DNA of 64,000 nucleotides from assembly GCA_016935315.1 (NCBI GenBank), contig JAFGRD010000047.1:1-64000 (forward strand), written 5' to 3'. The notes below the pieces were generated by a model. That model was given only the letters and a program-made list of their open reading frames with translations. It did no database searches and was not told the DNA's origin. This document shows, piece after piece, positions 1-64,000 of the stretch. Within the stretch, counting starts at the first letter, position 1; each line of letters opens with the position of its first letter. The position numbers and the translations under genes are program-made. Origin of the DNA: Pirellulales bacterium. GTDB taxonomy: Bacteria; Planctomycetota; Planctomycetia; Pirellulales; Thermoguttaceae.

Positions 1-125
1 AAACTGCACCCGACCAGCGACCCCGTTTGGGCCCAAAACATTTCAAGAAAAACGAATTCCTGGTTCGAGCTGGCGAAGTTGGGTTAGGCCTATATGAAAG
101 AGGAAAGGTGCGGAGCTTTTGCACC

Positions 126-1151
126 ATGAGTCGAGGACGCTGGGTCGTGTCGTGCCTGATCGTCTTCTGGATGTCCCTGGCGGGCACGGCCATGGCAGCC
201 GACCCCGGTCGGCGCTGCGGCGGGTCGTCGTCTGCCGCCCCCGCCACCGGACGCAAGGTCGTCTCCAGCGACGGGCGGGCCGCAACTGCGCCGGCGAGGG
301 CGCCTGCGCGGGTGTTGGCGAGCGTTCAGGACACCTGCGGGTATCTGGAAGTGGTGGAGGCAGGCGGGCTGAGGCTCCTCGTCTGCGACGGAGTGATCCA
401 GGCGGCCGTCCCCAGCTCGGGCGTAAGGCTGCTGCCCGGCGTTCTGATACGGGCCCGCGACTACGTCGAGCTGATCCCGTACTACCGCACCGGCACGCGT
501 AACGCCCTGGTGATTGGCCTGGGTGGAGGGCTCCACGCCCGGGCACTCGCCTGCCACGGCATCGCGACGCACGCCGTCGATGTGGAGCCGGCCATCGTCC
601 CTCTGGCCGAGGAGTATTTCGATTTCGACGGCGAGGTTACCATCGCGGACGGACGGGCGTTTCTCGAGCAGACGCAACGCCGCTTCGACGCCATCGTCCT
701 GGACACGTTCCAGGGTGCGTCGGTGCCCAAGCACCTCTACACGAGGGAGGCGTTCGCCCGAATGCGGGATCGCCTTGCCGACGGCGGCGTGCTGGCCGTG
801 CATCTGGTCGCCCCGCCGCAACACGCCTCGACGGCCGCGGTTGCCCGGACCCTGGCGGCCGTGTTTCCGCACACGGTGGCCCTGCGCAACGGCTTCGGCG
901 ACGGGATCCAGCATATCTACCTGCTGTCGGGCACGCTGCCGCTGGAGCTGTCGCCGCGGCAGCGTCTCCAGCTTCGCGCATGGGGATTCGTCGGAGACGA
1001 GTTCTTCACCGTGAACACGGCCGGGGCACGGATCTTGACCGACAACGAAAACCCTCTCGACCGATTGTGCCGCGATCCCGCGGCAGAACACCGCCGAGGC
1101 TCCCTTATTGACGCCTGCACACACAATGCGCGAGGGCAACCAACCTTTTGA
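126..1151 (+). CDS. Exported spermidine-synthase-fold (class I methyltransferase-like) protein
   Basis: 341 residues from the ATG at 126; an upstream TTG at 27 would bury the signal peptide. Residues 1-24 (MSRGRWVVSCLIVFWMSLAG, then TAMAA) form a signal peptide. The body resembles the polyamine-synthase domain: glycine-rich nucleotide loop VIGLGGGLHARAL, acidic VDVEPAI, then ADGRAFL and LDTFQGASVPKHLYT, followed by GGVLAVHLVAPP. The family transfers aminopropyl groups or binds S-adenosyl compounds in the cytosol, so an export signal is odd; true substrate is unknown. The last 15 or so residues (LIDACTHNARGQPTF) are encoded by a half copy of the 99-bp repeat. The stop overlaps the Shine-Dalgarno of the next gene, so the two are likely co-transcribed. 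Confidence 0.7.
   Translation: MSRGRWVVSCLIVFWMSLAGTAMAADPGRRCGGSSSAAPATGRKVVSSDGRAATAPARAPARVLASVQDTCGYLEVVEAGGLRLLVCDGVIQAAVPSSGVRLLPGVLIRARDYVELIPYYRTGTRNALVIGLGGGLHARALACHGIATHAVDVEPAIVPLAEEYFDFDGEVTIADGRAFLEQTQRRFDAIVLDTFQGASVPKHLYTREAFARMRDRLADGGVLAVHLVAPPQHASTAAVARTLAAVFPHTVALRNGFGDGIQHIYLLSGTLPLELSPRQRLQLRAWGFVGDEFFTVNTAGARILTDNENPLDRLCRDPAAEHRRGSLIDACTHNARGQPTF
1108..1145 (+). repeat. Half copy of the 99-bp palindromic repeat (copy A)
   Basis: TTGACGCCTGCACACACAAT followed by GCGCGAGGGCAACCAACC. It matches the left half of the three complete copies elsewhere in the window and stops just before the central CGGGAG stem. It lies inside the 3' end of the first gene and supplies its last codons. 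Confidence 0.75.
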
Positions 1152-1161
1152 GGAAATGACC

Positions 1162-2508
1162 ATGTCCCCTAGACTACTCGTTGCCTTGCTGGTTGTCGGC
1201 GTTCTGCTCGCGACTGGCACGCACTCGCCCGCCCAGGAGAAGCTCCAACAGCGAACGTTTGCCCGGTGCTTCCTGTATCGAGGTCCCGACGGTGCCGTTT
1301 GGGTCGGTCATCCGCTGGTCTCGCTGGGCATGATCGGCGTAGCCGCCTATGCGCCGCACTATCGTCTCAGCTCGGCCTTCGCCGAGGAACTCGCTCCCGT
1401 GGTCAACGATCTGGAGAATCTGCCCGAGAAGCCGGAGTTCTGGTGGTGGGGCCTGCCGTCGCCGAAGGACCCGGACAAACCCATGGTGTTGATTTGCCTG
1501 GAGACCGAAGCCGAGCTGCGCAAGGCCGCACGGGTGCAGGGCCCCGAGCCGGGGCGCATCGCGGACGCTAATTCTCCGGCAATCTACGAGATCACGTCGG
1601 CCAACCTGGTCTATGCCGAATTCATCTCTGCCCAGTGGCGGCGTGCGTGGAAGGCGCTGGACGCCGGACTCGGCCGGGTCGTCGCCGTCTCGCACACGGC
1701 GCCGGGCGGCGACAAGGCGAAACGCCTCGCGGAGGCCATCGAATCGTCCAGCCGGGCGCTCGGCGCGATGACCCGCGCAGAATCAAGCCAGCGGTGGCAA
1801 GCCCTCGTTCAGGGCATTCAGCCGCGGGCGCGCTCCGTGCGTTTGTTCCAGCGCCACGTGGGAGGATCCGGGCTCGGCGAATGGGGTGGGCTGCTCAGGC
1901 AGTGCGTCGACACCCTGCGGATCGAGCCGCGAACGCCGCTGCCGAAGCCGGCGACCCCCTGTCCCATGGCCAAATTGCTTGCCGAGAGTCCGACGGCCGA
2001 GGCCCTGATCGAGACCCTCCGGCAATCGTGGCCGGAGGACACACTCGGCGAACGGCTGATCTTCTCCCGGGAGCTGAACCGCATGGTCTTCGTCTGGCAG
2101 GTTAAGGATCTTACGCCCGCGCAGTTTGACAACCTGCGCGAACAGGCGAAGGAGGATCTTGCGCGGCAGCAGGAGGCGGCGACCGAGTCTTCATCTGCCT
2201 CTGAGAGTGAAGACGTCTCTGTCGCGCAGTGGAACGTTGTGCTGCGACCGGCCAGCGCCGACGTCCTTGCGGAGAAGGGGCTGCTCAGCGCCACGCTGGT
2301 CGCGGAGGTCTCAGGCGACGGTTCCCCGGTCGGCCTGCAGAAGGGCGACCTGATCATCGATTACCATAATGTCTACGATCTGGTCATGAGCGGTCATCCC
2401 GAGTTCCGTCCCGCACGTCGGCTCGCGCGCATGGCCCGCTACGGCGGCCAACTGAATGTCGTCCGAGGTGATCGGCTGATTGCGATCGAGGCGGAACGCC
2501 CCCAATGA
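1162..2508 (+). CDS. Secreted protein of unknown function with a PDZ-like C-terminus
   Basis: 448 residues from ATG 1162; ATG 1156 and 1108 are in frame, but TGAGGA at 1149-1154 is best spaced for 1162. A signal peptide (MSPRLLVALLVVGVLLATG, cleavage near SPAQ) sends it out of the cytoplasm. I recognise no family across residues 25-340. There is a Ser/Glu-rich linker near 350-370 (ATESSSASESEDV), and the last 85 residues (AEVSGDGSPVGLQKGDLIIDY) resemble a PDZ fold, which binds peptide tails. It follows the exported synthase-fold gene with only a 10-bp gap and probably shares its transcript. Function unknown. Confidence 0.7.
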   Translation: MSPRLLVALLVVGVLLATGTHSPAQEKLQQRTFARCFLYRGPDGAVWVGHPLVSLGMIGVAAYAPHYRLSSAFAEELAPVVNDLENLPEKPEFWWWGLPSPKDPDKPMVLICLETEAELRKAARVQGPEPGRIADANSPAIYEITSANLVYAEFISAQWRRAWKALDAGLGRVVAVSHTAPGGDKAKRLAEAIESSSRALGAMTRAESSQRWQALVQGIQPRARSVRLFQRHVGGSGLGEWGGLLRQCVDTLRIEPRTPLPKPATPCPMAKLLAESPTAEALIETLRQSWPEDTLGERLIFSRELNRMVFVWQVKDLTPAQFDNLREQAKEDLARQQEAATESSSASESEDVSVAQWNVVLRPASADVLAEKGLLSATLVAEVSGDGSPVGLQKGDLIIDYHNVYDLVMSGHPEFRPARRLARMARYGGQLNVVRGDRLIAIEAERPQ

Positions 2509-2678
2509 CTTCGCTTCTCGCCGGGAATCTCTGACTCACCGGCCCGGACCGACCGTCGGATGCCGGCTCGTGCCGAACCGCTCGGCGCGCGACGGACCAG
2601 GGCCCTTGTTCGGTGTCGCGGGTCGACTCCAGGCATGCGACGTGCGGCGCGGCTTCCATCAGCCCGGCCTGCCCGCGG

Positions 2679-2707
2679 TTGCCGAGTATGCACGTTCGGG
2701 GTAGGAT
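2679..2707 (+). promoter_or_regulatory. Candidate sigma-70-type promoter for the histidine kinase gene
   Basis: TTGCCG (2679-2684), 17-bp spacer, TAGGAT (2702-2707), 34 bp before the ATG at 2742. Half-consensus boxes at ideal spacing in the 233-bp gap that follows the secreted protein; nothing else is evident in that gap. Confidence 0.35.
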
Positions 2708-2741
2708 TTGGGGGTGTCAAGACCCGCACCGAGCCCACGCG

Positions 2742-4678
2742 ATGACCATTCGGTTCAAACTGACGATGACCACCATTGCGGTAATCCTGGTGGCTAATTC
2801 CCTGGTTTCGCTCCTGGGGGTTGGCTATCTGGGGCGGGTCTGGCTGGAGGAAGTCCAGACCCGGGTCCGTTTGGATCTCAACTCGGCTCGGGCCGCGTAC
2901 GACAGCCACATCGACAGGATCGACTGGTTCCTTCGGGCCGTGTCTTTGGATCGCAACCTGGCGTCGGCCCTGGAGGGTGATGACCGCGAGCAGCTCAGCA
3001 CGCTGCTGGAGAATGTCCACGGCGAACAGAAGATGGACTTCGTTTCCGTGCTGGACGCCGGGGGGAGGGTGATCTACCGGGCGCGCAACCCGGACCGGGC
3101 GGGCGACGATCTTTCGGAGAATCCGCTGATCGCCAGCGTGCTCCGCAAGGGCGAGCCGGCGTTGGGCACGATCGTCCTGTCGCAGGCGACCCTGGCCAAG
3201 GAAGGCGAGGATCTGGCCACCCGTGCCCGGTTCCAGCTACTGCCCACCCCGGCGGCCCGGCCGACCGACGAGAAGTTCCGCACGGACGGCATGGTTGTCG
3301 CCGCGGCGGTCCCCATCGTCGGCTCCCAGGGCCGATTGTTGGGGATCCTCTACGGGGGCGACTTGTTGAACCGCCGTTTCGAGATCGTCGACCTGATCAA
3401 AGAAGAGGTGTTTCCGGAACAGCGTTTCGCGGGCAAAGACATCGGCACGGTGACGATTTTCCAGGGCGACCTGCGGATCTCGACCAACGTGACTACCGTC
3501 GAGGGCTTGCCCGCCGTCGGCACCCGGCTCAGCCAGGCCGTCTACGACGAGGTGCTGATCCGGGGCGACACGTGGGCCGCGCCGGCCTTCGTGGTCAACG
3601 ATTGGTACATCACCGCCTACGAACCGATTCGGGATCCCGACAGCCGCATCATCGGGGCTTTGTACGTCGGGCTGTCGCAGACGCCGTTTATCCACCAGCG
3701 GAACGTGGTGGCCGGCGTGTTCGTCGGTCTGGTCGGCCTCGCGACGGTCTCCAGCTTGGTGCTGCTGTTTTTCGTGACCATGCTCGTGTTGCGCCCGGTC
3801 GGTCACATCACGGCCATGTCGCAGAAGGTGATCGACGGGGATCTTTCGGCGCGCGTGGGTATCCGGCCACCGGGCGAGATGGGCGTGCTCTGCAAGGTCA
3901 TCGACGCCATGGCCGAAGCGGTGAACGAGCGCGAAAAGCAACTGAAGCTGATCACCCGCCAGCAAATCGGGCAGAGCGAGAAGCTCGCCTCGATCGGGCG
4001 GCTGGCGGCGGGCGTGGCCCACGAAATCAACAACCCGCTGACCGGCGTGCTCACCTTCGCCCACTTGTTGCGGGAAAAGGAGAACCTGGACCAGCAGGAC
4101 AAGCAGGACGTGGACTTGATCATCCACGAGACGACCCGGGCCAGCGAGATCGTGCGCGGGCTGCTCGATTTTGCCCGGGAACGGCCGGCGGTGAAGGAGG
4201 CGATCAACGTCAACGACATCATCCGCCGCACCATCCGTTTGTTGGGAAACCAGAAGGCGTTCCAGCAGATCATCATCGTCGAGGACATCGACGAGGAGCT
4301 GCCCGAGGTCGACGGCGACGTGAATCAGCTTCAGCAGGTGCTGTTGAATCTGGCCCTGAACGCCTGCGAGGCCATGCCCGGCGGCGGCACGCTGCTGATC
4401 AGCACGTCCTCCGACGACGACAAGGTGCTGGTCACGGTGACCGACACCGGCTGCGGCATCCAGAGCAAGCACCTGGACCGGGTCTTCGAGCCGTTTTTCA
4501 GCACCAAGCCCGTGGGCAAGGGAACCGGTTTGGGCCTGAGCGTCAGCTACGGCATCATCCAGCAGCACGGGGGCTCGCTGGAAGTCGAGAGCGAAGAGGG
4601 CAAGGGCGCCACGTTTACCATCGTCTTGCCCTTGGTCAAAGACAAGCCGCCCGACCGTCACGACGAAAGGTTGGACCA

Positions 4679-4682
<4 letters not shown>
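2742..4682 (+). CDS. Membrane sensor histidine kinase (NtrB/ZraS type)
   Basis: 646 residues from ATG 2742. Order: short cytoplasmic N-terminus, TM helix about 7-29, large extracytoplasmic Cache-like sensor about 30-320 ([17 protein letters not shown]), TM helix about 321-350, HAMP linker about 350-400, dimerisation/phosphoacceptor helix with His427 in [14 protein letters not shown], and an HATPase domain with N box [14 protein letters not shown]1 DTGCGI, and [19 protein letters not shown]. It autophosphorylates on His427 and should pass phosphate to the sigma-54 activator whose GTG start overlaps its stop codon by four bases. The signal sensed is unknown; Cache domains usually bind small extracellular ligands. 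Confidence 0.93.
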
Positions 4683-6118
<1,436 letters not shown>

Positions 6119-6141
6119 GGCAGGCCGGCTTCTTGCCCTCC

Positions 6142-6154
6142 GCCCCAAAGGGGC
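6142..6154 (+). terminator. Short hairpin after the activator gene
   Basis: GCCCC-AAA-GGGGC 24 bp after the activator stop. The stem is only 5 bp and has no T run, so this is at best a weak terminator. Confidence 0.2.
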
Positions 6155-6162
6155 GATCACCC

Positions 6163-6186
6163 TGTATTGGCGGGTCATACACTGTA
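6163..6186. promoter_or_regulatory. Candidate enhancer (upstream activator site) for the sigma-54 promoter
   Basis: Overlapping dyads TGTAT-N9-ATACA (6163-6181) and TACA-C-TGTA (6178-6186). They lie about 160-185 bp upstream of the -24 element, the distance at which NtrC-type activators normally bind. That the neighbouring activator binds here is inference. Confidence 0.3.
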
Positions 6187-6347
6187 CGAGACCCCCATAC
6201 GGATTTCGGCCCCCGGCCGCCGCTACAACCCACCCATCCCGAAGGCCGGGCGGGTCGCAGCTTGACGCCGTAAGATCTTGTCGGCACGAATCTTGGGCCT
6301 GTCGCGGCGACGTGCGTTCGGCACATTCCGAGGTCTCTCTCAACGCT

Positions 6348-6362
6348 TGGCACGCGTATTGC
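6348..6362 (+). promoter_or_regulatory. Sigma-54 promoter of the hdr operon
   Basis: TTGGCACGCGTATTGCA (6347-6363) matches the -24/-12 consensus TGGCAC-N5-TTGC without mismatch, with GG and GC separated by exactly ten bases. The predicted start of transcription is about 6374, some 40 bp before the ATG at 6412. It sits between the NtrC-type activator gene and the six-gene operon ending in hdrA. In the 293-bp gap it is the dominant signal. Confidence 0.85.
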
Positions 6363-6411
6363 ATTTGGGCACCTACGCCGGGTTTTGTCCAACGTATCAA
6401 GGCGCCCAGTC

Positions 6412-6948
6412 ATGTGCCACCAGTCACGCGAGAACGACGCGAAGCCAGAGAAATGCGGCCACCGGCAATTCGGCCTCCGCACGCTCCTGCTCTGGATCGC
6501 CATGGCCGCAGTCCTCTGTGGAATCCTGCGGGCCTGCCGGCTCGACGCGTGGGCCTTCGCCACTTTGGCGTGTGGGGCACTTACCCTGGTTGTGGCGCAG
6601 ATCTTCTGCGGTGCCCGGGTGGCCGGTTGGCTATCGAGCGTGGCGGGAGAATTCGCCGGGGGTTTTGTCTACTACCTCAGCCTGGCGGGTGTCGAGACGC
6701 CCCGCGTTGAGACGGGAAAACTGCTGCTGCTGGTCGCCGCCGGCGGCCTGCTGGGATATGCGTTCTCGCTGCTGGTCGGAGTCGTCGCCTGGGCGATCCG
6801 TTGGGTCGATTTGCCGGGCGCGACCCGACGGCGACGAATTCGGCCGGGATCGGTGGTCGCACTTGTAGGGTCAACCATCCGACGGTGGGCGGCCTGGACA
6901 CGGATCGATGGAACGAACGGACCTACGGTTCGCCCCGCGGGGAGCTAA
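6412..6948 (+). CDS. Small membrane protein, first gene of the hdr operon
   Basis: 178 residues from ATG 6412. A soluble Lys/Glu/Arg start leads into GLRTLLLWIAMAAVLCGIL, a motif common at the first membrane helix of short planctomycete proteins of unknown role. Hydrophobic segments near 28-46, 50-70, 78-95 and 108-135 suggest three or four membrane helices; the C-terminus is basic (RRRRIR). It lies directly behind the sigma-54 promoter and 3 bp ahead of the receiver/GcvH-like gene. Function unknown; membrane anchoring or sensing for the operon is only a guess. Confidence 0.75.
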   Translation: MCHQSRENDAKPEKCGHRQFGLRTLLLWIAMAAVLCGILRACRLDAWAFATLACGALTLVVAQIFCGARVAGWLSSVAGEFAGGFVYYLSLAGVETPRVETGKLLLLVAAGGLLGYAFSLLVGVVAWAIRWVDLPGATRRRRIRPGSVVALVGSTIRRWAAWTRIDGTNGPTVRPAGS

Positions 6949-6951
6949 GTC

Positions 6952-8544
6952 ATGTGCGCCTGTCCAAAACTGCTGGTTGTCGATGACGAAATCGTCATCT
7001 GCCAGGCCTGCCGACGGGTCTTCACCCGCCAGGGGTTCGAGGTGGAAGAGTGCACCGACGCCCGAGACGGGCTCGCCCGGGCCTGCCAGAACGACTACGC
7101 CGCAATCCTCCTGGACATCAAGATGCCGGAACTGGACGGGATCGAGTTTCTCGAATCGCTGCGCCAGAAGAAGCCGGAGATTCCGGTGATGATCATGACC
7201 GGGTATCCGAGCATCCCCAACGCGGCGGCGGTGGTTCGCCTGGGGGCTTCGGACTATGTAACCAAGCCGTTCACGCCCGAGGAGATCACCCTTTCGGTGC
7301 AGAGAATGCTGGCCCACCGTGACCCCGATTTCCCGCTGCCGGCCGAGTCGGCCCTGTCGAAGTCGCTGCGGGGGACGGCGGAGGAGGCGTTTTTGTTCAT
7401 GGACGAATCGTGGGTCCAGTTGGAGACGGACGGCTCGGCGCGAACGGGGGCCGTATTGGTACAGCCGCCCTATACGACCGTTGAGGAGGTACGACTTCCC
7501 GAGGTTGGTGACGTCGTCTACCAGGGGTTGCCCATGGCGGCCGTGACGGTAGCCGCCAGATCGCCGGTGATGATCCCTGCACCGGTCTCCGGAGTGGTGG
7601 TGGCCGCGAACGGTCTGTTGAGCTGCGAGCCGTCGGCCCTGTTGAGCGAGCCGTGCGGAAAGGGTTGGATCGCCTGCGTGTGCACCACTCGCGTGGAAGA
7701 AGAGTTGGATCGCTGCCGGTCCCGGGAAGTCCTGCTGGTCAACGCGGACCCAAGGTCCGCCCTGGAACAGTCCCAGAAGCTGCAGGCCTTGGGATGCGAA
7801 GTCCACGTGGTCACGGAAGAAGAGGCGTTGGTGCCGGCGACGCTGGAGTCGGGTTGCCGGCTGGCGGTGGTCGACGCGGACACGCTTGCCGAGCGCGGCC
7901 CGCAGTGGGTGGCTCGCATCAACCACGCCGCACCGTCGCTGAAAGTCGTGGTCACGGCGTCATCGGCCGCGGCGGGTTGGGAAACGGCCTATCGCCAGCA
8001 GCGCATCTTCTACTACAGCGTGGAGCCGTTTGCCGACGGCGAAATGGTGGCGGTGCTCGACGCGGTGTTTCGCCCCCGGCCGCCGGCGAGTCCTCCACAC
8101 GCGGAGCCCCATGTGCCCGCGGAGCCGCTGGGTCGCATCCAGATTACCAACCGCAACGGTCACAAGATACGTCTGCTGGCCTCCCCCGGCCTGCTTTCGC
8201 GTCACGAAGGGCTGGGCCGGGACCTGCTGCAGCACCTTGCCAACCGGTCGTTCCCGATCGTCACCACGCCGGGCGACGCGAAGATCGACCCCGAAAACGT
8301 ATTGAAGGCGGCCGGGGGATGCCATCGCGTGATGGTCCTGCTGGCCGGCGAGACGGGTCGCCTGCCGGGCAGTCTCGTTCGCGACACCAAGGCCGAGTAC
8401 GTCACGGCGGCGGGCGAAAGCGCCGGCAGGGTAACCACCCTGGTCGTACAGCCCGAAGCGAACCGCGGCCGGATGGCGTGCTTCGATCGGCGTACCACGG
8501 CGGCGTTGGTCGAGCACATCGTGCAGGAGATGGCGTCTTACTAA
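6952..8544 (+). CDS. Response regulator receiver fused to a GcvH-like domain
   Basis: 530 residues. Receiver domain 5-122 with Asp11/Asp12, phosphoacceptor Asp55, Thr83 and Lys105. A GcvH (lipoyl carrier)-like domain spans about 155-240: VRLPEVGDVVYQG, then SPVMIPAPVSGVVV, and PCGKGWIACV. Aligning by the PVSG turn puts Arg203 where GcvH carries its lipoylated lysine, so the domain probably cannot be lipoylated in the usual way. A second receiver-like segment (about 258-365, VLLVNADPRS) and a C-terminal region (about 385-530) follow, the latter unassigned. There is no DNA-binding domain. Embedded between a membrane protein and hdrCBA; a role in controlling or docking to the Hdr complex is inference. 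Confidence 0.85.
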   Translation: MCACPKLLVVDDEIVICQACRRVFTRQGFEVEECTDARDGLARACQNDYAAILLDIKMPELDGIEFLESLRQKKPEIPVMIMTGYPSIPNAAAVVRLGASDYVTKPFTPEEITLSVQRMLAHRDPDFPLPAESALSKSLRGTAEEAFLFMDESWVQLETDGSARTGAVLVQPPYTTVEEVRLPEVGDVVYQGLPMAAVTVAARSPVMIPAPVSGVVVAANGLLSCEPSALLSEPCGKGWIACVCTTRVEEELDRCRSREVLLVNADPRSALEQSQKLQALGCEVHVVTEEEALVPATLESGCRLAVVDADTLAERGPQWVARINHAAPSLKVVVTASSAAAGWETAYRQQRIFYYSVEPFADGEMVAVLDAVFRPRPPASPPHAEPHVPAEPLGRIQITNRNGHKIRLLASPGLLSRHEGLGRDLLQHLANRSFPIVTTPGDAKIDPENVLKAAGGCHRVMVLLAGETGRLPGSLVRDTKAEYVTAAGESAGRVTTLVVQPEANRGRMACFDRRTTAALVEHIVQEMASY

Positions 8545-8580
8545 GAAGCCCCGGAACCCCACATACAGGAGACACAAACC

Positions 8581-9135
8581 ATGTCCCATACGGTTGCCAC
8601 GTACGACCACACGTCGGCCCCGAAGAAAGGGCCGCTGAGCAAGGTCTTCGTCGACTTCCTGGGATTCGTCCTGCCTTCGGCTCGTGCCCGGCAGGGACGT
8701 GCCCGGGTGGAAGTCCACGGGGAGCGCGCCGTCACGCTGGCCGACTGCTCGGAAGCGATCCGGCTCGACCCCCAGGATCCCGACGCCTATCGGCGCCGCG
8801 GAGTTGTTCACCTCCGAGAGGGCGGCTACCAACGAGAGAGCGGCTACCTCGCGGTGCGCAGACAGCGCTGTTTCCAGGACGCCATCGCCGATTTCACCAC
8901 GGCGATCCGGCTGAATCCGGAAGACGCCGGCACGTACTTGTGGCGCGGCACGGCACACAAGGTCCTCGGCAGGCTGGAGCGAGCGGCCGAAGATTTTTCC
9001 GCAGCGATCCGTCTGAACCCCCAAGGATTGACGGCCTACGTCGAGCGAAGCGACGTGTATCAGAGACAAGGCGAGACCGCCAAAGCCGAGGCAGATCGCG
9101 CCAGGGTAACTCAACTGGCCTCGGCGTTCAACTAG
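8581..9135 (+). CDS. TPR-repeat protein
   Basis: 184 residues. Tetratricopeptide repeats are visible: AVTLADCSEAIRLDPQDPDA, AIADFTTAIRLNPEDAGTYL and AAEDFSAAIRLNPQGLTAYV, each followed by a second helix. TPRs are protein-docking scaffolds. The first 50 residues are not repeat-like and there is no signal peptide, so it is cytoplasmic. It sits 36 bp after the receiver/GcvH-like gene and 51 bp before hdrC, both on the same strand, so it probably assembles or regulates the Hdr proteins (inference). Confidence 0.8.
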   Translation: MSHTVATYDHTSAPKKGPLSKVFVDFLGFVLPSARARQGRARVEVHGERAVTLADCSEAIRLDPQDPDAYRRRGVVHLREGGYQRESGYLAVRRQRCFQDAIADFTTAIRLNPEDAGTYLWRGTAHKVLGRLERAAEDFSAAIRLNPQGLTAYVERSDVYQRQGETAKAEADRARVTQLASAFN

Positions 9136-9186
9136 CCCGTATTGGACGGAGCTGACCCAAGAGGTAATCCACAACGGAGGAGACTG

Positions 9187-9759
9187 ATGATCACCATTCC
9201 AGCCGACAAGCGCGGCTTAACATTCCTGGATGACGTCGTGGCGGAAACGCCGGGCGGCGAACGGCTGGTCCACTGCATGCAGTGTGGCAGTTGCGGCGGC
9301 TCCTGCCCCAACGGCCCCGACATGGACCACACGCCGCGGACACTGTTCGCCCTGATCGAGGCCGGCCAGCGAGACCGCGTGCTGAAGTCGAACACCATGT
9401 GGCGCTGCGTGTCGTGCTATTCGTGCACCAGCCGCTGCCCGCAGAATATCCCGATTACCGACGTGATGTACGCTCTGAAGCGGATTTCGCTCCGCGAGGG
9501 CGTGGCGAACGGATCGGACGCCCCCGCCCTGGCCCGCACCTTCACCGGTTTGCTGGACAAGTACGGCCGCAGCTTCGAGTTCGGTCTGGCCAGCCGCTAC
9601 TACCTGTTCAACAAGCCGCTGAGCATGTTGAAGATGGGTCCGCTGGGACTCTCCATGTTCACCAAGGGGCGGATGTCGCTGATACCGACGAAGATTCGCC
9701 AACTGGGCCAGCTTCAAGCCATCATCAAGAAAGCGAAAGAAATGGGAGGTGAAGCATGA
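9187..9759 (+). CDS. hdrC: HdrC-like [4Fe-4S] subunit of heterodisulfide reductase
   Basis: 190 residues from ATG 9187, preceded by GGAGG at 9176-9180. Two [4Fe-4S] ferredoxin motifs, HCMQCGSCGGSCPNG and CVSCYSCTSRCPQNIP, then a helical tail, the usual layout and size of HdrC (about 185-195 residues). HdrC wires electrons between the flavin subunit HdrA and the catalytic HdrB. Its stop overlaps the hdrB start by four bases (ATGA). In non-methanogens the disulfide or thiol substrate is generally unknown. Confidence 0.9.
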   Translation: MITIPADKRGLTFLDDVVAETPGGERLVHCMQCGSCGGSCPNGPDMDHTPRTLFALIEAGQRDRVLKSNTMWRCVSCYSCTSRCPQNIPITDVMYALKRISLREGVANGSDAPALARTFTGLLDKYGRSFEFGLASRYYLFNKPLSMLKMGPLGLSMFTKGRMSLIPTKIRQLGQLQAIIKKAKEMGGEA

Positions 9760-10640
9760 AATACGCCTATTACCCGGGATGCTCGCTCGAGTGCAGCAGT
9801 GCCGCCTACGACATCTCCGTCCGCGAGGTAGCCGATGTGCTGCAGCTTCACCTGCGGGAAGTGGACGACTGGAACTGCTGCGGGGCCACCGAGTACTTCA
9901 GCCAGGACGAGTTGACCGCTTGTTCGGTGATCGCGCGGAACTTAGCGCTGGTCGACCCGCAGCTCGATCAGTTGGTCGCCCCCTGTGCCGCCTGCTACTT
10001 GAATCTGAAGAAGACGGATCACCTGATGGCCGAAGAGCCCGCGTTCGGCGCCAAGGTGAACGAGGCGCTGGCGGCCGGCGGCTTGCACTACGACGCGGGT
10101 CGCGTTCGGGTGCGGCATCTGCTGGACGTGGTCTACACGGACATCGGCGAGACGGCCATCCGCGACAAGGTGGTCCGGCCGCTGACCGGCCTGAAGGTCG
10201 CTCCGTACTACGGCTGCCAGGTCGTCCGCCCGCTGAATAGCTTCGACAACCCCGAGCACCCCACGCGGCTCGATGAGCTGTTCACCTGGCTGGGAGCCGA
10301 CGTCGTCAACTATCCCCTGAAGTCGCATTGCTGCGGCGGCCACATGACCCAGATCAGCGAGGCGCAGGCGTTCGAGTTGATCCGGCGGCTGCTGCAGTGT
10401 GCGGTGGAGAACGGCGCCGACATGATTCTCTGCATGTGTCCCATGTGTCAGTTGAATCTGGACGCCTACCAGCGGCAGGTGAACAACTACTTCAGCACGA
10501 GCTACAACATCCCGATCGTGTTTTTCACCCAAATGCTGGGGCTGGCCTTCGGGATCGAGCCCGGCAAGCTGGGAATTGGAAAAGAGATCATTCCGATCGA
10601 GCCGGTCCTGCGGGCCAAGCTGAGCGGAGCTACGGCGTAA
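9756..10640 (+). CDS. hdrB: HdrB-like catalytic subunit (two CCG domains)
   Basis: 294 residues. The first CCG motif is Cys9, Cys41-Cys42 and Cys77-x2-Cys80 (NCCG, PCAAC); the second uses YYGCQVV, SHCCGGH and CMCPMC. In methanogen HdrB these ten cysteines bind two noncubane [4Fe-4S] clusters that cleave a disulfide, so both clusters should be present and the protein is probably active. Cytoplasmic. Translationally coupled to hdrC. Which disulfide it acts on cannot be read from the sequence; planctomycetes lack the coenzyme M/B pair as far as is known. Confidence 0.92.
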   Translation: MKYAYYPGCSLECSSAAYDISVREVADVLQLHLREVDDWNCCGATEYFSQDELTACSVIARNLALVDPQLDQLVAPCAACYLNLKKTDHLMAEEPAFGAKVNEALAAGGLHYDAGRVRVRHLLDVVYTDIGETAIRDKVVRPLTGLKVAPYYGCQVVRPLNSFDNPEHPTRLDELFTWLGADVVNYPLKSHCCGGHMTQISEAQAFELIRRLLQCAVENGADMILCMCPMCQLNLDAYQRQVNNYFSTSYNIPIVFFTQMLGLAFGIEPGKLGIGKEIIPIEPVLRAKLSGATA

Positions 10641-10647
10641 GAACAAC

Positions 10648-10679
10648 CCAATCGCCAGTCCTCTCCCCGACGCGATTGG
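10648..10679 (+). other. Inverted repeat in the hdrB-hdrA gap
   Basis: CCAATCGC (10648-10655) and GCGATTGG (10672-10679) pair perfectly around a 16-nt loop, in the only sizeable gap (70 bp) between the hdr genes. No T run follows. It could set mRNA stability or hdrA expression relative to hdrCB. Confidence 0.4.
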
Positions 10680-10710
10680 CGGTATCATCCGAATCCATTG
10701 GAGAACAGCC

Positions 10711-12744
10711 ATGCCTGAAAAGGTCGGAATCTACGTATGCCATTGCGGCAGCAACATCGCCGGAACGATCGACGTCGAAGAGGTCGCGAAGTGGGCCGGC
10801 GAGAACATCGACGACGTAGCCGTGGCACGCGACTACAAGTTCATGTGCTCTTCGCTCGGTCAGAAGATGATCGAGGAAGACATTCAGCAGAAGGGGCTGA
10901 ACCGGGTGGTCGTGGCCGCCTGCTCTCCCAGCCTGCACGAGAAGACGTTCCGCCGCGCCTGCCAAAACGCCGGAATGAACCCCTACCTTTTCCAGATGGC
11001 CAACATCCGCGAGCAGATCTCCTGGGTCTGCCAGGACAAGGAGGTGGGTACCCAGAAGGCCAAGGCGCTGGTCTGCGCCGCGGCCGAGCGCGTCAAGCGC
11101 CACAAGCCGCTGGAGCCCATGAAAGTGAAGGTCAACCCGGCCACGCTGGTGGTCGGCGGCGGTATCGCCGGCCTGCAGGCCACGTTGGAGCTGGCCGACG
11201 CCGGCTATCACGTCTATCTGGTCGAGCGCGAGCCGAGCATCGGCGGCCATATGGCCCAGTTCGACAAAACCTTCCCCACGCTGGACTGCTCGGCGTGCAT
11301 CCTCACGCCGAGGATGTCCGAGGTCGGTCAGCACGAGAACGTCACGCTGCTGACCTATTCCGAGCTGGAAGAGGTGAGCGGTTCGGTGGGCGAGTTCAAG
11401 GTGAAGGTCCGCAAGAAGGCCCGCTACGTGAAGGAAGACCTCTGCACCGGCTGCGGCATCTGCGTGTCGAAGTGCCCCAAGAAAGTGGTCGACCATGACT
11501 TCGAGGCAGGGCTGGGCCACCGCCCGGCCATCTACACGCCCTTCCCGCAGGCCGTCCCCCGCATCCCGGTCATCGACACCGACTCGTGCATCTGGTTCGA
11601 GCGGGGGAAGTGCCGGGCGTGCGAGAAGGTCTGCCCCACCAACGCCATCGACTACGAGCAGGAAGACGAGATCGTCGAGCTCGAAGTGGGCAACATCATC
11701 CTGGCCACCGGTTGGAAGCTGTTCGACTGCGAGAAGCTCCCGCAATACGGCCACGGCCGGTTGCCGAACGTCTACACCAGCATGGAGTTCGAGCGGCTCT
11801 GTAACGCGGCCGGCCCCACCGGCGGCAAAATCGTGTTGCGCGACGGCAAGACCGAGCCCGAATCGGTCGCGATCATCCACTGCGTCGGCAGCCGCGATGC
11901 CAGACACAACTCCTACTGCTCGAGCGTCTGCTGCATGGCCGCCATGAAGTTCGGGCACCTGGTCCTGGAGAAGACCAAGGCCGACGTCTACTCCTGTTAC
12001 ATCGACCTGCGCTGCAATATGAAGGACTACGAGGAATTCTACCAGCGGCTGTTGGGCGAGGGCATGCATTTCGTCCGCGGCAAGGTGGCCGAGGTGACCG
12101 AGGCCAGCCGGACGCCGTTCGAGAACGGCAAACTCGTGGTGCAGCTCGAAGATACGCTGTTGGGACGACAGCGCCGCATCCCGGTCGATATGGTGATCCT
12201 GATGGGCGCCCTGGAGCCGCAGGCCGATTCCAAGGAGATGGGCCTGAAGTGCGGCCTCTCTTGCGGCACCTCCGGCTGGTTCACCGAGCGCCACCCGAAG
12301 CTCGACCCGGTGGCCACGATGACCGACGGCGTGTTTGTGGCCGGCGCCTGCCAAGGCCCCAAAGACATTCCCGCCTCGGTGGCTCAGGGTGCGGCGGCCG
12401 CCGCCCGCGTGCAAAGCATGATCGCCAGGGGAGTCGTCTCGATCGAGCCGATCGTGGCTTCGATCGACGAGGATCGCTGCTCGGGCTGTCGGGTGTGCAA
12501 CAACGTGTGCCCCTACGGCGCGATCGACTTCAACGCGGAGAAAGAGGTCAGCGTCATCAACACGGCGCTGTGCAAAGGCTGCGGCACGTGCGTGGCGGCC
12601 TGCCCGGCGAACGCTATCTCCGGGGCCCACTTCACCGACGAACAGGTTTTCGCCGAGATCGAAGGCGTCCTCTGGGACGCCGGCCAGGACGAAGGCCAGG
12701 CACCCGAGGAACCGCAGCGCGAGGCCGACTCCGTCGTGGCGTAG
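10711..12744 (+). CDS. hdrA: HdrA-like FAD and iron-sulfur subunit
   Basis: 677 residues, near the usual 650-670. N-terminal HdrA domain with VGIYVCHCGSNIAGTID; FAD-binding Rossmann motif GGGIAGLQATLELADAG near 150; the family signature TLDCSACILTPRM; ferredoxin motifs starting at Cys245 (CTGCGICVSKCP), Cys293/CRACEKVCP, Cys590 (CSGCRVCNNVCP) and Cys621 (CKGCGTCVAACP). HdrA is the flavin site where electron bifurcation or confurcation with ferredoxin takes place. No MvhD, FlxABCD or hydrogenase gene is next to it, so its other electron partner must be encoded elsewhere or it works with ferredoxin alone. Confidence 0.94.
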   Translation: MPEKVGIYVCHCGSNIAGTIDVEEVAKWAGENIDDVAVARDYKFMCSSLGQKMIEEDIQQKGLNRVVVAACSPSLHEKTFRRACQNAGMNPYLFQMANIREQISWVCQDKEVGTQKAKALVCAAAERVKRHKPLEPMKVKVNPATLVVGGGIAGLQATLELADAGYHVYLVEREPSIGGHMAQFDKTFPTLDCSACILTPRMSEVGQHENVTLLTYSELEEVSGSVGEFKVKVRKKARYVKEDLCTGCGICVSKCPKKVVDHDFEAGLGHRPAIYTPFPQAVPRIPVIDTDSCIWFERGKCRACEKVCPTNAIDYEQEDEIVELEVGNIILATGWKLFDCEKLPQYGHGRLPNVYTSMEFERLCNAAGPTGGKIVLRDGKTEPESVAIIHCVGSRDARHNSYCSSVCCMAAMKFGHLVLEKTKADVYSCYIDLRCNMKDYEEFYQRLLGEGMHFVRGKVAEVTEASRTPFENGKLVVQLEDTLLGRQRRIPVDMVILMGALEPQADSKEMGLKCGLSCGTSGWFTERHPKLDPVATMTDGVFVAGACQGPKDIPASVAQGAAAAARVQSMIARGVVSIEPIVASIDEDRCSGCRVCNNVCPYGAIDFNAEKEVSVINTALCKGCGTCVAACPANAISGAHFTDEQVFAEIEGVLWDAGQDEGQAPEEPQREADSVVA

Positions 12745-12762
12745 CGCAGGCTTTGACGAGTA

Positions 12763-12784
12763 GCATTCCGGCGGGGCCGGATGC
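12763..12784. terminator. Hairpin between hdrA and ndk
   Basis: GCAT(T)CCGGC-GGG-GCCGGATGC: nine pairs with one bulged T, in the gap between convergent hdrA and ndk. No T tract follows on either strand, so termination is only a possibility. The rest of the 232-bp gap holds a 14-bp tandem duplication and nothing else evident. Confidence 0.3.
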
Positions 12785-12865
12785 AGAGAAGGGGCCGCCG
12801 CGAGCCTCTCCGAGCGCGTAATCCCATGGCGCGCCGGAACCTCGCGGCGGTCTTTTGCGCCCGCC

Positions 12866-12893
12866 GGCAAAGCGTCTTCGGCAAAGCGTCTTC
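12866..12893. repeat. 14-bp tandem duplication
   Basis: GGCAAAGCGTCTTC occurs twice in immediate succession in the noncoding gap between hdrA and ndk. Confidence 0.7.
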
Positions 12894-12976
12894 GGCGTGG
12901 GGCTCGTCCTCGACCCATCCTCCGCGTTTGATCCAGCCCCACACGATCGGATCGCCCTACGGCCCCCGATGGATCG

Positions 12977-13438
12977 TCAGTCGTCGTCCGGTGCGCTCAG
13001 CCAGGGGCGAATCGTCGGGGCGTAGGCGTGGATCTCGCTTGCGTCGAAGAAGATCTCGATCTCGCGCGCCGCCGACTCCGGCCCGTCGGAAGCGTGGACG
13101 AGGTTCATCTGCTGGCTGGTGCTGAAATCGCCGCGGATGGTGCCGGGCGCGGCGTCCAGGCCGTTGGTCGAGCCGACCATGTCGCGGACGACGCGAACGG
13201 CCTCGGGCCCCTCGACGATGGCCGCCACCAGCGGCCCGCCGGTGATGAAGGCCTCCAGCGACGGATACCAGCCCTTCTGGACGTGTTCGGCATAGTGACG
13301 TCGGGCCAGTTCCGGGGTCACCCGCATCAGCTTCATGGCGATGAGGTTCAGCCCCTTGTCCTCGAATCGGGCCAGCACTCGCCCCACCAGCCGGCGTTGC
13401 ACGCAGTCTGGTTTCAGCAGCATGAGCGATCGTTCCAT
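12977..13438 (-). CDS. ndk: Nucleoside diphosphate kinase
   Basis: 153 residues, family length 140-155. Start MERSLMLLKPDCVQRRLVGR is typical. The active-site histidine lies in NLVHASDGPESA, and RGDFS and NxVHxSD motifs are intact; the C-terminus carries the EIEIFF strand. It transfers the gamma phosphate from ATP to other NDPs via phosphohistidine, in the cytosol. Single gene, convergent with the hdr operon and divergent from the DUF1207 gene. Confidence 0.97.
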   Translation of the reverse strand: MERSLMLLKPDCVQRRLVGRVLARFEDKGLNLIAMKLMRVTPELARRHYAEHVQKGWYPSLEAFITGGPLVAAIVEGPEAVRVVRDMVGSTNGLDAAPGTIRGDFSTSQQMNLVHASDGPESAAREIEIFFDASEIHAYAPTIRPWLSAPDDD

Positions 13439-13841
13439 GGAATATTGGTCCTGTCTGCGCGAGTCAAGTTCGGCGGATCGGCGGGCCGGATTGTAGAGGA
13501 TTCGGGCTAGCTGCTCAAGTCGCGATGCCGGGATGCCGGGAGACTGCCGTTATCAACTCCCTAAATTGCCTTCCTGCTGCTATTCAGGAAAACTGGGGGA
13601 TTCGTCGGGGCTGCGAGCCCCGATGCCGTGAAACCTTGCCGAATCTGCCGATAATTCATATCCGGGGAAGCGTGTCTATTGATGTTTGCATGGTGAATGA
13701 TCCGGGCTGACCGACGGGAGGCCGAAAATGCCGGGCTCTCGTTGGCCGCCCTCGCGCATTCAGTGTGCAGGCATCAACGGATGCAGCGTTTCCAAGCGGC
13801 CGAGCCAACCCTTCCGAGGAGCAAGCAGCGAAGGCAAGCAG
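13439..13841. other. 403-bp intergenic region with dyads and repeat copy D
   Basis: Divergent gap between ndk and the DUF1207 gene. It holds two adjacent hairpins, TTCCTG-N8-CAGGAA (13571-13590) and CGGGGCT-GCG-AGCCCCG (13606-13622), then the 99-bp repeat (13679-13777). I see no convincing sigma-70 promoter or RNA gene. Confidence 0.6.
13679..13777 (-). repeat. 99-bp palindromic repeat, copy D
   Basis: Outer arms TTGATGTTTGCA (13679-13690) and TGCAGGCATCAA (13766-13777); inner arms ACCGACGGGAGG and CTCTCGTTGGCC. Same length and layout as copies B and C. It ends 64 bp before the DUF1207 start codon and reads in the minus orientation relative to the half copy at 1108. Confidence 0.85.
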
Positions 13842-14807
13842 ATGCCAAGACGAGCAACGAGTGCCATATCCCCCTTCCCCCAGGCGGTTGGTGTCCTGGG
13901 ATTTGCCCTGATTCTAGCAACGGCTTGCCTGGGCCGCGGACAGGAGCTGCTTGCCAGGCTGCCCGAGGTGGTCTTCGCCCCGTCGGCCCACTCGGTGCCG
14001 GCCTACACCGTGGAGCACGTGGAGCACGAGCACGGCCGACAATACGACACCTGGGATCTTCAGGTGCTTCCCGATGGTCTGCTGTACCATTCGTACCTTG
14101 CCGGGACGAAGGAGCCACGGTTTGCCATGCAATGGTTCCACGAGACCAATGCAGGCTGGTTGGCCGACGCGGCGTTGGGGGGCCGCATGGGATTGCTGCG
14201 GTACGGCACTCGGGACCCCTTGCGGCCCGAGGGGTGGCAAATCGACGTCGAAGGCGGTGCGCTGCCCCGCATCAATCTGGAAGAGGACATGGATCTGATG
14301 GCCGTTGATTTCCGGGTCGGCTCGCCGTTGACCTACGCCCGGGGACCGTATCGCATGAAGCTTGGCTATTACCACCTCAGTTCGCATCTCGGCGACGAAT
14401 TGATGCTGGAGCATCCGGGCGTGCCGCGAATCAACTTCAGCCGCGACTCGATCATCTGGGGCCACTCGTACTACTGGACCGACGAGATTCGGCTGTACGG
14501 CGAGGCGGCCTGGGCATTTCACACCGATGGGGGCACCCGGCCCTGGGAATTCCAGTTCGGCGTCGAGTATCGCCCCAGCCGGCCCACCGGTCTGCGTCCG
14601 ACGCCCTTTCTGGCGGTCAACGGCCACCTTCGCGAGGAGCTCGATTTCGGTGGAAATCTGAGCATCCAGACGGGCTGGCTGTGGCGGGGAGAGCGAGGGC
14701 ACCTGTTCCGTATCGGCATGGCGTACTACACGGGCATGAGCGACCAGTTCGAGTTCTTCGACCGGTACGAGGACAAGGTCGGCCTGGGGATCTGGTACGA
14801 CTACTGA
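13842..14807 (+). CDS. DUF1207 family exported protein
   Basis: 321 residues from ATG 13842; the in-frame ATG at 13728 lies inside the 99-bp repeat and is unlikely. A signal peptide (FPQAVGVLGFALILATACLG) is followed by a mature chain rich in aromatic, alternating beta-strand segments (MKLGYYHLSSHLGDE, SYYWTDEIRLYGEAAWAF, HLFRIGMAYYTG) ending in Tyr (GLGIWYDY). DUF1207 proteins are typical of planctomycetes and have unknown function; the strand pattern and aromatic C-terminus would suit an outer-membrane barrel (inference). Confidence 0.82.
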   Translation: MPRRATSAISPFPQAVGVLGFALILATACLGRGQELLARLPEVVFAPSAHSVPAYTVEHVEHEHGRQYDTWDLQVLPDGLLYHSYLAGTKEPRFAMQWFHETNAGWLADAALGGRMGLLRYGTRDPLRPEGWQIDVEGGALPRINLEEDMDLMAVDFRVGSPLTYARGPYRMKLGYYHLSSHLGDELMLEHPGVPRINFSRDSIIWGHSYYWTDEIRLYGEAAWAFHTDGGTRPWEFQFGVEYRPSRPTGLRPTPFLAVNGHLREELDFGGNLSIQTGWLWRGERGHLFRIGMAYYTGMSDQFEFFDRYEDKVGLGIWYDY

Positions 14808-15092
14808 GATCCGGAACCAACCCGCCACCGTGCTACCGGGTGTCGCGGGATTCGTCTGACCGGGCTCGCGGGCTTGGGGCTTACCGTTTGCCCAAACTGC
14901 CGTTGCCTTGGGGGCGGATTTCTGGTACTAAACCACGCCACTACCGACCCCAGGCCGCTTCTACCCGACCGCACCCCCTTCGGTGGCGGATCCGGTGGCC
15001 GCACGCCTGGCCGTGTCGCGTGCCGCTTTTCGTGTTTTCGCCAGACGGCGCCTTTTCACTCGACGAACACACTACTTTTCAGGGTGATTCCC

Positions 15093-17348
15093 ATGAAACG
15101 TCTTCTCCTCCGCATCGCCGCGTTGGGAACCGTGGTGATTCTGGGACTGATCGCGATCGCGCAAGCACAGCGCCGAACGGCAGATCCGGCCTCGGCCGAC
15201 GAAGTGACCATTACCAACCCGGCCAACCCTGCCAGCAGCGCTGCCGATCTGTCCAGCGGTACTGCCGACCGGAGCACGGCGGCCGGGCAAGACGGCGCGC
15301 CATCCGCCGGCCAGGGACGCGCGGCGGCCGGCCATATGAACACGCTTCGCCCCCCGACCGAAACGGCAGCCGAGCCGCCGACCGAACGGCCCATTCCCAT
15401 TCCTTCGGTCGTCGAGGGCAATCCATACCGCCAGCCGGTCTCGCTCACCTCGGGCTCCGAAACCGTCCCGCCGTCGGCGATAGCGATGCCTGAGCGGAGG
15501 ACCGCCAGCGCCCCGGCCGCACCGACGACCGGAGAGCAACCGAGCGTGCCGAATCCGTTTGCCGGGCGATCCGGGCCAAATCGATCCGCGGCCGCTTTGG
15601 AAGAAGACGACCGATATACGGCCAGGGCGGCGCTGGGGGCCGAGCCCGGACATTTCATCGCCCCCGGGGCCCAGCCGGTGCAGACCGTCGGCGTTGACGC
15701 CGCATCGACCGACCCCGACGCATCGGCCGACGCCCCCGACGCCCTTGCTGCCGCCACGAAGTCTCCCGTTGTCGATCGGTATCCGTTGCCCCCGGCCGCC
15801 ACCACGGCGGCCGGAAGTCCCGGGGCGCCCGACATGAGCCCGTTTGCCAATCGAGCCGGACTTCCCGCGCCCGGCGACGGTAGTCTCCATCAGGCGGCGC
15901 CGCCGGACCGTTACGCTACGGCCGACGCCGCGGCGTTTTCGAGCGAAGGCACCGGCGAGCCGGGCAGCAAGCAACTGGAAGGCCCGCAGGCGCCGCAACT
16001 GACGATTCAGAAGACCGCCCCCGACGAGATCCAGGTGGGCAGGCCGGCCACCTTTCACCTTGTGGTGCGCAACACAGGCCAGGTGGCTGCCGACGAAGTG
16101 CATCTCCGCGACGAGATTCCCAAGGGCACGCGGCTGATCAGCACGATGCCGCGGGCGACGCGCGGCGCTCGGGGTGAGCTGCTCTGGGAGCTGGGCACGG
16201 TCAAACCGGGAGACGAGTCGAAGATCGAGATCCAACTGATGCCCACCGCCACCGGCGAAATCGGCTCGGTGGCGACGGTCTCCTTCAGTGCCGGCGCCTC
16301 GGCCCGAACCGTTGCCACCAAACCGGAGTTGGTCGTGAAGACCTTGGCCCCCGCCAAGGTGCTGATCGGAGAAGAGGTCGCGTTGAAGATCGAGATCTCC
16401 AACCCGGGCAGCGGCAAGGCCACCGGCGTGGTGCTCGAGGAGCATATTCCCAACGGGCTGCAACATCCGGCCGGAAACAATCTCGAGTACGTCATCGGCG
16501 ATTTGCCGCCGGGCGAGACTCGCCAGCTCGAGCTGACGCTGGTTGCCAGCGGCGCCGGGACGATCACCAACGTATTGGTCGCTCGCGACGATGGCACGCT
16601 GAGGACGGAAGACCGGTTCAATCTGGAGGTGATCGCACCGGACCTGGACGTCGCCGTCACGGGGCCGAAACGCCGGTACCTGGAGCGGGAAGCGGTCTAT
16701 ACCTTCTCCGTGAGCAATCCCGGCACGGCCCCGGCCGAAGAGGTCGAGCTGGTGGCCTATTTGCCCAGCGGGCTGAAATTCGTCAGCGCCAACAACGCTG
16801 GGCACTACGAAGAGACGAACCGAACCGTCCACTGGCGGTTGGAAGAGTTGCCGATGCAAGAGACCGGCGAGGTGCAATTGATCGCCATGCCGGTCGAGGC
16901 CGGGCAACAAAACCTCCGGTTGCGGGGCACGGCCGCCAAAGGGTTGGCGGACGAAGACGAGCAGCCGGTCATGGTCGAAGGCATCGCGGCGATCATGTTC
17001 GAGGTGATCGACGTCAACGATCCGGTCGAAGTGGGGGGCGAAACCACCTATGAGGTTCGTGTGCTCAATCAGGGATCGAAAGCAGCCACCAACGTGTTGC
17101 TCGAGCTGAATCTGCCCGCCCAGTTGCGAGTGCTGGACGCCGAAGGCCCCACCCGGCACAGGGTCCAGGGCGGGAGGATCCTCTTCGAGCCCCTCTCGCG
17201 CCTGGCGCCGAAGGCCGACACGACGTATCGTGTGCGGGTCCAAGGCATTCAGGCGGGCGATTTGCGGGTGCCCGTCCAATTGTCGACCGACGAGATGCGC
17301 GAGCCGGTGACCAAGGAAGAGAGTACGCGAGTCTACGCCGACGAGTAG
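15093..17348 (+). CDS. DUF11-repeat secreted protein
   Basis: 751 residues from ATG 15093. Signal peptide (LLLRIAALGTVVILGLIAIA), then about 270 residues of low-complexity Ala/Pro/Thr/Asp sequence, then four consecutive DUF11-like beta-sandwich repeats starting near residues 300, 410, 520 and 635 (for example VGRPATFHLVVRNTGQVAAD, IGEEVALKIEISNPGSGKAT, REAVYTFSVSNPGTAPAEE, VGGETTYEVRVLNQGSKAAT). DUF11 domains are found in cell-surface and outer-membrane proteins. Probably a surface or envelope structural protein; no enzyme motif seen. A 285-bp gap without evident signals separates it from the DUF1207 gene. Confidence 0.85.
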   Translation: MKRLLLRIAALGTVVILGLIAIAQAQRRTADPASADEVTITNPANPASSAADLSSGTADRSTAAGQDGAPSAGQGRAAAGHMNTLRPPTETAAEPPTERPIPIPSVVEGNPYRQPVSLTSGSETVPPSAIAMPERRTASAPAAPTTGEQPSVPNPFAGRSGPNRSAAALEEDDRYTARAALGAEPGHFIAPGAQPVQTVGVDAASTDPDASADAPDALAAATKSPVVDRYPLPPAATTAAGSPGAPDMSPFANRAGLPAPGDGSLHQAAPPDRYATADAAAFSSEGTGEPGSKQLEGPQAPQLTIQKTAPDEIQVGRPATFHLVVRNTGQVAADEVHLRDEIPKGTRLISTMPRATRGARGELLWELGTVKPGDESKIEIQLMPTATGEIGSVATVSFSAGASARTVATKPELVVKTLAPAKVLIGEEVALKIEISNPGSGKATGVVLEEHIPNGLQHPAGNNLEYVIGDLPPGETRQLELTLVASGAGTITNVLVARDDGTLRTEDRFNLEVIAPDLDVAVTGPKRRYLEREAVYTFSVSNPGTAPAEEVELVAYLPSGLKFVSANNAGHYEETNRTVHWRLEELPMQETGEVQLIAMPVEAGQQNLRLRGTAAKGLADEDEQPVMVEGIAAIMFEVIDVNDPVEVGGETTYEVRVLNQGSKAATNVLLELNLPAQLRVLDAEGPTRHRVQGGRILFEPLSRLAPKADTTYRVRVQGIQAGDLRVPVQLSTDEMREPVTKEESTRVYADE

Positions 17349-17452
17349 TCCGCTTCCCCTTCTCGAAAAGCCCGGGACTGCCCAGGATCCGTCAACGCAC
17401 GCACCGCTGACGGCTCTTGACCGCTACGGCGAATCTGTCCACACTATTCCAG

Positions 17453-17755
17453 ATGGACACGCGCGATGCCTCTCCGGTGACAGACTTCCTGGATTGCCCA
17501 GGCTGCCCGGGCGGGGGTTGCGCGGTTCACGACGAGGCCGCAGCCGTGCCGCCGTCGGGCTGGCGCTTGGGGCTGGTCTTCACGGGGCTCTTTCTCGTTC
17601 CCGTCGTGCTGGCCATCGCCGGGGCCGTGGCGATGCGAGACAGCGCTGCCGGCCAACTCGTCGGCGGACTGGCCGGCTTGGGGTTAGGGTTGGTCGGTGC
17701 GATGGGGGCAAGTCGCGCGCTCCATCGCACATGCCGGAGCGAAACAGACCGATGA
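17453..17755 (+). CDS. Cysteine-rich two-helix membrane protein leading the rnf operon
   Basis: 100 residues from ATG 17453 (an in-frame TTG lies at 17417). A soluble start with CPGCPGGGC (Cys15, Cys18, Cys23) precedes two membrane helices (about 40-60 and 70-90). The layout recalls small rnf/nqr-linked proteins such as RseC or the maturation factor NqrM, but I cannot match either firmly. Its stop overlaps the rnfC start (ATGA), so it is translated with rnfC. Iron delivery or redox maturation of the Rnf complex is a reasonable guess, not shown. Confidence 0.65.
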   Translation: MDTRDASPVTDFLDCPGCPGGGCAVHDEAAAVPPSGWRLGLVFTGLFLVPVVLAIAGAVAMRDSAAGQLVGGLAGLGLGLVGAMGASRALHRTCRSETDR

Positions 17756-19104
17756 GCATTGCTGCCAGACGCACCACCCGCCGACGCACATTCGCTCGCG
17801 GCGTCCACCCGGACGAACAGAAGCAGCTTGCCGCCGGGTGCCCCATCGAGGCTCTCCCGACGCCGCCTGAGGTCCGCATTGCGTTGCTGCAACACCTGGG
17901 CGCCCCTTGCCAGGCAACGGTCGAGCCGCGTTCGGAGGTGGCCGTCGGCGACGTGGTCGGCCGGGCCGAGGCCTTTGTCTCCGCGCCGGTTCACGCCAGC
18001 GTCGCCGGCACCGTCGCCCGAGCGGCCATGGCCACGCTGCCCAACGGGCGCCACGTGGCGGTGGTGCCGATCCGGGCGGCCGAACAGCAGCCGCTGGCCG
18101 GCGAGCCATTGATCGAGGACGTTTTCGGCGGCGACTGGCCGCTCGAGCGGCTCGATCGCTACGAGCCGCTGCAGATTGTCGAGGCGGCCCGGGCGGCCGG
18201 GCTGGTCGGCCAAGGCGGCGCCGCGTTCCCCACGCACGTGAAGCTCTCGCCCAACCAACAGAAGCCCATTGCCACGGTGCTGGTCAACGGCTGCGAGTGC
18301 GAGCCTTACCTGGCGGCCGACTATCGCCTGATGCTCGAAGCCCCGGCTCCGGTGCTTGCCGGGGCGCTGTTGGCGGGACGGGCCGCCGGGGCCGCGGAAG
18401 TCATCATCGGCATCGAAGACAACAAGCCCGAGGCCCTCGAAACACTGCGCACCGCCGCCCGACGAACGCCCGTGGTGGTCCAGCCGCTGAAGACGAAGTA
18501 TCCCCAAGGCGGCGAGAAGCAGTTGATCGCCGCCGTCTTGAACAAGGTGGTGCCCGGCGGGGGGCTGCCGCTGGACATCGGCGTGGTGGTGATCAACATC
18601 GGCACGGCGGCGGCCCTAGCGCGGGCCGTCTTGCGCGGCAAACCGTTGACCCATCGCGTGCTGACCGTCTCGGGCGGCGGCATCCGGCGGCCGAGGAATC
18701 TTCTCGTGCCGATCGGTGCAAGCTACCGCGAGTTGATTGAGGCTTGCGGCGGGCTGAAGGAGGACGCGGCGCGGGTGGTGGCCGGCGGTCCGATGATGGG
18801 CTTCACCGTCGGCGGGCTCGACGTGCCGGTCACCAAGGGGACCAGCGGCGTCACCGTGCTCTCACGCGAGGAGATCGCCAAGGCGGCCGAGACCCCGTGC
18901 GTGCGCTGCGGCCGCTGTGTGGAGGTCTGTCCGATGGGTCTGGTGCCTACCAAGCTGGCCCTGGCCACCCGGGTCCGCAACGCGGCGCTGGCCCAACGCT
19001 ACCACGTGGCGGCCTGCATCGAGTGCGGGTGTTGTGCTTACGCGTGTCCGGCCAAGCTGCCGCTGGTTCAACTGATCCGCTTGGGCAAGATCATGACGAG
19101 TTGA
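17752..19104 (+). CDS. rnfC: Rnf complex subunit RnfC
   Basis: 450 residues from ATG 17752. N-terminal RGVHPDEQK segment, an SLBB/barrel-sandwich region, the NADH/FMN-binding GGGGLPLDIGVVVINIG stretch, the signature LVNGCECEPYLAADYRLM, and two [4Fe-4S] motifs starting at Cys383 (CVRCGRCVEVCP) and Cys422 (CIECGCCAYACP). RnfC is the peripheral cytoplasmic subunit that exchanges electrons with NAD. First recognised subunit of rnfCDGEAB, the usual acetogen-like order. Confidence 0.95.
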   Translation: MSIAARRTTRRRTFARGVHPDEQKQLAAGCPIEALPTPPEVRIALLQHLGAPCQATVEPRSEVAVGDVVGRAEAFVSAPVHASVAGTVARAAMATLPNGRHVAVVPIRAAEQQPLAGEPLIEDVFGGDWPLERLDRYEPLQIVEAARAAGLVGQGGAAFPTHVKLSPNQQKPIATVLVNGCECEPYLAADYRLMLEAPAPVLAGALLAGRAAGAAEVIIGIEDNKPEALETLRTAARRTPVVVQPLKTKYPQGGEKQLIAAVLNKVVPGGGLPLDIGVVVINIGTAAALARAVLRGKPLTHRVLTVSGGGIRRPRNLLVPIGASYRELIEACGGLKEDAARVVAGGPMMGFTVGGLDVPVTKGTSGVTVLSREEIAKAAETPCVRCGRCVEVCPMGLVPTKLALATRVRNAALAQRYHVAACIECGCCAYACPAKLPLVQLIRLGKIMTS

Positions 19105-19180
19105 GAGCGTGTTTTGAGGTTCGAGTCAGGTCGCTAGGAAAGCCAACCGAAGCGCCGCGTTGCCGGAAAGATCGAGATCC

Positions 19181-20251
19181 ATGGCGGAGACACAGCCTCC
19201 CACGGCATCGGACACCCCCTCCGCGTCGGCGGCGCCGGCCGTGGCGATTCGGGTGGCGCCTTCGCCGCATCTGTGCGACGCCCATCTCACCACGCGCGGG
19301 ATGATGATCGACGTGCTGGTCGGTCTGGCGCCGGTGCTGGTGATGGCCGTGCTCGTGTTCCACTGGTACGCGGTCGTGCAGGTGGGGCTCTGCGTGCTGA
19401 GCTGTCTGGTTGCCGAAGTGGTCTTCACCCGGATCCGGCGGAAGCCGATCCCCATCGGCGATTACTCGGCCGCGGTCACCGGTGTGATCCTGGGGCTTTC
19501 ACTCCCCTGGGGCGCCCCCTGGTACATCGGCGTGCTGGGTTCCGTCGTGGCGATTGGGCTGGGCAAGGTCGTGTTCGGCGGCCTGGGCTTCAATATCTTC
19601 AACCCGGCCATGGTGGGCCGGGCCTTCGTGATGCTCAGCTTCGCCAAGGAACTGGGGGCGTCGGCCTACGTCGTCACCCGCTCGAATCTCGAAGTGCTCA
19701 CCCAGGCCACGCCGCTGACCATCGCCAAGCAGTTCGCGGCCGACCTGGCCGCCGGCAAGGTCGTTGCCTTCGAGCAGCCGGTGCAACTGGAGCATGCCAA
19801 GGCGTTTTGGCCGCTGTTTATCGGGCAGGTGAACGGCTCGCCGGGCGAGACCAGCGCCCTGGCGCTGCTGGTCGGGGGAATCTATCTGTGTATCCGGCGG
19901 GCGGCTGCCTGGCAAATCCCCGCCGGCATCTTCCTGACCACCGTGGCCTTCGCCGCCGCCGCCCATGGAAGCATGCTCACACCGTTCAACGCCCTGCATC
20001 ATCTGATCAGCGGGTCGGTGCTGTTCGGCGCGTTCTTCATCGCCACCGATCCGGTGACCAGTCCGGTGACCAGTACCGGCAAGTTTCTGTTCGGGCTGGG
20101 CATCGGATTGCTGGTGGTTCTGGTGCGCGTGTTCAGCGGCTATCCCGAAGGTGTGATGTTCGCCGTGCTCGTGATGAACGCCGTGGTGCCGTTGATCAAC
20201 CGTTGGACGATCCCCCGCCCCTTGGGCGGGCCGGTGCCGAGGAAAGACTGA
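19181..20251 (+). CDS. rnfD: Rnf complex subunit RnfD
   Basis: 356 residues from ATG 19181 (TTG 19160 is an alternative). An Ala/Pro-rich start leads to SPHLCDAHLTTRGMMIDVLV, typical of RnfD, then eight to ten membrane helices. The covalent FMN site is expected at the threonine of VLTQATPLTIA. Also typical are GGLGFNIFNPAMVGRAFV and FIATDPVTSPVT. RnfD forms the ion-translocating membrane core with RnfA, E and G. 76 bp after rnfC. Confidence 0.95.
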   Translation: MAETQPPTASDTPSASAAPAVAIRVAPSPHLCDAHLTTRGMMIDVLVGLAPVLVMAVLVFHWYAVVQVGLCVLSCLVAEVVFTRIRRKPIPIGDYSAAVTGVILGLSLPWGAPWYIGVLGSVVAIGLGKVVFGGLGFNIFNPAMVGRAFVMLSFAKELGASAYVVTRSNLEVLTQATPLTIAKQFAADLAAGKVVAFEQPVQLEHAKAFWPLFIGQVNGSPGETSALALLVGGIYLCIRRAAAWQIPAGIFLTTVAFAAAAHGSMLTPFNALHHLISGSVLFGAFFIATDPVTSPVTSTGKFLFGLGIGLLVVLVRVFSGYPEGVMFAVLVMNAVVPLINRWTIPRPLGGPVPRKD

Positions 20252-20263
20252 GGAGCCGTACCC

Positions 20264-20911
20264 GTGAGCAAAGCACCCCGCAAGGGCGGATACGTCAGCC
20301 AGGCGTGGCTGGTGATCGTTTTGGCGCTGCTCTACGGCGGCGCGCTGGCCGGCGTGCAAACCACCTTGGGTCCCCGGATCGCCGAGAACAAGAAGAGCGA
20401 GACCTACGACGTGATTCCGCACCTGGTCGAAGGCGCCGCGCGCGCCAAGACCACCGAGAGGACGGTCACCGGCGCCGTCGACGGCAAGCCCCATCCCGTC
20501 TACCGGGCCGTGACCGGCGATGGCACGCTCTGCGGCTGGGCGCTGCCGGCCACCGGCCTGGGCTTCGCCGACCGGATCGACCTGCTGATCGGTCTGTGTG
20601 CCGACGCCTCGACCATCACCGGGATCTACGTGCTCGAGCAGAAGGAGACACCGGGCCTGGGCAACTTGATCGGCACCGACGAGTTTCGCGGCCAGTTCGC
20701 CGGCAAACGGGCCGACGAGCCGATCCAGGTGGTCACGGCCGGACCGGTCGCCGGCAACGAGATTCGGGCGTTGACCGGGGCGACGATCTCTTGTGACAGC
20801 GTGGCCGACATCGTCAACGCCACGGTGGAGAACCTCAGAGAGCCAATTCGACAACTCGGCGCCCAAGAGCCGCTTGAACCGAACGATGTGCCGCGCGGTC
20901 GCGGCGGTTGA
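20264..20911 (+). CDS. rnfG: Rnf complex subunit RnfG
   Basis: 215 residues from GTG 20264. One N-terminal membrane helix (WLVIVLALLYGGALAGVQT), then the FMN-binding domain with ETPGLGNLIG and the covalent flavin motif ALTGATISCDSV, where the usual SGATxTS reads TGATISC; the flavin-bearing threonine is kept. RnfG carries a covalent FMN on the outer face of the membrane. 12 bp after rnfD, 21 bp before rnfE. Confidence 0.94.
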   Translation: MSKAPRKGGYVSQAWLVIVLALLYGGALAGVQTTLGPRIAENKKSETYDVIPHLVEGAARAKTTERTVTGAVDGKPHPVYRAVTGDGTLCGWALPATGLGFADRIDLLIGLCADASTITGIYVLEQKETPGLGNLIGTDEFRGQFAGKRADEPIQVVTAGPVAGNEIRALTGATISCDSVADIVNATVENLREPIRQLGAQEPLEPNDVPRGRGG

Positions 20912-20932
20912 ACACAGCAAGGAATTCGAATC

Positions 20933-21559
20933 ATGGCACTTCCAGGCCCCACCGCAGCCGAGCGATTCTTCAACGGCATCCTGCCGGAGAACCCGGTCTA
21001 TCGGCAACTGCTGGGGATGTGCCCGACGCTGGCCGTGACGGGGGCCGTGAAGCCGGCCATGACCATGGCCGCCGCCACCGCCTTCGTGCTGATTTCGGCC
21101 AATGGGATCATCAGCCTCATCCGCGGTCTGTTGCGGCCCCACTTGCGGATCCTGGTCTTCACGCTGACCATTGCCGCGTTCGTCACCATCGCCGACCGGG
21201 CGCTGCAGGCCTACATGTACCAGATGAGCAAGGAGCTGGGGCCCTATGTGCCGTTGATTATCGTCAACTGCCTGATCATCTCCCGCTGCGAAATCTGCGC
21301 GTCGAAGCAGAATCTGGGCGTGGCCCTGGCCGACGCCGTGGGCATGTCGCTCGGGTTCGGCCTGGCCCTGGCCAGCATTGCCACGGTGCGCGAGATTCTC
21401 GGCTCCGGCACGTGGTTCGGGCTGCCGGTGATGCCGTCGGGCTGGCCGAATTGGGGCATCATGGTCCTGCCGCCGGGCGCTTTCCTGACGCTGGGCCTGT
21501 TGCTGGCAGTCGCCGAGTGGATTGGTCTGCGACGGCAAGAGAAGGGCACGGAGACTTAG
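20933..21559 (+). CDS. rnfE: Rnf complex subunit RnfE
   Basis: 208 residues, six membrane helices. Signature [18 protein letters not shown] at the start and [20 protein letters not shown] in the middle supply the two cysteines that, with RnfA, bind a [2Fe-2S] cluster within the membrane in characterised homologues. Length matches the family (195-230). One base separates it from rnfA. Confidence 0.95.
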
Positions 21560-21560
21560 C

Positions 21561-22256
21561 ATGGACACGGCCATCACACTCATCCAGATTGCGCTGGGCG
21601 CCGCGCTGATCAACAACTTCGTATTGCACTACTTCGTGGGAATCTGCCCATTCCTGGGCGTTTCCCGGCGGGTCGATACGGCCTTTGGCATGGGCTGTGC
21701 CGTGACGTTCGTGATTTCCATCGCCGCGCTGCTCAGTTGGGTCTTCACGTATTTCATCCTCCGCCCGGCGGCACCGGTGCCGACTTGGGTCTGGCGCGTC
21801 TGCGGCGGCGATCCCCGGACGACCGTCGATCTGTCGGTGCTCAGCTATGTGATGTACATCTTCGTGATCGCCTCATCCGTGCAGTTTGTCGAGTTGTACG
21901 TCCGCAAGTTCTTCCCCTACCTCTACAAGTCGTTCGGAGTGTTCTTGCCGCTGATCACCACCAACTGTGCGATCCTGTTCGCCTGTCTGGAGATCATGAA
22001 GCGGCTGCAGGACCCGGACCGGCTGTGGGGGTTGCACGAGGCACTGACGCTGGCCGTCGGCGGCGGGCTGGGCTTCACGATCGCCATCGTGCTGATGGCC
22101 GGCATCCGCGAGGAACTCGACATGTGCGACGTGCCCAAGCCGCTGGTCGGCGCGGGCATCGGCCTGATCACCGCCGGCATCCTGGCCATGGCCTTCATGG
22201 GCTTCACCGGCGTGGACAAGGGAATCGAGAACGCCATCAACTTGCTGCTGAGGTGA
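21561..22256 (+). CDS. rnfA: Rnf complex subunit RnfA
   Basis: 231 residues from ATG 21561, against about 190-195 in most RnfA. Signature [18 protein letters not shown] with the first cluster cysteine and [15 protein letters not shown] with the second. The extra length is largely an insertion near 70-95 ([18 protein letters not shown]) between membrane helices, absent from enterobacterial RnfA as I recall it. With RnfE it forms the inverted-repeat core holding the [2Fe-2S] cluster. Confidence 0.94.
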
Positions 22257-22265
22257 GAAGCGACC

Positions 22266-23177
22266 GTGATGTTGACCACCGTGACCATGATCACCGCCGC
22301 CGTAGTGCTGGCCTTGCTGGCCGTGGCCACGGGCTACGTGCTCGGCTGGGCCAATCGGGCGTTCCGGGTCGACGTCGATCCCCAGGTCGAAGCGATCCTC
22401 GACGCCTTGCCGAGCGCCAACTGCGGCGGCTGTGGATTCACCGGCTGCAGCGACTACGCGGAGGCCGTGGCCCGCGGCGAGGCCGGCGTCGGCCTGTGTG
22501 CCCCCGGCGGCGCCGGCTGCGCCAAACGCCTGGCGGAGATCATGGGCGTCGAGGTCACCGAGCGGCTGCCCTATCGGGCCGTGGTCCACTGTGCCGCGCA
22601 CTATCCTCAACGCCTCCAGCGAACGCCCTATGAGGGCGAGCCGACTTGCGCGGCGGCCAACCTGGTGGCCGGCGTGCAGGGCTGTACGTACGGCTGCCTC
22701 GGGTTCGGGGATTGCGTTCGCGCCTGCAACTACGACGCCATCGGCGTGGTCGACGGTCTGGCCACCGTCGATTACCGATCCTGCGTCGGCTGCAAGGCCT
22801 GCGCACGCGTCTGTCCCCGCAACATCATCACCATGGTGCCCTTCAAGGCCGAACGCATGCTCGTGGTCGCCTGCTCCAATCAGGACATGGGGCCCGACGT
22901 GAAGGCCGTCTGCGAGCTGGGGTGCATCGGCTGCAAGGGGTGCAGCCGCCGCGCCGACCGGATGGAGATGGACGGCAACCTGCCCGTGATCGACTACGAC
23001 CGCTACGGCTCGGCCGGAGATTTTCAGGTGGCCTTGGAGAAATGTCCCCGGGCAAGCCTGGTGTTCGTGGGCAAACCGAGCCAGGAGGACCTGGCCGCGG
23101 TGGCCGACGAGCATTTGCCCGACGAGATCAGGGCCGACTTCAAGACGACCGTCGACGACACGGAATGGCGGGGATAG
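22266..23177 (+). CDS. rnfB: Rnf complex subunit RnfB
   Basis: 303 residues from GTG 22266 (ATG at 22269 equally possible). N-terminal membrane anchor, then ANCGGCGFTGCSDYAEAV for the first [4Fe-4S] cluster, GCLGFGDCVRACNYDAI and CVGCKACARVCPRNI ferredoxin motifs, and a further CIGCKGCSRR. RnfB is the ferredoxin-oxidising entry point of the complex. Last gene of the operon; 191 bp without a gene follow. Confidence 0.95.
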   Translation: MMLTTVTMITAAVVLALLAVATGYVLGWANRAFRVDVDPQVEAILDALPSANCGGCGFTGCSDYAEAVARGEAGVGLCAPGGAGCAKRLAEIMGVEVTERLPYRAVVHCAAHYPQRLQRTPYEGEPTCAAANLVAGVQGCTYGCLGFGDCVRACNYDAIGVVDGLATVDYRSCVGCKACARVCPRNIITMVPFKAERMLVVACSNQDMGPDVKAVCELGCIGCKGCSRRADRMEMDGNLPVIDYDRYGSAGDFQVALEKCPRASLVFVGKPSQEDLAAVADEHLPDEIRADFKTTVDDTEWRG

Positions 23178-23263
23178 CCCTGCTGTGGCCGAGGGGCCCG
23201 CGAAGAAGCCCGGGCACGCTCCCCGGATCGACGTCCGGCGGGACGCGCGACCGCAGCCACTCG

Positions 23264-23292
23264 TTGGCGCCGACCGCGGCGGCCGATAGAAT
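23264..23292 (+). promoter_or_regulatory. Candidate promoter for the cupin gene
   Basis: TTGGCG (23264-23269), 17-bp spacer, TAGAAT (23287-23292), 76 bp before the cupin ATG. The -10 box has five of six consensus bases. Confidence 0.4.
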
Positions 23293-23368
23293 GGAGTCCT
23301 TGCCGTCGCGAAGACGGCCCCCGACGCTTGGACTTCTGCAAACGCCCCGTGACCAGGAGGAAACCGTC

Positions 23369-23629
23369 ATGCCGATCGAAGTCCGCAAACCGACACCGGA
23401 AGAAGAAGCCCAGATGAAGACCTGCCCCACATGGGAAAAGGAGCCGTCGGAGTTTCCCTGGCATTACGACCAGCAGGAAACCTGCCTGGTGCTGGAGGGA
23501 GAGGTGACGGTGGAAGCGGCCGACGAGACCGTCTCGTTCGGCCCGGGCGACTACGTCGTCTTTCCCCGGGGAATCGACTGCACATGGAAGGTCCGCAAGA
23601 CGATCCGCAAGCACTACAAGTTCGAGTAA
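23369..23629 (+). CDS. Small cupin-domain protein
   Basis: 86 residues, ATG preceded by AGGAGG at 23356-23361. One cupin barrel of the DUF861 / ureidoglycine-aminohydrolase-like group: ETCLVLEGEVTVEAADE, then SFGPGDYVVFPRGIDCTW. Metal-ligand histidines of classical cupins are mostly missing (the expected HxH position reads ETC), so an enzymatic role is doubtful; it may bind a small ligand. Fourteen bp before the enolase-superfamily gene and probably in the same transcript. Confidence 0.85.
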   Translation: MPIEVRKPTPEEEAQMKTCPTWEKEPSEFPWHYDQQETCLVLEGEVTVEAADETVSFGPGDYVVFPRGIDCTWKVRKTIRKHYKFE

Positions 23630-23643
23630 GGCAGGGTGTGCTG

Positions 23644-24891
23644 ATGACCTGCAATCGGCGTCGCTTTCTTCAAGGGACCCTGGCGGGCGGCGGGCTGGCG
23701 TTGACGGCGGGAGTTTCGTCGACCGCGGCCGACAACGCCCGCGTCACCACCGAAGCACTGGATCGGGCCGCCGAGGCGCCCGTGCTGGACACCCGCGGTC
23801 TGACCTCCCCGATCGTGATGGAATCGATCGAGCTGCTGCGAGCGGGAAACGAGCACTTCGTGCGCGTCCGCTCGAAGGACGGCGCGGAAGGCGTTTCGGT
23901 CACCAACTCCCGCGCAGACTACTTGTACCCGATTTTCAACCAGTTGGTCGCCCCCTATTTCGTCGGCAAGGACGCCCGGCGTCTGGAATCGCACCTATTC
24001 GAGGTTTACCGCTTCCGCAGCAACTACAAGCTCCAGGGGCTGGCGTTGTGGTGCCCGGTGGCTTGGGTGGAATTCGCGTTGCTGGACATGCTGGGGCGCG
24101 TGGCCGGCAAGTCGATCGGTCAGTTGCTCGGCGGCGTGGTGCGGCGGCGCGTGCCCGTCTACATCGCCAGCGGCCGCCGCGACACGACGCCGCAAGAGGA
24201 AGTCGCATACCTGCAGCGTCTGGTTGCCGAGAGCGGCGCGAAGGCGGTGAAGTTTCGCGTGGGCGGGCGGATGAGCCGCAATGCCGACGCGATGCCCGGC
24301 CGCACCGAAGCCCTGATTCCCCTGGCACGCAAAGCCCTGGGCCCGACCATCGACATCCACGCCGACGCCAACAGTTCCTACGACCCGCCCCGGGCGATTG
24401 AGGTCGGCCGGATGCTGGAAGAGATCGGCGCCGTCTATTTCGAAGAGCCCTGCCCGTTCGACCACCTGGAGGACACGCGGCGCGTGACCGACGCGCTGAA
24501 GATCCCGGTGGCCGGCGGCGAACAGGAGTTCAGCCAGCGGCGGTTTCGCTGGATGATCGCCAACCGGGGCGTCGATATCGTCCAGCCCGACTTGCAGTAT
24601 TACGGCGGCCTGATCCGCTCGACCCGCGTGGCCCGCATGGCGGCGGTGGCGGGGATGCCGACCACGGTCCACATTTCCGGCGGTTTCGGGTTCGTCTACA
24701 TGCTGCACTTCGCCTCCTGCACGCCCGACGTCGGCATGTACCAGGAATACAAGCTGGGGGTGAGCAAGTATCGAAGCTGGTTCGATTCACCGCTGGACGT
24801 CCGGGACGGCCGCATGACGGTTCCCACCGGACCGGGCGTAGGCATCAAGGATATCGGCGCCCTGTTGCAGGACGCCAGGCCGGTGAAATAA
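23644..24891 (+). CDS. Tat-exported enolase-superfamily (mandelate racemase/muconate lactonising) protein
   Basis: 415 residues from ATG 23644. Twin-arginine signal CNRRRFLQGTLAGGGLALTAG. Capping domain, then TIM barrel with metal ligands Asp241 (HADANSS), Glu267/268 (FEEPCPF) and Glu293 (GGEQEF), and His343 (TVHISGG) as in the mandelate racemase group. On the opposite face the second-strand motif is Lys203-Phe-Arg205 rather than KxK or KxH. Family members abstract a proton alpha to a carboxylate, for example acid sugar dehydration. Substrate unknown; periplasmic location from the Tat signal. Confidence 0.85.
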   Translation: MTCNRRRFLQGTLAGGGLALTAGVSSTAADNARVTTEALDRAAEAPVLDTRGLTSPIVMESIELLRAGNEHFVRVRSKDGAEGVSVTNSRADYLYPIFNQLVAPYFVGKDARRLESHLFEVYRFRSNYKLQGLALWCPVAWVEFALLDMLGRVAGKSIGQLLGGVVRRRVPVYIASGRRDTTPQEEVAYLQRLVAESGAKAVKFRVGGRMSRNADAMPGRTEALIPLARKALGPTIDIHADANSSYDPPRAIEVGRMLEEIGAVYFEEPCPFDHLEDTRRVTDALKIPVAGGEQEFSQRRFRWMIANRGVDIVQPDLQYYGGLIRSTRVARMAAVAGMPTTVHISGGFGFVYMLHFASCTPDVGMYQEYKLGVSKYRSWFDSPLDVRDGRMTVPTGPGVGIKDIGALLQDARPVK

Positions 24892-24959
24892 ATGCCCGGC
24901 AAAAGGGCGACAACAGCGTGGTCCGTCTGTCGTCGCAACCGCCCTCTGAGCCTCTTGGG

Positions 24960-25649
24960 CTACGCCTCGGTCGGCGCTTGCGGTGTCGAGGCCTGTTTGC
25001 CCACAGCGACTTTGAACGCCGTGACGATCGCCAGCACGATGAAGATGATGTCCATCAGGCCGAAGCTGCTGAGAAAGCCTTGCCTGGAGATGTGCGATCG
25101 CAGTTGGCCGAAATTCTCTTCGATGTTTTTCCGAAGGGCCTCGCCCACTTCTGCCCGGTACGTCTCGCGGTCCTCCCGAGACTTGTCATTCCACTGCGAG
25201 CGGGCTTGCGCCCAAATCTCCGCCGGGTAGTCCGATTCCTTTTCCGCCGTGATCGGATTGACGCCGGGCGGCCACGCGATCGATTCACCCTGGGCTTCTC
25301 GAGCTGCGATGACACCGTCCGCCAGAAAGGAGATCGTGAACTCGTCGCTGTCGAGCTGGGCCAGCGCCTGTTCAATGGCTTGCGACGGGTCTCCCATCTC
25401 TCTGTTGAGCACAAGCTCCACCGCCGCGTACTTGCCGCCCAGGATCGCAAGCACGGAAATGATCACCGCCAGCAGCCCGGACAAAGGTCCCTCCTCGCCG
25501 CCCAGGGCGACGCCGAGCCCGACCAGCAGACCGATCCCCCAAGCGATCCACCCGATCTCGTACCCGGTCCCGTAAGAAATCCCTGCCCAAACGGCCGCCC
25601 CAATCAATCCGGCGATGACGCCTCCCACCACACCTCGAGCCAAACCCAT
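24960..25649 (-). CDS. Membrane protein of unknown function
   Basis: 229 residues from ATG 25649, with GGAGG about nine bases upstream; a longer frame to 25712 lacks such support. N-terminal glycine-rich helices (about 3-22, 28-48 and 52-72), a soluble charged middle region (about 75-190, rich in Glu and Gln) and one C-terminal helix (FGLMDIIFIVLAIVTAFKVA). I recognise no family. Single minus-strand gene between two plus-strand groups. Confidence 0.65.
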   Translation of the reverse strand: MGLARGVVGGVIAGLIGAAVWAGISYGTGYEIGWIAWGIGLLVGLGVALGGEEGPLSGLLAVIISVLAILGGKYAAVELVLNREMGDPSQAIEQALAQLDSDEFTISFLADGVIAAREAQGESIAWPPGVNPITAEKESDYPAEIWAQARSQWNDKSREDRETYRAEVGEALRKNIEENFGQLRSHISRQGFLSSFGLMDIIFIVLAIVTAFKVAVGKQASTPQAPTEA

Positions 25650-26121
25650 CCGAGCACCCTCCGGTTGAGGCTTGCCAAGGTGAAGTCTGCCCGTCCCCGG
25701 CGAGCCGACCAAGGAACCGACTCGTGCAGCCGGCCTCTCCGACCACCGTGTCAGTATCTTCTACCTCGGCCGGCCCCGTCAAGCAGTCCGCGCATCGCAG
25801 ACAGCGTTTTCCGTGTCGTGATTGCCCCCTGCATCGTTAATGATCGTCTCCGCCGGCTTTTGGGCAGCCGATCCGGCCGTGCAACGGCCCGATCGGCGGA
25901 AGAGGGCGAACATTGGCCATATCGACATCAATACGATGACTTTCCCGGCTGGTTCCGCTAAACTACAGTCTCTGCGGGTCGGAAACGGCCGCGGAAGTCG
26001 CAAGACCACAGATTCACGGCCCATCTAACGGCACAGCAATCTGAATCCCTGCCAGTTCAGCTACGCGTCGCCCGAGCCATCCCTCGGCCGGCGTGTTGCC
26101 GCTTTCCGAAAGGAGCCGACC
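25650..26121. other. 472-bp divergent intergenic region with a strong palindrome
   Basis: Gap between the membrane protein and the GHL10-like gene. It contains the hairpin at 25867-25897. A weak -10-like TAAACT lies near 25960. No ORF or RNA gene that I can support. Confidence 0.5.
25867..25897. other. 14-bp inverted repeat with a 3-nt loop
   Basis: GCCGATCCGGCCGT-GCA-ACGGCCCGATCGGC, one mismatch in 14 pairs. No T run on either side, so not a standard terminator. Could be a regulator site or structured RNA in the divergent gap. Confidence 0.6.
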
Positions 26122-28524
26122 ATGAACGTGTTTCCCCTGGTGCTGCTGGGTCTGTTGGGCGCCGAACAGGTCCTCGACGATTTCCAATACTCCGATACCC
26201 GGGCGGCCCGACAGGCGTGGATCGCCAACGAGGCCACGCCGCTGGTGGAACCGATCGACGACGATGGCCGCCGCGTGCTGCGGGTGGCGGTTCCCTTCGC
26301 CGCCGAGCCGAACCTCGGCCGCACCGTCATCGATCGCCAGGTGGAGCTGAATCTGGCCTCGCCTGGCCAGTTCGCGCTGGAGTTGGCCGCCGAAGCGCCC
26401 GAGGCCGTGGCGCACCTGACCCTCTACTTCCGCAGTGGCCAGGGGTGGTACGGCGCCGGCGGCTCGCTGACGAAGCGCGGCTGGCAGACGGTGCAATTCT
26501 CGAAGGCGTCGTTTCGGGCCGAAGGCACGCCGGCGGGTTGGAACCGGATCGACGGCATCCGCATTGCCGCTTGGCGCGGCCGCAGCGAAGACACGTTTCT
26601 GAAGATCGGCCGACTGGCCGCGCTTTCGCACGACGTGGCCCTGGTGGTTCCACCCGCCGCGGCCGACGGCGACCGGGGCGAGGTCCGGTCGGCCATGGAC
26701 GCGGCCGATCTGGTTTCCGGCATGCTGGAGGAGCTTGGGCTGGGGGCCGATGCGATCGACGAGGTGGCGGTGGCCCAAGGCGCGCTGGGCCAACGCCGCG
26801 TGGCCGTGCTGGCCTACAATCCGCAACTCGGCGCCGCCGCGGCCGACGCCCTGGGGCAATTCGTCGAGCGGGGCGGCAAGCTGCTGGTCTGTTATCAGTT
26901 GCGGCAGCAGACCGGGCAGATACTCGGATTCGGCCGCCCAACCTATCATCGGCAGCAGCGGCCCGGTCAGTTCGCCGAGATCCGCTTCAGCGCGGCCGAC
27001 GTGCCGGGGCTGCCCGAAAAGGTGCGGCAGGCCTCGTGGAACATCACGACCGCCGAACCGGTCGGCCACCACGCCCGAATCATCGGACGCTGGTACGACG
27101 ACGCCGGGAAGCCGACCGGCCAGGCGGCGATGCTGCTGAGCGATCGGGGCGCGTTTCTCAGCCATACCGTGCTCTCGGACGATCGGCCGGGCAAGAAGCG
27201 GCTGCTGGCGTCGGTCCTCGGGCACCTGGCCCCGCCGCTCTGGCCGCAAATGGCCCAAGCCGCGCTCGATCGGGCCGTGAACGTGGGACATTGCCGCGGC
27301 CTTGCGGAGCTGGCGGCCCACGTGCGGGCAAGCGGCAACGCGGCGGCCCAGGCGAAGCTGGGCGCCGCGGTCGAGGCGCGCAACGCCGCCGCGGCGCTGT
27401 TCGATCGCCAGGCTTATCCGCAAGCGGTCGAACGGGCCGCGGAAAGTCATCGGCTCCTGGCCGACGTCTATCTGCTGGCACAGCCCAGCCCCGCGCGCGA
27501 AGGCCGCGCCGTGTGGAACCATTCGGGCACCGGCGCGTATCCGGGCGACTGGGAGCGTTCGGCCAAGGAACTTTCGGCGGCCGGGTTCAACATGATTCTG
27601 CCCAACATGCTTTGGGGCGGCCGGGCCCATTACGCCAGCGACGTGCTGCCGCGAAGCCGAACCTTCGAGCAGTACGGCGATCAGATCGCCCAATGCGTCG
27701 CCGCTGCGAAACAGCACGGCCTGGAAGTCCATGTCTGGAAGGTCAACTACAATCTGTCGGGCGCCCCCAGCGCGTTCGTCGAGAAGCTGGCCGCAGAAGG
27801 ACGGTTGCAGGTGACAGCCGCCGGCCAGCGACACCCGTGGCTTTGCCCGTCGCACCCCGAGAACCAGAAGCTGGAGCTGGAGAGCCTGCTGGAGGTGGCC
27901 CGCAAGTACCCGGTCGACGGCCTGCACTTCGACTACATCCGCTATCCGGGTCGGGAGACGTGCTATTGCGACGGGTGCCGACGGCGTTTCGAGGCCGCTG
28001 CCGGCAGCAAGGTCTCGGACTGGCCCCGGGAGTGTCACAGCGGCCCGCGACGCCGGCAGTACAACGACTGGCGGTGCCGGCAGATCACCGCGCTGGTGGA
28101 AGCCGTCCACCGCGAGGGGAAACGGCTGCGCCCGGAGTTGAAGATCTCGGCGGCGGTCTTCGGCGCGTACCCGGCGTGTCGCGAGTCCGTGGCCCAGGAC
28201 TGGCCCGAGTGGATCAAGGCCGGCTATCTCGACTTCGTCTGCCCGATGGACTACACGCAGAGCGATCTGGCGTTTGCCGGGCTGGTCGAAAACCAGATGG
28301 AGCTGGTCGACGGCCGGATTCCGGTCTATCCGGGCATTGGGGCCACGGCGTCGCGTTCCACGCTCTCGGCCGATCGCGTGGTAGGGCAGATTTACCATGC
28401 CCGGGCGCTGGGGGCCGCAGGCTTCACGATCTTTAACTTCAGCGCCGGCACGGCCGAGTCGATCCTTCCCGGCGTGGGACTGGGAGCGGGAGCCCGCGCG
28501 GCCGCCCCGCCGCATCGACCGTGA
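26122..28524 (+). CDS. Secreted GHL10-type glycoside-hydrolase-like protein
   Basis: 800 residues from ATG 26122 (GGAG 10 bases upstream). A short hydrophobic start (MNVFPLVLLGLLGAEQV) looks like a signal peptide. Residues 20-180 form a carbohydrate-binding-like beta domain (VLDDFQYSDT...), 190-400 a Rossmann-like region with VAVLAYNPQLG and FVERGGKLLVCYQL, and 480-780 the GHL10 TIM barrel: ELSAAGFNMILPNMLWGG, EVHVWKVNYN, VDGLHFDYIRYPG and FVCPMDYTQSDL. GHL10 members are predicted exo-acting glycosidases. The large gene behind it is also a hydrolase, so a polysaccharide-use pair is likely. Confidence 0.85.
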   Translation: MNVFPLVLLGLLGAEQVLDDFQYSDTRAARQAWIANEATPLVEPIDDDGRRVLRVAVPFAAEPNLGRTVIDRQVELNLASPGQFALELAAEAPEAVAHLTLYFRSGQGWYGAGGSLTKRGWQTVQFSKASFRAEGTPAGWNRIDGIRIAAWRGRSEDTFLKIGRLAALSHDVALVVPPAAADGDRGEVRSAMDAADLVSGMLEELGLGADAIDEVAVAQGALGQRRVAVLAYNPQLGAAAADALGQFVERGGKLLVCYQLRQQTGQILGFGRPTYHRQQRPGQFAEIRFSAADVPGLPEKVRQASWNITTAEPVGHHARIIGRWYDDAGKPTGQAAMLLSDRGAFLSHTVLSDDRPGKKRLLASVLGHLAPPLWPQMAQAALDRAVNVGHCRGLAELAAHVRASGNAAAQAKLGAAVEARNAAAALFDRQAYPQAVERAAESHRLLADVYLLAQPSPAREGRAVWNHSGTGAYPGDWERSAKELSAAGFNMILPNMLWGGRAHYASDVLPRSRTFEQYGDQIAQCVAAAKQHGLEVHVWKVNYNLSGAPSAFVEKLAAEGRLQVTAAGQRHPWLCPSHPENQKLELESLLEVARKYPVDGLHFDYIRYPGRETCYCDGCRRRFEAAAGSKVSDWPRECHSGPRRRQYNDWRCRQITALVEAVHREGKRLRPELKISAAVFGAYPACRESVAQDWPEWIKAGYLDFVCPMDYTQSDLAFAGLVENQMELVDGRIPVYPGIGATASRSTLSADRVVGQIYHARALGAAGFTIFNFSAGTAESILPGVGLGAGARAAAPPHRP

Positions 28525-28571
28525 TGTTGCCCCGGGCGGTCCCCGGTTGCGGGCTACGGCCCGGCGATTTG

Positions 28572-28599
28572 TTGATCCGGCCCAGCGGTCCGGTATAAT
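28572..28599 (+). promoter_or_regulatory. Sigma-70-type promoter of the GH123-like gene
   Basis: TTGATC (28572-28577), 16-bp spacer, TATAAT (28594-28599, perfect). It lies in the 151-bp gap before the ATG at 28676, so that gene has its own promoter even though it follows the GHL10 gene. Confidence 0.55.
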
Positions 28600-28675
28600 G
28601 AGCGGCTCCGGCTCCCAGCGTGCCAACACACCCCTGCCCAAACGGCCGTTCGACCTCCAACAGAAGGGCCCCGCC

Positions 28676-31600
28676 ATGAACGTCCCGCGTAGCGTATCTT
28701 CGGCATCTTCGGCACTGACGCTCCTGCTGACCGCGTTTCTGTTGGCGGCCACTACCGTGGCCGCCGAATTCACGCCGATCATCAATCCCGATTTCCAGCA
28801 GGGCGACGACGCTCCCGCCGGCTGGACCCTCTCCGGCGGCAAGGGGCGATGGCTTCAGCGGCAGATCCTGGAAGTGACCGGCGACGGCCAGGATTCGAAC
28901 TACTGGCGCTGCGACTATCGGTTCACCCCCGGGGCCCTCTATCACTTCCGCGTTCGCGGCCGCGGCACGCCCAGCAGCGGCACGGCCGTCGGCGGCCCGG
29001 TCTTTGCCAACCGCGACTGCCGCAGCCCGTCGGGCGAATGGTTCTGGCACGGCTACATCTTCCGCGTGCCGGACGACATGGACGATTCGTACGTGCGTTT
29101 GGGCCAATGGCAAGCCCTGGGCGCCATCCAGTTCGACGCCGTGCGGCTCGCCCGGGCGATCCCCGCGCATGCAGCCGTGGGGGATCTGCTGCTGGGCGAA
29201 GGCGAGTCGATTCGCGACGGCCGCTACACGTTTTCGGGCACCTTCAGCCACCAAGGCAGCAACTACCATCGCACGCTGCAGAGCACCAACACGGCGTTCA
29301 ACAGCGACCGCTGGACGTTCGGCCCCGACAACCAGGTGACGTATTGTTTCGCCTTGCCGGGCCACACGCTGCTTTCGGGCGAAGCGAGCTTCAACGTCAA
29401 CTACCACACCGGCGGTGCCTGCACCGCCGAAGTCAGCCGCGACCGAAGCGACTGGCACCCGCTGGCCACTCAAGGCGAACTGGGCACGGCCGCGGCCGCG
29501 CTGCCCAAGGAGCTGCTGCCGGCCGAGAAGCTCTATCTGCGGCTGAGGTCGCAGGGCGGTTCGTTTCAGGTCAACCAGGTGGATTTTTCGGCCGAGCTGA
29601 GCGGCACGCCGGCCGACGCCGGCGGGGCAACCACGTTTGCCGAGGTCGAGATGGCCCGCCCGGGAGTGGAGCTGGAGCAATTGAGTCTGCGATACGGCGC
29701 CGCCGCTGCCAAGAGTCTGCTGGCGACGGTCAAGAACACCGGCGAGCAGCCGAAGGTCGTTGCGCTGCTGGGGACGATCACCGCCGACGACAAGTACGGC
29801 ACCTTCGCCACCAAGCCCCATGCGAGACTCGGCCCCGGCGAGTCGGCCGTGTTGACGCTGCCGTTGGCCGCGCAGAACGCCGGCCAATACGAGCTGGGGC
29901 TGATCGTCAACGGTGACGGCGCCGACGGCGGCATGGTCCAGGCCAAGATGACGCTTTCGGTTCACGAGTTCTATCGAAGCGACTACGGGGAGCAGCTCGC
30001 GTCGCCGAGCCAAGGGGTTGGCCTTTGGTGGTGCGACGCCGCGCACAAGGTTCCGCGAGAGCGTCCGATGCCCGACAAGTCGGCGACGGCCGTGCGACTC
30101 TCGGCGGCCCGCAACGATCGCGAGGCGGCCCAGCTCGTCGTTTGCCCGGCGGAAGACCTTCAGCGGCTCACGGCGACCGCCGGCCCGCTGACCGGTCCCG
30201 ACGGCGCCACGATCCCGGCGGAGGATGTCCGGATTCTCCGCGTGGCCTACCATTTTGTCCACCAGCCGACCGACAAGACGGGCGTCCGCGATTTCTGGCC
30301 CGACGCCCTGCCGCCGCTTAACGAGCCGGTGGACGTGCCGGCCGGCAAGAACCAGCCGCTCTGGGTGCTGGTGCACGTTCCGGCCGAGGCCGCAGCGGGC
30401 GACTACACGGGGCGCGTGTCGCTGAAGGCCGAAGGCTTCTCCGCCGAGGTACCGCTGAAGCTGCACGTCTGGAGCTTCGCGCTGCCGGCACGCAACCACA
30501 TCGAAACGGCTTTCGGCCTTTCGCCGGGTGACGTCTTCCGCTACCACGGGCTGAAGACCGACGAAGACAAGCGGCGAGTTCTCGATATGTACCTCCAGAG
30601 TTTCGCCGATCACCGCATCAGCCCGTACAATCCTGCGCCCCTGGATCCCATCCACGTACGGTTCCTGCCCGAGGCCGACCCGCCCCGGGCGGAGGTCGAC
30701 TTCTCGGCGTTCGACCCGGCCATGGCCCGGGCCGTGGAGAAGTTCCACTTCACCAGTCTGCGCCTGCCGGTGCAGGGCATGGGCGGCGGCACGTTCCACG
30801 CCCGAGTCGATCCGCGCATCGGCAACTTCACGGAAGGGACGCCCGAGTACCAGGCCATGTTTTCCAGCTACGTCAAGCAGCTTGAAGACCATTTTCGCGA
30901 CAAGGGCTGGGTGGAGATGGCCTACATCTATTGGTTCGACGAGCCGGCCCCGAAAGACTACGAGTTCGTGGCGGCCGGCATGCGGCGGCTGCAAAGGTAC
31001 GCCCCGGGCCTGCGGCGGATGCTCACCGAAGAGCCGGGAGAGAATCCGCTGGCCGGCACAGTCGACATCTGGTGCCCGGTCAGCTTCAACTACGACCACC
31101 AGGCGGCCGAGAAACGTCGCGCCCACGGCGAGCGGTTCTGGTGGTACGTCTGCTGTGGCCCCAAGGCCCCGTACTGTACGCTGTTTATCGACCATCCGGC
31201 GACCGAGTTGCGGACATGGTTCTGGCAGACGTGGCAGCGGGACATCACTGGCGTGCTCGTCTGGCAATCGAACTACTGGACCTCCAGTGCGGCGTTTCCC
31301 GATCCGGCCCGGCCGCAGAACCCCTACGAGGACCCGATGGGTTACGTCAGCGGCTATTCGACGCCGAAGGGCACGAAGCGTTTCTGGGGCAACGGCGACG
31401 GGCGTTTCCTCTATCCGCCCGAGGCGGCCGCCGTGCCCGGCGTCTCCGGGCCCCAGCCGGTCCTCCAGCCGCCGGTCTCCAGCATCCGCTGGGAGATGCT
31501 CCGCGAGGGGATCGAGGACTACGAGACGCTCTATCTGCTGCGGGAGCTTCTGGCCCAGCGCCGCGATGGTCTGTCGCCCGAGCAGATCAAGCAGGTCGAG

Positions 31601-31720
31601 GCCCTGCTTCAGGTGCCCGAGTCGATCACCAGCGACATGACCACGTTCGCCACCGATCCGGCGCCGATCTACGCCCGTCGGGCGGAGGTCGCCGGAGCGA
31701 TCGAGCGGTTGTTGCAGTGA
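28676..31720 (+). CDS. Secreted GH123-like / DUF4091 protein
   Basis: 1014 residues from ATG 28676. Signal peptide (ALTLLLTAFLLAATTVAAE). Beta-sandwich modules about 30-180 and 190-320, a third sandwich with REAAQLVVCPAEDLQ and FVHQPTDKTGVRDFWPDALP, and a C-terminal TIM barrel with YIYWFDEPAPKDYEF, VDIWCPVSFNYD, VWQSNYW and GDGRFLYPP, ending SSIRWEMLREGIEDYETLYL. That last set is typical of DUF4091, related to GH123 N-acetylhexosaminidases; the DEP pair is where GH123 has its acid and stabilising residues. Exact substrate unknown. Confidence 0.87.
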   Translation: MNVPRSVSSASSALTLLLTAFLLAATTVAAEFTPIINPDFQQGDDAPAGWTLSGGKGRWLQRQILEVTGDGQDSNYWRCDYRFTPGALYHFRVRGRGTPSSGTAVGGPVFANRDCRSPSGEWFWHGYIFRVPDDMDDSYVRLGQWQALGAIQFDAVRLARAIPAHAAVGDLLLGEGESIRDGRYTFSGTFSHQGSNYHRTLQSTNTAFNSDRWTFGPDNQVTYCFALPGHTLLSGEASFNVNYHTGGACTAEVSRDRSDWHPLATQGELGTAAAALPKELLPAEKLYLRLRSQGGSFQVNQVDFSAELSGTPADAGGATTFAEVEMARPGVELEQLSLRYGAAAAKSLLATVKNTGEQPKVVALLGTITADDKYGTFATKPHARLGPGESAVLTLPLAAQNAGQYELGLIVNGDGADGGMVQAKMTLSVHEFYRSDYGEQLASPSQGVGLWWCDAAHKVPRERPMPDKSATAVRLSAARNDREAAQLVVCPAEDLQRLTATAGPLTGPDGATIPAEDVRILRVAYHFVHQPTDKTGVRDFWPDALPPLNEPVDVPAGKNQPLWVLVHVPAEAAAGDYTGRVSLKAEGFSAEVPLKLHVWSFALPARNHIETAFGLSPGDVFRYHGLKTDEDKRRVLDMYLQSFADHRISPYNPAPLDPIHVRFLPEADPPRAEVDFSAFDPAMARAVEKFHFTSLRLPVQGMGGGTFHARVDPRIGNFTEGTPEYQAMFSSYVKQLEDHFRDKGWVEMAYIYWFDEPAPKDYEFVAAGMRRLQRYAPGLRRMLTEEPGENPLAGTVDIWCPVSFNYDHQAAEKRRAHGERFWWYVCCGPKAPYCTLFIDHPATELRTWFWQTWQRDITGVLVWQSNYWTSSAAFPDPARPQNPYEDPMGYVSGYSTPKGTKRFWGNGDGRFLYPPEAAAVPGVSGPQPVLQPPVSSIRWEMLREGIEDYETLYLLRELLAQRRDGLSPEQIKQVEALLQVPESITSDMTTFATDPAPIYARRAEVAGAIERLLQ

Positions 31721-31865
31721 CGTGGATCGGGCGCCGCCTTTCTATCCGTACACCATCTGGCTGAAGCGTCACTTGTCGGCCGGCAAAGTTCACCCCTCGG
31801 TCGGTGGCTAGTTTGGGAATTCGGTCGCTGCGGCCCGCTTTTCCGGGCGAGAAGACGGCGCCGTC

Positions 31866-31874
31866 TGTTATACT
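31866..31874 (+). promoter_or_regulatory. Candidate extended -10 promoter for the M48 gene
   Basis: TGTTATACT: TGN followed by TATACT, with no convincing -35 box, 110 bp before the ATG at 31984. The rest of the 263-bp gap shows nothing. Confidence 0.35.
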
Positions 31875-31983
31875 GCAGTCACAACCATGCCGGTTCTCTT
31901 TGGCATCCGATACCGCAAGGCGCTCTGCCGGGTGGCTCGGTCTTGACGGCGGTGTCCGGTCATGCTTGTCGAAAGGAATCGGT

Positions 31984-32868
31984 ATGGTCGGAACCCCCTC
32001 ATTTGCCCGGGGTAATGCTGCGCCTTGTCGTGCGCTTCTTGGCCGCTTTGGGTGCGTCGTCCTGTTGCTGCCGGCGCTGATGTCGGCGAGATACGCCGCG
32101 GCATTCGAGCCGGCCGACCTGGCCGCGGTCAAGATTTCGGTCGAGGAAGAGCAACGGCTGGGAAACCTCGCGGCTAGAGCGTTCGTCGCCTATCTGGCGT
32201 CGCAACGGATCCGGGTGACCGAGCAGGGCCGCGACGTCGACTATCTTCGCAAAATGGTCGATGGGGTCCGTCCCTACATGACCCACGCCGATCGCTACAG
32301 CCGCCCCACGATCTATCTGGTGCATTCGCCCCGCTTCGACGCCCGGGTGTTTCCCGGCGGACACATGTTCTTCTTCCGCGGGTTGCTGGAGTCGATCGGC
32401 AGCGAGGCGGCCCTGGTGGGGGTTATCGGGCACGAGTTGGCGCACCTCGACCGCGGCCATGCGCTGTCGCGGCTGCGGCAGATGAAGCTGATCGCCAAGA
32501 CGGCCCGCGGCGATTGGCGGGACATGACAGGCCAGCAGCGCCTGGCGGTAAGGGACAGCATTGCGCGGATCTGGATGCGGCCCGTCGAGCCCCAGTCGGA
32601 AGCCCAGGCTGATCGCGACGGCGCACGTTGGGCGTACCAGGCCGGATACGATCCCCGCGAGATGGGCCGGCTCGTGCTGCGTCCGCACAACGGCGAGGCG
32701 AACCAGCAGTTGCCGGGCGTTTCCTTTTCGCCGCCGCACGCGTCGCGCGAGGACCGCCATCAGGCCATCTTCCAGGAGTACGAACGGCTCCAGGAGGCCG
32801 CGCCCAACGCCGCGCTGTATATCGGCAAGGGAAACCCGCAACGTCGCGCCTTCCGCCCCGAATCGTAG
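31984..32868 (+). CDS. Exported M48-family zinc metallopeptidase
   Basis: 294 residues from ATG 31984; upstream in-frame codons add no signal. Signal peptide (FGCVVLLLPALMSARYAAA). Zinc motif VIGHELAHLDRGH with His150, Glu151 and His154, and the third ligand Glu in SEAQADRDGARWAY (ExxxD), plus GGHMFFFRG upstream. Length and order fit periplasmic M48 proteases of the BepA/LoiP type, which degrade or help fold outer-membrane proteins, though the TPR tail of BepA is absent. Alone on its strand before mutS. Confidence 0.88.
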   Translation: MVGTPSFARGNAAPCRALLGRFGCVVLLLPALMSARYAAAFEPADLAAVKISVEEEQRLGNLAARAFVAYLASQRIRVTEQGRDVDYLRKMVDGVRPYMTHADRYSRPTIYLVHSPRFDARVFPGGHMFFFRGLLESIGSEAALVGVIGHELAHLDRGHALSRLRQMKLIAKTARGDWRDMTGQQRLAVRDSIARIWMRPVEPQSEAQADRDGARWAYQAGYDPREMGRLVLRPHNGEANQQLPGVSFSPPHASREDRHQAIFQEYERLQEAAPNAALYIGKGNPQRRAFRPES

Positions 32869-32953
32869 GGCGGGTCAAGGGACAAGACCCACGCGATACG
32901 GCCTTTGCTGCCAGGGGTCACTCCCGTTGGGGCGAGTCGAAGCCCGGGTCGGA

Positions 32954-35584
32954 TCATCGCGCCCCCTTCCGTTCCTTTGCCAGCGTCTGCTGCCACTGTT
33001 GAATCCTTTCCAGCGCTTGCAGCGGCGTTGTCGCGTCGAGATCGAGCTTGCGGATTTCGTCCAGCAACGGATGGTCGGCCGGGCCGAAGAGCGTAAGCTG
33101 GATCTGGCTGCCGCGGCGGGTTTGGGGCTTGCGGGCAATCCGAGCACGGCCTTCGGTGTCAAGATGCTCCTGCTCCAACTGGACCAAGATGTCCTTGCTC
33201 CGTTCGATCACCTCCTTGGGCACGCCGGCCAGCCGGGCGACGTGGATCCCGTAGCTCTTGTCGGCCGAGCCGTCGATGATCTTGTGCAAAAACACCACCT
33301 CGTCCCGCCACTCGCGAACCGCCACGTTGAGATTCTTGATCCCGTCCAGCGAACGCTCCAGGTCGGTCAACTCGTGGTAGTGGGTGGCAAACAGCGTGCG
33401 GCAGCCGACGTGGTCGTGCAGATACTCGACCACCGACCAGGCCAGCGAGATCCCGTCGTAGGTGCTCGTGCCGCGGCCGATCTCGTCGAGAATCACCAGG
33501 CTCCGCTCGGTCGCCGTGTTGAGGATCCGGGCCGTCTCGGTCATCTCGACCATGAACGTGCTCTGGCCGCGCGTGAGCTCGTCGCTGGCGCCCACCCGGG
33601 CAAAGATCCGGTCGGCAATGCCGAGGGTCGCCTGGCCGACGGGTACGAAGCTGCCGATCTGGGCCATCAGGGCCAGCAAGGCCACCTGGCGGATGTACGT
33701 GCTCTTGCCCGCCATGTTCGGACCGGTGATCAGCAGGATGTTGCCCGACTCGCCCCCCGCCATCGTGTCGTTGGGCACGAACGTGCCTTCCGGCTCGAGC
33801 ACGTCGAGCACCGGGTGCCGCCCGGCGACGATCCGCAGCACGGGCTGCTCGACCATTTCCGGCCGGCGGTAGTTTCGTCCCCGGGCCAGCTCGGCCAAGG
33901 CGACCAGCACGTCGATTTCCGCCAGCACGGCGGCGGTCGACTGCATTCGCCGCCGCGCGGCCGCCACCGCGTCGCGCAGCTCCAGGAACAGCTCGTACTC
34001 CAGATCCTTGGCCTTCTCGTCGGCCGAGAGGACCTTCTCCTCGTATTCCTTCAACTCAGGCGTGATGTAGCGTTCGGCGTTTTTGAGGGTCTGCTTGCGG
34101 ATGTAGTCGTCGGGAATCCGGTCGCGGTGCGTGTTGGTTACCTCGATGTAATAGCCGAAGACTCTGTTGAAGCCGACCTTCAGGTTGGCAATGCCCGCCC
34201 GTTGCGTTTCCCGGGCCTGGTATTGGGCGATCCATTGCTTGCCGCCGTGGGCCAACCGGCGGAGCTCATCGAGCCGGGCGTTGAACCCGTCGCGGATGAA
34301 CCCGCCCTCGCGGCTGGCCAGCGGACAGTCATCGGCCAGGGCCGCGTCGAGCCGGCCGCGGAGGTCGACGCAGAGATCGATTTCGGCCTCCAGCTTGCAG
34401 AGGCGGCGGCTCTTGCGGGCGGTGAGCTTGGCCTTCAGCGCCGGCAGGGCCCGCAGCGTGCGCCCCAGAAAGCCGAGGTCGCGGGGGCTGGCCCGGCCGG
34501 TGGACACTCGGGCCAGCAGCCGCTCGACGTCGTAGACGCGCCGCAAGGCTTCGTGCAGATCGGCCGCGAGCCCGGCGTCGCCGAGCAGCTCTTCGAGGGC
34601 GTCGTGCCGGGCACGGATGGGGGCCAGATCGGTCAGCGGATTGGCCACCCAATCGGCCATCAGCCGCGAGCCCATGGCGGTCACCGTGCGGTCGAGCACA
34701 GCCAGCAGCGAGCCTTCGCGGCGTCCGTCGCGGATGGTGCGCGTGATCTCCAGACTGCGGCGGCTGGCCTCGTCGATCTCCAGGGTGCCGCTGGTGCGAT
34801 AGGGGACCAGGCTGTCAACGTGCTCCAGCGAGGTCTTCTGCGTCTCGGTGAGATAGTCGAGGATGGCCCCGGCGGCGCGGATGGCGGCGGCGTCGGCCTT
34901 GGCGTCGGCGCCGCGGTCGTCGTCGGCCGCCCAGCCGAATCCTTCCAATCCGGTGGTGCCGAAATGCTTGGCCAGGGCCTGCCGGGCCGTCTCGTGGGAG
35001 AAGGCCCAGCCGGGGCGCCGCGTGATCATCATCTGTTCGGCGAAGGCCGGCGGTAGCGGGGGAGCGTCTTCGCTGATCAGGCACTCGGCCGGGGCGATGC
35101 GGGCGATTTGGTCGGGCAGTTGTCCGTCGGAGAAGCCGGCGGCCACGAAACGCCCGGTCGACAGCTCGACCCACGCCAGACCGGCCGGGTCGCCCGGGGC
35201 CACCGCCGCCAGGAAGTTGCTCTGGCGGGGATCGAGCAGGGCCTCGTCGGTGACGGTGCCGGGGGAAACGACTCGCGTAACCTCGCGGCGGACCAGTCCC
35301 TTGGCCAGCTTGGGATCCTCGACCTGATCGCAAACGGCCACCCGCATGCCCGCGGCAATCAGCTTGCCCAGATAGCTCTCCAACTGGTGGTGTGGAAAGC
35401 CGGCCATGGGGATCGGGTTTTCGCCTTTTTCGCGGCTGGTCAGGGCCAGGTTGAGCGTCTTGGCGGCCGTTTTGGCGTCGTCGTGGAAGAGCTCGTAGAA
35501 ATCGCCCATGCGAAACAGCAGCAGCGCGTCGGGACACGCCTGTTTCGCCTCCTGGTACTGTTTCATCATCGGGGTCGTTGCCAT
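32954..35584 (-). CDS. mutS: DNA mismatch repair protein MutS
   Basis: 876 residues, MutS1 type. Mismatch-binding Phe-x-Glu in RMGDFYELFHDDA near residue 30; connector and core domains; Walker A GPNMAGKSTYIRQ at about 615-625, then EMTETARIL, Walker B with ILDEIGRGTSTYDG and the ATHYHELTDLE histidine. C-terminal helix-turn-helix (LARLAGVPKEVIERSKDIL). Recognises mismatches and calls MutL. Full length; nothing missing. Neighbouring mutL is not in the window. Confidence 0.98.
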   Translation of the reverse strand: MATTPMMKQYQEAKQACPDALLLFRMGDFYELFHDDAKTAAKTLNLALTSREKGENPIPMAGFPHHQLESYLGKLIAAGMRVAVCDQVEDPKLAKGLVRREVTRVVSPGTVTDEALLDPRQSNFLAAVAPGDPAGLAWVELSTGRFVAAGFSDGQLPDQIARIAPAECLISEDAPPLPPAFAEQMMITRRPGWAFSHETARQALAKHFGTTGLEGFGWAADDDRGADAKADAAAIRAAGAILDYLTETQKTSLEHVDSLVPYRTSGTLEIDEASRRSLEITRTIRDGRREGSLLAVLDRTVTAMGSRLMADWVANPLTDLAPIRARHDALEELLGDAGLAADLHEALRRVYDVERLLARVSTGRASPRDLGFLGRTLRALPALKAKLTARKSRRLCKLEAEIDLCVDLRGRLDAALADDCPLASREGGFIRDGFNARLDELRRLAHGGKQWIAQYQARETQRAGIANLKVGFNRVFGYYIEVTNTHRDRIPDDYIRKQTLKNAERYITPELKEYEEKVLSADEKAKDLEYELFLELRDAVAAARRRMQSTAAVLAEIDVLVALAELARGRNYRRPEMVEQPVLRIVAGRHPVLDVLEPEGTFVPNDTMAGGESGNILLITGPNMAGKSTYIRQVALLALMAQIGSFVPVGQATLGIADRIFARVGASDELTRGQSTFMVEMTETARILNTATERSLVILDEIGRGTSTYDGISLAWSVVEYLHDHVGCRTLFATHYHELTDLERSLDGIKNLNVAVREWRDEVVFLHKIIDGSADKSYGIHVARLAGVPKEVIERSKDILVQLEQEHLDTEGRARIARKPQTRRGSQIQLTLFGPADHPLLDEIRKLDLDATTPLQALERIQQWQQTLAKERKGAR

Positions 35585-35836
35585 GGCCCCATGCTAACAG
35601 ACCCTCGGGCGCGCACTCAAGGGGCCGGCAGCCCGGCCCGCAGCGGCAGACGGATCGACGCCGAGCGCCGGTTGGAGTTGCCCGGCGCGGCCGCCATGCA
35701 AGCGAGGGAACAGAAATCCGCTCGGCGGAAAGAAGGGCCCCTTGGGCCGGCCGCGCGTGACTCACAGGCAACGGCAAGATGCGCGGCCGGCCCCCACTGC
35801 CAACGCGCGGTGTCGGCTACTGTTGATATACGCCCG

Positions 35837-36076
35837 CTAGTAAGCAGCCGGCACCGAATCCGAAATAGCCAACCAGTAAATCAATGCGAAGAACCCGACA
35901 ACCAGCAACAGGACCACCAGGCCCTCGAATCCCTCGATGCGGTTCCTGCGGCGATCTTGGCGGTGAAGGGCCGCTCTGCGCACTTGATCCCTGCGAAACT
36001 GATTCGCGCGGAGCCGATCGCGCAACAACTCCGACTCCCGAACACTCATCCGCCGAGTTGTCTTGGGGATAGCCAT
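35837..36076 (-). CDS. Small single-helix membrane protein
   Basis: 79 residues from ATG 36076, with AAGGAG eight bases upstream. A strongly basic cytoplasmic half (RESELLRDRLRANQFRRDQV, then RRAALHRQDRRRNR) and one C-terminal helix (FEGLVVLLLVVGFFALIYWL). No family recognised. The frame can be read further upstream to 36742 but no better start exists. Separated from mutS by 252 bp without evident signals. Confidence 0.6.
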   Translation of the reverse strand: MAIPKTTRRMSVRESELLRDRLRANQFRRDQVRRAALHRQDRRRNRIEGFEGLVVLLLVVGFFALIYWLAISDSVPAAY

Positions 36077-36397
36077 CACCGCACTCCTTCCAAGTAATTC
36101 TACGCCGCCGCGGAAGCCGTGCAAGCGACTTTTTTCACCCCCCCGGGAAGTCGCATTCCCGGCAGTCGCCCGTGGCCTCCCGCTGAGAAGCCGTCCCACC
36201 CGAACGGGGCAACCGTGTGCTATGTTTGAGTATCGGCTGGGTCGCCCTACGGCGGCTCTTCTTTCACGCGGTTCCGCGGTCCGACGCGGGCGGTTTTCCC
36301 TTCGCCGCCGGCGGCGGGCAAGGTTTTCAACAACATCGTTTTCAACAACTTCCAAGGCGGCGGACGACGCACGCGTCTGCTCAGGAGGCAATCGACC
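36077..36397. other. 321-bp divergent intergenic region
   Basis: Gap between the small membrane protein (minus) and the 153-residue membrane protein (plus). A Shine-Dalgarno AGGAGG precedes the plus gene. No clear promoter or RNA seen. Confidence 0.5.
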
Positions 36398-36859
36398 ATG
36401 AGCTTTCTGGAATGGTGGGGCGAGAGTGTTGATCCGGGCAAGGTCGGGACGATCGACCTCAGCGGAGAACACGAGGCATGTCAGTGCAGGCCGCTGGTGT
36501 GGGGCCGGCTGCTGTGCATCGTGATCGGCCTGCCCGTCTTCTGGTATCTGACGGTCCCTCGCGTGCCGTTGCCGACCTGGCAATCCGCGCTGCTGGTGAT
36601 CGGCGGCACGCTGATCTACGTCGCGGTGGCGTATCTGATCCACCCGCAACCCGATCTGAAGAACATCGGTCCCGCGGCGGGCATGATCGATCACCCGTGG
36701 CGCTACTCCGACGATCTGAATCGTCTTCTGCTGGGCGTGCAATGCGTGCTGGGCCCGGGGCGGTTCATTGCCGAGTCGCTGCTGGACGCGCTTGTCCTCT
36801 TTCGGAGCTGTGAGGATCCGCAGGAGACCTTGCCGACCGAGCCCGACTGGCGGCGGTAG
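36398..36859 (+). CDS. Two-helix membrane protein of unknown function
   Basis: 153 residues, ATG with AGGAGG upstream. Short N-terminus, two membrane helices (about 33-53 and 62-82, LLCIVIGLPVFWYLTV and SALLVIGGTLIYVAVAYLI), then a soluble tail with Trp and Leu-rich segments (IDHPWRYSDDLNRLLLGV). Similar small proteins recur in planctomycetes but I cannot name a family. Convergent with the tandem hydrolase, 8 bp apart. Confidence 0.65.
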   Translation: MSFLEWWGESVDPGKVGTIDLSGEHEACQCRPLVWGRLLCIVIGLPVFWYLTVPRVPLPTWQSALLVIGGTLIYVAVAYLIHPQPDLKNIGPAAGMIDHPWRYSDDLNRLLLGVQCVLGPGRFIAESLLDALVLFRSCEDPQETLPTEPDWRR

Positions 36860-36867
36860 CGGCCGTC

Positions 36868-38538
36868 CTACTGTAGTCGCTCCAAGAACTGGCGCAGCCG
36901 ATCGTAGTATTCCGGCGGCGGGAACTCGTGACCGCGTTTCGGAAACGGGATGAACTGCTTGGGCTCGTGGGCTGCCTCGAACAGCCGACGGCCGAATTCG
37001 ATGGGGACGATCGGGTCGGCTTCGCCGTGGCTTTGCAGCAGCGGGCCTTGATAGGCGCCGATCTTCTCCGCCGAAGCGAACTTGCTACGCACCAGTATTC
37101 GCACCGGCAAGCGTGGATAGTGGTGGGCGGCCACTTCCGGCATGGAGGAGAATGTGCCGTCCAGCACCAGCGCCCGGGCCCCGTCCTTGGCCGCCAGATC
37201 GACCGCCACGGCGCCCCCGAGCGAATGGCCCATCAACACGATTTCCTTCTCCGCCACGTTTGCCCGCTCGGCCAGCCACGCCCGGGCGGCCCGTGCGTCG
37301 GCCAGAACGCCTGGTTCGTCGGGTGTTCCTTCGCTGCGTCCGAAGCCGCGGTAGTCGAACGCCAGCACCGAGACTCCGACTTGCTTGTGTAAGACCCTCA
37401 GCAGGTCGGCCGTGTAGCTGACGTTATCGCCGTTGCCGTGGCAGAACAGCACGACGCCGAGCGGGTCTTGCCGCGGCACGTACCAGCCGTGCAGCTTGGT
37501 GCCGTCGGCGGCACGGAACCAGGCGTCCTCGAAACGCAAGCCCGCCGGATGCCAATCGCCCTGGGGATAGCGGGCGGGAACGAAGACCAGCGAGTTTTCG
37601 ACGGTCTCCAGGAACCCCTCGTCCTTTTCGGCCGGTTCGGGCGGTTCGCCGAGAAACGCGGTCAGTTGATCGTAGTAGCTTCGGGGCAGGGAGTCGTTGT
37701 GGCCGAGCCCCGGCAACGTGACGAACTGCTTGGGCTCGTTGGCCGCCTCGAACAGCCGGCGCCCCGACTCGAAGGGGACGATCGTGTCGGCCTCGCCGTG
37801 GCTTTGCAGCAGCGGGCCGTGATAGGACGCGATCTTGGCCGCCGAATCGAAGCGAGTCCGCATCATCCACCGAACCGGGAGCCAGGGGTAGTGGTGGGCG
37901 GCCACGTCGGGCATGGAGCTGAACGTGCTCTCCAAGACCAGCGCCCGGGCTCCGTCACGGGCGGCCAGATCGACCGCCACGCCACCACCCAGCGAACGCC
38001 CCATCAACACAACATCGGTCTGCTCGATGGCTTCCCGGTCGGCAAGCCACTGGCGCGCGGCCCGGGCATCGGCCAGCACGCTCGCCTCGTTGGGCTCGCC
38101 GCGGCTGCGTCCGTAACCGCGGTAGTCGAAGATGAACACCGACACGCCCACGCGGTCGTGCAGGACGTGCAGGATATCTGCCCGATGCGTGATGTTCCCG
38201 GCATTTCCGTGGCAGTAGAGCACGGCGGCGCGGGGCCGATCGTGCGGCACGTACCAGCCGTGCAGCGTCGTCCCGTCGTCGGCCTCGAAGAAGACGCCTT
38301 CGAAATCGAGCCCGGGCGGGTTCCAGTTCCCCTCGGGGAAGCGGGAGGGGAAGAAAATGAATGATTCTTCAAACAGCATCATCAACACGACGACCAGCAG
38401 ATAGGCCACCAGCGGGATCAGCGCCAAGCGGGCGACGCGCCACGCGATGTGTCGTCGAGCCGTCCGGGGCCGGGGCATTTGCGGCTGGGCCGGGCCGCCG
38501 TCGGCCGGCGCATCGGCCGGTTGCCGTTCGTTCGGCAT
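36868..38538 (-). CDS. Tandem alpha/beta hydrolase (two full BEM46/ABHD13-like domains)
   Basis: 556 residues. N-terminal membrane anchor (LALIPLVAYLLVVVLMMLF, about 38-56) then two complete hydrolase domains, about 60-300 and 308-556, both with oxyanion HGN (CHGNAGN, CHGNGDN). Catalytic sets: Ser182 (MGRSLGG), Asp251 (GEADTIVP), His280; and Ser439 (MGHSLGG), Asp508 (GEADPIVP), His537. The two halves are about 60-70% alike by eye, a recent internal duplication, with both triads intact. Such single-domain enzymes are membrane-bound thioesterase/esterase-like proteins with unknown substrates. The fused pair is uncommon. Confidence 0.88.
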   Translation of the reverse strand: MPNERQPADAPADGGPAQPQMPRPRTARRHIAWRVARLALIPLVAYLLVVVLMMLFEESFIFFPSRFPEGNWNPPGLDFEGVFFEADDGTTLHGWYVPHDRPRAAVLYCHGNAGNITHRADILHVLHDRVGVSVFIFDYRGYGRSRGEPNEASVLADARAARQWLADREAIEQTDVVLMGRSLGGGVAVDLAARDGARALVLESTFSSMPDVAAHHYPWLPVRWMMRTRFDSAAKIASYHGPLLQSHGEADTIVPFESGRRLFEAANEPKQFVTLPGLGHNDSLPRSYYDQLTAFLGEPPEPAEKDEGFLETVENSLVFVPARYPQGDWHPAGLRFEDAWFRAADGTKLHGWYVPRQDPLGVVLFCHGNGDNVSYTADLLRVLHKQVGVSVLAFDYRGFGRSEGTPDEPGVLADARAARAWLAERANVAEKEIVLMGHSLGGAVAVDLAAKDGARALVLDGTFSSMPEVAAHHYPRLPVRILVRSKFASAEKIGAYQGPLLQSHGEADPIVPIEFGRRLFEAAHEPKQFIPFPKRGHEFPPPEYYDRLRQFLERLQ

Positions 38539-38562
38539 CGCCAGGGCCCCCAGGGAGTGTAA

Positions 38563-39522
38563 CTACCGGAACTGATAGTCCGGGTTGCGCGTGTCGAAAT
38601 CGCGGTCGGTGAAGCCGTTATTCAACTTCAGGTTCAAGTAGGTGTACTCCTCGATCAACTCCGGACGACCGCTGGCCTGGGGAGGCCAACTGTGTGACTC
38701 GTAGCGGATGGCCACGTTCAACTCGTCGTCGACGAAGATCCTCGCCAGGTGGAACAGGAAGTTGCGCCGCGGGTACGGGTGGACCACCTGGATGCAGGTG
38801 CACGTGCGATCGTTGATCTTCACGCCCTTGAAGTAATTCACCTCGCACTCGCCGTACTTTACGTCCTGCTCGGCCACGTCGATCAGCCGGCGAACCAGGT
38901 TGAGGATCCCCAACTCGGTCAGCGGATAGCGTTGCCCGCGCATGGCGATCACGCCGTTGGGCTTCAGCGAAATCGTGCCCACCAACTTGTCCTGGATGCC
39001 CGTCGTATGGGCCCACAAGTTGCCGTTGTTCTGGCCGTCGATGTAGATCACCTCGCGGCCTTTCAACGCCGGCGGGCCGAGGAAATAGAGATAGACGCTG
39101 AAGGGCTTGTGCCGCACTTTGACGAACATGTATTCGGTCTCGCCGACCTTGCCGTCGAGCCGCTCGCGCTTGACCAGCGTGGCCGAGTAGTCCTGGATCT
39201 TCTCGATGTTCTCCAAACCCGTATAGGCCCAACGCAGCGCAGGCATCAAAGGGTGCTCCGGCGGCTGGGCAACGCCCGGTTGCGTCGGGCCGGGCGGCTG
39301 GATCGAGGTCATTCGGTCTGCCAGCCGGATTCCCTGGAATGGGGGGGGTTGCAGCGAGGCTCTCGGCTGTGGGCCGGGCATGGGGCCGGGCGGCCTGGGC
39401 CCCGTGGGCACGGGACCGACCTGCCCGTGGGCCTTGACCGAGTAGAACAGCAAGGTCGCCAACAGCAGAGCCGTGAGCATTGCCGTCAGCCGACTGCGAC
39501 GAAACGAGTTGGCTAGAACCAT
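38563..39522 (-). CDS. DUF1571 family secreted protein
   Basis: 319 residues from ATG 39522 (GGAGG about 9 bases upstream). Signal peptide (LTAMLTALLLATLLFYSVKA), a 45-residue Pro/Gly-rich linker (VPTGPRPPGPMPGPQPRA), then the DUF1571 domain: YSATLVKRERLDGKVGE, YMFVKVRHKPFSVYLYFLGP, GREVIYIDGQNNGNLWAHT, TCTCIQVVHP and IEEYTYLNLKLNNGFTDRDF. DUF1571 proteins are envelope proteins typical of planctomycetes, distantly like LolA-fold sorting proteins. A near-consensus sigma-54 promoter lies about 115 bp upstream, so it may belong to the NtrC-controlled set. Confidence 0.88.
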   Translation of the reverse strand: MVLANSFRRSRLTAMLTALLLATLLFYSVKAHGQVGPVPTGPRPPGPMPGPQPRASLQPPPFQGIRLADRMTSIQPPGPTQPGVAQPPEHPLMPALRWAYTGLENIEKIQDYSATLVKRERLDGKVGETEYMFVKVRHKPFSVYLYFLGPPALKGREVIYIDGQNNGNLWAHTTGIQDKLVGTISLKPNGVIAMRGQRYPLTELGILNLVRRLIDVAEQDVKYGECEVNYFKGVKINDRTCTCIQVVHPYPRRNFLFHLARIFVDDELNVAIRYESHSWPPQASGRPELIEEYTYLNLKLNNGFTDRDFDTRNPDYQFR

Positions 39523-39908
39523 CGAAAACCCTCCCTGATGAGTGTCTGCGTCAGAAGCTGGATTCAGCTGCCGCTCGGGCGGCTGCGGTGCCTCGTTCGT
39601 CCTTGTGTGTTCTGGGGCAAGTGGACGCGGATAGTGCATAATGCGTGCCAACTCGTGTTTTTGGCGCTGAGCGTCGGGGGCACCCCCCAAGAGACCCGCT
39701 AAAGACGCGTTTTTGGCGAGCCATGGGTAGAAAATCCCCTGCAGTTGCGAGCTTCCCTCCTCGACCTTATCGCAAATTCTGCACGAGGGGATTACAATGT
39801 TTCGCGACTGAAGGGTTCCTTGCCCAACCGTTGCGATGTGCCCTGCCGAAATGTCGCCGCCAATCGTCATAACTTACCCAGTTTCCTGCCCCGTGGGGAG
39901 ATCAGTTT
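39523..39908. other. 386-bp divergent intergenic region
   Basis: Gap between the DUF1571 gene (minus) and the MBL-fold gene (plus). It holds the sigma-54 promoter at 39635-39650 and two direct copies of GTTTTTGGCG at 39657-39666 and 39709-39718, 52 bp apart, just upstream of that promoter. Confidence 0.6.
39635..39650 (-). promoter_or_regulatory. Sigma-54 promoter of the DUF1571 gene
   Basis: On the minus strand TTGGCACGCATTATGCA: TGGCAC-N5-ATGCA, GG and GC ten bases apart, one mismatch to TTGC. It is closely similar to the hdr promoter (TTGGCACGCGTATTGCA). The first transcribed base would be near 39625, giving a leader of about 100 nt to the ATG at 39522. Confidence 0.65.
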
Positions 39909-40568
39909 GTGAAGCAGCCCGAACTCCAGGTCAACACGATCTTTTCCGTGCCTTTCGGAGAGAACTGCTACGTCGCCCGACTTGAGGGAAGAAACGACTG
40001 TCTGGTTGTCGATCCGGGGTTGGAGCCGCACAAGATCATCGAGTTCCTCGACGAGCAGGGACTGGTTCCCGCAGCCATTCTAAACACGCACGGCCATCTC
40101 GACCACATCGCCGGCAATGCGACCCTGAAACAACGCTGGCCCGATTGCCCGCTGGTGATTGGCTCGGGCGAGGCCGCCAAGCTGACCGACGCGCGGGCGA
40201 ATCTGTCAACCATGGTCGATATGGCGGTCGTCAGCCCGCCGGCCGACATCACCGTCGAGGACGGCGAAACGTACTCGGCGGCGGGGCTGGACCTGACCGT
40301 GCTGCTTGTTCCCGGCCACTCGAGAGGGCATGTCGCCTATCTCGTGGAGGATCACGATCCGCCGGTCGTGTTCGTGGGCGACCTGATCATGGCGGGCAGC
40401 ATCGGCCGAACCGACTTTCCCGACGGCGACGGCAGGCAACTGGTCGAGTCGATCCATTCGAAGCTGTTTACCTTGCCCGACGAAACGCTGCTGTTGTCGG
40501 GCCACGGCTCACGAACCACCGTGGGCCAGGAGAAGCGCTCCAATCCGTTCGTGGGCTTGCAGCGCTGA
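39909..40568 (+). CDS. MBL-fold metallohydrolase (glyoxalase II-like)
   Basis: 219 residues from GTG 39909 with GGGGAG upstream. Metallo-beta-lactamase core: NCYVARLEG at the start, THGHLDHIAGNA (HxHxDH), VPGHSRGHVAYLV, FVGDLIMAGSIGRTDFPDG, and SGHGSRTTVGQEK at the end, the pattern of short hydroxyacylglutathione hydrolase-like enzymes. These cleave S-acyl thiols with two metal ions in the cytosol. Without the C-terminal glutathione-binding domain of true glyoxalase II, substrate is uncertain. Convergent with punA. Confidence 0.88.
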   Translation: MKQPELQVNTIFSVPFGENCYVARLEGRNDCLVVDPGLEPHKIIEFLDEQGLVPAAILNTHGHLDHIAGNATLKQRWPDCPLVIGSGEAAKLTDARANLSTMVDMAVVSPPADITVEDGETYSAAGLDLTVLLVPGHSRGHVAYLVEDHDPPVVFVGDLIMAGSIGRTDFPDGDGRQLVESIHSKLFTLPDETLLLSGHGSRTTVGQEKRSNPFVGLQR

Positions 40569-40582
40569 AACAGCCCGAGGCG

Positions 40583-41416
40583 TCACGCGGCGGCGGCCTC
40601 CATCGCCAGAACACCCAGGACGAGCTTGGCCAGCTTGGGCTCGGCCGTGGCGGCCGTGGCGATGATTTCGTGGATGTCGGCCGGCTTCAGCGCATCGGGA
40701 AGACAGAGGTCCGTGACGATCGAAAGCCCCAACACGCGCATGCCCGCATGGACCGCCGCGATGACCTCCGGCACGGTCGACATCCCCACCACGTCCGCCC
40801 CGATGGCGCGCAGGAAACGGTATTCCGCGCGGGTCTCGAGGTTCGGTCCGGTCACGGCCACGTAGACACCCTTGTGGGCGGCGAAATTCTCCCGCCGGGC
40901 TATCTCCAGCGCGCGATCGATCAGCACCGGATCGTACGGGGCGCACATGTCGGGGAACCGGGGCCCCAAACCGTCGTCGTTCACGCCGATCAACGGGTTG
41001 CCGTTCATCAGGTTGATGTGGTCCTCGATGACCATGATGTCGCCCTGGGCGTACCGAGGGTTCATTCCCCCGCAGGCGTTCGAGACGATCAGCAGCCCGG
41101 CGCCCAGCGCCCTCATCACCCGCACCGGGAAGGTGATCTGCCGGTGCGTGTACCCTTCGTAAGCGTGGAAGCGGCCCTCCATGGCGACAACCGACACACC
41201 CTGCAACTTGCCGCAGACGAGTTGGCCCGCGTGGCCGACGGCCGTCGACTGGGGAAAGTGAGGAATCATCTGGTAGTCCAGCGACGCCTCCGTGTCAATC
41301 TGCTTGGCGACGCTGCCCAATCCGGTTCCCAGGATGATCCCTACTCGAGGCTTCCCCGGCCAGTGTTGGCGGATGACGTCGGCGGCCTGCGCAATCTGCG
41401 CGGCAAGTTCGTGCAT
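40583..41416 (-). CDS. punA: Purine nucleoside phosphorylase, trimeric type
   Basis: 277 residues from ATG 41416 (GGAGGGAGT upstream); extension to 41434 not needed. Signatures IILGTGLGSVA, VAMEGRFHAYEGY, VSNACGGMNP and GPNLETRAEYRFLRAIGADV. The base-binding Glu (LETRAE) is kept, but the residue matching Asn243 of the human enzyme is Asp236 (SIVTDLC). In the human enzyme that substitution is reported to let it accept 6-amino purines such as adenosine, so substrate range may be broader here (inference). Cytosolic purine salvage. Neighbours do not suggest an operon. Confidence 0.93.
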   Translation of the reverse strand: MHELAAQIAQAADVIRQHWPGKPRVGIILGTGLGSVAKQIDTEASLDYQMIPHFPQSTAVGHAGQLVCGKLQGVSVVAMEGRFHAYEGYTHRQITFPVRVMRALGAGLLIVSNACGGMNPRYAQGDIMVIEDHINLMNGNPLIGVNDDGLGPRFPDMCAPYDPVLIDRALEIARRENFAAHKGVYVAVTGPNLETRAEYRFLRAIGADVVGMSTVPEVIAAVHAGMRVLGLSIVTDLCLPDALKPADIHEIIATAATAEPKLAKLVLGVLAMEAAAA

Positions 41417-41514
41417 GAATACTCCCTCCGGCAAGGCTGCATTGTTTCGGGTGTTGCGATCGCCGCTCCCGTAGCCCAGGGCCCGGTCTGACTGGACCTT
41501 CGCTGGGCGGGCTG

Positions 41515-41781
41515 CTAGAGGTCGTCCAACTCGTCGTCCTCATCCTCATCCAGATCGCTATCGTCTTCATCGTCGTCGAAGTCGTCGTCGTCGAAGTCAT
41601 CGTCGAAGTCGTCGTCGAAGTCGTCGTCGAAGTCGTCGTCGAAGTCGTCGTCATCGAAGTCGTCGAAGTCGTCGTCTTGGGCGACGCACGTGCCGGGCAA
41701 CAGCTCGGCCGCCGATTTCGGCAAGAAGTCATGGTCCGACTCGGTGACGGGCCGTTTCGCAAGGTCGAGTTGAAGCGTCAT
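41515..41781 (-). CDS. Asp-rich low-complexity protein
   Basis: 88 residues from ATG 41781 (GAGGATGG upstream). The first 35 residues (LDLAKRPVTESDHDFLPKSA) are ordinary; residues 36-88 are almost only Asp with regular Phe every fourth residue (DDDFDDDFDDDFDDDF), ending in Asp/Glu. Net charge is extremely negative. A 12-bp unit encodes the array. Such tails could bind metal or basic proteins or help export; no family recognised. Placed between punA and the glycosyltransferase on the same strand, with its own candidate promoter. Confidence 0.65.
   Translation of the reverse strand: MTLQLDLAKRPVTESDHDFLPKSAAELLPGTCVAQDDDFDDFDDDDFDDDFDDDFDDDFDDDFDDDDFDDDEDDSDLDEDEDDELDDL
41574..41666 (-). repeat. 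12-bp tandem array inside the Asp-rich gene
   Basis: GTCGTCGAAGTC, read on the plus strand, is repeated about six times with interspersed GTCGTC units. It encodes the DDDF repeat and is prone to slippage in multiples of three. Confidence 0.7.
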
Positions 41782-42161
41782 GTTTCCATCCTCACCAGTC
41801 AAAAGGACGCAAAGAAATACAGATCGAAAAATCGGGACCGTCCGACGATGCATTCCCGTCGCGTGCAACCCGCACGGGGTCCGCGTCGAATTGTTAGCCG
41901 ACATTCCCCAGCGTGTCAACCTCGCATTCGGCACTGTTTCTTGGGCTCTGCCGATGGAAACGCGCGCCCGGCCGGTCCGGGGCGTGCTGGGACCAAAGGG
42001 GAGCACCTCTGCTATAACTCTCCGGTGGGGCGGCGGTGGCAAAGCAGTGGGGCATCGACGCCCGGTCGGACACTCCTGCGGCCCGATGGCCAAGCACGGC
42101 AAGCCGCGACAGCCCACAGACGCCCAAACGCTGCGATTCCCGCCCCGCCAGGCCGGAAACA
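41782..42161. other. 380-bp gap upstream of the Asp-rich gene
   Basis: Separates the Asp-rich gene from the glycosyltransferase (both minus). Apart from the candidate promoter at 41891-41919 I see nothing. A long frame crosses the region but has no start signal or family likeness. Confidence 0.5.
41891..41919 (-). promoter_or_regulatory. Candidate promoter of the Asp-rich gene
   Basis: On the minus strand TTGACA (41919-41914, perfect -35), 17-bp spacer, TAACAA (41896-41891). Leader would be about 100 nt to ATG 41781. Confidence 0.4.
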
Positions 42162-43775
42162 CTAGCCTTCGCGACGGACCACCGCTTCGTCCACTTCGTC
42201 GGAAGAAGTCTGGCTGACAATGGGGAAGATCGGCGTGGCCGTCCCCGGAATCCAGTCCGCCGGATCGACGCGATACCAACGCCCCAGGCTGTCCGCTGCG
42301 GTCTCCTGCTCGGAGGGCTCCTCGCAGGCAACCGCCTCGTCGCGTTGGACGACGGCCGCCAGATAGGCCCGCAGCTCCATGTCGGTCGGCTCGACCTGCT
42401 GCCACTCGGCCAAGACGGGCCGGGCGGCCTCCACGCGTCCGTTCGACAGCAGAGTGACCGAGAGCCAACGCAGGCAGATCGGGTCGGTGCAACCGGCCGC
42501 GTAGGCGCTTTGCAGGTATCCCAGTGCGGCCGTCCAGTCCTTGGTGGCGGCCTTGCAGGCGCCCCGAACCGCGTCGTGCAGCGGCTCGCGTTCGTCGGGA
42601 TGGGTCGAGAGCTGATCCGCCAGCTCGACGGCTTCGTCGCAGAGATCCTGCCGGACGTACAGATCCAGCAGCCGGCGTCCGAGCCGAATCGAATCCGGAC
42701 ATCGTTGTCGGGCGTCTTCCAGGACGCGGAGCGCCTCGACGTTGCGGCCTTGGATTTGGAGGATGATCGCCAGACAATCGGCGGCCACCTCGGTCAGCTC
42801 GCTCATGTGCCAGATTCCCAGGTCCACCTGGCCGTATCGGACCGCGGTTTCAAACGACCGGGTGGCCAGATCCAGGCGATTTGCGGTCTGCAGGTAGTTG
42901 CCCATCGCCAGCAGCAACTGGGCATCGAAGGGAAAGACCTCCAGCGCCTCGACGCACGTGCTCAACTGGGCTTCGCGGCAGAACGGGTCGCCGTCGTAGG
43001 TGGCCAACAGGCCGTAGTAGGCCTCCAGCATCTCGGTCGAGGCCGGCGGGACCGAAGCGATCACCCGGCGATAGGCTTGCCGGGCCTGGTCGCGGGCAGA
43101 CAGGTTGCCGTAGGCTTCGCCCATGGCCAGCCACAGCCGGGCCGCCGGGTCGCCGTCGGTTTCCTCCAGTTCCAGCTTTGCCAGTTCCAGATCACGTTGG
43201 GCAATCAGGACCTTTCGGGCCGGATCGTTGCGACGCGCGTGACAGAAGATACGCCCCGGTGCGGCGTCGGTCTCCAGGCCAGCGGCCTCGATCGACGGCT
43301 GCAGCGTCTCGCGCACGCGGCCGCTGAAGCGAAGGTCGCGCCGGTTGGGGATCAGCCGAAGCTGCATCGTCTGTTCGGCCGAAGCGGCTGCGTCGGCCGC
43401 AGCCACCTCGAGCATCATCAGGTAGGCCTTCGTCGCATCGGCCTGAAGGTCGACGAACCCGCGCACCTCTTCGGCCGATGCCTGCTGGAGGGTCTCTCCA
43501 GCGTCAAGCCAAAGGATCCAGTCGCCTTCGGCGGTGCAAAGGCAACAGTTTCGGGCAGCCGAGAAATCACTGCTCCAGTCCGTCCGGCTCACCCGGACGC
43601 CGTGCTGTTCGGCAATCGCTACGGTTCGGTCGGTCGAGCCGGTGTCCAAAACGACGATTTCATCGGCGATCGAGCGGACGCTTCTCAGCGAGTCGGCCAA
43701 CACCTCCTGTTCGTCGCGAACGATCATGGCCACCGTTAGTCGGGGGCGCACGGCTTGGTCGGATGAAGCGGGCAT
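42162..43775 (-). CDS. Family 2 glycosyltransferase with TPR tail
   Basis: 537 residues from ATG 43775 (GGGAGAG nine bases upstream); frame continues upstream without support. GT-A fold N-terminus: LTVAMIVRDEQEVLADSLRS, DEIVVLDTGSTDRTVAIAEQ, SSDFSAARNCCL and WILWLDAGETL, a SunS-type pattern with the nucleotide-sugar loop. From about 240 onward a helical TPR-like region (DLELAKLELEETDGDPAARL...). Such proteins glycosylate proteins or small molecules, as with SunS/glycocin transferases. No partner precursor is obvious nearby except the small Asp-rich gene, which lacks Cys. Confidence 0.85.
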   Translation of the reverse strand: MPASSDQAVRPRLTVAMIVRDEQEVLADSLRSVRSIADEIVVLDTGSTDRTVAIAEQHGVRVSRTDWSSDFSAARNCCLCTAEGDWILWLDAGETLQQASAEEVRGFVDLQADATKAYLMMLEVAAADAAASAEQTMQLRLIPNRRDLRFSGRVRETLQPSIEAAGLETDAAPGRIFCHARRNDPARKVLIAQRDLELAKLELEETDGDPAARLWLAMGEAYGNLSARDQARQAYRRVIASVPPASTEMLEAYYGLLATYDGDPFCREAQLSTCVEALEVFPFDAQLLLAMGNYLQTANRLDLATRSFETAVRYGQVDLGIWHMSELTEVAADCLAIILQIQGRNVEALRVLEDARQRCPDSIRLGRRLLDLYVRQDLCDEAVELADQLSTHPDEREPLHDAVRGACKAATKDWTAALGYLQSAYAAGCTDPICLRWLSVTLLSNGRVEAARPVLAEWQQVEPTDMELRAYLAAVVQRDEAVACEEPSEQETAADSLGRWYRVDPADWIPGTATPIFPIVSQTSSDEVDEAVVRREG

Positions 43776-44208
43776 AGGATCTCTCCCAACGCTGCGGACT
43801 CGTAAGAGACATTTCCGGCAGGTCCGGTTGGCGGGGGGGAGTTTAGTGTCTTCGGCAGGCTGCGGAAAGAGCGTTTTCCGTCGAGAGTCGATACCACTGC
43901 ATGTCGCTTCGGAAAAGCGTGGCAACAGCGAGGGACGAGGAATGCTGGGGGGTTCAGCATCAAGAGCAGCGGCAGGGCGCTGTAGCGAAGATGAAAAGAG
44001 TGGGGAAGAATCAGGGAGGCATCTGCACGGTTCGGCGGGCCAGCTCCGTGTTGAAGGCACAAGGGTCGGACGTTCCGCATCGTTCAGTGGGGATCCGCTG
44101 TCGCGACATGAGATGCAACGACGCGGGGATGCGGAACGCCCGACCGTACGCGACGAGGCACAAGGGCGTCGTCACGCGACGAGGCGGCAGGATGGGGCGA
44201 ACATCGTG
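43776..44208. other. 433-bp intergenic region
   Basis: Gap between the glycosyltransferase and the TadG-like gene (both minus). No supported ORF, repeat or RNA; frames over 100 codons here lack codon pattern or homology I can see. Confidence 0.5.
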
Positions 44209-45351
44209 CTACCGGACGAGATAGACTGGCGTATGGATGAAATAGCTTTTTGGGGCTGTGCCGTTGGGAGGGAGCATTCCGTCCGCTTCGAATTCGGCCG
44301 GCTGAATCATCACGCGTTTTGTCTTTTTGCTGCTTCCCGTCAGACAGACTTCGACCAGCCGGATTCCGGCAAACGCCTCGATCGTATAGGTGGCATTGTT
44401 GCCGTTGCCGCTGACCGCGGTAAACAGCGGGATCATCCTCGGTTGTCCGATGATCTGTTCGAGTTGGGATTTCACGCCGGCACTGATGCCGGTGTCTCCG
44501 TTGAGGAACAGTTGGCCGTTGGCGTCGAACTCAAGGCTTCCGCCATGCGGGACCAGGTCGGCTTCGCTGATGCCGTAGAGGATCTGCCGGCGGATATCCG
44601 GCACGGCGTTGTTCGTGTTGCCGATATCGACGGTGCCGCGGTTTCCGGGAGACCCGGTGTCTTGGGGAAAGAGATTGACCTCCAAGACGTTGTCGGTTCC
44701 ACTGCTGACGGTTTCCGAGTCCGGATCCCAAGCGAAATTGTCGTCGCCCGTGGTCCTGGCCATCAGGGAGTTCCAGGTTTCCATATCCAGCGCGAAGGGC
44801 AGGATCTCGAGGGCCCCGCCGGACGAGGGGGTCGTGAAGCCGGACGTGTTGGCCAGAAACATGGCGGTGGCTTCGGCCTGCATCGAGGCCCGGTTGAATC
44901 CCAGCACCTTGGCGAAGAACAGCGCTATGTCGCCGTTCTGCTGAGGGCTTCGACGGACGCGCACCTGGACGGCATTGAACAACGACGGATTGGTGAAGGT
45001 CATGTTGAGGTTTGCCGGATCCGCGATATGGCCGATCGTGATGTCGTCTTCGGCCAGAGCCGGTGCGATACCACCAACGAGATTCAGCGAGGCGTATTCT
45101 CCGGCCGAAGCCTCCGCCTCGGCGATGGCGCCGTTCGGGTCGGCGGCACCGGTCATGACTCCTTCGTCGATCAGATCCCAGGCGGCCGCCAGCGCCGTGG
45201 CGTCCGCCGACGTCTGCAATTGCGAGCGGATGACCTGCAGGTATCCCATATCGATCGCAAACGTCAGCAGGCCGAACAGCACGACCATCAGGAATGCAGT
45301 TAACACCAGGACGTTGCCCGATCGGCTCCGGCGGCGGTGGTGAACGAGCAT
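44209..45351 (-). CDS. TadG-like Flp pilus/secretion protein
   Basis: 380 residues from ATG 45351; GGAGG sits seven bases before it and one base before an alternative ATG at 45357. N-terminal basic stretch HHRRRSRSGNVLVLTAFLMV, a TadE/TadG-type helix (FLMVVLFGLLTFAIDMGYLQ), then QLQTSADATALAAAWDLIDE, the classical Tad start. The rest (about 60-380) is a beta-rich extracytoplasmic part. TadG proteins anchor or assist Flp pili; no pilus ATPase or prepilin gene is present, so a free-standing surface protein is possible. Next gene upstream also secreted. Confidence 0.8.
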   Translation of the reverse strand: MLVHHRRRSRSGNVLVLTAFLMVVLFGLLTFAIDMGYLQVIRSQLQTSADATALAAAWDLIDEGVMTGAADPNGAIAEAEASAGEYASLNLVGGIAPALAEDDITIGHIADPANLNMTFTNPSLFNAVQVRVRRSPQQNGDIALFFAKVLGFNRASMQAEATAMFLANTSGFTTPSSGGALEILPFALDMETWNSLMARTTGDDNFAWDPDSETVSSGTDNVLEVNLFPQDTGSPGNRGTVDIGNTNNAVPDIRRQILYGISEADLVPHGGSLEFDANGQLFLNGDTGISAGVKSQLEQIIGQPRMIPLFTAVSGNGNNATYTIEAFAGIRLVEVCLTGSSKKTKRVMIQPAEFEADGMLPPNGTAPKSYFIHTPVYLVR

Positions 45352-45412
45352 GAGCATGCCTCCTTTATCGAGTCAGCAGATCCGGCGAGGCGGATCAGGT
45401 GTTTGCATCTTT

Positions 45413-46066
45413 CTACTGCTGGGGCGGATGGACGACGATCGGTGTCGAGTGCTCCACGACGTTTCCGTTGGAGTCGTACACGCGGATCTTCTTCAGGATC
45501 AGCGAGTCGACCCGGTTGGCCGCGTAGTTGATGCCGGAATTGGCCACCGACACCGCCGGATCGTAACCGTTCAGGTTGCTCAGATCGGTGTTGAGGAAGA
45601 CCTTCAGGTATCCTTGGCCGCCGAAGTTACCCCAGGTCTGCGACGAGCCGTTGATGACCTCGAACGTGATCACCCCGTTGGCGACCTGCATCGTCTGCGT
45701 CCATGTGACCGTTTCGCCCGGCTGCGACATCACGCTGTCGCTGGGGAACTTCCTGTCGTTTAGCGGGGTCTCGCCGTGCCACAACTGGAGTTGGACTCCG
45801 CCGGCCAGGAAGGTCAGCAGGCTTTGGACATTCAGTTCCAACGCGGCGTGCAATCCATCGATGTCTCCCCGGGGAGACATCACGCACGATACTTGCGGCG
45901 CGAAGCTTTGGGGCTCCGGGGTGTTGACCACCAGCTCCCAGTCTTCTTCGACGCGAACAATCTGCGGTGTCTCGGCTTGCGCCGTGCCGGCCGAAACGGC
46001 CAGCAGCCCCAACACCAACAACCATTGCAGCGGCCCACGGCGCATACGGATAGCGGAAAGGCACAT
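45413..46066 (-). CDS. Secreted protein paired with the TadG-like gene
   Basis: 217 residues from ATG 46066 (GGGGAGA eight bases upstream). Signal peptide (LQWLLVLGLLAVSAGTAQAE). Mature part is beta-rich with no recognised family: VVNTPEPQSFAPQVSCVMSP, QLQLWHGETPLNDRKF, WTQTMQVANGVITFEVINGS, then LKKIRVYDSNGNVVEHSTP. 61 bp upstream of the TadG-like start on the same strand, so probably co-transcribed and located with it at the cell surface. Confidence 0.7.
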   Translation of the reverse strand: MCLSAIRMRRGPLQWLLVLGLLAVSAGTAQAETPQIVRVEEDWELVVNTPEPQSFAPQVSCVMSPRGDIDGLHAALELNVQSLLTFLAGGVQLQLWHGETPLNDRKFPSDSVMSQPGETVTWTQTMQVANGVITFEVINGSSQTWGNFGGQGYLKVFLNTDLSNLNGYDPAVSVANSGINYAANRVDSLILKKIRVYDSNGNVVEHSTPIVVHPPQQ

Positions 46067-46356
46067 GATGACAGTCTCCCCGAAGAACAGCAGAAAAGTG
46101 ATTTGACGTGTTCCTGCCCGCGTGCGACGGCCGCACGATTCCACCAGCCGCGTGCGTATCTTGCAGGCTCGTGGACAGCCGTACGGAGAGGCCACAACTC
46201 TCGAAGGCAAGGAAAACTCTCTAACTGGAAATATAGGTCGCGTTTCCCCTCGCGTCAAATTCGCTGCAATCTCCCGGGCCAGGGTCGAATCCCCATCCGG
46301 CCGGTCGCCCCCGCCCGGCTGCCTCCGTGGGCTGTGACCTCGCGGGACGACCCGGC

Positions 46357-48411
46357 CTATTCGGCCCCTTGTGCCTCTGCCCGCAGCAGCGAGGCTGCCG
46401 ACACGGCCATGCGCGGCATGGCGGCCGGCGACTGTTGCAGCAACGCGGCGAACGTCTCGATCGTCCGCCGAGCGCGGTCGAGGTATTCCGGCTTGTCCAA
46501 CTCTCCGGCCAGATAGACCAGATTGGCGGCGGAGACCGCATTGCCGGAAGGGAGGGCGGAATCGGTTGGGTCCTTGCTCCGCGCCAGCAACGCCTGGTGA
46601 TCGTCGGAGGTGAAAAAGAACCCCCCGCGTTGCTCGTCCGCGAACAGTCGGATCTGTTCGGTGGTCAGCCGGTCGGCCTCTTCGAGCCACCGCCGGCCAC
46701 CGGTGGCCCGGTGCAAGGCGATCAGCCCGTCGGCCAGGAAGGCGTAGTCGTCGAGATAGGCATTGCGGCGTGACCGGCCATCGCCGAGCGTCCGCATCAG
46801 ACGCCCTTCCGCAGTGCGCAGCTTGTCGAGGATAAACACGGCCGCCTTTTCGGCCGCTTGCGTGTACTTCGGCTCAGCCAGGAGGCGTCCGGCATCGGCG
46901 AAGCCCCGAATCATCAGACCGTTCCACGAGGTCAACGTCTTGGTGTCGGTCAAGGGGCGTTTTCGCCGGTTTCGCACGTCCCACAGCTTCTCTCGGATCG
47001 GGATCAGCCGTTGGTGCAGTTGCTCTTCGGACGTGTCGTGCGATTGGGCTGCCTCGGCGAACGGTCGCGGCAGTTGCAGCACGCGGCGGCCTTCGAGATT
47101 CCCTTCTCCACCGACCCCATACACGTCGGCCAGCAGTCGGAACTGGTCGGCATCGAGCGCTTCGGACAACTCCTCTCGGCGCCAGACGTAGAATTGCCCT
47201 TCTTCGCCGTCGGTTTCGGCGTCGATGGCCGAGTAGAAGTTCCCCTCCGCGCCGGTCATCTCACGGAGGACGAAATCAAGCGTCTCCTCGGCGATGCGGC
47301 GAAAGTCGGGCCGACCGGTCAGCAGGTGGGCTTCTGCGTAGAGCGAGGCGAGTTGGGCATTGTCGTAAAGCATTTTCTCGAAGTGGGGAATCTCCCAATA
47401 GCGATCCGTGCTGTATCGGTGGAATCCGCCTCCGAGATGGTCGCGAATGCCGCCGGCCGCCATCTTCTCCAGCGTGACGATCAGCATCGTCTCGGCGCGC
47501 CGCCCGCCCGAGTCCGTTTCCGGATCCTCTCGGGCACAATCGAGCAGAAACGCGAGGTTCGCGGGCTCGGGAAACTTAGGGCGGTGCGGGTTGGTGGGGC
47601 TATAGCCAAAGCCGCCAAACTGGGAATCGAATCGTTTGGCCAAGGCGGGCAATACGCCTTCGACGAGCGTGGAGGTCAGGGGGACCTTTTCCCCGGCGGG
47701 CTGGTGCTGCAATTGCTGCTTGACCAGCGCGGCCAGCAGCCTCGCGTTCTCTTGCAGTTTTTCCGGCTTTTCGTGCCACGCCTGCTGGGCGATCCTCAGC
47801 ACGCTCAGCAGGCCGGTCCGGCCGCTTGTGTCGCGGGGAGGGAAGTAGGTGCCGCCCATCACGGGCCTGGCATCGGGTGTAAGCAACATCGTCATGGGCC
47901 AGCCTCCGCCTTGGGGCGAGCCAATCAGACGGTAGTAGACCTGCAAGGCCGTCATGTAGATCTCGTCGAGCTCCGGCCTCTCTTCCCGATCGACCTTGAT
48001 ACAAACGAAGTCCTTGTTCAGCGCGACGGCCACTTCGGCGTCCATGAACGACTCGCGTTCCATGACATGGCACCAATAGCAGCTCGCGTAGCCGATCGAC
48101 AGAAAGATCAGCTTGCCTTCCCTCTCAGCCTTGGCCAAGGCCTCCTCGCACCAGGGATACCAGTCGACGGGATTGTGCGCGTGCATCAACAGGTACAAAC
48201 TGGTCTCGCCGGCCAGGCGATTCGGTTTGCCGCCTTGGGTCGTCTCCGCCGGGGTCATCCTTGCTGGTTCCGCGCGGGCGTCTGCGGGCGGTTGTTCGGC
48301 GGCCGTGGCGCTCCCTTCTGCCGATGCGTCCGTGCGCCGGCATCCAAACACCATGGCAAGCGGCAATAGGAGAATCAGAAAGAGCAAGAGGGAAGCTGTC
48401 GGGAAGACCAT
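46357..48411 (-). CDS. Lipoprotein with SPATA20/YyaL-type thioredoxin-like domain
   Basis: 684 residues. Lipoprotein signal ending VFGC (lipobox, Cys23). Region 60-210 is the thioredoxin-like domain with [17 protein letters not shown], Cys111-x2-Cys114 (ASCYWCHVM), [15 protein letters not shown] and GGTYFPPRD. The rest (about 230-680) is an alpha/alpha barrel (six-hairpin glycosidase-like) seen in the whole family. Biological role of the family is unresolved. Envelope anchored through the lipid here, which differs from the cytoplasmic YyaL. Confidence 0.9.
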
Positions 48412-48895
48412 CAGGCGGTTCCTTTGCTGGCCATCGAAACTGGGGCGCCCGGCGGCGCCACATCCTCAAGAGAAGTGTTCGCCGCAGCTTGCCCTGGACA
48501 ACCCCCCGACAAGACAGCATTCTTGCACCTAAGACGCATCGGAGGCCGACATCAGGTCGCCTGCCCGAGACTCCCGTGGGTGCAGCCTGGACCCGCGTCG
48601 TGTCGCCACTTGCCCGCACCACACCCGATTCGCTCGCCGCCGCGATGCCTCGGGGCAACGCACGGGGGCCGGCTGGTGACGTTTCGCCCCCCATCGGTCT
48701 CTGCTTCGCCTGGCGCAAGTCGCTATGGCAGCACGGGTTGCGAGTTCTCCCGGTGAATGGCGCAGATTGTGCATTCCATTTGCCGTGGCTGAATCCGATG
48801 GGGACCGTTGTCTTGCTCAACGTGCATCCACGGGGCAACGCGACGGCAGGACAGCCCGACTGGCAAACCACTTCGAAACGAGCAGGAGCAGCCGA
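48412..48895. other. 484-bp divergent intergenic region
   Basis: Gap between the thioredoxin-like lipoprotein (minus) and the methyltransferase (plus). CGGGGCAACGC occurs twice (near 48651 and 48831). No clear promoter or RNA gene. Confidence 0.45.
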
Positions 48896-49693
48896 ATGAG
48901 CGAGTCTCGCCACACACAGACGCGGCTTCAACACATCGAAAACTGGGACACGGAGTTTGAGATCGTTGCCGGTCACGTTCGGCGGACGGCCTCGGAAGAA
49001 CAGACGCTGAACATCCTGGAGGCCGGATGTGGATGCGCGTGGGACCTGGATCTTCAGGATGTCCCCTACAAGCTCACCGGCGTGGACGTCGACGAAGACG
49101 CACTGCGGATCCGAACCGAACAGCGCAAGGATCTCGACGTGGCCGTCGTAGGCGATCTGCGGACGGTCGAGTTGGCGGAGAGCCACTACGACGTCATCTA
49201 CAATTCCTACGTGCTGGAACACATTCCCGACGCCGAACGCGTGTTGGACAACTTCTGGCGCTGGCTGAAACCGGGTGGCCTTCTGGTCTTGAGAGTTCCG
49301 GACAGGAATTCCGTATACGGATTCCTCACGCGAATCACGCCGCTGTGGGTGCATATTCTCTATAAGAGGTTCGTGGTCGGATTCCGCGAAGCCGGCCAAC
49401 CAGGAGTCGGTCCCTTTCCCACCGTGTATGACCGGGTCGTCTCGCGAGGCGGGATTCGCCGGTGGTGCCGTCGGCGCGGGCTGGCCGTCCGGGCCGAGTA
49501 CGGCTCGAACTACTACGTCAACGAAGTGGGGGTATTCTCGTTCCCGATCCGCGCGCTGGTCCGGCTACTGCACGTCTGCTCGTTCGGGCGGCTGGCCTAC
49601 GACCACAGCAACCTGACGTACGTCCTCCAGAAGCCCCCGGCGGCCGCGTCGCAACACGGCGCGCCTTTGCGTTCGGAAGGTGTCTGCTGCTGA
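48896..49693 (+). CDS. Class I SAM-dependent methyltransferase
   Basis: 265 residues from ATG 48896 (AGGAG upstream). Motif I ILEAGCGCAWDLDLQ, VDVDEDALRIR as motif II, VVGDLRTVELAESHYDVIYN and SYVLEHIPDAERVL as III/IV, and WLKPGGLLVLRVPDRNS. The pattern is UbiE/small-molecule methyltransferase-like. A C-terminal part (about 150-265) with hydrophobic stretch (VFSFPIRALVRLLHVC) is not typical of the minimal fold. Substrate unknown. Convergent with glpD. Confidence 0.88.
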   Translation: MSESRHTQTRLQHIENWDTEFEIVAGHVRRTASEEQTLNILEAGCGCAWDLDLQDVPYKLTGVDVDEDALRIRTEQRKDLDVAVVGDLRTVELAESHYDVIYNSYVLEHIPDAERVLDNFWRWLKPGGLLVLRVPDRNSVYGFLTRITPLWVHILYKRFVVGFREAGQPGVGPFPTVYDRVVSRGGIRRWCRRRGLAVRAEYGSNYYVNEVGVFSFPIRALVRLLHVCSFGRLAYDHSNLTYVLQKPPAAASQHGAPLRSEGVCC

Positions 49694-49783
49694 TTCGCTG
49701 CAGCCGGCGAGCAACGACGGAGCCGTTGCCGGGCCGCGAAGTCCACGCCATGATCGTGGTATCAGTCCCGATGAATCGGGGCA

Positions 49784-51253
49784 CTACGACCCCTCGGGCC
49801 TTTTGCAGGCGATTCGCGCCAGTTCGGCCTCCTGCCGGGACTGGTCCCATCCGAAGATTTCGGCCATCCAGCCGGCCACCTGCCGGGCGACCGACTCGAC
49901 GTCGGGGAGGTAGTAGTACCAGCCCGTGCGGCGAATCATGACGTCGTCGAGGTGGACCGCCCATTCGCCGGCGCAGTAGTGCTCCACGGCTTCCGCGGTG
50001 ACCTCCGGCGGCAAGACGCCGCTGACGCCCTGCACCTCTTCCGGCTCCAACAACGGCTGCTGCGCCGTGCGGCATGGCGGGCCGTGGTGGCCCAGGTATT
50101 GGACGAGCCGATCCACGGCCTGCTCGGCGATCAGGCGATAGGTCGTCAGCTTGCCTCCGGCCACGTCGAGCCAGCCGGAGTCGGAAAGGCGGATTTCGTG
50201 TGCGCGGGAAATGTCGGAGGGACCGCCGCGGCCGGAGTCGATCAACGGTCGCAGGCCGGCCCAGGTGCTGATGACGTCCGTTTCGCGCAGGGCAGCCGAG
50301 GGAAACGCCGTGTTGGCCACCTGGAGGATGTAGCCGACGTCGTCCGGTTCCGTGGCAACGTCTTCGATCGGTCCGTCGTAGTCGGTGTCGGTCGTGCCGA
50401 GAATGACCCGCTGGCCCCAGGGAATCGCAAACAGGATGCGATCCTTCTGGGTGATGACCACCGCGTCGGGGACCGGCAGTCGCCGGCTGTCGATCACCAG
50501 GTGGACGCCCTTGGTCAATCGCAGGCGGATGGTGCTCTGCGGCAGCGACTGGGCCCAGGGGCCGGTGGCGTTGACGACCGATCGGGCGACGAGCTGCCCG
50601 GGGCGATCGGTCCGGACGTCGCGCAGATGGCACGTCCATCCGCTTGGGCAAGGCAGAGCGTCCTCCACACGCGTGTAGTTGGAGACGATCGCTCCCTGTC
50701 GGGCGGCCGAACGGAGCGTGTCGAGCACCAGGCGGGAATCGTTCGTCAGGCCGTCGAAGTACCGGACGGCGCCCGTCAGGCCGTGCGGGTTGATCCCGGG
50801 AAATCGCTCGGCGACTTCCTCGGGTGTCAGCGCCTGCGACGGGCCGAGATTTCGCGCTCCACAGAGCCAATCGTACAGTTTCACCCCAATCCGCAGTTGC
50901 CACAACGGCCAGCGGGTGCGGCGGTACGTGGGAAAAGCGAAGGGCAGCGGCTGGGACAGATGGCAAGCGATGCGATGCAGCGTCATCTTCTCCCGGCTGG
51001 CCTCGCGAACCAGGCCGATGCGTCCTTGGGCCAGGTAGCGCAGCCCGCCGTGCAGCAGCCGGCTCGATCGGCTGCTGGTGCCGAAGGCCAGGTCGTGCTG
51101 ATCGACCAGCCCGGTGCGGAGGCCGCGCATGGCGGCGTCGCGGGCGATTCCGGCACCGACGATCCCGCCGCCGACCACCAGCACGTCCAGCCGGTCGTCG
51201 GCCCACCGCGCGGCCTGATCTGCCCGTGACTGGTCCAGGTTGACGCGTCGCAT
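49784..51253 (-). CDS. glpD: Aerobic-type glycerol-3-phosphate dehydrogenase
   Basis: 489 residues. FAD Rossmann motif VVGGGIVGAGIARDAAMRG; FAD-binding FGTSSRSSRLLHGGLRYL; substrate-site SVVNATGPWAQS; C-terminal glpD domain with VAGGKLTTYRLIAEQAV. It oxidises glycerol-3-phosphate to dihydroxyacetone phosphate and passes electrons to the quinone pool. Six bp downstream of the polyphosphate kinase gene and third in the glpK-ppk2-glpD run. Confidence 0.95.
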   Translation of the reverse strand: MRRVNLDQSRADQAARWADDRLDVLVVGGGIVGAGIARDAAMRGLRTGLVDQHDLAFGTSSRSSRLLHGGLRYLAQGRIGLVREASREKMTLHRIACHLSQPLPFAFPTYRRTRWPLWQLRIGVKLYDWLCGARNLGPSQALTPEEVAERFPGINPHGLTGAVRYFDGLTNDSRLVLDTLRSAARQGAIVSNYTRVEDALPCPSGWTCHLRDVRTDRPGQLVARSVVNATGPWAQSLPQSTIRLRLTKGVHLVIDSRRLPVPDAVVITQKDRILFAIPWGQRVILGTTDTDYDGPIEDVATEPDDVGYILQVANTAFPSAALRETDVISTWAGLRPLIDSGRGGPSDISRAHEIRLSDSGWLDVAGGKLTTYRLIAEQAVDRLVQYLGHHGPPCRTAQQPLLEPEEVQGVSGVLPPEVTAEAVEHYCAGEWAVHLDDVMIRRTGWYYYLPDVESVARQVAGWMAEIFGWDQSRQEAELARIACKRPEGS

Positions 51254-51259
51254 AGGGCA

Positions 51260-52753
51260 CTACGCTTTCTTCAAGGCGTTTTCCAGGACTTCAGCCACGG
51301 TGCGCAGCGCCTTGATACGGGCGTAGAGCTTGCAATTGGCCTCCAGAATCGTCCAGGGCGCGTAGGTGGTGCTGGTGCGGCGGAGCATGTCGACCACCGC
51401 CACCTCGTATTGGCCTCGCTTCTCCCGGTTGCGCCAGTCTTCGTCGGTGATCTTCCACTGCTTGTGCGGGTCTTGTTTGCGGGCCTCGAAACGGCGGAGT
51501 TGCTCCTCTTGGTCGATGTGGAGCCAGAACTTGACGAAGGCCGTGCCGAAGTCGACCAGTTGGCGTTCGAACTCGTTGATCTCACGGTAAGCCCGCTTCC
51601 ACTCGTCCTCGGTACAGAAGCCCTCGACCCGCTCGACCAGGACGCGGCCGTACCACGAACGGTCGAAGATCGTGATATGCCCCGCCTTGGGAACGTCGCG
51701 CCAGAAACGCCAGAGATAGTGGCGGGCTTTCTCCTGCGTCGTGGGCGGACCGACGGGAACGACTTCGTAGCCCCGGGGATCCAACCCGCGCGTCAGCCGC
51801 TTGATATTGCCGCCCTTGCCACCCGCGTCGGAACCCTCGTAGACGATGACCGCCGGGACTCGGGCCACGTAGAGATCGTGCTCCAAGTGGAACAGGCGCT
51901 CTTGAAGCTCCTTCAACTGCTTCTCGTATTCGTCGCGCTCCAGCGCAAGGCTCAAGTCCACCCGGTCGAGAAGTGTCTGCCTGCGGGTAGGCGAATCGGC
52001 CGGCACGGCCATCGGCTTCGGCTCGGCCTTTGGAGCGGCCTGACGACGGGCGAGTTCGCTCTCGACGGCCTGGAGGATCGTCTCGAACACCTTCACGCGG
52101 GCGTAGCGTCCCTGGGTAGCCTCGACCACGGTCCACGGCGCGTAGGCCGTCGCGGTACGTTCGAGCATCTCCTCGACCGCTGCCAGCCACTGTTCGTACT
52201 GCTTGTGGTGTTTCCGCTCTTCCTTGCCCACCTTCCAGGCCGTGGCCGGGTTTTCCCTGATCTGTTGGAAGCGGCGTTTCTGCTCTTGCTTGCCGATATG
52301 GAGCCAGAACTTGACGATCACGGTGCCCGCATCGGCCAGTTGCTGCTCAAACTCATCGATGTCCTGGTATGCCTGTCTCCATTCTCGCTTCGGCGTCAGC
52401 TCTTCGACGCGCTCCAGCAACACCCGCCCGTACCACGAGCGGTCGAAGATGGCGAAGGACCCTGCGGCGGGCAAGGCCTTCCAGAATCGCCACATCCAGG
52501 GTCGGAGCCGCTGCGGCTCATTGGGCGCGCTGATCGGGTGGACCTTGAAGCCGCGGGGATCGAGGGCTTGCGTCAGGCGGTTGATCAGCGTCCCCTTGCC
52601 GGCGGCGTCCCAGCCCTCGAAGACGATTACCACGGGAACGCCGGCGGCGCGCGCGGCCCGTTGGCATGCTCCCAACTGGGTCTCCAGCTCGGGGAAGGCC
52701 TGCTGGTAGACCGACTTAGGAATTCGCTTGTCAAGATCGATCAGTTCCAGCAT
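51260..52753 (-). CDS. Two-domain PPK2: polyphosphate:AMP phosphotransferase
   Basis: 497 residues from ATG 52753. Two PPK2 domains: Walker A EGWDAAGKGT at about 46-55 with RSWYGRVLLERVEEL, then YEGSDAGGKGG at about 310 with FDRSWYGRVLVERVEGF. Fused pairs belong to the class II PPK2 group that phosphorylates AMP to ADP with polyphosphate (PAP). In that group usually the C-terminal domain is catalytic; here both have complete P-loops and lid Trp-Tyr-Gly motifs. Sandwiched between glpK (45 bp) and glpD (6 bp), so polyphosphate may refill ADP/ATP for glycerol phosphorylation (inference). Confidence 0.92.
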   Translation of the reverse strand: MLELIDLDKRIPKSVYQQAFPELETQLGACQRAARAAGVPVVIVFEGWDAAGKGTLINRLTQALDPRGFKVHPISAPNEPQRLRPWMWRFWKALPAAGSFAIFDRSWYGRVLLERVEELTPKREWRQAYQDIDEFEQQLADAGTVIVKFWLHIGKQEQKRRFQQIRENPATAWKVGKEERKHHKQYEQWLAAVEEMLERTATAYAPWTVVEATQGRYARVKVFETILQAVESELARRQAAPKAEPKPMAVPADSPTRRQTLLDRVDLSLALERDEYEKQLKELQERLFHLEHDLYVARVPAVIVYEGSDAGGKGGNIKRLTRGLDPRGYEVVPVGPPTTQEKARHYLWRFWRDVPKAGHITIFDRSWYGRVLVERVEGFCTEDEWKRAYREINEFERQLVDFGTAFVKFWLHIDQEEQLRRFEARKQDPHKQWKITDEDWRNREKRGQYEVAVVDMLRRTSTTYAPWTILEANCKLYARIKALRTVAEVLENALKKA

Positions 52754-52798
52754 TCCCGGGCTCCCGGCCAAGTCGCGTCAACGACCCACACCTGAATT

Positions 52799-54307
52799 CT
52801 AGGTCGCTCCCGCTCCGTGTTCTTCCCAATCGAGCGCGCGGGCCAAGGCGTCGCGCCACCGGCCGCGGAGCTTGTCGCGATGCGGGGCCTCCATGGCGGG
52901 CTGGAATTCGCGATCGAGGATCCAGTTGCGGGCCACCTCGGCGGTGTCCGGCCAGTAGCCGACTGCCAGTCCGGCCAGGTAAGCCGCGCCCAGCGCCGTC
53001 GTTTCCGCTACCTGCGGACGACGCACCCGCACGCCGAGCAGATCGGCCTGGAATTGCATCAGCGGGTCGTTCAGCGACGCTCCGCCGTCGACCTTCAACG
53101 CAGTCAGCTTCACGTCGGCGTCTTTCTGCATGGCGTCAATCAAGTCGCACGTTTGAAAGGCCATCGATTCGACGGCCGCTCGGGCGAGGTGGCCGGCGGT
53201 GGTTCCCCGCGTGATTCCCAGCACCGTGCCGCGCGCGTAGGGGTCCCAGTGCGGCGCCCCCAGGCCGACAAAGGCCGGCACGAAATAGACACCGCCCGAG
53301 TCGGGCACGGTGGCGGCCAACCGCTCCACCTCGGCCGAACTCCGGATCAGGCCCAACCCGTCACGCAACCATTGCACCACCGCCCCGGCCACGAAGACCG
53401 AGCCCTCCAGGCAGTACGTCACTTCGTCGCCCAGCGCCCAGCCGATGGTCGTCAGCAGGTTGTTCTTCGAGCGGACCGGCCGCTGGCCCGTGTTCAGCAG
53501 CAGGAAGCAGCCGGTGCCGTACGTGTTCTTGGCCTCGCCCGGCTGGAAACACCCCTGGCCGAACGTGGCCGCCTGCTGGTCGCCGGCGTCGCCGCCGATC
53601 GGGATGGGGCCGCCGAACCACTGGTCGGACGTCTGGGCGTAGACTTCGCTGGAGGGTCGCGCCTCGGGCAGCATGGCGCGGGGAATGTCGAGCAACTTCA
53701 GCAGCTCGTCGTCCCAGTCGAGCGTGTGGATGTTGTAGATCAGCGTGCGGCTGGCGTTGCTGTAGTCGGTCACGTGTCGCGTGCCGCCGCTGAGCCGCCA
53801 GATGAGCCACGTGTCCACGGTGCCGAAGAGGATCTCGCCCTTCTCGGCCCGGCGGCGGAGCCCCTCGTGCGTGTCCAGCAAGTGCTTGATCTTCGTTCCG
53901 GAGAAATAGGCGTCGACGACCAGGCCGGTCTTGGCCCGGAAGACCTCTTCCAGGCCGTCGGCCTTGAGACGGTCGCAAATGCCGGCGCTGGCCCGACTTT
54001 GCCAGACGACCGCATTGGCCACCGGGCGGCCGGTGTGGCGGTCCCAGAGGATGGTCGTTTCCCGCTGGTTGGTCACGCCCAGCGCCGCGATGTCGGCGGC
54101 GGCAAGCGACGCCCGCGCAAGTGCCTCGCGCGCCACGCTCACTTGCGACGACCAGATCGCTTCCGGATCGTGCTCGACCAGCCCGGGCGCCGGCAAGATC
54201 TGCTCGAACTCCTGCTGGGCCGACGCCACGATCCGCCCGTCGTGCCCGAAAACGATCGCCCGGCTGGAAGTCGTGCCCTGATCGAGGGCGAGGATGTACT
54301 TAGCCAT
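52799..54307 (-). CDS. glpK: Glycerol kinase
   Basis: 502 residues from ATG 54307 ([20 protein letters not shown], the usual start); an in-frame region further upstream is noncoding. FGGY motifs: [24 protein letters not shown]-type [18 protein letters not shown] and [16 protein letters not shown]. Length matches (about 500). Phosphorylates glycerol to glycerol-3-phosphate, substrate for glpD. First gene of the minus-strand glp operon. Confidence 0.97.
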
Positions 54308-54482
54308 CGGCGCATCCGCCTTGCGAGTCCTTGGGGAACCGGAATCCACCTTCCGCAAGCACAGTCTAGCCGCGTGCCGCGGTGCCCACAAGTGCCCGGC
54401 CTTGCGAAGCGGCCGTGCTTCGGCTACACAGAAAGGTCCGCTGTGGGCCGCGACCAGGCAGAGTGTACCGGGAGCTTCGGGC

Positions 54483-55121
54483 ATGGAAAACGCGACGGAG
54501 GAGGCTGTGGCCCGGCATCGAGCCATCGTGTTGCTGGGACCGACCGGGTCGGGCAAGACACCGCTGGGAGAGACCATGCAACGGCGCGGCCTGTGGGGGC
54601 GGCAGTGCCTGCACTTCGATTTCGGGGCCAACCTGCGGGAGATCGTCCGCCGAAATTGCCCCAGCCGGCAGGTCACGCGCGAAGACATCGAGTTCCTCCG
54701 AGAGGTGCTCGAATCCGGCGCGCTGCTGGAGAACGAGCACTTCCCCGTTGCCGGTCGCATCCTCCAGTCCTTTCTGGCCGCCGCGGGCGCCGAGCAGCGG
54801 ACGTGCATCGTGCTCAACGGCCTGCCCCGCCACGTGGGACAAGCCCGGGCGATCGAAACCCTGCTGCACGTCGATGCCGTGATCGACCTGCAGTGTTCCG
54901 GCGAGACCGTGCTGGCGCGGATCCGCAGCGACATCGGCGGCGATCGCGTCGGCCGGATCGATGACGACCTCGACGCGATCCGCACCAAGCTGGCGATTTT
55001 TCGCCAGCGGACGGCTCCGTTGCTGGAGCACTACCGCGGGCAGGCGGCGCGGATCGAGACGCTCGAAGTGACCGACGCGATGACGCCCCAGCAGGCGTGG
55101 CAGGCGCTGAATGCGCGATGA
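54483..55121 (+). CDS. Adenylate-kinase-like nucleotide kinase
   Basis: 212 residues from ATG 54483. Walker [18 protein letters not shown]-binding region ([14 protein letters not shown]) and the GLPRH counterpart of the adenylate-kinase GFPR motif, then a short lid ([20 protein letters not shown]). The adenylate kinase family interconverts AMP, ADP and ATP. Lies head to head with glpK, 175 bp apart, beside an AMP-using PPK2 gene, which supports an adenine-nucleotide role. The start is uncertain because the codons upstream are also open. Confidence 0.82.
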
Positions 55122-55144
55122 GTCGCCAGGCCGGCGACGGGAAG

Positions 55145-56659
55145 TCACTCCGGAGCCGCTGCCTTGCTGCCCGACGCACCCCATTCCCGGCGCTGCCGCG
55201 AACTGGGGATGTCCATGGCTTTGCGGTACTTGGTCACGGTGCGGCGGGCCACGGTGATGCCCTCGGCGGCCAGATCCTGGACCAACTGTTCGTCGCTTTT
55301 GGGGTGCTGCTTGTCTTCGCCGTCGACGATCTCTTGCAGCTTCAGCCGCACGGCGTCCCAGGCGACCTCTTCGCCGTCGGCGCTGAGGGTGCCGCCGCAG
55401 AAGAACCGCTTCAGCGGAAAGATGCCCCGGGGCGTCTGGATCCACTTGTCATCCACGGCCCGGCTGACCGTCGTCACGTGGACGCCGACCTTGTCGGCAA
55501 TCTGCTGCATCTTCAGCGGTTCGATCGACTCGGGGCCCTTGTTGAGGAATTCCGTCTGGTGATCGACGATCGCTTGGGATACGCGGGTCAAGGTGCTGCG
55601 ACGCTGTTCGATCGACTCGATCAGCCATTGGGCCGAGTTGACCTTCCGCTTGATGTACTCGCGCGTCTCTTCGTTGGCATCGCCGCTCTGGAAGAGTTTG
55701 CGATAGTACGGGCTGATGAACAGGCTGGGAGTCCGCCCGTCCTCCAGACGGACCTTGTATTGCCCGTCTTCGCCTTGCTCGACGAACACATCCGGGATCA
55801 CCGGAGGAACCAACGCTTCGTTGAAGTCGGCCCCCGGCTTGGGGTTCAGCTTGCGCAACTCCCCGAGCGTCTCCTGAATCAGCTCGATCGAGTAGCCGGT
55901 CTTCCGAGCGATGACCGGCAACCGATTGTGCTCCAGATCTTCCAGGTGGCCGGAGATCAGCGTCTGAAGCTGTTCGTGGAACGGTATGCCGGGCGTTAAT
56001 TGCAGCAACAGGCACTCTCGCAGGTCGCGGGCACCCACGCCCGGCGGATCCAGCTTCTGGACCAGCGCCAGCGCCTCCCGAGCCAGCGTCAGAAGCTCCT
56101 TGTCGGCGTCCGGCGGCAGGATGTCCTCCAGCCGCCCCTGCAAGTATCCGTTGCCGTCCAGGTTGTAGATGATCCGGTCGGCCAACGCCCGCAGCTCCAC
56201 GTCGAGGTCGAACCATCCGAGCTGATCGTGAAGATAGTCTTGCAGCGACTGGGGCCGGGCCGTCATGTTGGCCATGGCGTCGAGCTTCCGCTCGCCGGCT
56301 TCCTCCACCTGGTTGCGCGAAGGCCGCGTCCGTTCCTCGAAGTGGTCGGGCCACTCCTCGTCCATCTTCATCAGCCGCTCGAAGTCGTCCTCGTTGTCCT
56401 TCGTGTCGTCGATGACCAGTTCCCGCTCTTCCTCGGTGGGAGCGTCCGGCGAGACGTGCTCCTCGCCTTCCGACAACTCTTCCGCGAACTCGGGCTCCTC
56501 CTCTTGCATCTCCAGGACTGGATTCTCCTCCATCTCCTGCTCGATCCGCTCCTGGAGCGCCAGGATCGGCAACTGGAGAATCTCCATCGACTGGATCATC
56601 CGCGGGGCCAGAACCTGCTTCTGGACCATTCGGAGGTCTTGACCGAACGAGAGTCGCAT
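55145..56659 (-). CDS. rpoN: RNA polymerase sigma-54 factor
   Basis: 504 residues from ATG 56659 (56662 equally possible). Region I SMEILQLPILALQERIEQEM, an acidic region II (about 55-110, rich in Glu/Asp), core-binding and DNA-binding region III, and the RpoN box VARRTVTKYRKAMDI near the C-terminus. RpoN reads -24/-12 promoters and needs an NtrC-type activator; the window supplies both (activator at 4679, promoters at 6348 and 39635). Confidence 0.97.
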   Translation of the reverse strand: MRLSFGQDLRMVQKQVLAPRMIQSMEILQLPILALQERIEQEMEENPVLEMQEEEPEFAEELSEGEEHVSPDAPTEEERELVIDDTKDNEDDFERLMKMDEEWPDHFEERTRPSRNQVEEAGERKLDAMANMTARPQSLQDYLHDQLGWFDLDVELRALADRIIYNLDGNGYLQGRLEDILPPDADKELLTLAREALALVQKLDPPGVGARDLRECLLLQLTPGIPFHEQLQTLISGHLEDLEHNRLPVIARKTGYSIELIQETLGELRKLNPKPGADFNEALVPPVIPDVFVEQGEDGQYKVRLEDGRTPSLFISPYYRKLFQSGDANEETREYIKRKVNSAQWLIESIEQRRSTLTRVSQAIVDHQTEFLNKGPESIEPLKMQQIADKVGVHVTTVSRAVDDKWIQTPRGIFPLKRFFCGGTLSADGEEVAWDAVRLKLQEIVDGEDKQHPKSDEQLVQDLAAEGITVARRTVTKYRKAMDIPSSRQRREWGASGSKAAAPE

Positions 56660-56715
56660 CATTGAGAATCAGGATTAGCGGACAGAGACTAAGGATTCCA
56701 TCCCATTATACGACT

Positions 56716-57315
56716 TCAGAATTCCTGACGGCCAGACAAGGCGTCGGACAGGATTTCCTTGTTAGCGAATTCTAGCACACTTCCGCTCGTGATACCACGG
56801 GCAAGCCGGGTGATGCGCACAGACGTCTCGCTCAACAGATTGGAGATGTGCAGTGCCGTGCCATCGCCTTCCACCGTGGGGTTGGTCGCCATGATCACCT
56901 CCCCAAACGACCCGTTGCGAACGCGCTTCACCAGGGAGTCAATCGTCAAGTGCTCCGCGCCAATCCCCTCCAGCGGGGCGATTCTGCCCAAAAGCACATG
57001 ATACAGTCCGCGATACACCCCCGATTGTTCCAATGCCATCAAGTCCCGTGGTTGCTCCACCACGCACAGCACGTCCTGCTGGCGCGTGGAGTCTCGGCAG
57101 ATTGTGCATTCTTCCTCTTCTGCCAAATTATAGCAATTGCGGCAATACCGCACGTTCTCCTTTACCCCGCGTATGGCGTCGGCCAGGGCCATGGCCTCGT
57201 CGCGGTGCACCCGCAGCACGTGATACGCCAAACGCTCGGCCGACTTCTTGCCGATGCCGGGCAATTTGGCGAATTCCTCGATCAACTTGATAACCGATTG
57301 GGTAAGCTCCGGCAC
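56716..57315 (-). CDS. recR: Recombination protein RecR
   Basis: 199 residues from GTG 57315; GGAGG lies eight bases before it and the length equals E. coli RecR (201), whereas ATG 57342 adds nine residues. Helix-hairpin-helix [19 protein letters not shown]4 zinc finger [16 protein letters not shown], and Toprim domain ([24 protein letters not shown]). Works with RecF/RecO to load RecA at gaps. Third gene of dnaX-ybaB-recR, separated from ybaB by 230 bp that contain the 99-bp repeat. Confidence 0.96.
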
Positions 57316-57414
57316 CCGTGGTCCTCCGCAACCAGAAGGCATGCAAAACGGCGGCCACCACGCGACTGATCGTGATGGATCGCAAGGCGGCCGCACCCGC
57401 CCTCCCATCCATTA

Positions 57415-57513
57415 TTGACGCTTGCACACTCAATGCGCGAGCGCGACCAACGGGAGCCCGACGTCGCCGGCCTCCCATTGGCCAGCCTTGATCAATCCCA
57501 ATGCAACCATCAA
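57415..57513 (+). repeat. 99-bp palindromic repeat, copy B
   Basis: Outer arms TTGACGCTTGCA (57415-57426) and TGCAACCATCAA (57502-57513). Inner arms GACCAACGGGAG and CTCCCATTGGCC. It sits in the recR-ybaB gap of a minus-strand operon. Confidence 0.88.
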
Positions 57514-57545
57514 TAGAATGCCCCACTTGTCGCTTTGACAGCCCC

Positions 57546-57923
57546 TCAGGTGGATTGCTCCGGCTGCTCCGGCTCGGAACCGGTGAGCTTCGAGAGTGCC
57601 TCTTGCAGTCCGGGCAACTCCAGGCCGCCGGTCAGGTCTTTCATGGCATCGGTGTGCAACTGCTTTCCCTTGGCCACCGCCTGATTCATCGCGGCGGCAA
57701 CCAGATCCTCGATCATCTCGCGGTCGCCCTGGGTAACCAACTGCTGGTCGATCCGGCAACGCAGCACCTCCAGCAGCCCGTTGACTTCGATCTCCACCAT
57801 GCCGCCGCCGGCCGTACCGGTCGCACGGCGGTCTTTCAACTGTTCGCCGAGATTCTGCATCTGGCCGCCGATTTGCTGGGCCTGCTTCAGCAGCGAGCTC
57901 AGGTTGGAAAGTCCTTTGAACAT
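57546..57923 (-). CDS. ybaB: YbaB/EbfC nucleoid-associated protein
   Basis: 125 residues. Family signature: SSLLKQAQQIGGQMQNLGEQ helix, the ATGTAGGGMVEIEVNGLLEV strand pair, then EDLVAAAMNQAVAKGK. Small dimeric DNA-binding protein, typically encoded between dnaX and recR as here. Six bp after dnaX stop. Extra Glu/Gln-rich tail of about 20 residues. Confidence 0.96.
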   Translation of the reverse strand: MFKGLSNLSSLLKQAQQIGGQMQNLGEQLKDRRATGTAGGGMVEIEVNGLLEVLRCRIDQQLVTQGDREMIEDLVAAAMNQAVAKGKQLHTDAMKDLTGGLELPGLQEALSKLTGSEPEQPEQST

Positions 57924-57929
57924 GCCTGT

Positions 57930-59798
57930 CTACTCTTGGTTAGGTGGGTCGTCGACCCGGGTTGGCTGAGCACCAAACAACTCGCCGGCCCGGCGTATCA
58001 TCGGATGTTGCACGACCTCCAGCAGCTTCTGATGCGGGGAGGTCGCCCGAGCCTGCGCAACTTCCGAATCCGATCCGCCGGAATCTCCGCCAGACTCCTC
58101 GTCTTGCACCGTGAACTGGACGCGAACCGTGTGCCCGGTCACTTCGGCCAGGGCCCGTTCAAATCGGGCCACCACGTCCGGGCGTTCACAGGAAGACTTC
58201 GCCAAAGCATACCTTGGCTTGAAACTGATGACCATCCGGTTCGGGCCGGCCACGCTCGCGTGATCGAATTCCCTCGCCTGATCGACCACCATACCCGACA
58301 GCCTCCCGAGCGCCAGCGTCCATACCTGGACCGCGGTCTCCGGTGTCAGCGCAACGACCGGGGCGTTTTCCCGGGGGGGCGTGCTGTCTTCCCGAGTGGC
58401 GGATGCCCCGGCGTCGGACACGTTGGGTCCTTCGCGACCGCGTGCAGCCCTTCCGGCTGCCGATCCGGTTTGGGGTCCCGAGGCGGGTCCAGATACCGAT
58501 GCGGCCGCATGGGCCGAGCCGCTGCCCGAGACAGCCGATGCACGCGCCGACGAACCGGCGTGCGACTGCGGGTTGCCGGCCGGCGGCGCGCCCGACAGCA
58601 ATTGGGCGATCAACGCCGGCAACTCGTCCAGGTCCTCCAATGCACAGATCCGAACCAGCGCCAGCTCGGCCAGAATGCGTCCTTGGGTGCTGAACCGCAA
58701 GCGCGCCAGGGTCTGATCGAGGATTTGCATCACCGCCAGCACGGTGTTCAGTCCCAGTTGCCTGCCTGCCTCGACCACCTCGTCGCAGCCGGTGGGCGAT
58801 GCGTACAGAAACGACTCGCCCGGGCAGCCGACGGTTGCCGCCATGCAATCGCGGAAGTAGCCGAAGAGCTGTTCGAGCAATTGGGCCACGTCGACGCCCT
58901 CGCCTAGCGCCGTGTCGAGATCGGCCAGTGCCGCGGCCGCGTCGCGGGCGACCAGATGTCGGGCCAACTCGGTCAGCCGCTGGTCGCCGGCGGTGCCCAA
59001 CATGCCGTGGACTTCGTCCAAGGTGATCCGTCCGGGCGAGAAGGCCAGCAGTTGCTCCAGCAGCGACTGGCTGTCTCGCATCGACCCGGCCGCCCGGCGT
59101 GCGAGCACTTCCAAGGCGTCGGAATCCGCCTCGACGCCCTCCGCCTCGACGATCTGGGCAAGCCGCCGGGCAATCGACCCGGTCAAGATGCCCGCGAAAT
59201 CGAACCGCTGGCACCGCGACAGGATCGTGATCGGGATCTTGGTCGGCTCGGTCGTGCAGAAGATGAACTTCACGTGCTCCGGAGGCTCTTCCAAGGTCTT
59301 CAGCAACGCATTGAAGGCCTCGCGGGTGAGCATGTGGACTTCGTCGATGATGTAGATCTTGAAGCGTGCCCGGCTGGGTCGGACGTTGACGTTCTGGCGC
59401 AACTGGCGAATTTCGTCGATCCCGCGGTTGCTGGCGCCGTCGATTTCCAGGACATCGACGTCCTCGCCGGAACTGACGCTCCGGCAGACGTCACACCGGT
59501 TGCAGGAGACCGGCGAGGGGCCGTTCTCGCAGTTGAGGGCCTTGGCCAGGATGCGCGCGGCCGACGTCTTTCCGACGCCTCGGGCCCCGGTGAACAGATA
59601 CGCGTGTCCCACCCGGTTGGTGGAGATCGCGTTGGACAGCGCCTGGGCGACGTGCTGCTGGCCGATCAACTCGTCGAACGTCTGGGGTCGATAGCGCCGG
59701 GCAACGACCACATATTGGCCCGGAGGCCCCGAGCCGGCCGGGGCTGCACTGGCCGACTCGGTCTGCCGGGGTTCGACTCGGTCGGTGGGTGCGGACAT
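57930..59798 (-). CDS. dnaX: DNA polymerase III subunit gamma/tau
   Basis: 622 residues from ATG 59798 (MSAPTDRVEP), chosen over a start at 59864 that lies inside the repeat-bearing leader. A short variable N-terminus, then YRPQTFDELIGQQHVAQAL, Walker A GARGVGKTSA (Lys77), zinc cysteines 90/99/102/105, DEVHMLTREAFNALLKTLEE and SRCQRFDF sensor. Domain III to about 370, a low-complexity Ala/Ser/Gly linker (about 400-490), and a C-terminal domain. Clamp-loader ATPase of the replisome. First gene of dnaX-ybaB-recR. Confidence 0.96.
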   Translation of the reverse strand: MSAPTDRVEPRQTESASAAPAGSGPPGQYVVVARRYRPQTFDELIGQQHVAQALSNAISTNRVGHAYLFTGARGVGKTSAARILAKALNCENGPSPVSCNRCDVCRSVSSGEDVDVLEIDGASNRGIDEIRQLRQNVNVRPSRARFKIYIIDEVHMLTREAFNALLKTLEEPPEHVKFIFCTTEPTKIPITILSRCQRFDFAGILTGSIARRLAQIVEAEGVEADSDALEVLARRAAGSMRDSQSLLEQLLAFSPGRITLDEVHGMLGTAGDQRLTELARHLVARDAAAALADLDTALGEGVDVAQLLEQLFGYFRDCMAATVGCPGESFLYASPTGCDEVVEAGRQLGLNTVLAVMQILDQTLARLRFSTQGRILAELALVRICALEDLDELPALIAQLLSGAPPAGNPQSHAGSSARASAVSGSGSAHAAASVSGPASGPQTGSAAGRAARGREGPNVSDAGASATREDSTPPRENAPVVALTPETAVQVWTLALGRLSGMVVDQAREFDHASVAGPNRMVISFKPRYALAKSSCERPDVVARFERALAEVTGHTVRVQFTVQDEESGGDSGGSDSEVAQARATSPHQKLLEVVQHPMIRRAGELFGAQPTRVDDPPNQE

Positions 59799-59851
59799 CG
59801 TGCTTTCCCCGCAAGCCGGGCGAGCAGAAAACGTTCTGGGATAGATACTCG

Positions 59852-59950
59852 TTGATGTCCGCATTGCGAATGATCAAGGCCGACCAACGGGAGGCCGGAA
59901 GGACCAGGCTCCTGTTGGTCGCCCTCGCGCATTGACTTTGCAGACGTCAA
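59852..59950 (-). repeat. 99-bp palindromic repeat, copy C
   Basis: Outer arms TTGATGTCCGCA (59852-59863) and TGCAGACGTCAA (59939-59950). Inner arms GACCAACGGGAG and CTCCTGTTGGTC. It ends 53 bp before the dnaX start codon and overlaps the longest reading of that gene. Confidence 0.88.
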
Positions 59951-60198
59951 TAATGCTTCGCCGGCGTCTGACGAGAGGCCCGCCACACCTGGAGATGACT
60001 GCTTATGGCTGCTGACTTTCGTCCCTGACCAGATTCGCAGGTCCCCATTGCGGGGGCCCCTCGTCGGAAACCGGCGACGAGGCGACCAGAAGTCTCTACT
60101 ACTTTGTACGGTGTTGCCCGGAAATCGTCAAAGGGGCCGGCCAATGGTGGGGGAAATCCGATCGCAGCGCGTGGCCGGCGGAAGATGGCCGCCGAACC

Positions 60199-60226
60199 TT
60201 TACAGGACGCCAAATTGCCTTACATT
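60199..60226 (+). promoter_or_regulatory. Candidate promoter of the DinB-like gene
   Basis: TTTACA (60199-60204), 16-bp spacer, TACATT (60221-60226), about 70 bp before the ATG at 60297. Moderate match to sigma-70. Confidence 0.4.
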
Positions 60227-60296
60227 TGGTGAGAATGGCTCCAACTCGGTTCCATCAAGCTACATCCAAGAGCCCAAGAAGCCACGGAGGTCGACC

Positions 60297-60794
60297 ATGT
60301 CGGTGAGAACCCGACTCAAAGGCCAACTAGCAACGATCCGCGGGATCACCGAGAAGCTGCTATCGGTGTTCACCACCCCCGAGCAGTGGACGCATCAGGT
60401 CCACGATCAGGCCAACCACGCGCTGTGGTTCGTCGGTCACATCGGCACCGTCGACGACTTCCTGATTCAGCGGTTGGCTCCGGAGAAAACGGCGGTGGCC
60501 GACGAGTATCGCCGGATGTTCGGCATGGGGTCTCGCCCGACGCCGAATCCGGCAGACTACCCCCCCACGGAGGAGGTGTTGGCGTTCATGCGTCAGCAAC
60601 GAGAAACGTTGCTGGAAATCCTCGCCGGCTTAAGCGAGGACGATATGGACCGACCGACCCCCGACGGCACCCCGGAATTCATGCCCGACGTGGCGTCGCT
60701 GTTTGAAGCGGCCGTATGGCACGAAGCGCTTCACCTTGGCCAGGTCACGGTAGCGCGCCGCCACCTGGGCAACCCACCGATGGTCGACGGGTAG
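60297..60794 (+). CDS. DinB-superfamily metal-binding protein
   Basis: 165 residues from ATG 60297 with GGAGG seven bases upstream. Four-helix DinB fold with three histidine ligands, His48 (WFVGHIG) and His142/His146 (WHEALHLGQV). The superfamily covers DNA-damage proteins and thiol transferases (mycothiol, bacillithiol), and members of unknown function. Role here unknown; it lies 38 bp before oleC and may share its transcript. Confidence 0.85.
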   Translation: MSVRTRLKGQLATIRGITEKLLSVFTTPEQWTHQVHDQANHALWFVGHIGTVDDFLIQRLAPEKTAVADEYRRMFGMGSRPTPNPADYPPTEEVLAFMRQQRETLLEILAGLSEDDMDRPTPDGTPEFMPDVASLFEAAVWHEALHLGQVTVARRHLGNPPMVDG

Positions 60795-60832
60795 CCACAT
60801 GCAAGTTCGACAGCCTTCACCCCGAGGAACCC

Positions 60833-62512
60833 GTGTCCACGACTCCCGCTCCCGATGAAACGGTCAACGTTGCGGCTCGGCTAACGGCCTTCGCCGAGAT
60901 CCTTCCCGACGCGGTCGCCGTGGCCCAGCCGCACGGCAGCGATCGAGCTGGCAAGCGGCGCTACCGGCAGGTCACCTTCCGCGAGCTCGACCACGACAGC
61001 GATCGCATCGCCCGGGGACTGCGCGAATTCGGCGTGATGCCGGGAACTCGTCTGGCATTGCTGGTTCGACCCGGCATCGATTTCATCTCCCTGGTTTTTG
61101 GACTGTTGAAGTCGGCGGCGGTGGCCATTCTGATCGACCCGGGCATGGGACGGCGGAACCTGATCCGATGCCTGGCCGACGCCGAGCCGGAAGGGTTCAT
61201 TGCCATCCCGCGGGTCCATCTGGTGCGGACCCTGTTGCAGGGCCGCTTCCCCAAGGCCCGCTACAACGTGACGGTCGGGCGCCGGTGGTTCTGGGACGGG
61301 ATCACGCTGGACCAACTCCGTGGAGAGCCGTGGAGCGGCGGCGAATTGGTCCCCACACTGTCGGAAGACCCGGCAGCCGTCATCTTCACGACCGGCAGCA
61401 CCGGCCCGCCCAAGGGTGTGCTGTACCGTCACGGCAATTTCGACGCCCAGGTGCAGCAGATTCGCGACTTCTACGGGATCGAGCCGGGCGAGATCGATCT
61501 GCCCGGCTTTCCGCTCTTTGGCTTGTTCAACTGTGCGATGGGCGCGACGGCGGTGATCCCCGACATGGATCCCTCGCATCCCGCCCGGGTCGATCCGGAC
61601 AAGATCATTGAGGCGGTCGAGGACTGGAGCGTGACGCAAACGTTCGGCTCGCCGGCCATCTGGAGCCGCGTGGGCCGGCACTGCCGGGAGCACAATCTCC
61701 GGCTGGCCTCAGTCCGCCGCGTGCTTTCGGCCGGGGCGCCCGTCCCGGCGGACGTGCTCGAGCAGATGAAGGGCTGTATCGACCCGGGCGGGGAGATTCA
61801 CACGCCCTACGGAGCTACCGAAGCCTTGCCGGTGGCTTCCATTTCGGCCCGCGAAGTGCTGGGCGAGACCGCCGAGCTGACGCGGCAGGGGGCCGGAGTC
61901 TGCGTGGGCCGGCGATTTCCCGGCATCCAGTGGAAGGTGATTCAGATCGTCGAAGGTCCCATTGCGACCCTCGACGAGATCCATCAGCTGCCGTCGGGCG
62001 AGATCGGCGAACTGATTGTGCGAGGGCCGGTGGTTACCCAATCTTACTGCACCCGGGTGGAAGCGAACCTGGGGAGCAAAATTGCCGACGGGGCCACCGT
62101 ATGGCACCGGATGGGGGACAGCGGCTACCTGGACGACACCGGACGGTTCTGGTTCTGCGGGCGCGTGGCCCATCGCGTGCTCACGGCCGAGGGACCCATG
62201 TACCCGGTGCGGTGCGAAGCCGTCTTCAACCAACATCCGGACATCTACCGCAGTGCCCTGGTGGGCGTGGGACCATCGGGCCGACAGCAGCCGGTGATCG
62301 TCCTGGAGCCGGAAAAGGGCCGCAGGCCGCGCACCGTGGCCGCCACCGAGCAACTGCTGACCGAGATCCGAGGGCTAGGGCGAGTCAATCCGCTGACGCA
62401 GAACATCCACGAGTTCCTCATTAAGCCTGCCTTTCCGGTCGATATTCGCCATAACGCCAAGATCTTCCGTGAGAAACTGGCCGTTTGGGCCTCCAGGCGG
62501 GTAGGCCCGTGA
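60833..62512 (+). CDS. oleC: OleC-like AMP-ligase (beta-lactone synthetase type)
   Basis: 559 residues from GTG 60833 (GAGG six bases upstream); the longer frame from 60716 runs into the DinB gene. ANL superfamily: adenylation P-loop IFTTGSTGPPKGVLY at about 184-198, AFxxLPYGATEALPVASI, and C-terminal YLDDTGRFWFCGRVAHRVL. OleC makes beta-lactones from beta-hydroxy acids with ATP in long-chain olefin or lactone synthesis and works with the reductase OleD. An oleD-like gene begins at 63852, supporting the assignment; a GYF_2 protein lies between. Confidence 0.85.
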   Translation: MSTTPAPDETVNVAARLTAFAEILPDAVAVAQPHGSDRAGKRRYRQVTFRELDHDSDRIARGLREFGVMPGTRLALLVRPGIDFISLVFGLLKSAAVAILIDPGMGRRNLIRCLADAEPEGFIAIPRVHLVRTLLQGRFPKARYNVTVGRRWFWDGITLDQLRGEPWSGGELVPTLSEDPAAVIFTTGSTGPPKGVLYRHGNFDAQVQQIRDFYGIEPGEIDLPGFPLFGLFNCAMGATAVIPDMDPSHPARVDPDKIIEAVEDWSVTQTFGSPAIWSRVGRHCREHNLRLASVRRVLSAGAPVPADVLEQMKGCIDPGGEIHTPYGATEALPVASISAREVLGETAELTRQGAGVCVGRRFPGIQWKVIQIVEGPIATLDEIHQLPSGEIGELIVRGPVVTQSYCTRVEANLGSKIADGATVWHRMGDSGYLDDTGRFWFCGRVAHRVLTAEGPMYPVRCEAVFNQHPDIYRSALVGVGPSGRQQPVIVLEPEKGRRPRTVAATEQLLTEIRGLGRVNPLTQNIHEFLIKPAFPVDIRHNAKIFREKLAVWASRRVGP

Positions 62513-62609
62513 AAGGCGATCACTGGCAGGGATGGTCTCCGGGCGGTAGACTGAAGAGACGGGCAAACTCGGGGCAATTCGTGCAAATCGCGTCTTTCGG
62601 AGCCGGCCA

Positions 62610-63827
62610 GTGGCGTCTGAGTGGTTCTGCGAGATATCCGGAGAGCAAGTCGGCCCGCTTTCTCCTGGGCAATTGAAGGCCATGGCGGAACAGGGGCAGT
62701 TGACGCCGAAGCATCGGGTCAAACAGGGTGCGCATGGCCCGTGGGTCCCGGCTGGCCGCGTGAAGGGGCTGTTTCCTGTTGCCGGACAGCCCGGCTCCTC
62801 GTCGCAGGCGACCTACGGTGCCGTTGCCAAGCCGCCCTCGCCTCGCCCGGTCGAATCCCTCGAGCCGTCCGCCCCGGAACCTCCCGCCCGAATTCCCAAG
62901 GCACGCCCGGCGGTTCCCAAGAACCTGCCGACGGAAATGGCTCCCGCCGTCCCGCCGGCGCCGCCTGTGGTGGACGTGACGCCGGTCGGCGATGTGCCAC
63001 GAGGAGAGTTGCCGGAGCCGGACAGCGAGTTCCACATCACCACCGATGCGGACACGCCGTGGGCAAGGGTGACCGGCCGAAACCCCGCGGTTGCCGGGAG
63101 CGTCGGGAATCAGGCCCTGGTCATCGGCCTATTGCTTGTCTTGCTGGTTGCCTTGACCGCCGTCGGAGTCTGGATCGCCGTTCGGGGTCCCACGCTCGAC
63201 CGGCAGGCCGTCGTGCCGGATTCTCGGTCCAACGTATCGGGAGACACTCCGGCCGGCATTCAGTGGATCGACGCCTCCGAATCGGCGATTCAGCGCGGCG
63301 ACGTCAAGATCAGCATCCTGTCCGCGGGCAAAGGCCGTCCGCCGATGACCGCGGGCCTTCGGGGCCCTGGTGTGTCCGAGGAGTGCCTGCTGCTGCGCGT
63401 CGAGCTACAGAACTTGGGCGACACCCGAAAGCTGGATTACCAAGGCTGGGGCACGAACGGTCCGTTGATGCGGCGGATCCGGTTGACCGACGACCTTGGA
63501 AACAGGTACCACGCGAAGAATTTCGGTCGAGCCGCCGTGGACGGGCAAGTGGGTCCCGCACCCGTTTACCCGGACGAATCGATTCAGGATCTGCTGGTCT
63601 TCGAGCGACCGGTTGACACGGCCGAGTACTTGCACCTCGAGTTGCCGGCGGCCGCGTTTGGCGAGCCGGGAAGCCTGTGTTTCGAGATCCCCAAGAGGAT
63701 GATTGTCGCCGCAGAAGGCCACGAGTCGCCTGCGCCCGGAGTCGGCGACGAAAGTCCCGCCCGCCAAGACGGTGAAAACGTGCTGCCCGACGATGGAGAT
63801 TTCGACGCCTTCTTGCCATCGCCGTAG
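62610..63827 (+). CDS. GYF_2 (DUF4339)-domain membrane protein
   Basis: 405 residues from GTG 62610. N-terminal GYF_2 domain (SEWFCEISGEQVGPLSPGQL, then RVKQGAHGPWVPAG), a Pro/Ala-rich linker (about 60-160), a membrane helix (about 167-192, ALVIGLLLVLLVALTAVGVW), and a C-terminal beta domain of about 200 residues with VSEECLLLRVELQNLGDTRK. GYF_2 is common in planctomycetes and probably binds peptides or lipids. It sits between oleC and the oleD-like gene, all on the plus strand; whether it serves that pathway is unknown. Confidence 0.8.
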   Translation: MASEWFCEISGEQVGPLSPGQLKAMAEQGQLTPKHRVKQGAHGPWVPAGRVKGLFPVAGQPGSSSQATYGAVAKPPSPRPVESLEPSAPEPPARIPKARPAVPKNLPTEMAPAVPPAPPVVDVTPVGDVPRGELPEPDSEFHITTDADTPWARVTGRNPAVAGSVGNQALVIGLLLVLLVALTAVGVWIAVRGPTLDRQAVVPDSRSNVSGDTPAGIQWIDASESAIQRGDVKISILSAGKGRPPMTAGLRGPGVSEECLLLRVELQNLGDTRKLDYQGWGTNGPLMRRIRLTDDLGNRYHAKNFGRAAVDGQVGPAPVYPDESIQDLLVFERPVDTAEYLHLELPAAAFGEPGSLCFEIPKRMIVAAEGHESPAPGVGDESPARQDGENVLPDDGDFDAFLPSP

Positions 63828-63851
63828 GGAGACGGGAGGTAGAGTGGATCC

Positions 63852-64000
63852 GTGAACGCACTGGTCACCGGCGCCGGGGGTTTCCTCGGCCTGTACGTCG
63901 TCGAGCAACTGGTCGCCCGCGGTGATCGCGTGCGGGCGCTTTGCCGCGGCACCTACGCCGAGCTCGACGCGCTGGGCGTGGAGACACATCGAGCCGACCT
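63852..64000 (+). CDS. oleD: OleD-like NAD(P)-dependent epimerase/dehydratase (partial, cut by window end)
   Basis: First 49 codons from GTG 63852 (GGGAGG upstream). The start MNALVTGAGGFLGLYVVEQL is the SDR NAD(P)-binding motif, followed by RGDRVRALCRGTYAEL. Typical of the 3-beta-HSD-like reductases that include OleD, which reduces the beta-keto acid to a beta-hydroxy acid for OleC. Only the nucleotide-binding start is in the window, so the OleD call leans on the nearby oleC. Confidence 0.7.
   Translation, partial: MNALVTGAGGFLGLYVVEQLVARGDRVRALCRGTYAELDALGVETHRAD

Follow-up and report, generated by a model that had tools for sequence, protein, structure and literature searches.

A response regulator with GcvH-like and probable HybD-like domains recurs in operons for electron-bifurcating enzymes

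In a 64,000-nucleotide stretch of planctomycete DNA (the window), a gene cluster encoding HdrABC-like proteins includes an atypical response regulator that lacks a DNA-binding domain and carries, behind an intact receiver, a GcvH-like barrel, a pseudo-receiver and a domain with the probable fold of the HybD/HycI maturation proteases. In our judgment there is an even chance that this protein is the third component of a histidine kinase/NtrC system and controls the HdrABC-type bifurcating enzyme by docking. Atypical response regulators are already known; neither this combination of domains nor its tie to electron-bifurcating operons was found in the open-access papers searched. We know of no two-component regulator that acts on electron-bifurcating enzymes at the protein level, and a search of the open-access literature for one likewise found none.

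Results

Gene order and features of the window

The gene order is kinase, NtrC-type activator, sigma-54 promoter, 187-aa ORF, regulator, TPR protein, HdrC, HdrB and HdrA, with the genes from kinase to HdrA closely spaced on one strand:

2742–4682, plus strand: histidine kinase with an extracytoplasmic sCache_3 sensor, HAMP, HisKA and HATPase domains (Pfam)
4690–6118, plus strand: NtrC-type sigma-54 activator with receiver, AAA+ and Fis-type HTH domains (translation)
6348–6363, plus strand: predicted sigma-54 (-24/-12) promoter, a perfect match, TGGCACGCGTATTGCA (motif scan)
6385–6948, plus strand: hydrophobic ORF of 187 aa between promoter and regulator (ORF list)
6952–8544, plus strand: response regulator of 530 aa, with receiver, GcvH-like, pseudo-receiver and HybD-like domains (ORF, Pfam, AlphaFold)
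6952–7317, plus strand: domain 1, residues 1–122, intact receiver with D11/D12, D55, T83 and K105 (PF00072)
7390–7707, plus strand: domain 2, residues 147–252, GcvH-type barrel-sandwich without the lipoyl lysine (PF01597; Foldseek)
7558–7560, plus strand: codon of Arg203, at the lipoyl-lysine position (phmmer alignment), in a column that varies across homologues
7717–8076, plus strand: domain 3, residues 256–375, pseudo-receiver (hhalign to domain 1)
8119–8541, plus strand: domain 4, residues 390–530, probable HybD/HycI fold with a degenerate metal site (AlphaFold, Foldseek, hhalign)
8581–9135, plus strand: TPR protein (Pfam)
9187–9759, plus strand: HdrC-like [4Fe-4S] protein, its ATG at 9187 following GGAGGAG (TIGR03290, 2.2e-23, below cut-off)
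9756–10640, plus strand: HdrB-like protein with two CCG domains (TIGR03288, 5.6e-58, below cut-off; CCG, 3.4e-22)
10711–12744, plus strand: HdrA-like flavoprotein of 677 aa, closest to HdrA2 (NF040770, 1.5e-246)

The regulator ORF is a real gene, being preceded by GGGGAG and conserved at full length in relatives. The kinase, whose ORF opens at 2613 and whose first plausible Met is at 2742, matches sCache_3_3 (1.2e-29), HisKA (7.3e-16) and HATPase_c (1.9e-28), and a similar kinase lies upstream in many homologous loci. The start of the NtrC-type gene is approximate, its frame being ORF 3572–6118. HdrA-, HdrB- and HdrC-like proteins are predicted together, all below full-length equivalog cut-offs (820 bits against a cut-off of 1100 for the HdrA-like protein with NF040770), which bears out the hdr neighbours named in a preliminary description of this DNA. 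Downstream of the hdr operon, at 17779–20251, are RnfC- and RnfD-like proteins, judged from their translations.

The 187-aa ORF matched no Pfam family above cut-off and may be non-essential or not a gene. Both it and the TPR protein, which had been put forward as a possible partner of the regulator, were rejected as conserved partners: they occur in the window alone and are absent at related loci.

A sigma-54 promoter is conserved upstream of the regulator

The site at 6348–6363 is the sole zero-mismatch sigma-54 match in the window. Sigma-54-like sites show no enrichment over the whole window (5, against an expected 11); the case for the promoter rests on its conserved position. Of 24 loci, 21 carry a site with 10 or more of the 12 positions matched in the 300 bp before the regulator start, whereas 4.3% of random 300-bp stretches drawn from the same loci do so; at 11/12 the figures are 16 of 24 loci and 1.1%. 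The site in the window lies further upstream because the 187-aa ORF is inserted. An upstream -24/-12 promoter is predicted and an NtrC-type activator is encoded close by, so the operon has the marks of sigma-54 control.

An intact receiver and a pseudo-receiver

An AlphaFold model of the 530-aa regulator (14 homologues, mean pLDDT 80) divides into four domains, a receiver, a beta barrel and two alpha/beta domains, and this architecture is retained in homologues. VIA-align searches with the whole model returned lists filled by receivers. The preliminary description had left the C-terminal 270 residues unassigned; these now resolve into the pseudo-receiver and the HybD/HycI-like domain.

Domain 1 matches Pfam Response_reg (PF00072) at 1.4e-32 and the PhoP receiver 1mvo with a Z score of 22.0. 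It has the acid pocket D11/D12, phosphoacceptor D55, T83 and K105 of a response regulator, and D55, T83 and K105 are invariant in all 35 homologues that have a receiver, so that the earlier reading of an intact receiver with Asp55 and Lys105 stands. Domain 3 aligns with the regulator's own receiver family over 118 columns (hhalign probability 96, P 2.9e-9; shuffled columns, P 0.35). Its phosphoacceptor Asp (D308) is kept in 37 of 39 homologues, the acid pair is lost (the second Asp is Ala265), and the receiver Lys is replaced, mostly by Glu (E358; 33/39); domain 3 is thus a pseudo-receiver. A paralogue in genome G597 (L136:9205-10722, minus strand), lying between an NtrC gene and hdrCBA, has no receiver at its N-terminus, and about 22 residues are inserted at the hairpin tip of its GcvH-like domain.

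A GcvH fold whose hairpin tip has lost constraint

Domain 2 scores above the cut-off for Pfam GCV_H (PF01597; 8.5e-10, 39.0 bits, cut-off 22.2), and phmmer against solved GcvH structures finds E. coli GcvH at E 5e-9, with Arg203 opposite the lipoyl lysine of ESVKA. The modelled barrel matches E. coli GcvH in Foldseek (3a7l, probability 1.00, TM 0.76 on target; 3ab9, rmsd 1.8 Å over 116 columns) and places Arg203 in the turn between strands 194–200 and 206–210. Thus the proposal of a GcvH-like middle domain with Arg at the lipoylation site is borne out by Pfam, phmmer and structural superposition, as is that of an arm-less GcvH domain fused to a receiver beside hdr genes, at least for the window protein.

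The proposal that Arg is a meaningful replacement fared otherwise. Among 26 aligned homologues the residue-203 column holds Lys in 11 and seven other residues in the rest, Arg occurring in the window protein alone; a larger, partly redundant set of 44 reads K17, G8, S4, N4, E3, Q3, A2, D1, T1, R1. Arg203 as a conserved functional substitution is therefore ruled out by the variability of the column; the preliminary description had itself named Lys at 203 in homologues as grounds for refutation, and for the Arg proposal this has come about. The barrel core motifs (LP.xG, P.SG, GW) are kept across homologues while the tip is free to vary: the lipoyl function is lost and the fold retained, and the hairpin tip is no longer under constraint, without selection for Arg. 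Judged from its sequence, the GcvH domain of the window protein cannot be lipoylated. None of the 39 sequences tested has an E-S/T-x-K lipoylation context near the tip; where the tip has Lys, it stands in D-K-P or G-K-P and not in ESVKA, so that lipoylation of those homologues, though possible, is not suggested. No Lys was found at the tip among the examined members of the L048 group.

Two further ideas were rejected. The tip residue follows no pattern with partner enzyme (R, G, N, Q and K at Hdr loci; Asn in L036 and Lys in L038 at Hdr-Etf loci), and conserved cysteines beyond the GW motif, considered as a redox site, are absent from several homologues. A separate canonical GcvH with ESVKA is encoded in the same genome (contig C29). 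In a related planctomycete, a different protein (L023:1-1116, an L002-family locus) combines [4Fe-4S] motifs with a downstream GcvH domain in which ESAKA is retained.

Domain 4 resembles HybD/HycI maturation proteases

Modelled alone from 27 sequences (AlphaFold pLDDT 88.8), domain 4 retrieved HycI/HybD maturation proteases at all of Foldseek ranks 1–7 (best E 9e-4, probability 1.00). By hhalign, its family aligned in the right register with a profile of HycI proteins from planctomycete genomes (probability 70–71, P 4e-5; shuffled columns, P 0.51; two receiver domains, P 0.13 and 0.03). VIA-align also ranked HybD (1cfz) first, with Z 6.6, but tied with peptidyl-tRNA hydrolases and other unrelated folds; no member of the regulator's homologue set matched PF01750 (peptidase M52), and Pfam and PDB profile searches using domain 4 alone gave nothing significant. 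Given the VIA-align tie and the lack of a PF01750 match, we regard the assignment to the HybD/HycI fold, based on Foldseek and hhalign, as good rather than certain.

The metal ligands of HybD we take to be Glu16, Asp62 and His93. In domain 4 the Glu position is variable (E419; Glu in 27/39), the Asp62 position is Leu464 (Asp in no family member), and the His93 region is absent from the alignment. With two of the three ligands lost, domain 4 is most likely a dead protease. A separate canonical HycI is encoded on contig C92 of the same genome.

Homologues often head bifurcating-enzyme operons

Searches across 84,980 species genomes found 28 loci, and genome searches added others. In the window's own planctomycete family, 23 of 119 genomes encode a full-length homologue; of 294 genomes sampled across the phylum, one does, that of the window itself. 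The numbers are 6 of 195 in the phylum of L048 (labelled Deltaproteobacteria) and 1 of 192 in that of L056 (labelled Oligoflexia). All these counts passed a first-look filter and may be low. The regulator is thus known from one planctomycete family, with scattered occurrences in two further groups.

Where enough flank is available, an NtrC-type gene adjoins the regulator in most loci, including those without Hdr or Hyd genes. HdrCBA follows the regulator in ten loci (the window, L031, L035, L039, L041, L042, L046, L047, L048 and L051) and also in L131–L134 of the L048 group; Hdr-Etf follows it in L036, L038 and L049. NuoE-NuoF-HydA genes come immediately after the regulator in L053, on its strand, and are divergent in L041 and L047. 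In L056 (positions 426–2720), which comes from an Oligoflexia MAG, a NuoE/HydC-like domain is fused to the C-terminus of the complete regulator. Near the regulator, L041:1442-3493, L053:5256-7448 and L050:4019-6004 (all minus strand) encode kinases with an [FeFe]-hydrogenase large-subunit sensor domain, assigned by Pfam in L041 and L053 and by similarity in L050, which suggests hydrogen sensing in this branch.

No Hdr, Etf or Hyd gene was found in the examined flanks of L029, L033, L034, L037, L043, L044, L052, L054 and L055. The link to bifurcating enzymes is thus strong but not universal, and at these nine loci the regulator possibly acts in trans or has another role.

Other neighbours were seen as well. 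The Hdr-Etf clusters of L036 (11825–18839), L038 and L049 comprise HdrD-like, EtfB, EtfA, membrane Hdr-like and HdrA proteins, and come after both the regulator and a further kinase/NtrC pair. The L056 fusion is followed by a NuoF-GltD fusion, a group A-type [FeFe] hydrogenase, a receiver protein, a receiver-kinase and a radical SAM protein. At L043:11483-14565 and L033:2940-5186 the neighbours are CitMHS/Na-sulfate-type transporters and TauE, with no bifurcating enzymes, and at L034:13841-15830 an ApaLI-like restriction endonuclease and a DNA methylase come right after a second kinase/NtrC pair.

Discussion

A docking role, already raised in the preliminary description, is kept here as the most plausible reading, although docking itself is something we infer. 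The kinase would sense a signal, through its sCache domain in the window or an [FeFe]-hydrogenase-like domain at three related loci; the NtrC-type activator and sigma-54 would then turn on an operon that starts with the regulator and runs into hdrCBA. The regulator's intact receiver would probably be phosphorylated by the same kinase. The GcvH barrel, pseudo-receiver and HybD/HycI fold, being folds without their chemistry, would most likely serve as docking surfaces, and docking on an Hdr, HydABC or Hdr-Etf complex would adjust its activity or assembly according to phosphorylation. This phospho-controlled adaptor is the simplest reading because the receiver is intact, there is no DNA-binding domain, the other folds are inert, transcription is activator-driven and the operons encode bifurcating enzymes; it builds on what is established, namely the anatomy of the protein, the loss of active sites, the conserved promoter, the operon linkage and one NuoE/HydC-like fusion.

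That fusion, in L056, is the strongest individual clue to physical contact with an enzyme. In a published model of HydABC/Bfu, gating between the low- and mid-potential paths falls to the C1 cluster of the NuoE/HydC subunit (PMC9304861). More tentatively, the regulator could be a kinase-driven phosphoswitch that binds bifurcating enzymes and gates bifurcation through its dead docking folds, and that in a single lineage is joined straight to NuoE/HydC.

Against docking stand the nine loci whose examined flanks hold no bifurcating enzyme and the receiver-less paralogue L136, which still precedes hdrCBA. The NtrC linkage is also wider than the Hdr linkage, so that a role inside the signalling pathway fits too, and since NtrC is the more constant neighbour we treat this as the main rival: the regulator would serve as a phosphate sink or anti-activator, either rivalling NtrC for access to the kinase or binding to NtrC itself, with Hdr merely the regulated target. 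As the regulator is the first gene that NtrC turns on, directly behind a sigma-54 promoter, such an arrangement would amount to feedback, and the intact receiver and an adjacent NtrC-type gene even where Hdr and Hyd are missing agree with it. But a simple sink has no need of three further conserved domains, the NuoE-like fusion points toward the enzyme, and L136 has dispensed with its receiver while keeping the other domains and its place before hdrCBA; we judge this explanation rather unlikely.

An assembly or maturation factor, in which the receiver gates the chaperoning of Fe-S or flavin subunits by the HybD-like and GcvH-like domains, would account for a domain 4 with the fold of hydrogenase maturation proteases, for the first position in the operon and for partners that are multi-subunit Fe-S flavoenzymes. 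We think it improbable: the protease metal site is lost, HdrABC and [FeFe] HydABC have to our knowledge no need of C-terminal cleavage, and some loci have no such partner nearby. Least probable by far is a carrier like LbpA of Hdr-like sulfur oxidation or, in some species, a GcvH-type carrier that is lipoylated. A GcvH fold beside hdr genes recalls LbpA, and 11 of 26 homologues do have a tip Lys, but the others have seven different residues apart from the Arg of the window protein, an ESVKA-like context is found nowhere, and the operon holds a single hdrCBA set, unlike the sulfur-oxidation arrangement. LbpAs share a strictly conserved lysine (PMC6067878); with Arg203 in its place, an LbpA-type carrier is ruled out for the window protein.

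The regulator resembles several known systems in part. With GcvH of glycine cleavage (PF01597) it shares the barrel-sandwich fold, the LPEVG...PVSG...GW pattern and the position of the hairpin, but its domain has no lipoyl lysine and an unconserved tip, and sits inside a response regulator. LbpA is likewise a GcvH-like protein genetically linked to hdr-type genes (PMC6067878), but it stands alone and keeps its lysine, and the regulator does neither. The [NiFe]-hydrogenase maturation proteases HybD and HycI (M52, PF01750) share the predicted fold of domain 4 and align with it in register, whereas domain 4 has lost two of three metal ligands and falls outside the Pfam model. Like PleD and similar REC-pseudoREC proteins, the regulator has an intact receiver and, later in the chain, a degenerate one; unlike PleD and other atypical response regulators, its output is GcvH-like and HybD-like, not an enzyme, and its two receivers are separated by the GcvH domain. 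Its gene neighbours are electron-bifurcating HdrABC, Hdr-Etf and HydABC/Bfu enzymes; a text search of a paper on these (PMC9304861) found no mention of response regulators, histidine kinases, GcvH or maturation proteases.

Two metabolic folds, GcvH and HybD/HycI, thus seem to have been reused together as signalling modules. Because the regulator recurs in operons of three kinds (Hdr, Hdr-Etf and HydABC), is not confined to a single bacterial group and in one case is joined to the gating subunit, it offers a concrete protein to test. Electron bifurcation gives anaerobes strong reductants at no ATP cost, and the regulator, which often heads such operons in several bacterial groups, may be an unrecognised switch on this energy-saving chemistry.
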